Of a stretch of DNA of 46,507 nucleotides, positions 1 to 46,507 are shown one piece after another. Position 1 is the first letter of the stretch; every line of letters starts with the position of its first letter. Source of the stretch: Methanobacteriota archaeon (lineage in GTDB: Archaea > Thermoplasmatota > Poseidoniia > Poseidoniales > Poseidoniaceae); NCBI GenBank assembly GCA_949514915.1, contig CATFLP010000048.1:1-46507 (forward strand), given 5' to 3'. Below the pieces are notes generated by a model. It had not been told where the DNA came from and made no database searches. It was given only the letters and a program-made list of their open reading frames with translations. Made by a program: the position numbers and the translations under genes.

Positions 1-2
1 AT

Positions 3-428
3 TTTGAATCTGCTCCAGGTAGTGGAATTCTAAGTACAAGTAAAATTACATGGCAAGTGGCATGTACTAACTTGGATACAGATAACGATGGCACAGATAA
101 CAATAATGCGAATGATGGTTATCAATTTGTTGCAGCAGCATTCGACAATGGCCTTGCTAATGGACAAACTGGAGATACATTCTTGATGAGTGATCCTCAA
201 CCTACATTACCTGCAGAAACAGCTAATGATCAAGCAAATATCAACCCTGGTTCCGCTTATGTAATTGATATCGATGTTAATGGCGGCGGTGGTGCAGGTG
301 AAGATTGTACATTTTCAGAAGTTGGCATTAATGGCGAATTAACATTATGGATTCATGTCGAAGGTGGAGGTTCCACTTACGAAGTAATCCTAATTACTGA
401 CACAACCGCAGGTTCATTATTGATTTAA
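3..428 (+). CDS. flaB: Archaellin (FlaB/ArlB-like), C-terminal part; 5' end lies outside the window
   Basis: The frame is open to the left edge (FESAPGSGILSTSKITWQVACTNLDTDNDG...). Gly-rich beta-type C-terminus (INGELTLWIHVEGGGSTYEVILITDTTAGSLLI) typical of archaellins. It sits directly upstream of the archaellum accessory genes. Confidence 0.8.
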   Translation, partial: FESAPGSGILSTSKITWQVACTNLDTDNDGTDNNNANDGYQFVAAAFDNGLANGQTGDTFLMSDPQPTLPAETANDQANINPGSAYVIDIDVNGGGGAGEDCTFSEVGINGELTLWIHVEGGGSTYEVILITDTTAGSLLI

Positions 429-476
429 GACAAATTACTAATTTCGTTGTTTTTTCAGCGAAATTAGTAATGTCTT
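427..476 (+). terminator. Long stem-loop after the archaellin gene (3' stabiliser, processing site or attenuator)
   Basis: aagac(427-431) pairs gtctt(472-476); 2-nt bulge (432-433); attactaatttcgttg(434-449) pairs cagcgaaattagtaat(456-471) with one G-U; loop TTTTTT (450-455). Counted directly in the sequence. Confidence 0.75.
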
Positions 477-491
477 GAAATTGAGAGAGGT

Positions 492-1391
492 TTGATTGGT
501 ATGGCAGTAAGGAATCCCGGAGGGCAAGATGCTGTTGCTATGGCTGATGACATGGCACGGTTGAAGGCACTTTCAGATGTAGCTATAGATGAGGTTGCTA
601 CACCTGACGCGGGAGTTCTTACAGCTGACGAAGCATGGACTATCTCTGCAGAACCATCGAAAGTTAGGATAGGATCAGGAGCGGCCGGAAATGCCCCCAT
701 TTCTGCGCCGTCTCTTGGTAGTTCCCCTTTTCCTACAAAGGCTCAACCTGCAGCACCAGCTCAGATAGATACAGGAGCATTAGAGCGCTTGGTATCATCT
801 AGGATGGACACTGTAGAAGATTCGATGAAAGCAATGGAGATTAGACTACTTGAGATGATACCACAACTTGCACAAGTTGTAGCAACTAGTGGAGGTGATG
901 AGAATAGTTCTGAAGAAAGTAGTGATGATCAAAATGAATCAACTTCAGAAACAGAAGAACAAGTAGAAGGAGATTCTGTACAGTCTGGTTCAATGGAAGT
1001 AACTCCAGATATGGATTCTTCCGAGAAAAAAATGGATTCGTTAATGGAGTTATACGAAGCACAAGCACTTGCTCTAAACCCCTTCTTAACTAATCCAAGT
1101 GGGCTTTCTGAACAATTAAGTGAAAGAAATTCAGTTGGGCCTCATATGCTTGCAGCATTATTATTGGATAATTTAACAGGAATGGGAGCAGCATCCTTTA
1201 CTCGTAAAGCAATAAGTTCAAAATTACTCACTGATGCTGAAGGAACAGTTTTACTTTCAATAGTAGAATTAGCAGAGCCAGGAGATCCTGATTCAGCATT
1301 AACAGATGCATTACCTAATAGGTCATTATTGACTTTTATTACGTTATTAGAAAGTTGGAGAACTAGTCGACAAGCGAAATCGGAGGGCTGA
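492..1391 (+). CDS. Archaellum accessory protein, FlaC/D/E family-like (start may be ATG at 501)
   Basis: Position in the operon between archaellin and FlaF. C-terminal helical segment (MELYEAQALALNPFLTNPSGLSEQL...MLAALLLDNLTGMGAASFTRKAI) resembles the FlaD/E domain. Acidic low-complexity linker. Confidence 0.7.
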   Translation: MIGMAVRNPGGQDAVAMADDMARLKALSDVAIDEVATPDAGVLTADEAWTISAEPSKVRIGSGAAGNAPISAPSLGSSPFPTKAQPAAPAQIDTGALERLVSSRMDTVEDSMKAMEIRLLEMIPQLAQVVATSGGDENSSEESSDDQNESTSETEEQVEGDSVQSGSMEVTPDMDSSEKKMDSLMELYEAQALALNPFLTNPSGLSEQLSERNSVGPHMLAALLLDNLTGMGAASFTRKAISSKLLTDAEGTVLLSIVELAEPGDPDSALTDALPNRSLLTFITLLESWRTSRQAKSEG

Positions 1392-1394
1392 AAT

Positions 1395-2492
1395 GTGGGT
1401 GCTTCGGTTGGAATTGGCGCTTTAATAATGGGCGTTACGCTATTATCTGTATTTGCCATAGCAACAACAGTAATTTCCAATCAGGCTGAAGTAGCATTAG
1501 AAATTTCAGATCCAGATGTAGTTGATAAACCAGATATTACTTTATCGAATCTTGAAAATCCAGGCACAGTACTTAGTATTGGATTTGATCCACTTAATCC
1601 TGGCACTAATTATTTCCCAGGTAGTTTAGTTTTTTCAGACGTTTGTGATGTGACACCTACAGGTAGTTTTACAGTTACAAATGAGCAATTTCGATTTAGA
1701 TTTGTTGACGAATTGACAAATTTTGGAGTTCCAACTGGAAATTATAATGATACCGCTCCTAATGATGGTGAATTTTTCGAGTTTACTGATTTAACGGCTT
1801 CTGCATTAGGTAGTGAAGAACTTTGGCATGTTTGGTTTTCAGTAAACCCTGAAATTTCTCCAGGTGTTTTTGGAACTAGTACAGACGGCGTTCCAGTAGA
1901 AGCATCTGAACCAACAAGAACAATTGAAGTAAATATCAACGAGGGAGATTCTGCTGAACAAATTAGAGATAAGACAATTTCAGAACTTAATGCAAATACT
2001 CCTCCTATACAAATTACTTGGAGTACGTTTGTAACTAATCAAATAGAAGGAATATATTTAAACTCAGGTCCCGTTAGTAATTGGAATTCTGGAAATTCAC
2101 CTTTAGTGATTGAAGATATCACTGCGGGTGGAGTTATAGATTCAGCAACATTAACTGCTCCAAATAATGGAGGTAGCGGGTGTTCTTCACAACCAGATGT
2201 TGATCCTTGTGATATTTGCGGAGGAGATGGAAATGATGATTTCACTGCAACTATGGAATGGGATTATGGTTTTGATATTACAAATACTGGAGATGCTCCG
2301 ATTAAATTATCAGAAATATATACTACAATAAATGGAGGAGCAACAGAAGTTTTATCGTCAAATCCTGCATTTACTGTAGAATACCTTTTTCCTGGAGAAA
2401 CAATAACTATAGTTAAGGATGCGAATTCTCAAGATTCATTGACAAGAGTTGCAATATCATCACATGGAATGAATATTGCAGCGGAGACGTAA
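1395..2492 (+). CDS. flaF: Archaellum protein FlaF, enlarged
   Basis: N-terminal hydrophobic segment GASVGIGALIMGVTLLSVFAIATTVISNQ. C-terminal beta module (YGFDITNTGDAPIKLSEIYTTINGG). Located between FlaC/D/E-like and FlaG. GTG start. Confidence 0.7.
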   Translation: MGASVGIGALIMGVTLLSVFAIATTVISNQAEVALEISDPDVVDKPDITLSNLENPGTVLSIGFDPLNPGTNYFPGSLVFSDVCDVTPTGSFTVTNEQFRFRFVDELTNFGVPTGNYNDTAPNDGEFFEFTDLTASALGSEELWHVWFSVNPEISPGVFGTSTDGVPVEASEPTRTIEVNINEGDSAEQIRDKTISELNANTPPIQITWSTFVTNQIEGIYLNSGPVSNWNSGNSPLVIEDITAGGVIDSATLTAPNNGGSGCSSQPDVDPCDICGGDGNDDFTATMEWDYGFDITNTGDAPIKLSEIYTTINGGATEVLSSNPAFTVEYLFPGETITIVKDANSQDSLTRVAISSHGMNIAAET

Positions 2493-2502
2493 GGGTGATT
2501 TT

Positions 2503-2991
2503 ATGGCAGATGGTGGAGCAACAAATATGATTTTATTAATTACTGCTTTACTTATTTGCGGTGCAGCATCTGCGATTTTACTTCAATCGTGGACAGATAC
2601 AGCATCAGCAGTTGGAACTAATCAAGAACAAATAGCTCTAAATTCAAAAACAAAAATCACTTTTTCTGGAGATTTAGCTAAAACTACTTGTGATTCTGTA
2701 GAAAATAGAATTACGATTTATTTACAAAACAGTGGTAGTTCTATATTAGATGAAACAGAATTTGGAGCATTTATTGATGGTGTCGCATCATCTATAGTGG
2801 GTGTTCCTACATTTTTGAATGGCGCTACAGTATGGAGTTCTGGAGTTGTAGCAAATATTACTTTACAATCTGGAGAAAATTTACTTTGTGATGGTACAGA
2901 AGAAAAAAGAGTGACTGCAGTAGTTTCTACTTTGGCATCAGGTGGTGTTTTTGCAAGTGACAGTGTCACGGAGGTGGTTAAACTTGGTTGA
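2503..2991 (+). CDS. flaG: Archaellum protein FlaG
   Basis: MADGGATNMILLITALLICGAASAILLQSW N-terminal TM segment plus beta-sandwich domain; position in operon. The track start at 2476 is probably too early. Confidence 0.75.
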   Translation: MADGGATNMILLITALLICGAASAILLQSWTDTASAVGTNQEQIALNSKTKITFSGDLAKTTCDSVENRITIYLQNSGSSILDETEFGAFIDGVASSIVGVPTFLNGATVWSSGVVANITLQSGENLLCDGTEEKRVTAVVSTLASGGVFASDSVTEVVKLG

Positions 2992-3679
2992 AGTTCCTGA
3001 AGAAGATGGTTTTGGTTTTGAATTAGAACAAGATAGTCTTGCAGATAGTATGGGATTAAAATTACCATCAAGATCCGTGATGGTTATTACAGCAGAAGTT
3101 GGAGGCGGTAAAAGTTTAATTTGCCAAAGATTGACTTTTGGCTTATTGGAAAATGGAGCTAAAGTAGTTTATGTGACAAATGAATTAACTACAAGAGGAT
3201 GGATAGAACAGATGCATAGTATTGGTTATTGGGTAACCGATCACATAAAATCTGGTAAATTACTGGTAGTTTCAAGTTTTGGAACAATAGCAGATCCAGT
3301 AGAAAATGTAAGTATTGATGATTTATTAGAAAGTGACGGTTTGAAAGTTGCTGATGTAATCATCATTGATTCCTTATCTGAATTATCTAAAGAAACAACA
3401 GCAGCATCAATGCTTTCTAAATTAAGAAAATTTTGCTCAAAAGGTCATACAGTAGTACTTACTTGCGACCCAGATCAAATGGACAATAATTTTATTCAAC
3501 AATTAAGAGCAACTTCAGAAGTTGCTTTAGATTTAAAAACGGCAATAATTGGAGGGGCTATGTCACGTACAATTGTTGTAACAAGATATTTACGAGCTGC
3601 AGGGCCATTACAATCAACAATTGGATGGCGTGTTGAACCTGGGATGGGCTTTATCGTAGATATTACTGCAGTAAGTTGA
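2984..3679 (+). CDS. flaH: Archaellum ATPase FlaH
   Basis: RecA/KaiC-like Walker A-like ITAEVGGGKSLICQRL and Walker B VIIIDSLSE; position in operon. TTG start at 2984 preceded by GGAGGTGG. Confidence 0.88.
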   Translation: MVEVPEEDGFGFELEQDSLADSMGLKLPSRSVMVITAEVGGGKSLICQRLTFGLLENGAKVVYVTNELTTRGWIEQMHSIGYWVTDHIKSGKLLVVSSFGTIADPVENVSIDDLLESDGLKVADVIIIDSLSELSKETTAASMLSKLRKFCSKGHTVVLTCDPDQMDNNFIQQLRATSEVALDLKTAIIGGAMSRTIVVTRYLRAAGPLQSTIGWRVEPGMGFIVDITAVS

Positions 3680-3689
3680 GGTGTCAAAA

Positions 3690-5399
3690 ATGGTAGATTA
3701 TCCTGATATAGCCCCCGGAGATACAGATGGTTTGCTTGCAGCTTACCCTCATGTTCGAAAATGGTGCATGGATTTTGAAGCAAAATTTGGTTCAAGGCCT
3801 CAATATTATGGCCCACTTGATAGAGGTGCTAAAAGTATCAAACCATTGAATTTGATTTATGTTACAAAACCACCAATTTTTGTTCATATGTATCGCCCTG
3901 CTGAAGATGAAGAGGGTGCAGGTCAAACTTTGTGGTTTGGTTTGGAACCACAATTAAACGAGGAAGAAGAATTGATTAGGCGTTCTTTGATAGAAATTCT
4001 ACTTCAAGAAGCACCAGCAGCCCCATCTTTTACTTCTGATTTAGAATTTGAATCAATACTTTCTGGTATGATTGATCGGTATACTGTACTTCCTAATGAG
4101 ACTAGTGCAATTAATCGAAGTGGAAAGGTTTGGCAATTACTTGGAATGGATGATAAAAGAGTTACAGTCACTCAAGAGCAAAGAGAAAGATTGCGTTATA
4201 TCATAATTAGAGATTTAATTCGTAATGGTCCTCTTGAGCCTTTACTTTCAGATGAAATGTTAGAAGATATTCACAGTGTTGGATTAAAGCATGTAAATAT
4301 GGATCATAAAGTGTTTGGAATGGTTTCATCAAATATTCGTTTTAGAGAAAGAGAATCTTTGGGTAGATTTTTGAGAGCAATGAGTGAACGTATAGGAAGG
4401 CCAGTGAGTGATAATAAACCAATTATTGATGGTTCATTATTAGATGGAAGTCGTATAAATATCATTTATAGTGATGACGTATCTACACTAGGTCCTTCAT
4501 TTACAATTAGGAAATTTGCAGAAGAAACAATTTCAATTACCCAATTAATTCAATGGGGTACTTTATCGTCTCAATTAGCAGCTTATATTTGGATTGGTTT
4601 AGAATATGGTATGTCTATGCTTGTATCAGGAGAAACAGCATCTGGTAAGACAACAACTCTTAATGCAATATTGCCATTTATTGATCACAATGTAAAGATC
4701 TATTCTGCTGAAGATACAGCAGAAGTAAAAGTTAGACATAAGTTGTGGCAAAGATTAGTTACTAGAGAATCAAAAAATGAAGATGCTAAAGTAGATATGT
4801 TCGATTTATTAAAAGCAGCTTTACGTTCGAGACCTCGTTATATTATCATTGGGGAAATTAGAGGTGTTGAGGGGGCAACAGCATTTCAGGCTATGCAAAC
4901 AGGGCACCCTGTAATTGCAACATTCCATGCTTCAAGTATTGTAAAAATGATTCAAAGATTTACTGGTGATCCTATTAATGTACCAATGCGGTTCTTTGAT
5001 AACTTGAATTTTGCGATTTTCCAAGAAGTTGTGGAAGCGCCTGGCGGTGGTGTAGTTAGAAGGATTACAGGAGTAGACGAAGTTATTGGATACAACAAGC
5101 ATAGTGATGGTGTTTTAACAAGAGGTATGTTTGAATGGAACCCTGTAAAAGACGTACATTATTTCCGAGGTATGTTCCAATCTCATCTTATGGAAAATAA
5201 GATAGCACCACAAATGGGTTTTTCTAATAAAAGAGACGTATATGATGAGATGCAAAGAAGGGCTGAAGCATTACAAAAGATGGTAGATAGAGATTTAACA
5301 CATTATAATGATGTTTTTGATTTAGTTGGAATATACTATAATGCAGGATGGGATGAATTCTGTCAAGCTATAGACACGTGGGTAGGAATAAATCATTGA
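3690..5399 (+). CDS. flaI: Archaellum motor/assembly ATPase FlaI
   Basis: Type II/IV secretion ATPase: Walker A VSGETASGKTTTLNAIL, Asp/Walker B RPRYIIIGEIRGVEG, FHASS His box. SD gaggtg before ATG 3690; an alternative GTG start lies at 3681. Confidence 0.95.
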   Translation: MVDYPDIAPGDTDGLLAAYPHVRKWCMDFEAKFGSRPQYYGPLDRGAKSIKPLNLIYVTKPPIFVHMYRPAEDEEGAGQTLWFGLEPQLNEEEELIRRSLIEILLQEAPAAPSFTSDLEFESILSGMIDRYTVLPNETSAINRSGKVWQLLGMDDKRVTVTQEQRERLRYIIIRDLIRNGPLEPLLSDEMLEDIHSVGLKHVNMDHKVFGMVSSNIRFRERESLGRFLRAMSERIGRPVSDNKPIIDGSLLDGSRINIIYSDDVSTLGPSFTIRKFAEETISITQLIQWGTLSSQLAAYIWIGLEYGMSMLVSGETASGKTTTLNAILPFIDHNVKIYSAEDTAEVKVRHKLWQRLVTRESKNEDAKVDMFDLLKAALRSRPRYIIIGEIRGVEGATAFQAMQTGHPVIATFHASSIVKMIQRFTGDPINVPMRFFDNLNFAIFQEVVEAPGGGVVRRITGVDEVIGYNKHSDGVLTRGMFEWNPVKDVHYFRGMFQSHLMENKIAPQMGFSNKRDVYDEMQRRAEALQKMVDRDLTHYNDVFDLVGIYYNAGWDEFCQAIDTWVGINH

Positions 5400-5410
5400 G
5401 GTAGTTAAAG

Positions 5411-7198
5411 ATGGAACGAATGCCAGAGTGGCAGATTGCCTTAAAACGTCTTGATATGGAACCTTCAAGATATCTAACAGTATATGTTGGAAGTGCTGCA
5501 TTAATGGGCTTGTTTACAGGATTATTATTGATGTTAATTGGCTTATTTACTGGATTTTTTGGAATATTTATCCTTTTTTTCTTTACATTGATTTCTGCTG
5601 CAGCAGCTTTGGTTTTCCCTATTCTTGAGGTAAGAAAAAGTGCAAATAAGATAGAAAAAGAAATGCATATGTTTGTAACAAGGATGGGGATTTTATCTCT
5701 TGGAGAAGTAGGAGCACGTTCAATGTTCGATATTCTAAGACAAATGGGAGATTATGGTGAACTTGCACAAGAAGTAAAGAGGATTGAAGTTTTAGTAGAT
5801 AAATGGCATACTGCACTTCCCGAAGCATCAAGAATTGTAGGGCAACAAAGCCCATCACCCTTATTTGCAGATTTCCTAGATAGGATGGCATTTAGTATTG
5901 AAGCAGGTCAACCGATTGATATCTTTATGCGTGCAGAGCAAGAAACAATCGCTGAGGAATATAATACTCTATATGATATGAGATTAGAAAGTGTGGATTC
6001 ATTAAGGGATATTTTCGTGAGTTTATCAACTGCAGGATTATTTGCCTTAGTTGTTGCAGGGATACATTTGGTATTGTTTCAGACAGGTACTCTTGAAGAT
6101 GAGACAATCGTACTGATATCAAGACTTAGATTTTTAATTATGTCTGCATTTATATTCATTTTAATTCAAGCAGGTTGTATGTTTGGTTTTAGAGCAATAA
6201 TTCCAGATGATCCTGTATTCGCACGTGATGAATTTGAGACACCTTTCCGGTTATTGTTTGGTAGGTCTTGGATTTATTCGACAGCTGCAATGATTTTAAT
6301 TGCAATACCTTCAATATTATTCATGCTTGTATTTTGGTCAGAAATTTCAGCAGAATGGGATAAATATGCATTATTTTTACTTGCAGTGCCTCTGTCTCCA
6401 TTATTATTTCCTGGAATAATAGAGCAAAGAGAGGAAGGACTTGTGAATAAAAGAGATTACATGTATCCTGGTTTTATTCGTGCTTTAGGTGGCACTGCAC
6501 AAGCACGTTCTGCTGAACCTTCTGCTACAATTAGAGCATTAAGAGGAATTGACTTTGGGAGATTAGATGAATGTATTAGTAGACTTGAATCAAGATTATC
6601 TACTCGTATAGATTCTGAAAGAGCATGGGATTATTTTTCAGCAGAAACTAATTCTGCAGTAATTTCAAGATTTAATAGAATATATATCGAAGGAGCACAA
6701 AGTAGTGGTGAACCAGCAGCAACTGCAGATATGGTTAGTAAGTCTGCAACAAATATGCTATTATTACGTAGGCGTAGAGGTCTATCTGCTTCAACAATGT
6801 GGGGTACTTCACTCGGTTTGTTAATTGCAACAATTACAAGTTTAAACATCACTATCTATATTGTTCGTGGTTTAGGTTCAAGCATTTCTGGTGTTGCATC
6901 AGGTATGTCTGATATTGATTTAAGTTCAGTAACTGATGGTGCTGCTGGTTTTGGTTTGCCAGCATTAGATGATAATACAGTTATTGATCAAAATATCTAT
7001 TTATTTAAGGTGATAATTTCAATTTTAATTATTTTACAGATACTCATCTTGTCAGCAATTGGTAATAGACTTAGAGGTGGCGGTTGGAGTACTACATTAG
7101 GCCAAGGAGTTCAGATGCTTTGGCTATCTGCAATTGTGAGTTTCTTTACGGCAATAATCTTAGATTGGAGTTCAGGAATTTTTGGAATTGAAGGTTGA
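5411..7198 (+). CDS. flaJ: Archaellum membrane platform protein FlaJ
   Basis: Polytopic GspF/TadC-like protein directly downstream of FlaI with multiple TM segments. Confidence 0.92.
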   Translation: MERMPEWQIALKRLDMEPSRYLTVYVGSAALMGLFTGLLLMLIGLFTGFFGIFILFFFTLISAAAALVFPILEVRKSANKIEKEMHMFVTRMGILSLGEVGARSMFDILRQMGDYGELAQEVKRIEVLVDKWHTALPEASRIVGQQSPSPLFADFLDRMAFSIEAGQPIDIFMRAEQETIAEEYNTLYDMRLESVDSLRDIFVSLSTAGLFALVVAGIHLVLFQTGTLEDETIVLISRLRFLIMSAFIFILIQAGCMFGFRAIIPDDPVFARDEFETPFRLLFGRSWIYSTAAMILIAIPSILFMLVFWSEISAEWDKYALFLLAVPLSPLLFPGIIEQREEGLVNKRDYMYPGFIRALGGTAQARSAEPSATIRALRGIDFGRLDECISRLESRLSTRIDSERAWDYFSAETNSAVISRFNRIYIEGAQSSGEPAATADMVSKSATNMLLLRRRRGLSASTMWGTSLGLLIATITSLNITIYIVRGLGSSISGVASGMSDIDLSSVTDGAAGFGLPALDDNTVIDQNIYLFKVIISILIILQILILSAIGNRLRGGGWSTTLGQGVQMLWLSAIVSFFTAIILDWSSGIFGIEG

Positions 7199-7843
7199 TT
7201 TCATTTCTTGTTTAATTCTTTTTTTTGTGGCCGCCCAAGAACAAATAGGACATTTAGTTAAATCATGAAATCTAGCAGGGCAAAATTCTCTACCGAAAAA
7301 TATTATTTGAAGGTGTAGTTTGTTCCATAGTTCTTTAGGAAAGATTCGTTTTAGGTCCTTTTCTGTTTTTTCTACAGTAGTCCCCTTTGATAACCCCCAT
7401 CTTGCTGCTAATCTGTGAATATGCGTATCTACAGGAAATGCAGGTATTCCAAAGGCTTGAGCCATAACTACACTTGCTGTTTTGTGCCCAACTCCAGGTA
7501 ATGCTTCTAATTCTTCAAATGTATTTGGTACATTTCCATTATGTAATTCTACTAACATTGTTGAAAGTTTTAGGATATTTTTTGATTTTGTAGGTGCAAG
7601 CCCAACTTCCCTAATAATTGATTGAATTGTTTCAACATTTAATTTAGACATTAATTCTGCATTTGGTCCTGCTTCAAAAAGTGCTGGTGTTACTTGATTT
7701 ACTTTCTTGTCTGTAGTTTGAGCGCTCATCAAAACAGCAACAAGTAATTGAAACTCGGAGGAATGATCAAGTGGAATTGGAGTTTTAGGATATAATTCTT
7801 CAAGAATATTAACTATTTTTTCGGATTTTTCTTTGATTTTCAA
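7172..7843 (-). CDS. nth: Endonuclease III-like DNA glycosylase
   Basis: HhH motif LEALPGVGHKTASVVMAQAFG and catalytic-region VDTHIHRLAARWGL; C-terminal Cys cluster FCPARFHDLTKCPICSW. Confidence 0.93.
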   Translation of the reverse strand: MKIKEKSEKIVNILEELYPKTPIPLDHSSEFQLLVAVLMSAQTTDKKVNQVTPALFEAGPNAELMSKLNVETIQSIIREVGLAPTKSKNILKLSTMLVELHNGNVPNTFEELEALPGVGHKTASVVMAQAFGIPAFPVDTHIHRLAARWGLSKGTTVEKTEKDLKRIFPKELWNKLHLQIIFFGREFCPARFHDLTKCPICSWAATKKRIKQEMKSTFNSKNS

Positions 7844-7855
7844 GTTAAAACCTCA

Positions 7856-8056
7856 TTATTCCTCATTCTTTCTCCATTCAGTAAAAAGTCCAAGAATTAA
7901 AGCACTAAATGGCACGAAATAACAGGGGCCATACATCCAATTTTCCCAAGTAGGGTCTGTAGTTTCTCCACCCATAATGACGTATAGTACTAGGCCAAAA
8001 AGCAACCCTGCAATTAGTGCTATAATTCCAATAGTAATTATTCTTAATACTTTCAT
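7856..8056 (-). CDS. Small two-TM membrane protein, hypothetical
   Basis: MKVLRIITIGIIALIAGLLFGLVLYVIMGG...; start chosen at ATG 8056, just after the polX stop. Confidence 0.5.
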   Translation of the reverse strand: MKVLRIITIGIIALIAGLLFGLVLYVIMGGETTDPTWENWMYGPCYFVPFSALILGLFTEWRKNEE

Positions 8057-8060
8057 GATA

Positions 8061-10034
8061 TCACATTCTTTTACTGAATAATGTTGCGACTTCTTCACTA
8101 CTTTTAGTATTGAGTACATCAGATTTTTCTAACCAACCTTTTCTTGCGATATATGTTCCAAAGCGAACGTCCCTTAATCCCATTAAATCATGAGCATCAG
8201 GATTAATAGAAACTGGAACTCCACACATTTTTGCAAATTTACATAATCTCCAATCTAAGTCTAATCTGTATGGAGATGCGTTTAATTCAATTGCTTTGAA
8301 AATACCATTTTCATTCATTTCACCCATGGTTCTAATTACTGCATGCATATCCACTTCATATCCATTTCTTCCTTGGATAATTCTTCCTGTAGGATGGCCT
8401 AACATAGTAGTATACTTGTTTTCTATTGTTTTAATAAGATCTTCAGTATTTTCACTTTCATCTCTATTATTCCATTTTGTCATTGCATGAACTGAAGCCA
8501 CCACATAATCTAATTCTTTTAACACGTCATCATTGTAGTCTAATTTTCCATTTTCTAAGATATCTGATTCTACTCCATGGAAAAGTCGAAAATCATTTCC
8601 TTTTTCTTTCCAAGTTAAATTATATTTTTTAATTATGTCTCCTTGATTTAGAAGGTCGTTTGCATTTGCCCCATTTGCTATTTTCAATGATTCTGAATGG
8701 TCTGAAATGCCTAAATATTTCCAATTAAGTCTTTGAGCTTCATCTGCCATTTGCTCCAATGTTGCTTCTCCATCTGATAGGTTTGTATGGTTATGAAAAG
8801 CACCTTTGATTGAATCAATTGTAATTAATTCAGGAAGTTTATTTTCTTCCCCTGCTTCAATTTCACCTAAATCTTCTCTTAGTTCTGGTACTATGTATGG
8901 AAGATCTAATTTTTTGTAAATATCTTCTTCATTATCTGCTTTAACAGAATATTGCGCAGCCTCAATTCCTTTCAAATCATCAATTTTTGCAATTGGAATT
9001 AATCCAAATTCATTTAATTTCAACCCTCTATCTAATGCCCTTTGCCTCATTCGAATATTATGCTCTTTTGATCCTGTAAAATATGCTAAAGTAAATGGAA
9101 ACATGTTTGGAGGTACAATTCTAACCTGCGCATCAATAGTTCCCGTAGCTTCCATTTTTTCATAATCCTCTCCTCCAATGGCATCTAAAACACCGCCATC
9201 TAAATTACCTAAATTGAATTCATTTTCGAATATACTTGTATCTAATATTAGACTAATTTTTGAATCTCCTGCTCCCTTAATATCTGCTATACCAGGTAGC
9301 GAAAGAATAGAATTTGAAATTTCTTCATGATCTTCTGGTTTAGCACCTACCACCAAATCTAAATCTCCGATTGATTCTTTTTTCCTTCTTGCTGAACCAG
9401 CTAATTCTATTTGTTCAACCTTGGGAATATTGCTGATTAATTCTTTTAATGCATTCCCATAAAGTAATCCTATGTCTAATCTTCTTCGTGCATTAAATCT
9501 TTTTAATAATTGAATTCCATCTAATATTTTTTGTTGTGATTTTTTTCCAAATCCACTTAAATCTTCAATTTCACCTGCTTCACAAGATTCTTGTAATTCA
9601 ATGATATTTGTAATTCCTAATTCCTCATTAAGTAATTTAATTCTTTTTGGTCCTAAGTTAGGAATGCCGAGCATTACAATTAATCCTGCGGGTGTTGTTT
9701 CAAATAATTCAACCCAGTCTTCAGGCCATTCTCCTTCAAGTACAGCATTAGTGATTCCAGAACCTAATCCTTTGCCAATGCCTTTCAAATCCATTAGTCT
9801 ACCACTAATTACCACTTCTCCAAAATCTTCAGTTAATGTTGAAATAGTCCTACTTCCATTGAAATAGGATCTGGTTCTAAATGGATTAGCACCTCTCAAT
9901 TCAAGCAATACCCCCACTTGATGCAATGTAGTTGCAATTTGATTTCTACTGAAAAATGGTATGCCTTTTGCTCTTGGCCTAGGAAGTTTCCATACGCCCC
10001 CTCCGCCCATATTCATATGAAAACACACTATCAC
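8061..10034 (-). CDS. polX: DNA polymerase X family with C-terminal PHP domain (PolX)
   Basis: HhH repeats (MLGIPNLGPKRIKLL; DLSGFGKKSQQKIL), nucleotidyltransferase motif GSARRKKESIGDLDLVV, PHP motifs HNHTNLSDG and GISDHSES. Confidence 0.93.
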   Translation of the reverse strand: MIVCFHMNMGGGGVWKLPRPRAKGIPFFSRNQIATTLHQVGVLLELRGANPFRTRSYFNGSRTISTLTEDFGEVVISGRLMDLKGIGKGLGSGITNAVLEGEWPEDWVELFETTPAGLIVMLGIPNLGPKRIKLLNEELGITNIIELQESCEAGEIEDLSGFGKKSQQKILDGIQLLKRFNARRRLDIGLLYGNALKELISNIPKVEQIELAGSARRKKESIGDLDLVVGAKPEDHEEISNSILSLPGIADIKGAGDSKISLILDTSIFENEFNLGNLDGGVLDAIGGEDYEKMEATGTIDAQVRIVPPNMFPFTLAYFTGSKEHNIRMRQRALDRGLKLNEFGLIPIAKIDDLKGIEAAQYSVKADNEEDIYKKLDLPYIVPELREDLGEIEAGEENKLPELITIDSIKGAFHNHTNLSDGEATLEQMADEAQRLNWKYLGISDHSESLKIANGANANDLLNQGDIIKKYNLTWKEKGNDFRLFHGVESDILENGKLDYNDDVLKELDYVVASVHAMTKWNNRDESENTEDLIKTIENKYTTMLGHPTGRIIQGRNGYEVDMHAVIRTMGEMNENGIFKAIELNASPYRLDLDWRLCKFAKMCGVPVSINPDAHDLMGLRDVRFGTYIARKGWLEKSDVLNTKSSEEVATLFSKRM

Positions 10035-10093
10035 TTCATTATGGCGGTAATTTGTACCAATTGGTTTGAATAATATGTCAATTAGCAGTATCC

Positions 10094-10420
10094 ATGGACC
10101 TTGAGTTAATTGAGAGTCTTACTACTATTTTTTGTGGTGTTGCAATATTCGGATTTACTATTGTTGCTACGGCATCTCGCAACCCCCAAATAGAGATTTT
10201 TATTCAACAAACAATTTCGTTATGCTGTGTCATTGCAGCAATTTTATTGTCTATTATCGCATTCAATGGAGGTACAATATGGTCTTCAAAAAAATTAGTT
10301 CCTCCTTTAATCGCTTTGAATATAATTATTACTATAGCTGCTAGAATGAATCTTAGAGGTAAGCAAATTTCACAAGGTATGAATCCCCATCAGATTGGAA
10401 GATTAAACCAAGAAGAATAG
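10094..10420 (+). CDS. Small membrane protein, hypothetical
   Basis: 108-aa ORF with three hydrophobic segments, divergent from polX. Confidence 0.5.
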   Translation: MDLELIESLTTIFCGVAIFGFTIVATASRNPQIEIFIQQTISLCCVIAAILLSIIAFNGGTIWSSKKLVPPLIALNIIITIAARMNLRGKQISQGMNPHQIGRLNQEE

Positions 10421-11437
10421 TTATCTCATTCTTTTTGGTACGTAATCAAAATGTTCTGTTTCAATTTCTTCTTTCTTTGAAGGAATATTTCTTTTTATTA
10501 TGAATTGTGGTGGTTCATTATATTCTTCTACTTTTTTCTCACTAGGTATTTTCCTCATTGTTTTTTGATTATAATTAGTAGTAAATATTCTTGCTGGCTT
10601 TTTCAATGAGATTGTGAACATCACAAATACTGTAAGATAAATAATCCATGTAGGGAGCAGGATTCCTGAGTAATCCTCAATTTTTATTGAAACTTGTTTA
10701 ACTCCATCATGCATTCTTGAAAAACTAAAGGCTTTACTTACATCATCAGCTAATTCATTTTCTTCTATTGGATGTTCTTCAATAATTAGTATTGGTAATT
10801 TTGCTATTGCAGATGGAGAATCTTGATTTTGGACCCATAGTTGTATTTCTCCTCCACTTAATCCTAGTTTTTCTCCTGTATTATGCACGCTAAACATAGT
10901 CATATGTCCTTGCTCACCATTAGGTTGTAATGTTACTTCTCTACTCGACCATTCAGATGAAATACCATCTAATGGATGCCATTCAATTTTCAGGTTTATG
11001 GAAACAAAATCCATTGGATTTGTAACTTTACAGAAGAAAGAACTTTTTTCAGATATTACAATGGTATTGGAGGAAGGGTCACAAGCAATTAGCAATATTG
11101 GTTTATGTTTTAATCTATCATTTGGCCAATAATCAATATTATTTGCACCTATTGAATTATTATCTCCAAAACCATCTTTGTCAGTATCTTTCCATTGAGT
11201 TTTATCGTTGATAAACACATCTGCACCATTATTTATGGTCCAATTTTCGTCTGGATCTGACCATCCATCGCCATCGGTGTCTTTACATCCAAATCTATCA
11301 TTTGTGGAATTTCCTTCTGAATTAGGACAGTCATCATTGGTTGTGGATTGGGATGAAACTATGTCTAAAGAATAAGTTAAAGATAGAATAAAAATTGTCA
11401 AGATTAACAAGACATTAGATTTCTTCATAAACGGCAT
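10421..11437 (-). CDS. Secreted/membrane-anchored protein with TSP3-like Ca-binding repeats
   Basis: Signal peptide, Asp-rich repeats DTDGDGWSDPDE and DTDKDGFGDN, C-terminal TM segment and basic tail. Confidence 0.6.
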   Translation of the reverse strand: MPFMKKSNVLLILTIFILSLTYSLDIVSSQSTTNDDCPNSEGNSTNDRFGCKDTDGDGWSDPDENWTINNGADVFINDKTQWKDTDKDGFGDNNSIGANNIDYWPNDRLKHKPILLIACDPSSNTIVISEKSSFFCKVTNPMDFVSINLKIEWHPLDGISSEWSSREVTLQPNGEQGHMTMFSVHNTGEKLGLSGGEIQLWVQNQDSPSAIAKLPILIIEEHPIEENELADDVSKAFSFSRMHDGVKQVSIKIEDYSGILLPTWIIYLTVFVMFTISLKKPARIFTTNYNQKTMRKIPSEKKVEEYNEPPQFIIKRNIPSKKEEIETEHFDYVPKRMR

Positions 11438-11475
11438 CAGGGGCTATTGTGTTATGAAGTATTGTTTTAGAATCA

Positions 11476-11769
11476 TCATTCAATATCAAATTCTGCTTCT
11501 AATTTTTGATTAATAAAATTCCTCATGAAGGGAGGTAATTCTCCGTTCACAAATACAACATCATTTACTTCTTCTAATTTCATTAATGAATAATATATTT
11601 GCATTGCGGTCATTGGTGTTGATGAACATCCAGTGCAACCACCTTCTAGTGAAATCATTACATTTCCATCACTAGTGTCGATTACATTTACAATCCCATC
11701 ATGCTGATCTAAAATTTCTTGAACAGGGCCAATAGATGCGTGGATTTTACTTATGTCAATATCTGCCAT
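11476..11769 (-). CDS. NifU C-terminal domain-like Fe-S scaffold protein
   Basis: GGCTGCSSTPMTAMQ CxxC motif and size of about 97 aa match the NifU-C family. Confidence 0.85.
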   Translation of the reverse strand: MADIDISKIHASIGPVQEILDQHDGIVNVIDTSDGNVMISLEGGCTGCSSTPMTAMQIYYSLMKLEEVNDVVFVNGELPPFMRNFINQKLEAEFDIE

Positions 11770-11855
11770 TAACTCTCATGTGCGCTGATACCATTCTACT
11801 TTTTCAAACCTGTGCATAGAAAACCAAATATGGCACATTACTTAATCAATGTCAG

Positions 11856-12743
11856 ATGCGTATATTAATTCTCGACCTCTTGGCTGAAAGGATAGAATTT
11901 GGACATGGAGGTAATATTGAGATGATTAAACCATTTACGGATTTTAATTCTGAAATTGAGGTATTTCTTGTAACTCCCCAGTATGAAACAGATACTCAGT
12001 TTGAAAGATTAGAGCTTAAAAAAATTAAGAAGGGAAATGTACCTAATTGGGATGATGATGTTGAATTTAAATCTGAATTTTCAGATGTAATTGATGGTAC
12101 TATTGTTAAATTTATTCGTATTTTCACTCCAGTTGGAAAAGTCGGGGATATCTCTAAGTGGGTTGATGAACATAATTTCTCTTGTGTTTTTTGTTCAGGT
12201 TCCAGACGTAATGTCTCACAACCAGAGCAATGGATGATAAACGCAAAAAATTTATTGATGGGTACAATATTGGCAAAAAAACCGCTTTTAGGGATTTGTT
12301 TTGGACATCAATTACTTGCAGAAACATTAGGAGGTAATGTTACACGCTCATCAAAAAGGACAGATGCAGTATATAATTTGAAATTAACAAATTTAGGTTC
12401 TAAAGACCCGTTGTTTGATGGGTTATCTAATAATGGAGAGGGCCCAATTACTTTGTATACTCATCAAGATCATGTGGTAAATATATCTACAGATCAAAAA
12501 ATAATTATTGAGTTGTTAGGTTCTTCCAAGCACTGTAAAAATGCAGCAATTAGGGCTAGAGTCGATGATGAACTATTACCTGTGTGGGGAGTACAATTTC
12601 ATCCAGAAGCAAGTAAGGCTAGAATCAATAGATCTTATGATTTAGGCCATATTACATTAGAAGAAAAAGAATCATTTAATCGGGAGCATGATGGTGCACA
12701 AGTACTTGAAAATTTTTCTAGAATCGTGCATTTGAAGTCGTGA
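11856..12743 (+). CDS. Class-I glutamine amidotransferase (GMP synthase-like)
   Basis: Nucleophile elbow LLGICFGHQLLAETLGG and His/Glu motif WGVQFHPEAS. Confidence 0.88.
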   Translation: MRILILDLLAERIEFGHGGNIEMIKPFTDFNSEIEVFLVTPQYETDTQFERLELKKIKKGNVPNWDDDVEFKSEFSDVIDGTIVKFIRIFTPVGKVGDISKWVDEHNFSCVFCSGSRRNVSQPEQWMINAKNLLMGTILAKKPLLGICFGHQLLAETLGGNVTRSSKRTDAVYNLKLTNLGSKDPLFDGLSNNGEGPITLYTHQDHVVNISTDQKIIIELLGSSKHCKNAAIRARVDDELLPVWGVQFHPEASKARINRSYDLGHITLEEKESFNREHDGAQVLENFSRIVHLKS

Positions 12744-12830
12744 ATTTCCATTAAAAATGAATATCTATGATAAATATGCTACTATTCATTAATATACAGC
12801 ATTTGAGAGGCCACGAATGGTGAACATATT

Positions 12831-14999
12831 TTGGAGATAGCAGATTTGCCTTTAGGTGTTGGAGAAATAGGTGCAATAGTAGCAGGATTAGGCTTGGGTA
12901 TTGCATTTTTATTATATACACAATTATCTGGAAAGAAAATTGAAAATGAAAGAGTATCAAGTATTGGTAGTCAGATACAATCTGGAGCAATGGCATTTTT
13001 AAATGCTGAATATAGAATTCTAGTTGTATTTGTAATTGTAGTTGCAGGATTATTATATGCTGGAGGAAGCATAAATGATGATCTTGGACTTGAAGTCGCA
13101 ATATCATTCTTAATGGGTGCTTTTGCAAGTGGCTTAGCAGGCAATATTGGAATGCGTGCAGCTACTGCTGCAAATACTAGAACTGCAATGGCAGCTACTG
13201 AAAACCAAGGTGCAGCATTACTAGTTGCTTACAATGGAGGTGCTGTAATGGGTATCTGTGTAGGAGGATTAGGATTACTTGGAATTTCTATAATGTATAT
13301 TTTATTTGGAGAGATTAGTACTATTACTTACATTTCAGGATTTGGAATGGGTGCATCAAGTATTGCATTATTTGCTAGAGTAGGTGGAGGAATTTATACT
13401 AAAGCAGCAGATGTTGGTGCAGATTTAGTTGGTAAAGTTATGGCTGGAATACCAGAAGATGATCCAAGAAACCCTGGTGTTATTGCAGATAATGTAGGAG
13501 ATAATGTTGGCGATGTTGCTGGAATGGGCGCAGATATATTCGAATCATTTGTAGGTTCATTAATAGCAGCAATGGTGATTGCATCTACAATTCTATGGGT
13601 TGATTTAGGACAAATGTCTTCAGAAGTAAATGATTTAGGAAATCATAATGAAGTTTTGATGGTATTACCATTATTACTTGCTATTATTGGATTCGTTGCA
13701 AGTTTAATCGGAGTATTTTCAATGAGAGTATTAAAAGAAGGCGATCCAGCTTCTGCATTAAGAAATACCACATTTATTGGAGCAATACTGTTTTGGTTAG
13801 GAAGTTATGTTGCATTACAAATTTTCAATTTACCATTACAACCATTGTATGCAATAATCTCTGGAAGTATTGTAGGCATTTTGATTGGACTTGTTACTGA
13901 ATACTATACATCTACAGAGAAAATCTTTGGAATCAAACCTCGAGCAGTAATGAGAATTTCAGAAGCCTCAAAAAGAGGCCCTGCAACTAATGCAATAGCA
14001 GGTTTGTCAGTAGGGATGGAAAGTGTATTTTTACCATTAATCTTAATTGCGGTAGGAATTTATGTTTCCAATTATTTCGCAGGAGTTTATGGGATTGCAT
14101 TAGCAGCAATGGGAATGTTAGCTACAGTAGGAGTTACTATGACTGTAGATGCTTATGGCCCTGTAGCAGATAATGCTGGAGGCATTTCTGAAATGAGCGG
14201 ACTTGGCCCAGAGGTTAGAGAAATCACTGATGGTTTAGATTCAATCGGTAATACTACAGCAGCAACAGGAAAAGGGTTTGCTATCGGTTCTGCAGCATTA
14301 ACTGCACTTGCATTATTTGCAGCATTTACTACTTCCGTAGAGAACTATAGAGGTACAGAAGTTCAAATATTATTAACAAGCCCTGAAGTAGTTATTGGAT
14401 TATTAATTGGAGGAAGTTTGCCATTCTTAATTGGTGCATTAACAATGAGTTCAGTCGGTAGAGCGGCTGAAGAGATGGTTGATGAAATTGTAAGACAATT
14501 CGAAATAATGAAAAAAGCACTCAAAGGAACAATTGGTGACGATGATCTTGATGACATAAACAAATGGCCTGAGACAATAGAAGTCAAAGAAGATGGTGGA
14601 ACGAAGATGTATCCTGATTCAGAACAATGTATCAAAATTAGTACCGATTCAGCAATTCGTGAAATGGTACTTCCTGGGGTAATCGCTGTTTTCAGCCCAT
14701 TAATCGTTGGTTATGCATTAAATGCTGAGGGATTAGCAGGAATGCTTGCAGGTGCAACAGTTACAGGAGTATTACTCGCGTTATTCATGGCTAATGCAGG
14801 AGGTTCTTGGGATAATGCAAAGAAAGCAATTGAAGCAGGTGAATTAGAAGGAGAATCAAAAGGTGGAGAAGCACATTCTGCTGCCGTAATTGGAGATACA
14901 GTTGGAGATCCATTCAAAGATACAAGTGGTCCATCATTGAATATTTTAATCAAATTGATGTCTATTGTATCTTTAGTGATTGTACCTGTAATCGTTTAG
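12831..14999 (+). CDS. hppA: Membrane-bound pyrophosphatase (ion-translocating, K+-dependent type by motif)
   Basis: Multiple signature motifs: [98 protein letters not shown] start with GGTGA upstream. Confidence 0.97.
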
Positions 15000-15011
15000 A
15001 TGGTGTAAAAC

Positions 15012-15995
15012 ATGCCTAAACAAAGGGCAACTAGAAAGAATCAAATCTTTGTAGTAATTGTACTATTTGTTCTAGTTAGTTCAGGATGTCTAGGTTCTAC
15101 GAATCAAGGCAGTAAATCTTCTGATTCTAAATTAATAGTTCCAGAATGGAATATTGGAGATTGGTGGATGTATACTTTTACAACACCTGAATTTGGAGAT
15201 GTAACTACAAGGTTAGTTGTAACAGAGACAGAAGCTGATTCAAATAGTTCCTATATGTTGGGAATTACTAATCAACTAGAATCACATAGGCATGCATTGT
15301 TAAATTTCAATCCATTTTTAGGGAGAATTACTCATTCTAATTTGTCAGTGTATGAAAATGGAATACCTCAACCAGTATTCAGTTTCCCATTAGAGGAGGG
15401 TAATTCGTGGACATTTGATTTATTTGGATTTAGTGAATGGAATGCGAATGTATTGTTAATTTCTGGAGGAGTATCTTACATTACAGCTGTTCATTCAGAA
15501 GGAGGGACTCTAGAATATGAATATGATGATTCACTTCGATTTTTATCTAAATTTGTATGGACTAATTCTGATAATGTAATTAAAATGGAAATGAGATGGT
15601 CAGGTGAAAAAGGCGTGGATTATGAGGGAGATGCTTTTTTCGTAAGGGCCTTTGATTTTAAAAATGAAATATATGAAGGTAATGATGGAGAAACATATGA
15701 TTCAACATTTCTAAATAATGGACATCCTACTGATGGTAATTTTGATCATTTATACATATATTTAGATGTTGAAATAGCAGGTTCTGCAGCATCACATGGT
15801 TCTTTTTCAATAAAAGATCATAGAGGAATAAGTCCAAAAGTAGAAACATGGAATGCAGGAACTTCTGAAAAAGGTTCTATTTCAGTGATCCCTTCACAAT
15901 CGGGGGAGTATTCATTGACAGTAACTTGCACTGGTGCTAATTCAATAATACATGTGATTGTAGTTGGTGGATTAGAACGGTCTTGGAATTTATAG
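15012..15995 (+). CDS. Putative lipoprotein, hypothetical
   Basis: Signal peptide with lipobox-like VLVSSGCLG. Confidence 0.6.
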   Translation: MPKQRATRKNQIFVVIVLFVLVSSGCLGSTNQGSKSSDSKLIVPEWNIGDWWMYTFTTPEFGDVTTRLVVTETEADSNSSYMLGITNQLESHRHALLNFNPFLGRITHSNLSVYENGIPQPVFSFPLEEGNSWTFDLFGFSEWNANVLLISGGVSYITAVHSEGGTLEYEYDDSLRFLSKFVWTNSDNVIKMEMRWSGEKGVDYEGDAFFVRAFDFKNEIYEGNDGETYDSTFLNNGHPTDGNFDHLYIYLDVEIAGSAASHGSFSIKDHRGISPKVETWNAGTSEKGSISVIPSQSGEYSLTVTCTGANSIIHVIVVGGLERSWNL

Positions 15996-16003
15996 GTGTA
16001 GGT

Positions 16004-16618
16004 ATGCAACAAACACTTTTGATGTTGCATGGACTTACAGGAACTTCCAAAATGATTGAACAATTTGCGAATAAAATTAATCCAGACGGTTGTAATTTAG
16101 TAGTCCCTAATGGCACATTTAAGCATGAAGAAAGGGGTTTTTGCTGGTGGAATTATTCATTAGGACATCATAAAAATAAAAATAATAAAATTAAAGTCAC
16201 AGACAAATTACTTAGAGAAGTACAAAAATCTATTTCTTATTTAATTGAGAAATTACCAAATGAGGGAGATGTAATTATTGGTGGTTTTAGTCAAGGTGCT
16301 GCAATGGCACAAATAATGTTGTTAAGTGAGATATCATCAAGAATTTCTGGTTTAATTTTATTGGGAACTAGATCTATTGAAGAAAATAAATTAAGGGAAG
16401 CACTAACTAAATTAAAACCAGTACCTGTGTTGTGGATGCATGGTACTGGTGATAAATTAATAAAATTTGAAGAAGCAATAGAATTAGTAAAAATCTTTGA
16501 AGAAGAAGGATGGGAAGTAACAAAAATTAAACATGAAAAAGGGCATATGATACCTTTAGAATATCATAATGAGATTGTTGACTTTGTATACAAGATATAT
16601 TCAAACAACACCAGATGA
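16004..16618 (+). CDS. Alpha/beta hydrolase (phospholipase/carboxylesterase family)
   Basis: Nucleophile elbow GGFSQGAAMA, Asp region LWMHGTGDKLI, His in KGHMI. Confidence 0.8.
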   Translation: MQQTLLMLHGLTGTSKMIEQFANKINPDGCNLVVPNGTFKHEERGFCWWNYSLGHHKNKNNKIKVTDKLLREVQKSISYLIEKLPNEGDVIIGGFSQGAAMAQIMLLSEISSRISGLILLGTRSIEENKLREALTKLKPVPVLWMHGTGDKLIKFEEAIELVKIFEEEGWEVTKIKHEKGHMIPLEYHNEIVDFVYKIYSNNTR

Positions 16619-16885
16619 TTGAAGATCATCAAATCCGCCAATGAATACTGGTAGTTCACCTCTTAAATCAAAAATAACAGGTACAGTTTTATGTCCTGTT
16701 TCTTGGATAATTTTATTTCTCTTTTCAGGTTCAAGGCTCAAATCTATTTCTAAAAATGTCAAATTATGACCTTTTAAATATCTCTTCGCAGCAACACAAT
16801 AAGGGCAATAATCTGAAGAATATATGAGAAAATCTACATCTGTTGAGCTTGCATCTGAAATTATTACGTTTGACATATAATACAC
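16601..16885 (-). CDS. Glutaredoxin-like protein
   Basis: CPYC active site in LIYSSDYCPYCVAAKRYL; HKTVPVIF cis-Pro; GGFDDL. Confidence 0.88.
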   Translation of the reverse strand: MYYMSNVIISDASSTDVDFLIYSSDYCPYCVAAKRYLKGHNLTFLEIDLSLEPEKRNKIIQETGHKTVPVIFDLRGELPVFIGGFDDLQSSGVV

Positions 16886-16886
16886 C

Positions 16887-17753
16887 TTATTTTTCTATTA
16901 AAACACCTTGATTGTCAATGGACCATTCAATTATCATCCATCCAGCATTCTCGCATGCTTTTTTAGTTTCATTAACCTTTCCACTTTTTGATAATAGTGC
17001 AACGGCTCCACCCCCTCCAGCACCCATGACTTTCCAAGCACTAATGATGTCTTCATCCATTAGAGAATCGCAAATAATTCTGACAGGATTATTAATTGAT
17101 GGAGATAATTCATCTGTTGTAATTGTCACAAGATTAAGAATATCACTAATTGATTCTCTTTGGTCTGATTCTAATGCCTTTGCCATATCGTCAGCTAATT
17201 GTTTTAATTTAGAAATTGCTTCAATGATTTTTAAATCCCCTTGATTGAATTTTTCCCAGATTGGAGAATGTACTTCTCCAGATTTATGTGCAATTCTACT
17301 ATGCGCAATAATAAGATGTTTTTCTAGCCATTCAATGGTACTTGGCATTGGTTTAAATGGCATTATCTCAACATCTTCATTATTGAACTTTAGATACTGT
17401 GCACCGCCAAATGCACTAGCCCATTGATCTTGTCTTCCAACAGGTCCTCCTAATATAATTTCAAATTTATGAGCCATTTCGGCAGATTTCTCTGGTGAAC
17501 AATTACTATGATTAATACAAGAGAGTAATGCTACATTTATTGCGCTAGAAGTTCCTAATCCTGTTCCTACAGGCACATCACATTCATAATACACTTTTAG
17601 ATGACCTTCATCATCTATATTTAATTCAGCATGTGCTCTCTTGTTTATTGCTATATTTACTACAGACCCAGTATATTTCTTAGTGAAATAGGTTACGTCA
17701 CTCCATCCTCCAGCTAAATCGATGCGTACAGGTGCGCTTGCTTTTACTTTCAA
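16887..17753 (-). CDS. GHMP family sugar kinase (heptose/fucose kinase-like)
   Basis: APVRIDLAGGWSD N-terminal motif, VGTGLGTSSAINVALL GHMP motif, MGAGGGGAVALL. Confidence 0.82.
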   Translation of the reverse strand: MKVKASAPVRIDLAGGWSDVTYFTKKYTGSVVNIAINKRAHAELNIDDEGHLKVYYECDVPVGTGLGTSSAINVALLSCINHSNCSPEKSAEMAHKFEIILGGPVGRQDQWASAFGGAQYLKFNNEDVEIMPFKPMPSTIEWLEKHLIIAHSRIAHKSGEVHSPIWEKFNQGDLKIIEAISKLKQLADDMAKALESDQRESISDILNLVTITTDELSPSINNPVRIICDSLMDEDIISAWKVMGAGGGGAVALLSKSGKVNETKKACENAGWMIIEWSIDNQGVLIEK

Positions 17754-17765
17754 AATTTATACCCC

Positions 17766-20345
17766 CTAACTATATTCTAAAAAAGAATTAAGCGAATTAT
17801 TAGAGGGATTTAGATTATTCGTAAATCCGAAATCTAAAGGAATTCCACTTACCGTCCCCACTAATCCTGTCAATAATAGATGATTTCCTATAGGTCTTTC
17901 ATTTCTAGTGGGTATCAGTTTCTTTTTGTGAAGATTTTTAATATTAATTTTTGCTAAATCAACATTTGCTTCCCTCATTGATTTATTTGCAACCCATATA
18001 TTAGCAGAAATCGATTGAGCAACACCAGTAATATCAATATTATTGGATAATATTGGTTGTACTGTATATGTGTTAATCCATTCTTCATTCCACTCTTTGG
18101 AATCAACATTTCCAAAGATACTAGGCCAATCAATTACGCTATTTGGTTCCATATTCCATCTTTTTGAAATTTCACTCATGTTCATCATAAGTTCTATTGC
18201 CGCTCTAACCATTGGATGTCTAGGTTCTTGTTTGTACACCTTGTCAATTGTTTCTTCAGCAGAAAAATGTAATCCACAATCAAGTTCTAACAAAGCTTTT
18301 GCAACATATCCTGCTGGCCAATAGTCATCTTGAATATTTTCTTCAATCCACATTTCTAGCATATCTAATGCATCTTCACTACGATTTTCAATTCTTAATA
18401 ATGCAATATCTCTCAATAATATTTTACGCGAAATAGGGGTATTTGTTTTAGGTCCAGTAATTCTAGGGTTAGGGGTTCTTTCTAGGTACCATTTTAGTAA
18501 CTCAATATTTCCTCTAATGGCACTACTAACTTGAATATGGTGAATATTATTCATGTCAAACTTTATTTCATTAGGAGAAAGTAATGAACCAATCCAATTT
18601 AAAATTAATCTTTCTTGTGATTGTTCAGCAACAGCATTTAGGTGATGCCTTGCTTCTTTGTAATCTCTAGTTGCTAAATTAGCAGCAATTAGCGCTAACC
18701 TTGCAAAGTCATCTTCACCACCTTCTAGAGCCAGTAATTTATCTGATAAATTTTCAGTAGATTCCCAATGTCCAGAAATCATTGATAGAGTTATTTCAGA
18801 CCTTAGTTTTGCTAGTAATGTTTGATTATCTTTCTTTTCAAGAAGATCTTCATACCTTTTGAATGCTTCAGTATATTTTTCCTTTTTAATTAAATCGATT
18901 ACCTTTACTTCCCTTACTCTTATTTTTGTTTTCAATGTTTCAAGTTCTGAACGTTTGGACAAATCAACAGCATCGAATTGCATTGCATTTAATTTTTTCA
19001 ATTTTCCAAGAGATAATAGCCAGACAAATAAGAAAATTACTTGGCCTGCTGATGCCATCATCCATGTTAATTCCTCAAGCATATTTTTAGTGGCAATTGT
19101 ACAGATATTACTTTCTAGGTATCCACATGCTTCACCTTGCGGCAAAAATGCAGAATCCCAAAAAGTCATCATTGCTAATGCTAATAAAAACATTGATTGG
19201 CCCGCAAAGCCACTGAAACAAAAACTAAGAATATCAGCCTGTTGTGCCTTTTCTGTTCTAATTAATTTGTTATCTGCCAATTTAATTCCTGCTCTTCCTG
19301 AAATATGAGTCACCGCTAGAAACATTGTTCTAGCAACCTCAAAAACAAAAGCAATACCGACTACAGCAATATTTAGTATTAAGAATAACAATACCGCACT
19401 TACTAACGGTTTACGGATAAAATCTGTTTCAATCTTACTGAATAATTCTATGGCATAAAAACCTAGTAAACCACCTTCTTCCATTATTGTTCCTTGCTCA
19501 ACGATGTCACCAAATCGAAAAACACTATCACTATGTTTGAATTTTTCAGGAATTAAAAATGTTGCAAATAGTGAAAGAAGCGTATTTAATGCAGTTATTG
19601 GCATAGTAATAGCGGTAATTAAAACAATTGTAGATAATACACGTCCTCTACGTGATGGTTTTTCAGGATTTATATCAGTTGGCTTTCCTCTGGCATGCAA
19701 CATTTTATTTTTTACAAGTAGATTCCAAGATGATCCAAGAACTCTACCATATGCAATAATTGCTGGTAAAAACGCAAAAAATATTGTTGCAGAATTTAAC
19801 CTACTGCTATTTTCAGTAATTACAAAATCTCTCATAGTTAACCTAAATACGATAATTAAACCAATCCAAATAACACCTAAAAGAAACATTTTTATTATTC
19901 TTTTTGAAATACCTTTTAATTCTAAATCTGCTCTTCTATTTCTTAATTTAACCTTTAATTGGGCATCTAATGAAGACAATATTGAGATTACTGCTGGTAT
20001 TGAAATTAATGTGATGGCTACAAACAATACCCATTGATTTAATTCTCGAGAACCTTGCGAATATGAGATTAAAAATTCCATTAATAATATAGCAACACCA
20101 GTAAGTGACCAGAGATAACTTTGTATTCCAAAACGTACTCTTGAGTCTTGTAATAATTCTCTAGCATCTGCAGTATTTTTTGTTAAAATATGAATTTCGT
20201 AGACATTTTCTTCTCTTTGAAATGCAACTCTAAGTCCACGCAATCCATGAGGAATAACAAATCTCCAAAGTAAGATTACAATTGCTAAACTTGCAATGAT
20301 TGGCACAAAATCGTCAATCGTAACCGTTGAAACTAGTGAAAACAT
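17766..20345 (-). CDS. Large membrane protein with C-terminal helical (TPR-like) domain, hypothetical
   Basis: 859-aa ORF: several TM segments in the N-terminal half, then helical repeats (YKEARHHLNAVAEQ..., DALDMLEMWIEE...). Confidence 0.55.
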   Translation of the reverse strand: MFSLVSTVTIDDFVPIIASLAIVILLWRFVIPHGLRGLRVAFQREENVYEIHILTKNTADARELLQDSRVRFGIQSYLWSLTGVAILLMEFLISYSQGSRELNQWVLFVAITLISIPAVISILSSLDAQLKVKLRNRRADLELKGISKRIIKMFLLGVIWIGLIIVFRLTMRDFVITENSSRLNSATIFFAFLPAIIAYGRVLGSSWNLLVKNKMLHARGKPTDINPEKPSRRGRVLSTIVLITAITMPITALNTLLSLFATFLIPEKFKHSDSVFRFGDIVEQGTIMEEGGLLGFYAIELFSKIETDFIRKPLVSAVLLFLILNIAVVGIAFVFEVARTMFLAVTHISGRAGIKLADNKLIRTEKAQQADILSFCFSGFAGQSMFLLALAMMTFWDSAFLPQGEACGYLESNICTIATKNMLEELTWMMASAGQVIFLFVWLLSLGKLKKLNAMQFDAVDLSKRSELETLKTKIRVREVKVIDLIKKEKYTEAFKRYEDLLEKKDNQTLLAKLRSEITLSMISGHWESTENLSDKLLALEGGEDDFARLALIAANLATRDYKEARHHLNAVAEQSQERLILNWIGSLLSPNEIKFDMNNIHHIQVSSAIRGNIELLKWYLERTPNPRITGPKTNTPISRKILLRDIALLRIENRSEDALDMLEMWIEENIQDDYWPAGYVAKALLELDCGLHFSAEETIDKVYKQEPRHPMVRAAIELMMNMSEISKRWNMEPNSVIDWPSIFGNVDSKEWNEEWINTYTVQPILSNNIDITGVAQSISANIWVANKSMREANVDLAKINIKNLHKKKLIPTRNERPIGNHLLLTGLVGTVSGIPLDFGFTNNLNPSNNSLNSFLEYS

Positions 20346-20378
20346 GCTTCTCCCCCGTTACCTTCAGGCAGTAACACT

Positions 20379-21446
20379 TCAAAGAATATACCGTAACAAT
20401 GCTATTGCTCCACCCATGCTTTCTAATTGCATTCCATAGTCATGATCTGAACTGCATTGGATCATTTCTCCACCACAAATTTCTAGTTTTTTACACCATT
20501 CAGACCAACTTTCATCATTAATTTTAGAATTTCCGTCACGTAATAATTCTGCTAAAATTAATAATTTTTCAATAGCTCCTTCTTCCATTGCCTGATTTAA
20601 TTGATTTTTACCATATGCAACAGCTCCTTGTTTAGCAATTCTGGTAAAAGCATCTTCTAAATATTCAATTTCTTTAATAATTGAATGATCTTTTAATAAA
20701 TCTAATGCAAGTCCTTCTTTCAAAATTTCATTTGCTGATGCACGTCCACCCATACTGGTTGCAATATTGCGGATAGTTCTCCCAGAATCAATTGAATCAA
20801 ACATTTCTTGCAACCTTTCTCTTGCCATTCCTGGTCCACAAATTATTATTGGGATGTTTTTATTTAATTGTAAATTAATGTCGTTTGTTACCTTTTTCAT
20901 AAAACCTTTCTGAACACCACTTGATGATTCGGAATTCCCAGTATATTTCCCTCCTCCGCGCATAGTAAATGTTGCAATGTCTCTTAATCCATGAGTTGTG
21001 ACTTCATAAAGTATGATTTCATCTAATTCAGCAACAATTATTGCAACTTTACTCGATGATGAATGTTTTTTTGCTGAATTAATTAATTGAATGTCTTCTG
21101 TAGGCCAGACGCCATCTAATGAAAGTTTCACTTCATCACCAATTTGAACTATGTGGGTATGATGACTACCTTTGTCAAATGCGGCTTCACTAATTATCCC
21201 ATGTACTCTCAGAGAATCACTAAATGTTTGAAATTCTGTATGTTCAATAATTAATTCAATCCATATTTTTTTTCTTACTGCTGATTTTGCTCTCCCACCT
21301 TCTTCTCCAGCAGTGGTTTGGTCTCTTCTTTCACCTAGCATCCCTATTTTTCGGCCTTTATTACATAATTTCGCTGTAGTCCAGAGATCATCTTCCGATG
21401 AAATTCGGAATTTTAAAAAATCAGGTCCACGTTTGATGATTTTCAT
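20379..21446 (-). CDS. pelA: Pelota (archaeal Dom34) mRNA surveillance/ribosome rescue protein
   Basis: N-terminal SDDLWTTAKLCNKGRKIGM and central domain IIVAELDEIILYEVTTHGL, typical of the eRF1/Pelota family. Confidence 0.92.
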   Translation of the reverse strand: MKIIKRGPDFLKFRISSEDDLWTTAKLCNKGRKIGMLGERRDQTTAGEEGGRAKSAVRKKIWIELIIEHTEFQTFSDSLRVHGIISEAAFDKGSHHTHIVQIGDEVKLSLDGVWPTEDIQLINSAKKHSSSSKVAIIVAELDEIILYEVTTHGLRDIATFTMRGGGKYTGNSESSSGVQKGFMKKVTNDINLQLNKNIPIIICGPGMARERLQEMFDSIDSGRTIRNIATSMGGRASANEILKEGLALDLLKDHSIIKEIEYLEDAFTRIAKQGAVAYGKNQLNQAMEEGAIEKLLILAELLRDGNSKINDESWSEWCKKLEICGGEMIQCSSDHDYGMQLESMGGAIALLRYIL

Positions 21447-21455
21447 TTTACCGTC

Positions 21456-23171
21456 TCAACTAAACATTCCTTTTAATTCCCCATCCTCATCAATAGTCAT
21501 ATTTGTGGCCGCAGGTATTTTTGGTAGTCCAGGCATTGTCATTATGTTGCCGAGGATTGCTACAATAAATCCTGCACCAGAATTTAATCTTAGTTCCCTA
21601 ATTGGAATTTCAAACCCATTTGGAGAACCCAATAAACCAGCATCGTGGCTTAGTGAATACTGAGTTTTTGCCATACAAATGGGTAAATGTCCATATCCCC
21701 ATTTCTGTATTTGTTCAAGATCTCTATGTGCTTTTGGATATAGATTAATTCCTTCGGCACCGTAAATTCTAGTTGCAATTCGTAATGCTTTTTCAATTAC
21801 TGGCATTTCATTATCGAATAGAGGAGTAAATGGCCGTCCTGCTGCCATGTGTGTTTGACAATTTGCAACAACTGCTTCAGCTAATGCTGCTCCTCCATTT
21901 CCTCCATCTGCATGTACGTTTGTTTCAACACATGCACTTGCCCCTGCTTTTTCTGCAACTTTCATTAAAGCCTCAACTTCATCATCGTGATCAGTATAAA
22001 ATCTATTGATACTTACAATCACTGGAATACCAAACATTAGCATATTTTTGATATGTTTTGTAAGGTTTGTTTCAGCACCAGATATTACAGCCTCAACGTC
22101 CTTTTTTCTTACAAGTTCTGGAGAAGGCCTCTTTGATGCAGATTTGCCAAAAGCACCACCGTGTAATTTCATAGATCTAACTGTGACATTAACCACTACA
22201 CAATCTGGTGGGTTACCACTTGCAGGTGTTTTGATGTGCATGAATTTTTCAGCACCCATATCTGAACCAAAACCTGCCTCTGTAATCACATAATCAGTAC
22301 ATCTCAAGGCGAGTTTATCTGCTATAATACTTGAATTTCCATGAGCTATATTTGCAAATGGTCCACAATGTATGAAAGCAGGATCACCCTCAATAGTTTG
22401 AACAAGATTTGGCATTAAAGCATCTCTAAGAAGTAATGCCATAGCACCGTCTGCTTGAAGATCAGAGGCTAAAACAGGAAAACCATTTTTTCTTTGTCCA
22501 ATGACGATACCTCCTAATCTTTTCTTTAAATCTGCATAATCTGAAGATAATGCTAAAATGGCCATGATTTCAGAAGCAGCTGTAATATCAAATCTTTCTT
22601 CTCTTACATTTCCGTTTGCAGGTCCACCTAATCCAATTGCAATTTGCCTCATTGCTCTATCATTTAAATCCAAAACTCTTGGCCAAGAAATTCTACTAGA
22701 ATCAATATCTAATTCATTTCCATGTTTGATATGATTATCGATTAATGATGATAGTAAATTGTGTGTAGAGGTAACTGCATGTAGATCTCCTGTAAAGTGC
22801 AAGTTGATTTCTTCCATTGGTAGAACTTGTGAGTATCCTCCTCCTGCAGCACCACCTTTGATTCCAAAAACTGGACCCATCGAAGGTTCTCTAATTACAC
22901 AGCAAGCATTTTTACCAATCCTATTTAGTGCCTGAGTTAATCCAATTGTAGTGACAGTTTTCCCTTCACCAAATGGTGTGGGGTTTACACTTGTAACTAG
23001 TACAAGAAATCCCTTTGGTCCATCTACTCGTTTTTTCAATGCACTCCATTTTATTTTTGCAATCTCCCCCCCATATTGGACAATCTCCTCAGCATCAAAA
23101 CCCATTTTCCAAGCAATGTCTTGAATTGGTACTAATTTCGCTTCTCTGGCGATGTCTAAATCACTCTTCAT
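21456..23171 (-). CDS. fhs: Formate--tetrahydrofolate ligase
   Basis: P-loop VTSVNPTPFGEGKTVTTIGL; FAIT-like HFTGDLHAVTSTHNLLSSLIDNH; full-length, about 571 aa. Confidence 0.96.
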   Translation of the reverse strand: MKSDLDIAREAKLVPIQDIAWKMGFDAEEIVQYGGEIAKIKWSALKKRVDGPKGFLVLVTSVNPTPFGEGKTVTTIGLTQALNRIGKNACCVIREPSMGPVFGIKGGAAGGGYSQVLPMEEINLHFTGDLHAVTSTHNLLSSLIDNHIKHGNELDIDSSRISWPRVLDLNDRAMRQIAIGLGGPANGNVREERFDITAASEIMAILALSSDYADLKKRLGGIVIGQRKNGFPVLASDLQADGAMALLLRDALMPNLVQTIEGDPAFIHCGPFANIAHGNSSIIADKLALRCTDYVITEAGFGSDMGAEKFMHIKTPASGNPPDCVVVNVTVRSMKLHGGAFGKSASKRPSPELVRKKDVEAVISGAETNLTKHIKNMLMFGIPVIVSINRFYTDHDDEVEALMKVAEKAGASACVETNVHADGGNGGAALAEAVVANCQTHMAAGRPFTPLFDNEMPVIEKALRIATRIYGAEGINLYPKAHRDLEQIQKWGYGHLPICMAKTQYSLSHDAGLLGSPNGFEIPIRELRLNSGAGFIVAILGNIMTMPGLPKIPAATNMTIDEDGELKGMFS

Positions 23172-23255
23172 GGCATCCCCGCAAAGTATAGGTATTCAAT
23201 GATTGATGTTCTAAATACAGTTATAGTTTCATTTGAGGGCCTTCTCAGGTATGCC

Positions 23256-24092
23256 ATGGGGGAGGAGAAAAGGTGCAATGTAGGAGGTTATCCGATAGAA
23301 CATTCTTTGACACCATATTTATTTGCTTTAGTCCATGAGCATTTGGGACTTGAATATTTTTCATTAGGAAAAATACCTTCAGAATACATTGATGAAGTAA
23401 TCAATTCTAATGACTTTTCAAAACCGTCTGAAAAATTCAAAGAGACAGTCAGGGAAATAACACAGAGCATTAAGGGTGAATCTTTCAATTATCGAGAAAT
23501 TCCTGAAATAAAGGTAATTACAAAAGATTTCGATTTCAAGGGGATAATCAAATGGGGTTCTATCACATCACCTTTGAAACACCAGTTTGGGAAAAATACA
23601 GTAAATTGCTATACAGTAGATGAGAGGGGATTGAGATATTCAATGACAGATGGATTTGCAGTTATTTTAGTAGCAGAACATTTTGGACTTAATTTTAATT
23701 CTAAACCCGTATTGTGTTTGAAAGGAGGTGGTTCTACTGCCATAGCAACTGCAGAAGCATGGCTTTCTAGAGGTGGAGAAATCAAGGCATTAAATGGACG
23801 AAGAAGCTTACCCGAATATTTGTTAACTAGATGTAATTCGGAATTAGAACCAAATTTATTTCTTGATTTTGACAGTTCCTCAGATTCAGATTATTTGACT
23901 CTCACTCCTAAATATAATCCCAAAGTAAATGCTTTCAAGAATAATATTGATGGTCGTTGGATGCTAATAGCACAGCACCTTTTAGCCTGGGCAATATTAT
24001 TTTCACCAGAAAATGCAGAAAAATTGCCCAGTATAGATTTACTTTTCAAAAGATTAATTTCACTCGAATCCTCTGGAATTAGTATGTTTTGA
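23256..24092 (+). CDS. Divergent shikimate dehydrogenase (AroE)-like protein
   Basis: GYPIEHSLTPYLFALVHEHLGL, catalytic-Lys region GSITSPLKHQFG, Asp in TDGFAV, Rossmann segment CLKGGGSTAIATAEAW. ATG at 23256 preferred over the track start 23199. Confidence 0.7.
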   Translation: MGEEKRCNVGGYPIEHSLTPYLFALVHEHLGLEYFSLGKIPSEYIDEVINSNDFSKPSEKFKETVREITQSIKGESFNYREIPEIKVITKDFDFKGIIKWGSITSPLKHQFGKNTVNCYTVDERGLRYSMTDGFAVILVAEHFGLNFNSKPVLCLKGGGSTAIATAEAWLSRGGEIKALNGRRSLPEYLLTRCNSELEPNLFLDFDSSSDSDYLTLTPKYNPKVNAFKNNIDGRWMLIAQHLLAWAILFSPENAEKLPSIDLLFKRLISLESSGISMF

Positions 24093-25015
24093 ATGTTAAT
24101 CTTAATAACAAACTTGTTTTAGCGAGGGGTATGGGTTTTTTCGCAGCGATAGGAAGAGGTTGGAAATTAAGTAAGTTAAGTTTTAGTGTAGTTAAAGCAG
24201 ATCCTGAAATTTTAGTATATGTTTTATTGATGGGAGCAATGTCTTTAGCAACACTTTCAGCTATGAATGCTCCATTTTTTCTAGAAATGGATTGGGCTGT
24301 AATAATGACAACAGATTCAATAACAAATGAAGAAGTCGTAGGTGGATTAACTAATGCTGGGATGGCTTGGTATTTTTCATTCTATATGTTGCTTAGTATT
24401 ATTGTAGTTTTTTGGAATTCAGCAATCGTAGCCAATTCTCACATGAGATTAAGTGGAGGAGACCCTACATTTGTTTACGGAGTGAAAAAAGCATTTTCAA
24501 AAATCCATTTAATTATGATATGGGGCATGATCTCTGGAACAGTTGGACTAGTCTTGAAATTAATAAGAAATACAAACGCTAGAGAAGTTAAAAATCCAGG
24601 ATTACAAATATTATTTATGATACTTACATGGATGTTTGAAGTAGCATGGTGGATAATGACCTTCTTTATGATTCCTTTAATGGTAATTGAAGGAAGATCA
24701 ATCAGAGATTCAATGAGAGAGGGTAAAGATATGATGATGAAGACATTTGGAACCAATATTGCCTCTGGACTTGGAATCGAATTTATTGGCTTTTGCTTCA
24801 TAATGTTATCAGCATTAATAGGATTTGGAATTGCTACCGTACTTGGTGTACTTCCTGGAATTGTAGTAGGTGTTCTTGGAGTAGCATTAACTTTGATGTG
24901 GGTTACTGCAGCTAATACAGTATCTATTTCTGCACTCTATATTTTCGCTAAAACTGGAGAAATGCCACAAATTTACAAAAACAAGGGAATAAACACATTC
25001 CAATTCAATGTCTAA
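24089..25015 (+). CDS. Polytopic membrane protein (DUF6159-like)
   Basis: Multi-TM protein starting ...MGFFAAIGRGWKLSKLSFSVVKADPEIL, a pattern recalled for the DUF6159 family. ATG 24131 may be the start. Confidence 0.6.
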   Translation: MNVNLNNKLVLARGMGFFAAIGRGWKLSKLSFSVVKADPEILVYVLLMGAMSLATLSAMNAPFFLEMDWAVIMTTDSITNEEVVGGLTNAGMAWYFSFYMLLSIIVVFWNSAIVANSHMRLSGGDPTFVYGVKKAFSKIHLIMIWGMISGTVGLVLKLIRNTNAREVKNPGLQILFMILTWMFEVAWWIMTFFMIPLMVIEGRSIRDSMREGKDMMMKTFGTNIASGLGIEFIGFCFIMLSALIGFGIATVLGVLPGIVVGVLGVALTLMWVTAANTVSISALYIFAKTGEMPQIYKNKGINTFQFNV

Positions 25016-26604
25016 AGAGGAATATTTCCGTGCTTTTTAGATGGACTCCACTCTTGTTTTGAACTAAGAAGTTCTAATGAGTCAATAAGGCGTTTACGTG
25101 TAATTTCAGGTTCAATTACATCATCAAGCCAACCATTTTTTGCAGCGACATATGGGTCACCAAATTTTTGTTTATATCTTTCAACTAATTCTGAACGAAC
25201 TGCTTCTTTATCTTCTTCACTTGCTGCTCCAATTTCTCTTCTATGTATGATATTAACAGCACCTTCAGCACCCATGACCGCTAATTCTGCAGTAGGCCAT
25301 GCAATATTCAAATCAGAGCGTAAATGTTTGCATGACATCGCTAAATATGCACCACCATATGCCTTCCTAGTTACTATGGTCAGTTTTGGTACAGTTGCCT
25401 CTGCATAAGCATAAAGAAGTTTAGCACCATGTCTAATAATTCCTCCCCATTCTTGCACAACACCTGGAAGAAAACCAGGAACATCTTCAAATGTAACCAG
25501 AGGAATATTAAATGCATCACAAGTTCTTATGAATCTAGCTGCTTTTACTGAAGCATCAATGTCCAGACAGCCAGCCAGTACTTTTGGTTGATTTGCAATA
25601 ATACCTACGGGGAATCCTCCAATACGTGCAAAACCTATCAGAATGTTTTCAGCATATTGTTCGAATAGTTCTACAAAATATTCATCATCAACAATTGGAG
25701 TAATTACTTTCCTCATGTCGTATGGTTTATTCGGGTTATCTGGAATTAGGTCATTTAATTCAGGTACAAGTTTTCTTTCATCGCCACTATATGCAAATGG
25801 AGGATCAGCCAAACAATGATCGGGTAAGAATCCTATTAATTCTGAAACCATTTCTATTGCATCATCTTCATCATCTGCAACTAAGCATGCGATTCCCGAT
25901 CTACTTGAATGAACTTGGGCATCTCCAACATCTTTCGAATTTTGTTCACCAGAAACGATTTCAGGAGTTACAAGTGGGCTCGAAAGAAATAATTGCCCAT
26001 GTTGGCTTGACATTATTGTAAAGTCAGAAATTCCCGCACATAATGCTGAAGCACCTACGACAGGGCCAAGAATTAAACTAAAGATTGGAATTTTTCCACT
26101 GCATTGCACTAAATAATCCATTAATACTCCCGTTGCTGCAAGAGAGGTGACTCCATCATGTGCTCTTTGACCGCCTCCATCCCAAATTCCAATAATCGGT
26201 GTTCTCGAACGTTCTGCCATTTCAATCGTTCTAGTAATCTTTGCTGCATGCATTTCTCCCATACTTCCTCCAAATACTCCAAAGTCCTGAGCAAAACAAT
26301 GTACAGGCCTACCATCTAAAGTGCCATGTCCAGCAACAACACCATCTCCAGGATGTTGATGTAAATGCAGGTTAAAATCCGAGTTTCTATGTGTGATGAA
26401 TGCTTCAAATTCTACAAAGGAATCAGGATCTAATAATTTTTTAATTCGTTCCCTTGCAGTTAATCTTCCAGTTTTTCTTAATCTATCAACATCATGAGGA
26501 TGTCCTCCACTATGACTAATGGATCGAATCAAATCAAGGTCTTCCAGAGCTTCATTATTCCGTTCCATTAGTTGTGTCAGCACACAGACAGACCATGAAA
26601 TCAA
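25012..26604 (-). CDS. Acyl-CoA carboxylase carboxyltransferase (beta) subunit
   Basis: FGGSMGEMHAAKITRTIEMA, GIWDGGGQRAHDGV, KAYGGAYLAMSCKHLRSD: PccB/MmdA family. ATG at MERNNEALED may be the true start. Confidence 0.92.
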   Translation of the reverse strand: MISWSVCVLTQLMERNNEALEDLDLIRSISHSGGHPHDVDRLRKTGRLTARERIKKLLDPDSFVEFEAFITHRNSDFNLHLHQHPGDGVVAGHGTLDGRPVHCFAQDFGVFGGSMGEMHAAKITRTIEMAERSRTPIIGIWDGGGQRAHDGVTSLAATGVLMDYLVQCSGKIPIFSLILGPVVGASALCAGISDFTIMSSQHGQLFLSSPLVTPEIVSGEQNSKDVGDAQVHSSRSGIACLVADDEDDAIEMVSELIGFLPDHCLADPPFAYSGDERKLVPELNDLIPDNPNKPYDMRKVITPIVDDEYFVELFEQYAENILIGFARIGGFPVGIIANQPKVLAGCLDIDASVKAARFIRTCDAFNIPLVTFEDVPGFLPGVVQEWGGIIRHGAKLLYAYAEATVPKLTIVTRKAYGGAYLAMSCKHLRSDLNIAWPTAELAVMGAEGAVNIIHRREIGAASEEDKEAVRSELVERYKQKFGDPYVAAKNGWLDDVIEPEITRKRLIDSLELLSSKQEWSPSKKHGNIPL

Positions 26605-26659
26605 CGGGTCGAAAATTCACAAAAATTTCAATTGAAAAAGTAATTTTCTAATTGAAAAA

Positions 26660-27994
26660 TTAAAAATCCAAAGTATGTTGATTTTCTCCACATAAGTTAC
26701 TAGAAATTAATGATTCAACATCAGTTGATTTATTTGATAGAATCCAATGTAATTTTACAGATGCAGTGTCAGGAGGTGTTGTACTTTTATGTCCAATAAT
26801 TCCTAACTCTTGTTGATTTCTACCTTTAGAATATACATCTAGATTTATTGGTCCATTAATACATTGACCAACCATCAATGCTATACCTCCAGAATCAACA
26901 TAATTTTTTATTGATTTAGCAAGTTCTAGATTTTCTGGTGAATTTCCTAAAGGATCTTCTATTGGTAAATGTCCTAACCCCATGCCGTGAATTATTATTC
27001 CTGCATGGCCTTTTTCATTTACAAAATCAACCACTTCTGATTCTAAATGAGCATTTGACATAATGTGAGTAAATTTCAAATCGCAGTTAAAATATGTTGG
27101 TGTTTTGCACATGTTTCTTTTTGTTGCAGGCCAATCACCTTCAATTCTAATGTTTACATTTTCTCTTTCAATGTCAATTAGTGCTAATTTTTTATTATTG
27201 ATTGGTTTAAACGCATCTCTTTTACTAGTATGCATTTTTCTAACACCTACTCCCGAAAACACAGCACACGTACCGTCTTCAGTAGTGTCGTGCATAATTA
27301 CTACAGTAGAATCTCCTAAGTCTCCATTTACTTTTGGACCATAAGCAGCCCAATGTACTGCAGCAATTAGATTTTCACTCGAATCACTTGAACCTCTATC
27401 GCTTGAACGTTGTGATCCAGTAAATGCAATTCTTCCTGGGGGAATTCCACCTTCACCCGCCCATCCGAAAGCAACAGCAGAGGAAGAGAAGTGCATAGAA
27501 TCAGTACCATGGCATACTACAACACCAATAGCACCCGATTCAAAAGCTTCAGCGCATGCTTCCAAAATAGAATTCCAATGTTGCGGCCTCATGTCATCTG
27601 ACCACATATTTCCTAGTCTAATTACAGATATAGATGCCTGAGTACTAAGTTCAGGGTTAGCTTCCAATAATTCGTCAGGATCTAATCTTGCAACAACTGC
27701 TCCAGTTGTATAATCTACTTTAGATGCAATAGTTCCTCCTGTGTGAATAATCGTTACTTTTGGTAAGTTTGTATCTTGTATTGTTTCTTTTGGTTTTGAT
27801 TCAGAAATAGGGATGGTTTCTAAAATTGATTTGTTAACTATTGATTCTTCTGGAAAACTAATATTGTATCCATTTACTAATTTTAGTGTGATGTATCCAT
27901 TTTTTACAGGATGTAATAGATAACCTTCGTGTTCTACCTCCCCAGACCAAGAGTTAACGGTTATGCGAACCTTGCTTTGAGATTCTTCCCCCAT
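26660..27994 (-). CDS. gatD: Glu-tRNA(Gln) amidotransferase subunit D
   Basis: Archaeal GatD architecture: N-terminal beta domain followed by asparaginase-I-like domain VTIIHTGGTIASKVDYTTGAVVARLDPDEL and VVCHGTDSMHFSSSAVAF. Confidence 0.93.
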   Translation of the reverse strand: MGEESQSKVRITVNSWSGEVEHEGYLLHPVKNGYITLKLVNGYNISFPEESIVNKSILETIPISESKPKETIQDTNLPKVTIIHTGGTIASKVDYTTGAVVARLDPDELLEANPELSTQASISVIRLGNMWSDDMRPQHWNSILEACAEAFESGAIGVVVCHGTDSMHFSSSAVAFGWAGEGGIPPGRIAFTGSQRSSDRGSSDSSENLIAAVHWAAYGPKVNGDLGDSTVVIMHDTTEDGTCAVFSGVGVRKMHTSKRDAFKPINNKKLALIDIERENVNIRIEGDWPATKRNMCKTPTYFNCDLKFTHIMSNAHLESEVVDFVNEKGHAGIIIHGMGLGHLPIEDPLGNSPENLELAKSIKNYVDSGGIALMVGQCINGPINLDVYSKGRNQQELGIIGHKSTTPPDTASVKLHWILSNKSTDVESLISSNLCGENQHTLDF

Positions 27995-28075
27995 GACGAA
28001 CCCTTGTCAAGACATCCCTTGAACATGATGCTAACCATATTGTTCAAAATAGTATATTGATTCGGGGCTATTACA

Positions 28076-28200
28076 GCCGGGGTGGCGTAGTTGGTAGCGC
28101 GTCGGACTCATAGGGTAGCCGAAAGGCTCGTAGAGCGCTGAAGCCCCTTCGAGATGCCTGAGACATCCGAAGGTCGCGGGTTCAAGCCCCGCTCCCGGCA
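28076..28200 (+). tRNA. Elongator tRNA-Met(CAU) with intron
   Basis: Acceptor GCCGGGG/TCCCGGC, D-arm GCGT-AGTTGGTA-GCGC, anticodon stem TCGGA/TCCGA with loop CTCATA|A, T-arm GCGGG-TTCAAGC-CCCGC. Anticodon CAT at 28109-28111. No encoded CCA. Confidence 0.95.
28113..28164 (+). other. 52-nt archaeal tRNA intron at canonical position 37/38
   Basis: Bulge-helix-bulge readable by hand: central helix CTCA(28107-28110)/TGAG(28159-28162), 3-nt bulges TAG(28111-28113) and ACA(28163-28165), flanking anticodon stem and GG/CC helix. Confidence 0.9.
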
Positions 28201-28292
28201 CTTTAGCTAATTGTACTCAGTAATGTGTTTTTTACTAATTTAAAAATTAATTTTTTTTATTAAATTAATCAAAGATTAGGCCAAGATAAGCC

Positions 28293-28300
28293 TTTATATA
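28293..28300 (+). promoter_or_regulatory. TATA box for a probably leaderless transcript of the nuclease-like gene
   Basis: tttatata ends about 21 nt before ATG 28322 in cctttatatagcatatgtaaatcgaacaattATG; no SD is visible. Confidence 0.6.
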
Positions 28301-28321
28301 GCATATGTAAATCGAACAATT

Positions 28322-28840
28322 ATGAATGAGTTACCTAAGATAACAAAATATGAAATTGGCATGGCTGGGGAACTTTTTGTGGCTTCAGAATGTTTCCGTA
28401 GAGGGATTTGGGTGTCAATTACAATGGGCAATCACAAAACAGTGGATTTAATGGCACAGAATCCAAAAAGTGGCGATGTTAAATGTCTAGAAGTAAAATC
28501 AAAAAGTCCAAAAGATGGAGCATGGATTTTTGATATTACAAAAAATGCAAGAAAAAATCTTCTATATGTGTTGGTGGATTATAGAGGATATTTTAGAGAT
28601 CATATTGAAAGAACCGTATCAAATGTAAATAAGAATTGGAGGCCTAAGTGTTATATTATACCGAGTAAAGAAATAAGGAAATATTGGAAGCCAAGTAAAT
28701 ATCATAAAAGCGGAGTAGTCCCATTGTCAAAAATTCGTCATCTAAACAAATATCATGAAAAATGGTCATTAATTTTTGATAATGGAGTTAAAGATGGACC
28801 TTTACCTAAGTCTAAAAGGAAAATAAAATCCAAAAAATAG
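28322..28840 (+). CDS. PD-(D/E)XK nuclease-like protein
   Basis: EIGMAGELFVASECFRRG...HKTVDLMAQNPKSGDVKCLEVKSKS: E...D...ExK arrangement as in PD-(D/E)XK folds; basic C-terminus. Confidence 0.65.
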   Translation: MNELPKITKYEIGMAGELFVASECFRRGIWVSITMGNHKTVDLMAQNPKSGDVKCLEVKSKSPKDGAWIFDITKNARKNLLYVLVDYRGYFRDHIERTVSNVNKNWRPKCYIIPSKEIRKYWKPSKYHKSGVVPLSKIRHLNKYHEKWSLIFDNGVKDGPLPKSKRKIKSKK

Positions 28841-28854
28841 TATGTTTTTAACGG

Positions 28855-28874
28855 GCCGAGACCCGGGTCTCGGC
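28855..28874. repeat. 20-bp perfect palindrome
   Basis: GCCGAGACCCGGGTCTCGGC equals its own reverse complement; GC-rich within AT-rich flanks. Confidence 0.95.
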
Positions 28875-29004
28875 ACTTTGATTAATTTGTACTAATGATA
28901 AATTATGGGCCTGTATCTAAGTTAAATCTGCTAATGGGGGACAGTTAGTAAAACTTAATAGTCTACTAAAATTATGGTTTTTTGATGGGAGGAGTTGAAA
29001 TAAA

Positions 29005-29283
29005 ATGGAAAAAATAGACGAAATAGCCGAGGAAAAAATAAGACTTAATGATGAAGGATTAGCAGAATTATTAATCGAAGTAGCAAATTTTAGACATCCT
29101 AATCTAAAACTTTTACCACTAGAATTAGGTTTTATAAAACCTTATTCCGATGAAATTGATTCAACAGATTCATTTGGTGTTTTAGGGAAAATGCATAGTT
29201 TCACAGTATCAGCTAGATTAGGAAACGGAGACGTCACAAAAACTGTTGCGATATCATTGTTAATTAGCGTATCAGATTGTTAA
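29005..29283 (+). CDS. Hypothetical protein
   Basis: 92-aa ORF preceded by gggaggag SD-like sequence. Confidence 0.5.
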   Translation: MEKIDEIAEEKIRLNDEGLAELLIEVANFRHPNLKLLPLELGFIKPYSDEIDSTDSFGVLGKMHSFTVSARLGNGDVTKTVAISLLISVSDC

Positions 29284-30549
29284 TTGAAATTGGTAAATCC
29301 TCAAGTATGTAAGAATCTTAGCAGCAATGTGCCTAAATCAATATCGTGCATACTTGTACTTCTTTTTGTAACATCTTCATTTGCAGGTTGTTTTACAACA
29401 GAAGAAGAACAAAAAGAATCTCTTCCAAGAATTCATGATTTCTCAGGAGCATCCTCTGAACATATCACTCAACTAGTAATTCGAGCCTTAGATGGACTTG
29501 GTTTAGATGAAGAATCAGGGCCGAATGAAAGAGATCGTGTATTTGTTAGTCTTTGGTACATCGCTTGGATTGATGAAACAGGATTCTATGGGAAAATAAA
29601 TGGACTTTGGACCTTAAATGGTAATTCCGATAATCTTGATTTTACAATGTTAGAAAATGAAAGACCTGTAAATTTATTCATTGTTGGAGAAAATGGCGAT
29701 GGTAAATGGCCAGCAGGATATAAGGGTGCAGAACATATAGAATTTCCAAATAACGTCTATGAAGAAGATGACATTGATTGTGGTGATGAGTATGGATTTT
29801 GTTCACAATATGGTTTAGCAGAAGCTCCACTATATTCTAATCCTAATATTCCTACTTGGAGCGCTTGTAATCTTCTTATGCCATATTGGGGAGAACATTT
29901 TCAGCCAATTGAAGTGGAAGAAAATGAAAATAGTTTAAGACTTATTTATGAAGGAAAATTGACTAAACAAGGGGACTTTGGAGGGAGTTCTAACGGAATA
30001 GGATGTAATCAAGATTATCTTTTCAATGATGGAGTTAGGCGTTCAGTATATCTCAGAGTAGGTTATGAACTTAATTCAAATTATATTGATCGGATTTTAC
30101 AGGTAAGAAACCCTGAGGGAAATCCACAATTTGATGGTCCACATGGTTTCATTGGTGGTTTTGTAATTACGGAATGGCCTAATGCACATCCTCTAAAAGA
30201 ATTCAATCAAATCATGATTAATGAGAGAGGGTTAAATCTTACTTGGAATGATGAAATAGTCAATTTAGAAAAAGGTAAATGGAATTTATTACCCGCTGAG
30301 ATTCCTACTCATGATGTTGTACTAAGTTGGGCAGGTCAGCCAGTTACATTAAGCACATTTGTAGATGAATTCAATAGTACGACAATTACTCTAACTAACA
30401 CTCATTTAGATGATGAAGATAGTGGTTTCTGTCTGTGTATAGTCCATGGTGGAATAGAGATTGGCGGTGGATTAATTCACTATCCAGTAGAAAGTGGTGA
30501 ATTAAGTGAAGAAGCAACACGCAGATTGACAATTAATCCTAATAATTAA
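29284..30549 (+). CDS. Putative secreted lipoprotein, hypothetical
   Basis: Signal peptide plus lipobox SSFAGCF; TTG start immediately after the preceding stop. Confidence 0.6.
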   Translation: MKLVNPQVCKNLSSNVPKSISCILVLLFVTSSFAGCFTTEEEQKESLPRIHDFSGASSEHITQLVIRALDGLGLDEESGPNERDRVFVSLWYIAWIDETGFYGKINGLWTLNGNSDNLDFTMLENERPVNLFIVGENGDGKWPAGYKGAEHIEFPNNVYEEDDIDCGDEYGFCSQYGLAEAPLYSNPNIPTWSACNLLMPYWGEHFQPIEVEENENSLRLIYEGKLTKQGDFGGSSNGIGCNQDYLFNDGVRRSVYLRVGYELNSNYIDRILQVRNPEGNPQFDGPHGFIGGFVITEWPNAHPLKEFNQIMINERGLNLTWNDEIVNLEKGKWNLLPAEIPTHDVVLSWAGQPVTLSTFVDEFNSTTITLTNTHLDDEDSGFCLCIVHGGIEIGGGLIHYPVESGELSEEATRRLTINPNN

Positions 30550-30614
30550 TTGTCTCAAGGAACATTATAATGTTTTGATTATTAGATAAATTTTAATGCC
30601 AAATCATAAAAATT

Positions 30615-31346
30615 TCAATTTATAGCGGTCGCATTGTAAATTATTACAGGAGTCAAGGGACGATCTCTAGAATCTGTATCAACCTCAGATATTGTTGTAA
30701 TCTGTTCACATCCCTCTGTAATTTCACCAAAAACCGTATGTACACCATCTAAATGGCTAGGTGTACTGTCTTCGGGGATAATGAAATATTGGGATCCTCC
30801 AGTATTAGGAGCGCTTGTTTTAGCCATGGAAATTGTGCAAGGTAGGTGCTTTAATCCATTATCTGCTTCATCAGGTACTGTCCATGCATTTTGACCATTT
30901 CCAGAACAGTTAGAGTCTCCAGAAGCTTGTCCATTACAATATCCATACCAATTTGATGCATATCCTCCAGTACCATCAAAATTTTCAAAGTCTCCCCCTT
31001 GTATCATAAAACCATCAATAATTCGATGGTATTGTGTTAAATTATAATTTCCTTCAGAGACATGAGTTTTAAAATTTTCAGAATGTAGTGGTGCAGCAGA
31101 AAAATTAAGTGAAATACAAATAGAATGAATTGAAAATGCATCATCCAAAGAAGTTCCTTGAATGATATTCATTATGACTGTAGAATTATTATTTGTGGGG
31201 CAATCAACTAATTTATTCCCCATAGTTTCTGGATTGTAACTTTCAGAATTTATTTCTTCGGCAGTACATCCAGATAATAGAATTAATAATGCGATTAATA
31301 TCACTTTTATTTGCATGTAGAATCCTATTGTCTTTTTTTTTATCAA
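30615..31346 (-). CDS. Secreted cyclophilin-type peptidyl-prolyl isomerase (lipoprotein)
   Basis: Lipobox LLSGCTA; cyclophilin motifs YHRIIDGFMIQGGDF, SMAKTSAPNTGGSQYFI, HLDGVHTVFGEI. Confidence 0.92.
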   Translation of the reverse strand: MIKKKTIGFYMQIKVILIALLILLSGCTAEEINSESYNPETMGNKLVDCPTNNNSTVIMNIIQGTSLDDAFSIHSICISLNFSAAPLHSENFKTHVSEGNYNLTQYHRIIDGFMIQGGDFENFDGTGGYASNWYGYCNGQASGDSNCSGNGQNAWTVPDEADNGLKHLPCTISMAKTSAPNTGGSQYFIIPEDSTPSHLDGVHTVFGEITEGCEQITTISEVDTDSRDRPLTPVIIYNATAIN

Positions 31347-31434
31347 GTTTTACCATTATATGGTTATTTTTTGATTATAAAATAAGTAACAATAATACAC
31401 CAAGTTTATTTATTACACCATATTAGTATTGATT

Positions 31435-31587
31435 ATGATAAGTTACTTGCTTGCGATGTTTGTAGTGTCTGTTGGAGTTTTGTCCTATGGGTATATGGTG
31501 AATGACAGTGATGAATCTAAAGATTGGTTTCCAATTTTAGAAGAATCTGATTTTATGAATTTAAATCCATTTAGAGATTGGAAATAG
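31435..31587 (+). CDS. 50-aa single-TM microprotein (absent from supplied ORF track)
   Basis: Translation read by hand: MISYLLAMFVVSVGVLSYGYMVNDSDESKDWFPILEESDFMNLNPFRDWK*; TATA-like tttattta about 23 nt upstream. Confidence 0.5.
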   Translation: MISYLLAMFVVSVGVLSYGYMVNDSDESKDWFPILEESDFMNLNPFRDWK

Positions 31588-31634
31588 TATAATTTCTCCG
31601 TTAGGTTCAATGGCTGAATATATCTCGGGGTGTT

Positions 31635-32537
31635 ATGGACTTCAGAACTGCTATGGCTGCAGCGCGTGCAGAGGCTGAGTCTAAACAAAGGAAAAAACGT
31701 AGAGATAAGCAAGAGAAATCCGAAAAGAAGCGATCTAGATCTGGAGAGGATATGGGTTTAGAATCATTTGATCCTGTAAATTATGTTGCTAAAGAAAAAG
31801 CGGACACAGCATCGATGTGGCTTGTTTTAGGATTCTCAATTTCAGTATCATTATTGATGAGGTTTGGCATAATGCCTTCCATGAGTCATGGAGATTCAAT
31901 ATTATGGTTATTGCCTGTTTTAAGTGTCTTCATGTTACCTTCAATTCATAGGTTAGTTATGCCAGAATCATTCGTAGAGCATTATACTAAAGGTACATGG
32001 TTTAAGGCTAGCTTCTTACATATATTTTCGTGGTTGGCAGTTACCCTTTTGCTTGTCAACCCCCCTTTTGGAGATATTGGTTCTCCAGAAGTTGCAGAAC
32101 AATGGACTGTAATTGTAGTTGATGAATATGGTAATTATACATATCCTGAAGACGGACCTACAATGTTAATGGAAGATGGTAATATTAAGAAATTAGAACT
32201 TAATTTAAATTCATCATCTTCAGAAAAAGTATGGTTGCTTTTTGCTGTCAGAGATAATTTAGATGCGAAGAATATTGAATTAAATTTTACATTAAATGGA
32301 GTTGAATTAAATGCCACGAAAGAAGCTTTCAATGTTTTTAGTGAAGCAGGAATTAATGGTACTTGGGAAGAGAGATTAATTGATGTTGATAGAATTGAAG
32401 ATGTTGGTTATGCTGTCGAATTAGAAAATATTACTGAAGGCTTTTGGGATGTTAGGCTTACATTATCTGAGCAAGGAGATCCGTGGATAAATGTGTCCGA
32501 AGAATATGTCTGGACAATCAGAGTATTTACATCTTAA
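31635..32537 (+). CDS. Membrane protein with charged N-terminus, hypothetical
   Basis: Lys/Arg/Glu-rich N-terminus, three or so TM segments, then an extracytoplasmic beta domain. Confidence 0.55.
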   Translation: MDFRTAMAAARAEAESKQRKKRRDKQEKSEKKRSRSGEDMGLESFDPVNYVAKEKADTASMWLVLGFSISVSLLMRFGIMPSMSHGDSILWLLPVLSVFMLPSIHRLVMPESFVEHYTKGTWFKASFLHIFSWLAVTLLLVNPPFGDIGSPEVAEQWTVIVVDEYGNYTYPEDGPTMLMEDGNIKKLELNLNSSSSEKVWLLFAVRDNLDAKNIELNFTLNGVELNATKEAFNVFSEAGINGTWEERLIDVDRIEDVGYAVELENITEGFWDVRLTLSEQGDPWINVSEEYVWTIRVFTS

Positions 32538-33502
32538 ATATTTTTTAGTACTGTAGAGATGTGTGCAGTTAGGGAATCTAATTGTAATTGTTCTCCTCCA
32601 CCTTCAACAAGCCTGAAATCAATTTCTGCCATTAATCTGGTCAGTTCAAGCTTTGCAGGTTCAGTTAGAAAATCAACATCGTATAGAGTTCTATGTAATT
32701 GATTTATGAAATCAGTTCCTGCAAGTCCAAAATTATTCAGAATTTCTTTTAATCTTCTTCTTGCAGCGTGAAAACCATCTTCTCTACAAGCTAAAAGGTA
32801 TTGATGCAATACTTCTGGAGGAGCAGTTGCTGTTGTTTCGTAAACTAATTCTCTTGTTACTTTTTTATTGACCGCAGCAGCAACTTGTAAAGCAGTAATT
32901 GCTTTACGCAAATCTCCTAAACTAACTCTAACTATCGCTTCACATGCATCTTGATCGAGCTCTACTTCTTCACTTTCTGCTACAAATTTTATTTGTGTTT
33001 CAACTTGATCATTAGCTAGTGGCCTAAAACGAAAAACAGCACAACGTGATTGTATTGGTTCTATTATTTTTGAAGAATAATTGCAAGATAAAATGAATCT
33101 GCATGTTGCAGCATGTTGTTCCATAATTCTTCTTAATGCTCCTTGTGCATCATTAGTTAATGCGTCTGCTTCATCTAGAAATATAATTTTGAATGGTGCA
33201 TTTCCATAGGGTGATGTTCTCGCAAAGTTTTTTACTTTTGTACGAATGCTTTCTAATTTTCTTTCATCACTAGCATTCATTTCTAGAAGGTTATTTCTAA
33301 ATTCATCTCCATAAATATCTCTTGTAAGTGCCATTGCAGCTGTTGTTTTTCCAGTGCCTGGTGGACCTGCCAACATAAGATGTGGAAATGTACCATTATC
33401 TGCATATGCACGAAGCCTACTTACGATTGAAGGTTGCCCTTTAATTTCATTTACACTTCGCGGTCGATGCTTCTCCACCCATAGTTCGTCCATCGCACTC
33501 AT
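32534..33502 (-). CDS. rfcS: Replication factor C small subunit (clamp loader)
   Basis: ELWVEKHRPRSVNEIKGQ, Walker A LAGPPGTGKTTAA, FLDEADALTNDAQGALRRIME, SRC motif IQSRCAVFRF. Confidence 0.96.
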   Translation of the reverse strand: MSAMDELWVEKHRPRSVNEIKGQPSIVSRLRAYADNGTFPHLMLAGPPGTGKTTAAMALTRDIYGDEFRNNLLEMNASDERKLESIRTKVKNFARTSPYGNAPFKIIFLDEADALTNDAQGALRRIMEQHAATCRFILSCNYSSKIIEPIQSRCAVFRFRPLANDQVETQIKFVAESEEVELDQDACEAIVRVSLGDLRKAITALQVAAAVNKKVTRELVYETTATAPPEVLHQYLLACREDGFHAARRRLKEILNNFGLAGTDFINQLHRTLYDVDFLTEPAKLELTRLMAEIDFRLVEGGGEQLQLDSLTAHISTVLKNI

Positions 33503-33553
33503 GTAGACTTCCAATCAATAACCCATGAACATTGTCATTAAATTTGTTAATTT

Positions 33554-35776
33554 TTGCGAGCCTTTGATGAATTAAACCCCCTCGCACCTTTGGTGGCAGA
33601 AGTGCGGCTTAGAGTAATCTTGTCAATTTTTTTGATTATTATAATCACATTTTTCACTTATGAATTAGGTGAAGAAGCCATTCAACTTGAGAAAAAATAT
33701 GCTTTCTATAGTGGTTCTTCTGAGTGTGTTGATGCTCCAAATGTTGTTTCAATAGAATTTCAACAATCAACTGTTATTTTGCCATCTCATGAAACATTAT
33801 TGATTCAAGCTACGTTAAAAGATTCTAGTGGCGCAGTTGTGGGGATAGATCCTGATTGGAGTAGTGATTATGGTTCTATTACTCCAATCATTGGTTTACA
33901 GCAAGCCAGATTTACACCTGGAATTCTAAGCCAAACAACAATATGGGCTTGTGCAGGAAGTGTTAACCAATCAATTACAGTTAATGTAATACAAGGAAAT
34001 GTTGAAAACTTGATAATTCAGGCATCGAAAGAAAACTTTTCTGCAGATGAATCAACAATAATAACATTACAAGGAGAAGATATTCGTGGGAACATATTTT
34101 CATTATACCCACAAAAACAAAATTGGACTTATCCAGAAGGCAGTACTTTATCAATATCTAATGAAATAACATGGAGCCCTAAACATATGGGCTGGCATAA
34201 TATTTCAGTACAAGAGTCTGGAATTGAGGCATATTTGTCCTTTAATATCTCACATGGAGCACCAATTAGATTATCCATAATTGGAGATGAAATGTTAATT
34301 ACTTCTGATGAATCGATTGAGTTACAATCAGTATTAGTTGATGCTGATGGAAATCAATGGCCTGTAATTAGTAATTGGAGTACAGGAAATAGTGAAGCAT
34401 CAGAATGGCTCACAGATTTAGGAGATAGAGCAATATTTGATGGATGGACGGTAGGTTCATGGAAGATATTTTCTGAATATACATATCAGAACACTGGTCA
34501 ATTTTTTGCATCTCAATATGACATTTTAGTATCTCCTGGAGAATTGAATCAAATATTATTAGATGGGCACGGAATGACTTTTACTGTTGATGACGTACTT
34601 GATTTAAACCCTAGAGCAATTGATTCAGCAGGGAATCTGATTCAAAATATTCAAATGACTTGGACAATAAATGGACAAGTTAGCACAGGAACATTAGAAG
34701 AAAACGAATATGTATTTTCAACTGAAACAATTGGATTATATGAAATACAAGTAATTTCAGAAGGAGGCAGTGCTTCAATTACATTTGATTTTATTCATGG
34801 TGAAGCAATCAGACTTGTTCTTACTGAAACAGGTTCAAATCAATTGACAGTAAAAAGTGGAGAAATGATTGAATTACTTACGGAGGGTGAAGATCAGTAT
34901 GGCAATCGTTTTGCATTAAATGTGAATTGGAGTTTGACTAATGGAACGGGAGATATGAATCCAAGTAGTAGGGGAATAGGATATTACGATTTTAAACCAG
35001 GTGATGCAAGTGGTTTTGTTATGATGGAATATTCAGGGTTAGGGTTATCTGAACAGATAGTAATTGAAATTAAACCAGGTGATGTCAAGAAACTTAGAAT
35101 TGAATATGAAGGTGAATTAAAGCAAGGAAATACAGTAAGGTTATTGATTTCAGCAGTTGATGATTCAGGAAATATCGTATCTTTTTGTGATGCTAATTCA
35201 GCTATAGTGACTTCAGAAATAGGTTCTGTGATTAGGGAAAATAATCAATTATATTTGAAATTTAAAGGATCGGGTTCAACAACAATTGATGTAGGTTGTT
35301 ATGGCTTTAAAGAAACATTTTATTTACAAGTTGAAGATACAATCTTATGGGGTATATTTGAAGATACACAAAAAGTTATCATATATTCATCATTATTATT
35401 GATGTTAATTATTACAATATTATTAGTAATTATGATTCAGCGTTCTAGAAGAGAATATGAGGAGTATGAAGAAAACCCTCAGTTGCCATTAATTCCAAGA
35501 ATTAATCCCTCTTTTAACATGCCTAATCCTGTAATTCCTCAACTTCCAGTTGCGCCATTGCCGTTACCTCCATTACCGCTCCCTAGGATTGCTCAACCTC
35601 CTCTTCCTCAAGCTGTAGTTCCTCAACAAACAGAAATACCTAAAGTTGAAAGTAATGAAGAAAAATTAGGTAATGCAATGAATTTGCTTGGAGGAACAAA
35701 ATTGACAGTAGAATCTCAAAAAGTGGATGAAATAGATGCCAATGTTATAGAAGATGATGATTTAAGTTGGGACTAA
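33554..35776 (+). CDS. Large surface protein with repeated Ig-like modules, C-terminal TM and Pro-rich tail
   Basis: Repeated invasin/BIG-like segments (G(D/E).{2,6}I.L..EG.D..GN.....W), [22 protein letters not shown], then a tail with [25 protein letters not shown]. Confidence 0.65.
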
Positions 35777-36603
35777 TTATAACTTTCATTTTCATTAGGG
35801 AAATCAAGAGATTTAACATCTACAACATATTTAGAAATAGCTCCCATAATTTCATCATGTAGGTTCAAATATCGCCTTAAAAATCTAGGATTAAATTCGT
35901 GTGTAATTCCAAGAAGATCATGTAATACTAGAACTTGGCCATCTACATTTGGACCCGCCCCTATTCCGATAGTAGGTATAGAAATTTCATTAGTGACTTT
36001 TTCCGCTAATTGTGAGGGTATTTTTTCTAAAACAACTGAAAAGCAACCAGCTGATTCTAATAATTTTGCATCAGCAATTAATTTTTCAGCTTCCGCTTCT
36101 TCTTTTGCTCTAACAGTATAAGTTCCAAATTTGTATATTGATTGAGGAGTTAATCCAAGGTGCCCCATCACAGGAATCCCTGCAGAGATAATTCTTTCAA
36201 CAGAATCAATTATTTCAGCACCACCTTCTAATTTCACAGCGTGTGCACCAGTTTCTTTCATAATTCTAATTGCTGAATTTAATGCTTCTCTTGAATTGCC
36301 TTGATATGATCCAAATGGTAAATCTACTACAATTAATGCTCTGGATGTTCCTCTAACTACAGATGCGCCATGATATATCATTTGATCTAATGTTATTGGA
36401 AGAGTTGTTTCATGACCTGCAATCACATTTGACGCAGAATCTCCGACAAGGATTACTTCAATTCCAGCAGAATCAACAATTCTTGCCAATGAAAAATCAT
36501 ATGCTGTGAGCATAGAGATTTTTTCTCCGTTTTGTTTCATTTGTTGTAATGTGTTAGTTGTGATTTTTCGCACATCTGATTTAATTGACATGGGCCGCTC
36601 CAA
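35773..36603 (-). CDS. panB: 3-methyl-2-oxobutanoate hydroxymethyltransferase
   Basis: [80 protein letters not shown]. Confidence 0.96.
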
Positions 36604-36678
36604 GTATGGCGAATATCTTCTTTGGTTTGAATGCCTCGCTTCAGATTTTTGAAATAAAATCTCTATTTTTAGGGATTC

Positions 36679-38358
36679 TTATTCTTCTTCTTGCTTAAAT
36701 TCTTGTATTGATATTAAGAATTCATCTACATCTAAAACTCCATCGCCATTGAGATCTGCAGAATGGAAATATCTTCTTAAAACTGGGCTATCTATATTTT
36801 TATCCAATTGTAATGATTTCATTGCCGAAATGAATTCTTGAAGATTTAAGTGGCCTTTATTATTTGAATCAGCTGCGTGAAAAGCAGCATAAAGTCTTCT
36901 TTTTTCTGCTTCATCAGGGTTTGTGAACATTAATCTAAAAGTATCCCAAGGTGTTATTTCATATTGTACATTCTTCTTTCCATAAGACTGGTAGATAATT
37001 AATCCAATAATTATGGTTGCTATAGCACCAATTAATGCTTTAGATCCCATTAAATATATTAGCCAAATACTTACTATAATTCCTAGAATTTGAATTACAG
37101 GGAAAAATGGAGACTTCCATTTTGGATTATACCAGGAATGGGATTTTGAAGAAGTTCTTAATACAATTACACAACAATTAATCATAATAAAAATCATTAT
37201 TTTAAATCCAGATGCTAGTTTAGCAATGTCTTTTACGGGAAGAAATGAAATACAAAAGCCCATTGCTATACCAGTAAAAATTATTGATAAATGAGGGGTA
37301 TTATATTTTGGATGCACATTTTCAATAGATTGAGGGAGTAAATTATCTCTAGCCATTGCAAATGGGAATCTTGATGTGGCCATTACTCCAGCTAAAGCCA
37401 TTCCTGTAAGCATTGTGATTGCTAAAAATGCTGAAATTTGTGCAAAAGTTTGGCCTGCAACTGAATCTACAAATACGTAAACAGGATCTTCTCTTGCAGT
37501 ATTTTCTACACTAATATATTCTGATGGATCCACTGCAGAAACCATGATAATTGAAAAAATAACATAAATTATAATACTAATTGCTAAAGAAAGCAACAGC
37601 CCTATGGGAATATTTTTTTCAGGCTCTTTGATTTCTCCTCCAATTGCGGCAATTTTTGTTACTCCAGCATAAGCAACAAAAACAAATGCTGAAGTTTCAG
37701 CAACAGAAACAATTCCAGAACCAAATGCATTTTTAGAAAAAGCATTATCCCAATTCATTGGTACAGTAAGTAGCGCTTTAATGCATATTATTGCTAAGAA
37801 AGTTACAGAAACTAAAACTATTGGTGTTTGAACCTTTTTAATTTGTTTTACTCCTAAGATATTTATTATTACAATTAATACCAATAAAACTAATGCAGCA
37901 ATTTCAATATTAATTTTCATTCCAAACATTTCTTCTAAGACCCACAAGTATGCTTTAAATCCAAGTAATGCAAATGCCGATTTAAACATAGTTGTTGCCC
38001 ATAGGCCTACACCTAGAACAGTACCGATTTGAGGGCCAAATGATTTTTCAATGTACACGTAAGCTCCACCAGAAGAAGGCATTGCGGTTGCTAATTCAGA
38101 TTTTGAAATTGTAGCTGGTAGTATTACAATTCCAGCTAGTAAGAATGCTAACCAAATACCTCCAACTGCTGTTGAACCCCCCCCTCCCATTTCTACCATA
38201 GCCAAAGCTGGAATTACAAATAACCCCGTTCCAAGCATAGATGCTAATGAGATAATAACTACAGAAAATAAACCTAATTTTCTTTCAAGAGTTTCCACCA
38301 CTCGTTCTAAGGGGTTAACAATTAATCCAACTAAATCTTTTGGAGTAAATCCCTTCAT
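36679..38358 (-). CDS. APC-family amino acid permease with C-terminal EF-hand pair
   Basis: N-terminal LGLFSVVIISLASMLGTGLFVIPALAM and about 12 TM segments; C-terminal EF loops DSNNKGHLNLQEF and DLNGDGVLDVDEF. Confidence 0.9.
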   Translation of the reverse strand: MKGFTPKDLVGLIVNPLERVVETLERKLGLFSVVIISLASMLGTGLFVIPALAMVEMGGGGSTAVGGIWLAFLLAGIVILPATISKSELATAMPSSGGAYVYIEKSFGPQIGTVLGVGLWATTMFKSAFALLGFKAYLWVLEEMFGMKINIEIAALVLLVLIVIINILGVKQIKKVQTPIVLVSVTFLAIICIKALLTVPMNWDNAFSKNAFGSGIVSVAETSAFVFVAYAGVTKIAAIGGEIKEPEKNIPIGLLLSLAISIIIYVIFSIIMVSAVDPSEYISVENTAREDPVYVFVDSVAGQTFAQISAFLAITMLTGMALAGVMATSRFPFAMARDNLLPQSIENVHPKYNTPHLSIIFTGIAMGFCISFLPVKDIAKLASGFKIMIFIMINCCVIVLRTSSKSHSWYNPKWKSPFFPVIQILGIIVSIWLIYLMGSKALIGAIATIIIGLIIYQSYGKKNVQYEITPWDTFRLMFTNPDEAEKRRLYAAFHAADSNNKGHLNLQEFISAMKSLQLDKNIDSPVLRRYFHSADLNGDGVLDVDEFLISIQEFKQEEE

Positions 38359-38398
38359 GTAGTGTCCATTGAAATTTGATTATTATATTTTTATTCTA

Positions 38399-39811
38399 TT
38401 AGTTTTTTATTTTGGCAATTACTTTCATTTCTACAGCAATTGGAGTAGGTAATGCATTAATCTCTAATGTAGTTCTTGTAGGTCTAATTTCACCAAAATA
38501 ATCTGCATAAATTGAATTATAATCCGCAAAATCTCTATCCATATTAATTAAGAATGATGTGACGTCAACAACGTCTTCTAAACTTGATCCTGAATCTTCA
38601 AGAATTGTTTTAATATTTTCAATACAAGCAATTGTTTGAGCTTTCATATTGTAGTCTAAATTCTTCCCTGTTACGTCTTTTACTGGTCCACCAGGAATTG
38701 CATTTGATTTTGGTTGTCTTGGGCCAACTCCTGAAAGATACAATAAATCTCCTACTTTTCTTGCATGCGGATAAGCACCAACGGGTTTTGGTGCACGAGA
38801 ACTAGAAAAACTTTCTTTTTCTAAATTTTCTTCATTTTCATTCGAAGATTCTTCTGATAGTTCAGAATCATTATTTTCTTCCTCATTTTCTTCTGAAATT
38901 ATAGTGTCTAGTACATTTCGATCACCATGGTATGTTTCAACATCATCTTCATCATACTCTTTATCTCCAACTTCATCTAATTTCGGAATTAATGATACAA
39001 CTGCACAACCTGCTCCATGCACAGATTCGTATGCATGTACTTTGCCTGCAAAGTTGTTATGTTGCCCCATTACTCCTGCTAGCCACCACATTGGTTTGAA
39101 CGCGACAACTTTCTGAACTCTTATCTGTTGATGAATTTCTCTAGATAATTGACTTACATCTTCCAATCTACCGTCATCTAAAAATTCTAGAATTTTACGA
39201 TTCCATTCATCATCTTTTTGTGAATGTATTTTTTCTTCATGAGGTTTAATTTTATCTGTAAACATTCTGTTTGACAATGAACTAACTACGACAACGGCAA
39301 CTTTTTTTCCTGACTTTTTAATGGCGTCATTAGCTGATTTCCCTAATACAATAGTTTCGGCTCTATTTGAGTACATGTTACTTGAACAAATACCAGCAGA
39401 TAATTTATTGTCAGGGTTTAGTAGTGAAAGTGCTACGACAGTTCCAGTATCTATTGGAAACCCATGGTATGAAACAACTCTTGATTCCAATCCTCTTGCT
39501 TTCGCTGAATTAGCCAAATTATCTGCAAATTTAGTATCTATAAGAAATTTGTAAGGCATAGATCCAAGGTAATGAAAATCATGATCTACATGAACCCATT
39601 CAGGTTCTTTTAATCCTTGGAATTGATGTCCAATAATGCTTGTCCATAGTGTGGAATAAACGAGAATTAATTCCGCTTCACTTTCTTCAATAATCATTCG
39701 TGCTTGTTCATATGCTTCTCTTAGTCTAGCCCATCCAGGACTCTTTTCGGGACATAACAATGGATGTGGATGTGCGGGCACAAATAACCCTAGTACAACT
39801 TCTCCATTCAT
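38399..39811 (-). CDS. Fusion: 2-aminophenol 1,6-dioxygenase alpha-like domain + RidA/2-aminomuconate deaminase-like domain
   Basis: N-terminal AmnA-like LLVYST-type segment (ELILVYSTLWTSIIG, VHVDHDFHYLGSMPYKFLIDT, HGFPIDTGTVVAL); acidic linker; C-terminal RidA domain PKPVGAYPHARKVGDLLYLSGVGPRQP...RPTRTTLEINALPTPIAVEMKVIAKI. Confidence 0.85.
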   Translation of the reverse strand: MNGEVVLGLFVPAHPHPLLCPEKSPGWARLREAYEQARMIIEESEAELILVYSTLWTSIIGHQFQGLKEPEWVHVDHDFHYLGSMPYKFLIDTKFADNLANSAKARGLESRVVSYHGFPIDTGTVVALSLLNPDNKLSAGICSSNMYSNRAETIVLGKSANDAIKKSGKKVAVVVVSSLSNRMFTDKIKPHEEKIHSQKDDEWNRKILEFLDDGRLEDVSQLSREIHQQIRVQKVVAFKPMWWLAGVMGQHNNFAGKVHAYESVHGAGCAVVSLIPKLDEVGDKEYDEDDVETYHGDRNVLDTIISEENEEENNDSELSEESSNENEENLEKESFSSSRAPKPVGAYPHARKVGDLLYLSGVGPRQPKSNAIPGGPVKDVTGKNLDYNMKAQTIACIENIKTILEDSGSSLEDVVDVTSFLINMDRDFADYNSIYADYFGEIRPTRTTLEINALPTPIAVEMKVIAKIKN

Positions 39812-40749
39812 TTTGAACTCACACCTTGAATTGTTCTTTTTTCATCATTAGTATCCCATGTAGCAATAGCATTTCCAGTGCCAATTATTGTACCATATTC
39901 ATGAATTGTTGCAGGATATGTTGGGTAATTAAGAGAACTTAGCATCCATGTGAGTGCACCACCATCGGTTTCAGCTACTGTTTGTTCAGTAAATTCGGGC
40001 ATCATCTCTATTAATTCCTTAGTTTTTCCATTTTTCATCATGTTAATCATTTTCATATCCCATAAATATTGGGAATGATTTGTAATATGCTCTTTTGACA
40101 TATCTTCAGGAACTTCTGACTCATTTACGAAATGACGATGTGAAAGAGAGTTGCTAGAAATCACAACCGCCTTTTTTCCACTTTTCCAAATTGCTTTTCT
40201 TGTTGCTTCACCTAATTTAATCATCATTTCTTGCATTACCTCTACAGAATAATAATGTACAGATCTATTTGATGAGATAGATACAATGGGTTTATCCCAC
40301 TTTGGATTTGTAAGGTGGCAAGAAGTAATAGTTCCATAATCTACCCTAAAATCTGGATTTTCCATCATTCTTACCGAAAGTCCATCAGATTCTGCTTCGT
40401 CATGAATCATTTTTGCTAATTCAACATCAATATTAATGTCGTAATGATAACGAAATAAATTCGGGAAAATTGGATCGACACTTAGAGATTTAAAATTATC
40501 CAATCCAAGAAAGTGAGTTCCAACGTATGTTTGCCAATGTGGTGAAAGAATTACGATAACATCATAATCAATACTTTCAAGTTGTTTTCTTAATCTTTCA
40601 TAACCCCATCTTAGCGTTTCCCAACCACATTCTGCTTTTGGCTCGTTTTGAGGGGGATTTTCTGCATAAACAAGATGTGGAGGATGTGGTGCTAAAAGCC
40701 CAGCAACAATTCTGCCTCCGCCCATGTATGTTCGAATCATAACAAGCAC
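39808..40749 (-). CDS. 2-aminophenol 1,6-dioxygenase beta (catalytic) subunit-like, class III extradiol dioxygenase
   Basis: LLAPHPPHLVYAENPPQNEP, LSPHWQTYVGTHFLG, DPIFPNLFRYHYDINID, FRVDYGTITSCHL, HEYGTIIGTGNAIATWD; putative His/His/Glu metal ligands retained. Start may be ATG 40725. Confidence 0.87.
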   Translation of the reverse strand: MLVMIRTYMGGGRIVAGLLAPHPPHLVYAENPPQNEPKAECGWETLRWGYERLRKQLESIDYDVIVILSPHWQTYVGTHFLGLDNFKSLSVDPIFPNLFRYHYDINIDVELAKMIHDEAESDGLSVRMMENPDFRVDYGTITSCHLTNPKWDKPIVSISSNRSVHYYSVEVMQEMMIKLGEATRKAIWKSGKKAVVISSNSLSHRHFVNESEVPEDMSKEHITNHSQYLWDMKMINMMKNGKTKELIEMMPEFTEQTVAETDGGALTWMLSSLNYPTYPATIHEYGTIIGTGNAIATWDTNDEKRTIQGVSSK

Positions 40750-40795
40750 ATGAACCCATTGAAAGAATTCATAAGATGATTGTTGATGTCCAAAC

Positions 40796-41326
40796 GTGAC
40801 CGAATATTCTCACGTTGAAGATGAGTTTGTTGTCGTCAATAATAAGAATTTGATTAAGGGGGATTTGAAGTCTTCAATTTTGCCCTTATTAATTGGGATT
40901 CCAGCAGGAATATTTTCTTCATTCATAAAAAATAATTACATAAATAGTGGATATTTGAGTTCTGAATATTATATTGGTGCTGCTTTTGAATTTCAATTAC
41001 TTGTATTCTTCTCATTATTATTTGGAATTCCTTTATTTTTTTTAGAATCTAAAAGATTTCAAGCCTCTTTTAAAGAAATGTTGATTGGAAGTTTTATTTG
41101 TAGTTTTATTTGTTTTTTAATTGCTTATGGATATGGTTATTTTCCATTATTACTTATGTTTTATCTTCAATGGCTTTGGATGTGTTATTTTTGGCAAAAA
41201 AAATATATTCCAGCATTTCGTTATGCAATTTGGTTATCATTAGGTTTACTATGTGGCGCTATGGCTGGTTCAATAATTTTTCATTTAAATATGTTTATTC
41301 TTGATTATTTTGAATATTATTATTAA
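40796..41326 (+). CDS. Small polytopic membrane protein, hypothetical
   Basis: 176-aa ORF with about four hydrophobic segments, lying opposite to the flanking catabolic genes. Confidence 0.5.
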   Translation: MTEYSHVEDEFVVVNNKNLIKGDLKSSILPLLIGIPAGIFSSFIKNNYINSGYLSSEYYIGAAFEFQLLVFFSLLFGIPLFFLESKRFQASFKEMLIGSFICSFICFLIAYGYGYFPLLLMFYLQWLWMCYFWQKKYIPAFRYAIWLSLGLLCGAMAGSIIFHLNMFILDYFEYYY

Positions 41327-41333
41327 TTTAATA

Positions 41334-42776
41334 TTAATCATTCATTGTACAAATATTTTGTAATTCACTAAAAAAGTTTAGAGAATATAATCCTCCTTCT
41401 CTACCTAATCCTGAATTTTTAACTCCTCCAAAAGGAACTCTTAAATCTCTGTGTAACCAACAATTAATCCATACCATTCCCGTATCTAATTTTTCGGCAA
41501 TATCTCCCCCAAGGGTTGCATCTTGAGTCCATATGCTTGCTGCAAGGCCATAATTAGTAGAATTTGCAATTTGTATTGCTTCTTCGATTTCATTAAATTT
41601 GTGAATTGTTACAACAGGCCCGAATATTTCTTCAGTGGCAGTTCTTGATTTGTAATCTAAACCAACAATTATTGTCGGCTCATAAAATGCACCTTCTGCA
41701 AAATTATTATTAAAATTAGGACGTTGCCCTCCATAAAGGATTTCTCCACCTTCTTCAATTGCTAATTTTACGTAATTATCTACTTTTTCAAGATGTTCGT
41801 TTGAGATTAATGATCCTAATTGTGTATTTTCATCTAGTGGATCGCCAATTTTCATTGATGAGACCGATTGTTTAAACAGTTCTAAAAATGAAGAATATAT
41901 TGATTCATGAACAAGAATTCTTGAACCGCACAAGCAAACTTGACCTTGATTAAGAAAAGAAGATCTTACTATGTTGTCTATGTGCGAATTTAAATCCGCA
42001 TCTTTTAGAATTATAGTTGCATTTTTCCCTCCTAATTCAAGACTGATTTTTTTAAACATCGGGGCAGCAGTTTTAGCTACAATTTTTCCTGTTTTTGTTC
42101 CACCTGTAAATGAAATTAAATTTATTTCAGGATGAGATACAAGTGCTTGTCCACATTCATTTCCATATCCATGAATTAAATTAAAAACTCCCTTTGGTAA
42201 ACCTAATTTATGGATTACCTCAGCTAATAAATTTGCAGTTATTGGAGTTAATTCTGATGGCTTGGCAATAATACAATTTCCCATAACTAATGCTGGTGCT
42301 ACTTTCCAAGATAGAAGGTATAGTGGGAGATTCCAAGGAGTAATTAATCCAGCAATACCTACAGGCTTATTGACAATATTATTTATTGCGTCTTTCATTT
42401 CAAATTTTTTATTCTCCATATTCCTTGCTAAATCTGCAAAGAATCTAAAGTTGTTAACAGATCTTGTTGCATCTACATTTCTTGAAAGTGAAATCGGCTT
42501 CCCCGTATCTATTGATTCTAATTTTGAAATCTCTTCAAATCTTTTTTCTAATTCGTCTGCAATTTTATCTAACCATTCTGCACGTTCTGTAATAGATAAT
42601 TTAGACCATGATGATTTTGAAAGATTACATGCATCTACAGCATTTTGAATATCTTGTGAAGAAGACCTTGGAATAGTTGCAATTTTTTCATTGGTAGCAG
42701 GATTAAAATTATCGATACATTCATCATTTTTTGAACTTACAAATTCCCCATTGATGTAATTTTGAATGCTATTCAT
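41334..42776 (-). CDS. Aldehyde dehydrogenase, 2-aminomuconic/2-hydroxymuconic semialdehyde dehydrogenase-like
   Basis: TPWNLPLYLLSWKVAPALVMGNCIIAKPSELTP; catalytic Glu in LELGGKNATIIL; catalytic Cys in NQGQVCLCGSRILV. Confidence 0.88.
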   Translation of the reverse strand: MNSIQNYINGEFVSSKNDECIDNFNPATNEKIATIPRSSSQDIQNAVDACNLSKSSWSKLSITERAEWLDKIADELEKRFEEISKLESIDTGKPISLSRNVDATRSVNNFRFFADLARNMENKKFEMKDAINNIVNKPVGIAGLITPWNLPLYLLSWKVAPALVMGNCIIAKPSELTPITANLLAEVIHKLGLPKGVFNLIHGYGNECGQALVSHPEINLISFTGGTKTGKIVAKTAAPMFKKISLELGGKNATIILKDADLNSHIDNIVRSSFLNQGQVCLCGSRILVHESIYSSFLELFKQSVSSMKIGDPLDENTQLGSLISNEHLEKVDNYVKLAIEEGGEILYGGQRPNFNNNFAEGAFYEPTIIVGLDYKSRTATEEIFGPVVTIHKFNEIEEAIQIANSTNYGLAASIWTQDATLGGDIAEKLDTGMVWINCWLHRDLRVPFGGVKNSGLGREGGLYSLNFFSELQNICTMND

Positions 42777-43942
42777 TCTTCTTCACCTATTGCTCCTAAG
42801 TCTTCAAAAATACCGTTTTTGATGTGTTTTTTCCAATCATATAGCCACCTGTCTGTATTAGGATCCCATTCGTCCCAAGTTGGAATTTCTTCTAGAATTT
42901 TTAATTTTGAAGGAGGTACAATTCCTGGTACAATGAATGCTTTTTGTTTATCTAATGGGTATGGATTACGAAGATTAAAACCGAGAACGCCAAGAATTGC
43001 TCTAGCTACATACCATGTTGCTTGAGGATTCCATCCATGTGCAATTTTAATTACCACTCCTAAACCTTCAGGAAAATCATCATGAATAATTGAAAGACCT
43101 AGTAATCCATCAGCACCTTCCTTTGCTAGAACTTTACCGTCACAAGATTTTATTATGGTTGAATCTAATCGATTAAAACCGCCAATTAAATCTGGATTTT
43201 TAATCATTGAATCCCAAATCCAATCTGAGTTTTTATCACGTACTAAATAAGAAAAAAGTATTGCCAATTCATTTACAGTATTGGAAACAGTCGGCAATCC
43301 ACAACCATCTTTACCTACTTTTAATGGCTCCCAATCTTCACCTAATATCTTTTTTAGATTTAACAAATAATGTTGAAAAACTTCGTGACCAGGTAGTGTA
43401 TATCCAGCGCGATTCCAACCTTTTAATTTACATCCTTTGAGAATTGCTGCATGTTCTCCTGAACATGTATGATACCATCTTCTTGGCCTTCTTACCTGAC
43501 GTCCAAATTGAACCAAGGGTGTGTCTAATGGAGTTTGCATTAATCCCCATTCTGCTTCTTTAAGAAGTGATTGAGCAGATGCAACATGTTCAGTATCTCC
43601 ATTATGGCTAGATACAGAAATTGCTTTTTGTTCCCATGTGGTTTCAGACTCAAGAATTTTAGCAAATGTTTTCATCATTATAGGCTTCATCATTGAACGT
43701 CCGTAACAAAGAACATTACCCCCAAAAGAATGTATTATTTCATTCCCGTGTGCCCATGCAACAGCACCATGAATAGTAGTTTCAGAAACACCATTTCTCC
43801 GATAATCAACAAGAGGTTGCCAATTAACATCTCTTCCTGTAGCAATGCCTTTTTCTGATTTTCCAAGTGGGGACTCAGGATATACTTCACTGCCTGGTTT
43901 CCCAGGAGATACTGCAGTTTTTTGCTCATGTTTTATACTCAT
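42773..43942 (-). CDS. L-asparaginase II-family amidohydrolase
   Basis: CYGRSMMKPIMMKTF, YHTCSGEHAAILKGC, GKDGCGLPTVSNTVNELA match conserved blocks of the asparaginase II (AnsA/ReAV-like) family. Confidence 0.82.
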   Translation of the reverse strand: MSIKHEQKTAVSPGKPGSEVYPESPLGKSEKGIATGRDVNWQPLVDYRRNGVSETTIHGAVAWAHGNEIIHSFGGNVLCYGRSMMKPIMMKTFAKILESETTWEQKAISVSSHNGDTEHVASAQSLLKEAEWGLMQTPLDTPLVQFGRQVRRPRRWYHTCSGEHAAILKGCKLKGWNRAGYTLPGHEVFQHYLLNLKKILGEDWEPLKVGKDGCGLPTVSNTVNELAILFSYLVRDKNSDWIWDSMIKNPDLIGGFNRLDSTIIKSCDGKVLAKEGADGLLGLSIIHDDFPEGLGVVIKIAHGWNPQATWYVARAILGVLGFNLRNPYPLDKQKAFIVPGIVPPSKLKILEEIPTWDEWDPNTDRWLYDWKKHIKNGIFEDLGAIGEEE

Positions 43943-43952
43943 ATGATCAACT

Positions 43953-45188
43953 TTATTTTGTAAAATGAGGCGCTACTAATTTCATGAAAGAAGTCATATT
44001 TCTACAAACTCTTTCGGAATTATGGTTGAAGAAATCAAACCAAGTCATTAACCTATCATCTGGATGAAATCTTTCTTTTATTTGTTTAATGATTTCTTCA
44101 GAATCACCAATTAATGCATTATTTGCTGCCTTTGAAATCTTTTCAGGATCAATAGTTCCTTCAAGGGCATTCCAATAACTTCCTAAGGCTTCCTCAGCTT
44201 CTTTTTTTGCTTCTATATTTTTCTCTTCTTTAGACAAACCTTCTTCTTCATTAATAAAAACAAATACAGTTCTAGGCATATTTCTTCTTTCCCAAGTCCC
44301 TCCATCTTCATGATAATCTTCTTTCATTCTTTTGTGAGTTGAATCAATAATCTCAGGAGAGGTAATTGAGAGATTGAATACATTAACTGGATAAATTGTA
44401 TTGCAAAATTTCTGTGCATTTGGATCATGAGTACCAGCTATTAGATTTAAAAGCCCTCGATCCCACTTTTGAGGAATTGTTTTTATTTTCTCAAATTCCC
44501 ATCTATTGGGTATGTTAATATGGGTACTTTTTTCTGAATTTTGTTCAGATTCCATTTTTGAATTTTGTACACTCTCCCATGATTCATCATCTCTAAAAAG
44601 ATCCCTTGTTAACACTGTTTTACGAATATCTTCACTAGAAATCACATCTCCGCGAATTAACCTTAAGAAAATATCACATGCTTCTAGGAATATTTGACTA
44701 CGTAATACAGGCCATGCTGCATCTTCAACATTGTTTCTTGGAACTATTCCATATGGTCTGGCCATAAATTCAAAACGTCCTGATGAAAAACCAATGTTTA
44801 ATTTTCTATTTTCGTTTTTATTTAGTCCGTGTAAGGCAAGAAATGCACCAATTCTTTCAGCCATTCCAATTGGTCCACCGTTACAAAAAATACTCATTAC
44901 AGCACTACCAACTTCGATATTTTTTGTTCTAGCAAACATTTGATGTGCTAATTGAAAGAAATCTGTGCATAAACCTACTTCTCCTTGCCAGTGAGGTATA
45001 ACTGGTTTTTTGTTTAATTTTTGAGTTTCAGTTGAAAGATGAGATTGAGCAACCCATGCGACACCAAATCCAAGATTATCAGCAACTTCTAGTTGCGTAA
45101 AGAAATTTGAGTACATTGTGTCTTCAGAGGGAATAATTCCATTTGCATCAGGAGTTTGACTAATAGAAAAAAAGATATCAAACTCCAT
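43953..45188 (-). CDS. LLM-class flavin-dependent monooxygenase (luciferase-like)
   Basis: N-terminal LEVADNLGFGVAWVAQSHLS, IEVGSAVMSIFCNGGPIGMAERIGAF, LNIGFSSGRFEFMARPYG typical of TIM-barrel luciferase-like monooxygenases. Confidence 0.85.
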   Translation of the reverse strand: MEFDIFFSISQTPDANGIIPSEDTMYSNFFTQLEVADNLGFGVAWVAQSHLSTETQKLNKKPVIPHWQGEVGLCTDFFQLAHQMFARTKNIEVGSAVMSIFCNGGPIGMAERIGAFLALHGLNKNENRKLNIGFSSGRFEFMARPYGIVPRNNVEDAAWPVLRSQIFLEACDIFLRLIRGDVISSEDIRKTVLTRDLFRDDESWESVQNSKMESEQNSEKSTHINIPNRWEFEKIKTIPQKWDRGLLNLIAGTHDPNAQKFCNTIYPVNVFNLSITSPEIIDSTHKRMKEDYHEDGGTWERRNMPRTVFVFINEEEGLSKEEKNIEAKKEAEEALGSYWNALEGTIDPEKISKAANNALIGDSEEIIKQIKERFHPDDRLMTWFDFFNHNSERVCRNMTSFMKLVAPHFTK

Positions 45189-45197
45189 TTAAATCAC

Positions 45198-46004
45198 TCA
45201 TATAGATCTCATTCTTCCGCCATCAACAGCCATACTAACTCCTCTAATTCCTCCACTGGAGGGTAAACACAAGAATGTAATTGCCAATGCGGTTTCTTGA
45301 GGATTAATTAGTCTCTTAATAGGAACTTGTTCAAGCCATTTTTGTTGAATTTCTGAAATATTTCTGCCCGTTTTATCACTAATTGATTTAGCTAGGGAAT
45401 TTAATCTGTCCGTGTCTGTAAAACCAGGTAGTATATTGTTGATTGTAATGCATGGAGGTAATTCTCTTGATAGTGATTTTGACCAAGAAGCCATTGCACC
45501 TCTCAATGTATTTGATAATCCAATATTCTCTATAGGTTCTCTGACTGATGTAGAGATTACATTCACAATTCTACCCATCCCTGATTTTTCCATTCCTGGA
45601 ATTAGCATTTTTGTAATTGTATGCGATGCATGAAGATGTCTTTTGAATGCAGGAATAAATTCTTCAATTTCAGTTTCAAGTAAAGGTCCTCCTGGAGGTC
45701 CAGATGCATTATTAATTAGAATGTGTATTGGTCCATCTAAAAGTAATTCGGATACACACTTTTCTACATTTGCAGTATCTTCTAAATCAAGCGAGAGTGC
45801 TTTTGCAGAACTAGCCCCTAAATTATTTAATTCGCTACATAATTGCTCTAAGGCCTCTTTACTTCTAGAACAAATTATTAGATCCGCTCCTGCTTTAGCC
45901 ATAGCTTGTGCTGCTGCTTTTCCAATGCCTTTTGATGCACCGCATATTAGTGCTCTATATCCTTTTAATGCTGTATTTTTGTATGGAAATTCATCATCTA
46001 TCAT
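45198..46004 (-). CDS. Short-chain dehydrogenase/reductase (atypical active site)
   Basis: ALICGASKGIGKAAAQAMAKAGADLIICSRS, ILINNASGPP, RIVNVISTSV, NNILPGFTDTDR. Confidence 0.9.
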   Translation of the reverse strand: MIDDEFPYKNTALKGYRALICGASKGIGKAAAQAMAKAGADLIICSRSKEALEQLCSELNNLGASSAKALSLDLEDTANVEKCVSELLLDGPIHILINNASGPPGGPLLETEIEEFIPAFKRHLHASHTITKMLIPGMEKSGMGRIVNVISTSVREPIENIGLSNTLRGAMASWSKSLSRELPPCITINNILPGFTDTDRLNSLAKSISDKTGRNISEIQQKWLEQVPIKRLINPQETALAITFLCLPSSGGIRGVSMAVDGGRMRSI

Positions 46005-46025
46005 TTTAACTCCTCATTTGTATTT

Positions 46026-46507
46026 TTAATCAACATAGTGTTTATAGGTTTCATTTTCTAACTTTTGGTTTACTTTATCAAGAATGTCTTGTGGTGCATT
46101 TCTAAATGTTGGCCAATCACTTTCACCTTGAGAGTGTCTCAATTCATCCCATCGACCTTCATCATAAGCAATTAATGCTTCTTTCATTAATATACCTGCT
46201 AATACCAAGGTTTCATAACAAAGATCTTCGTAAGTCATACCTCTTTTTACTGGGACTTCTCTACGAAGTAATAAATCTCCAGTATCAATTCCGTTATCAC
46301 AGAAATGAGTTGATGAACCAATAGGTATGTCGTGATAAACAGACCATGCAGGAGAAGCAGAGCCTCTGCAATCTGGTAATAATCCTGGATGAGAATTAAT
46401 CACTCCATGTAATGGGTAATCTAGAATTTCTCCACGGATAATTCTTGTTCCTCCAAATACAATTAAATCTAATTCTAAATTTTTAAGATATGGCATAACT
46501 TCTTCAG
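46026..46507 (-). CDS. Formyltransferase-fold protein (methionyl-tRNA/GAR formyltransferase-like), 5' end outside window
   Basis: GVINSHPGLLPDCRGSASPAWSVYHDIPIGSSTHFCDNGIDTGDLLL: Asn, His and Asp of the formyltransferase triad present; frame open through the window edge. Confidence 0.82.
   Translation of the reverse strand, partial: EEVMPYLKNLELDLIVFGGTRIIRGEILDYPLHGVINSHPGLLPDCRGSASPAWSVYHDIPIGSSTHFCDNGIDTGDLLLRREVPVKRGMTYEDLCYETLVLAGILMKEALIAYDEGRWDELRHSQGESDWPTFRNAPQDILDKVNQKLENETYKHYVD

Follow-up and report, generated by a model that had tools for sequence, protein, structure and literature searches.

A gene cluster of Marine Group II archaea points to tryptophan degradation through 2-aminophenol in place of the kynureninase step

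What would a planktonic archaeon do with genes for the meta cleavage of an aminophenol? The question is raised by the window, a whole contig of 46,507 nucleotides from a Poseidoniales (Marine Group II) genome. Marine Group II are described as the most abundant planktonic archaea of the surface ocean and are thought to use proteins and amino acids (PMC6461757), and two surveys of their genomes leave tryptophan and aromatic ring cleavage unmentioned in the main text (PMC6461757, PMC6336850). A preliminary description had read the cluster as a 2-aminophenol-type meta-cleavage set, unexpected beside archaeal housekeeping genes, whose substrate might be an amide- or N-formyl-bearing aromatic or N-heterocycle. 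Our analysis upholds the enzyme set and does not support the other two points, and we think that the cluster probably encodes the greater part of a complete aerobic pathway for tryptophan degradation, one lacking kynureninase.

Families were assigned with Pfam and NCBIfam profiles and with PDB sequence searches, and these agreed with the earlier gene calls in family, position and minus-strand orientation (Table 1). The spacing was likewise as described, with intergenic gaps of 21 nt (formyltransferase-SDR), 9 nt (SDR-LLM) and 10 nt (LLM-Asn2) and a 4-nt overlap between Asn2 and the ALDH gene. This tight spacing fits a single transcript for these five genes. The cluster as a whole must comprise at least two transcription units, however, because a plus-strand ORF separates the ALDH gene from the LigB-type dioxygenase gene, which in turn overlaps the LigA::RidA fusion gene by 4 nt. 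The formyltransferase-fold gene runs off the contig end; the whole gene, present at the locus of a relative (L033), encodes 240 aa.

Table 1. Genes of the cluster in the window and the evidence for their family assignment.
Feature	Coordinates	Strand	Evidence
APC amino-acid permease with C-terminal EF-hand pair	36679..38358	-	PF00324 143 bits, PF13499
AmnA-like non-catalytic subunit fused to C-terminal RidA/AmnD-like domain	38399..39811	-	PF02900 + PF01042
AmnB-like catalytic subunit of 2-aminophenol 1,6-dioxygenase (class III extradiol, LigB fold)	39808..40749	-	8ihg_A 370 bits
ORF between LigB and ALDH	40796-41326	+	
2-aminomuconate-6-semialdehyde dehydrogenase-type (AMSDH-type) ALDH	41334..42776	-	best PDB matches are AMSDHs, 488 bits
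Asparaginase-II-like (Class 3) hydrolase, Asn2	42773..43942	-	PF06089 154 bits
Luciferase-like (LLM) flavin monooxygenase	43953..45188	-	weak PF00296; predicted luciferase fold
SDR without canonical YxxxK	45198..46004	-	closest PDB 5vps, 136 bits
Formyltransferase-fold protein, incomplete at contig end	46026..46505	-	PF00551 (Formyl_trans_N)

The cluster is not unusual within its lineage, being close to universal in Poseidoniales. The AmnB-like dioxygenase was found in 56 of 58 Poseidoniales relatives, with all 20 genera represented, and the genes flanking the cluster are syntenic across the same 20 genera, which rules out the bacterial misassembly or chimerism of the contig that had been raised as a possible refutation. 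Gene order is also kept beyond what chance would give: among the Poseidoniales loci that were fetched, LLM and Asn2 are neighbours wherever both lie on the contig (55/55), Asn2 and the ALDH gene are neighbours in 58 of 59, and the LigB and LigA genes in all 76.

The ring-cleavage and lower-pathway enzymes support a 2-aminophenol-type meta-cleavage set, judged from their closest matches and retained residues. The AmnB-like subunit scored 370 bits against 8ihg_A, the beta subunit of a 2-aminophenol 1,6-dioxygenase, and 367 bits against 3vsg_B. Positions matching His13, His62, His195 and Glu251 of 3vsg_B, which we take to be the 2-His-1-Glu iron site and the catalytic histidine, are kept in all aligned AmnB-like orthologues. 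The alternative of a MEMO/AMMECR-type LigB-like protein was rejected, as the AmnB-like sequence matches only aminophenol and homoprotocatechuate dioxygenases. The AmnA-like part of the fusion (about aa 5-273) found its best match in the alpha subunit 3vsg_A (150 bits), and has STL in place of the SPH motif, as would suit a homologous alpha subunit that sits next to AmnB and is missing the metal site. The RidA domain (about aa 334-467) scored 93 bits against the 2-aminomuconate deaminase 6izh and 86 bits against the generic RidA-type protein 2dyy. The best PDB match of the ALDH is 4u3w, a 2-aminomuconate-6-semialdehyde dehydrogenase (488 bits). The substrate arginines of AMSDH are Arg120 and Arg464 (PMC4286809), and in the alignment to 4u3w, R105, R443 and C281 of the ALDH fall on these two arginines and on the catalytic Cys302, although these residues do not settle the substrate since hydroxymuconic semialdehyde dehydrogenases are closely related.

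Homologues of all four proteins are clustered in the amnBACD and CnbCaCb pathways of nitrobenzene and 2-aminophenol degraders, and the catalytic residues are kept here. In contrast to those systems, AmnA and the deaminase are fused here, the cluster has extra genes for LLM, Asn2, SDR and formyl handling, and a DmpE/DmpH-type lower pathway is missing from Poseidoniales; the 2-oxopent-4-enoate hydratase/4-oxalocrotonate decarboxylase family (TIGR03220) gave no match at E 0.001 in any of the 58 genomes. A further difference is that TDO is linked to the genes in bacteria.

This linkage connects the gene set genomically with tryptophan. In five Acidobacteriota genomes (L142, a Sulfidibacter, and L143, L164, L165 and L170), genes for TDO, SDR and LLM are consecutive on one strand with TDO first. 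The operons of L142, L143 and L165 also hold ALDH and RidA genes, that of L164 holds both of these and an arylformamidase gene, and that of L170 holds Asn2; in the four operons with RidA, it has a gene of its own. An arylformamidase gene lies within the cluster in four bacteria (L070, L085, L164 and L168), and the two scanned scored 203-215 bits against a cut-off of 223 for KynB (TIGR03035). With TDO at the head of an operon with orthologous SDR and LLM genes, the substrate is most likely tryptophan, by way of N-formylkynurenine and kynurenine, rather than the amide- or N-formyl-bearing compound suggested before. If so, the LLM, amidase and formyl-handling genes would form the upper pathway and need not be seen as odd additions.

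In Poseidoniales, TDO (PF03301) is unlinked to the operon and occurs in 55 of 58 genomes. That of the window's own genome (G000:C19:268-1272) lies away from the cluster; the motifs HQxxELWF and GTGGSSG and the heme histidine are kept. Kynureninase (TIGR01814) exceeded its cut-off in a single one of the 58 Poseidoniales genomes, not that of the window, and in none of the first four bacterial carriers, each with both TDO and LLM. Nine of 396 Acidobacteriota genomes carry LLM; all nine carry TDO (Fisher p 3e-5) and none carries kynureninase (p 0.003 among TDO-positive genomes), both tests ignoring shared ancestry. PF01494, used as a probe for kynurenine 3-monooxygenase, matched in 58/58 genomes and in 14/14 controls, so it is non-specific and a kynurenine 3-monooxygenase may be present. 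The gene set shares with the kynurenine pathway (TDO, kynurenine formamidase, KMO, kynureninase, HAAO) TDO, a putative KynB-type arylformamidase in several bacteria, and AMSDH and a putative aminomuconate deaminase at the end, and differs in having LLM and Asn2 where a recognisable kynureninase is missing and a LigB-type aminophenol dioxygenase as its predicted ring cleaver.

The route that we propose would begin with the conversion of tryptophan to N-formylkynurenine by TDO and of N-formylkynurenine to kynurenine by a deformylase, although the timing of deformylation may differ. The LLM would then oxidise kynurenine in a Baeyer-Villiger reaction, placing an oxygen atom between its aryl ring and its ketone carbon. 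The product would be aspartate 2-aminophenyl ester, which can rearrange to N4-(2-hydroxyphenyl)-asparagine. Asn2 would split the ester or amide into L-aspartate and 2-aminophenol. AmnBA would open the ring of 2-aminophenol to 2-aminomuconic semialdehyde, which the ALDH would oxidise to 2-aminomuconate and RidA would deaminate to 4-oxalocrotonate. The SDR would reduce either the flavin for LLM or the unsaturated product (towards 2-oxoadipate). The route would deliver 2-aminophenol, as the identities of AmnBA, AMSDH and RidA lead one to expect, and its Baeyer-Villiger product would be a beta-aspartyl ester or amide, which would account for the universal asparaginase-like partner. On balance we favour an undescribed tryptophan route in which a luciferase-family Baeyer-Villiger oxidation of (formyl)kynurenine and an asparaginase-derived hydrolase replace kynureninase, aspartate instead of alanine is recovered and 2-aminophenol goes to meta cleavage, as a core trait of abundant surface-ocean archaea that is common to Acidobacteriota, Planctomycetota and others.

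A kynureninase that escapes recognition, perhaps a non-homologous one, is the best-surviving alternative, if an unlikely one. Tryptophan would then pass through 3-hydroxyanthranilate or anthranilate, AmnBA would cleave 3-hydroxyanthranilate (or 2-aminophenol after decarboxylation), and LLM and Asn2 would serve side steps. Linkage to TDO and arylformamidase would suit any kynurenine route, and the AMSDH and RidA steps are common to the 3-hydroxyanthranilate pathway. Nevertheless, nothing scored over the kynureninase cut-off in 57 of the 58 Poseidoniales or in the nine LLM-positive Acidobacteriota, no decarboxylase gene was seen within the cluster, and LLM and Asn2, whose linkage is the best conserved of all pairs, would be left with no role. 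It is more doubtful still that an exogenous N-substituted aromatic (an amide, an N-formyl compound or one like benzoxazolinone) yields the 2-aminophenol and that the TDO linkage is coincidental or regulatory. Genes for an amidase, for formyl handling and for a flavin monooxygenase are what such a substrate would call for, AmnBA enzymes act on 2-aminophenol, and in one MAG (L070 and L146) benzoyl-CoA box genes adjoin the AmnBA cluster and TDO; against this, five genomes have TDO within the operon itself, every LLM-positive genome tested carries TDO, and the cluster, as a core trait that nearly all of these free-living ocean archaea possess, is unlike an accessory xenobiotic pathway.

For the proposed route, the assignment of LLM as a kynurenine (or N-formylkynurenine) Baeyer-Villiger monooxygenase is suggested by its predicted fold and its linkage. 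The protein, of about 410 aa, belongs to a distinct family: it falls below the PF00296 cut-off (25.4 against 27.9 bits), has no NCBIfam match, and is only distantly related to the type II Baeyer-Villiger enzymes characterised so far (best PDB sequence match E 0.4). Its AlphaFold model (pLDDT 91.7) is a luciferase-like TIM barrel that Foldseek matched to luciferases at E 1e-13. As in the FMNH2-dependent luciferase family (bacterial luciferase, SsuD/MsuD, type II Baeyer-Villiger enzymes), the nearest solved structures are FMN monooxygenases, namely RslO1, bacterial luciferase and alkanesulfonate monooxygenase, yet identity is only about 14%. LLM-fold enzymes perform varied oxidations and LLM has no close characterised homologue, so that it might instead attack the ring or amino group of kynurenine (hydroxylation, N-oxidation), with Asn2 cutting another amide or ester on the way to an ortho-aminophenol, but this is improbable, as such oxidations leave the C-C bond uncut and explain the Asn2 partner less directly.

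Asn2 is proposed to split the beta-aspartyl ester or anilide of 2-aminophenol into L-aspartate and 2-aminophenol. The Class 3 asparaginase ReAV of Rhizobium etli acts on beta-aspartyl carbonyls (PMC8602277), and although Asn2 matches ReAV-type chains at about 50 bits only, it keeps equivalents of ReAV Arg47, Ser48, Lys51, Ser80, Asp187 and Lys263 (PMC8602277, PMC11024299), including both Ser-Lys tandems. The zinc site differs: ReAV Cys135/Lys138/Cys189 corresponds to Cys/Glu/Cys in most members, with Glu at the Lys138 position, and to Ser/His/Asp in two Holophagae. Searches of plasmids returned only distant asparaginases for Asn2 and, for LLM, a lone Streptomyces clavuligerus gene without other cluster members.

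The SDR alignment has an invariant GxSNTxRGA where the canonical YxxxK is expected, and we propose a role as flavin reductase partner of LLM or as an enoyl reductase in a late step. Immediately upstream of the SDR gene lies the gene for the formyltransferase-fold protein or, in other genera, for an alpha/beta-hydrolase, and never both. The former may act on N-formylkynurenine by removal or transfer of its formyl group. The alpha/beta-hydrolase gave a poor model (pLDDT 59.5) with generic esterase matches only, and kynurenine formamidase was absent from the PDB relatives found for it.

Our literature search of titles and abstracts returned no pathway matching a kynureninase-free 2-aminophenol route, nothing relevant on 2-aminophenol in Marine Group II, and nothing joining kynurenine with Baeyer-Villiger chemistry, 2-aminophenol, asparaginase or a luciferase-like monooxygenase. 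The gene set, which almost every Marine Group II archaeon of the sunlit ocean shares with some bacteria, appears to degrade tryptophan via 2-aminophenol. If true, this would assign roles to several as yet unnamed gene families together and add a third fate of kynurenine, with reactions testable in the cultured Sulfidibacter corallicola, which carries orthologues. The APC permease gene adjoins LigA::RidA in all 53 fetched Poseidoniales loci with both on the contig, and its product is a candidate importer of tryptophan or aromatic amino acids.

Every gene that the preliminary description had assigned to a 2-aminophenol-type meta-cleavage cluster was found on the minus strand at the coordinates and with the spacing claimed, on a window that spans the whole of contig C48; the genome to which it belongs measures 1.79 Mb and is 85% complete. 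The formyltransferase gene is interrupted by the end of the contig, and a plus-strand ORF separates ALDH from LigB, so the genes form at least two transcription units. The EF-hand pair on the permease would be a calcium-binding extra, which is unusual for an archaeal amino acid transporter.

Coordinates and gene orders of the features discussed (L, fetched loci of other genomes; TDO, tryptophan 2,3-dioxygenase)
Feature	Source	Position	Remarks
740-aa protein	window	33554-35776	past panB; C-terminal membrane segment
APC permease	window	36679-38358, minus	adjoins dioxygenase genes; C-terminal EF-hand pair
LigA::RidA	window	38399-39811, minus	AmnA-like, RidA fusion
LigB	window	39808-40749, minus	AmnB-like
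Divergent ORF	window	40796-41326, plus	membrane protein, no Pfam match, between ALDH and LigB
Similar ORF	Poseidoniales, L091	9411-9899	adjoins dioxygenase
Similar ORF	Poseidoniales, L109	9428-9910	adjoins dioxygenase
ALDH	window	41334-42776, minus	
Asn2	window	42773-43942, minus	asparaginase-II-like hydrolase
LLM	window	43953-45188, minus	luciferase-like flavin monooxygenase
SDR	window	45198-46004, minus	
Formyltransferase-fold	window	46026-46505, minus	
Kynureninase	Poseidoniales G040, C29 (L124)	6106-7323	full-length, 426 bits
Asn2	Holophagae, L072	11893-12975	altered zinc-ligand trio
Asn2	Holophagae, L102	11887-12999	altered zinc-ligand trio
BoxC, BoxB	'Deltaproteobacteria' MAG UBA6601, L146	2100-5188	784, 734 bits; adjoin TDO
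BoxD	UBA6601, L070	7358-8917	700 bits; adjoins AmnBA cluster
LLM homolog	Streptomyces clavuligerus plasmid pCLA1, L150	9001-10245	47% identity; lone, without other pathway genes
TDO-SDR-LLM-ALDH-RidA-arylformamidase	Acidobacteriota, L164		
TDO-SDR-LLM-ALDH-RidA	Acidobacteriota, L165		
TDO-SDR-LLM-Asn2	Acidobacteriota, L170		
LLM-Asn2-ALDH-LigB-LigA::RidA	further Acidobacteriota		L168 also with arylformamidase

In a PDB sequence search, LigB matched 2-aminophenol 1,6-dioxygenase (AmnBA) beta chains at 370 and 367 bits and retains the residues equivalent to His13, His62, His195, and Glu251 of 3vsg_B, while its AmnA-like neighbor matched the alpha chain at 150 bits. The top solved relative of the RidA domain is, by a narrow margin, 2-aminomuconate deaminase. 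For ALDH, the nearest match is 2-aminomuconate-6-semialdehyde dehydrogenase (488 bits), and both of the arginines with which that enzyme binds its substrate are retained (PMC4286809). The dioxygenase is present in 56 of 58 related genomes, covering all 20 genera and both sampled families, and adjacency in the fetched Poseidoniales loci is nearly complete: LigB-LigA in 76/76, LigA-permease in 53/53, Asn2-ALDH in 58/59, and LLM-Asn2 in 55/55 with both on the contig.

A link to tryptophan comes from bacteria. LigB-LigA-Asn2 lies at one site and a contiguous, single-strand TDO-SDR-LLM-ALDH-RidA at another in Sulfidibacter corallicola as well as in a Holophagae MAG; L164, L165, and L170 bring to five the genomes in which TDO is co-operonic with orthologs of genes from the window. 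In one Planctomycetota and one 'Deltaproteobacteria' MAG, the dioxygenase genes are followed by a gene for arylformamidase, and the two arylformamidases scanned (L085 and L164) scored 215 and 203 bits, slightly below the cut-off of 223 for the KynB-type model TIGR03035. TDO with its active-site motifs retained occurs in 55/58 Poseidoniales genomes, where it shows no linkage to the cluster. In UBA6601, benzoyl-CoA oxidation genes lie alongside tryptophan genes.

Of the 58 Poseidoniales, only one had a kynureninase match above the TIGR01814 cut-off; the first four bacterial genomes examined had none. The one positive genome, G040, also encodes the dioxygenase, and its kynureninase may represent contamination or a recent gain. 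Among 396 sampled Acidobacteriota, with kynureninase called at E ≤ 1e-50, LLM was found in 9, TDO in 128, and kynureninase in 78; all nine LLM carriers have TDO and none has kynureninase. With shared ancestry uncorrected, Fisher tests gave p = 3e-5 for LLM with TDO and, within the TDO-positive set, p = 0.003 for LLM against kynureninase.

Kynurenine is an aryl ketone, and oxygen inserted beside the ring would turn its side chain into aspartate. Baeyer-Villiger oxidation would yield 2-aminophenyl aspartate, expected on chemical grounds to rearrange to N4-(2-hydroxyphenyl)-asparagine, which the asparaginase-derived hydrolase could then split into aspartate and 2-aminophenol, the AmnBA substrate. 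Deformylation could occur either ahead of or following oxidation. With the Baeyer-Villiger step as the only assumption, the presence of LLM, Asn2, and the formyl-handling genes would be accounted for, as would the TDO link and the missing kynureninase. The SDR, which adjoins LLM in the window's genus and in those bacterial clusters that have an SDR, may supply reduced flavin. Another possibility, raised by the lack of the DmpE-type hydratase family in all 58 Poseidoniales genomes (TIGR03220, no match at E 0.001), is that it reduces the unsaturated product of ring cleavage towards 2-oxoadipate.

Directly upstream of the SDR lies either a formyltransferase-fold protein, as in the window and in four loci, or an HGGFW-containing alpha/beta-hydrolase whose matches are limited to generic esterases, as in 37 loci. 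The two are mutually exclusive, and the SDR and its partner remain paired even where both have relocated away from LLM. We infer that the two swap for one another at a single step, removal of the formyl group.

Compared with ReAV, the Class 3 L-asparaginase of Rhizobium etli, Asn2 retains both catalytic Ser/Lys tandems as well as Arg47 and Asp187, but Glu takes the place of the zinc-binding Lys138. The Asn2 proteins of the two Holophagae have the zinc-ligand trio Cys/Glu/Cys jointly altered to Ser/His/Asp, a substitution that suggests another metal or no metal. LLM matches the Pfam luciferase family marginally; its predicted structure (pLDDT 91.7) is luciferase-like, with FMN-dependent monooxygenases nearest. 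The pCLA1 homolog perhaps uses the same chemistry in specialized metabolism. Every aligned SDR member lacks the YxxxK motif and has an invariant GxSNTxRGA in place.

The enzyme families are known already, and we found no description of the gene combination and inferred route in the open-access literature searched. The main text of the two main Marine Group II genome studies (PMC6461757, PMC6336850) mentions neither tryptophan, kynurenine, nor dioxygenases. Nothing relevant to the route appeared among the open-access titles and abstracts listed, and a prior description elsewhere is possible.

In the LigB tree, the Poseidoniales grouped with Planctomycetota, Holophagae, and a 'Deltaproteobacteria' MAG, on a long branch apart from the characterized AmnB/CnbC enzymes; judged from these sequences, LigB was likely transferred between domains. 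Many Poseidoniales have weak relatives of the 740-aa protein (22-29% identity), often large ORFs, close to the cluster.
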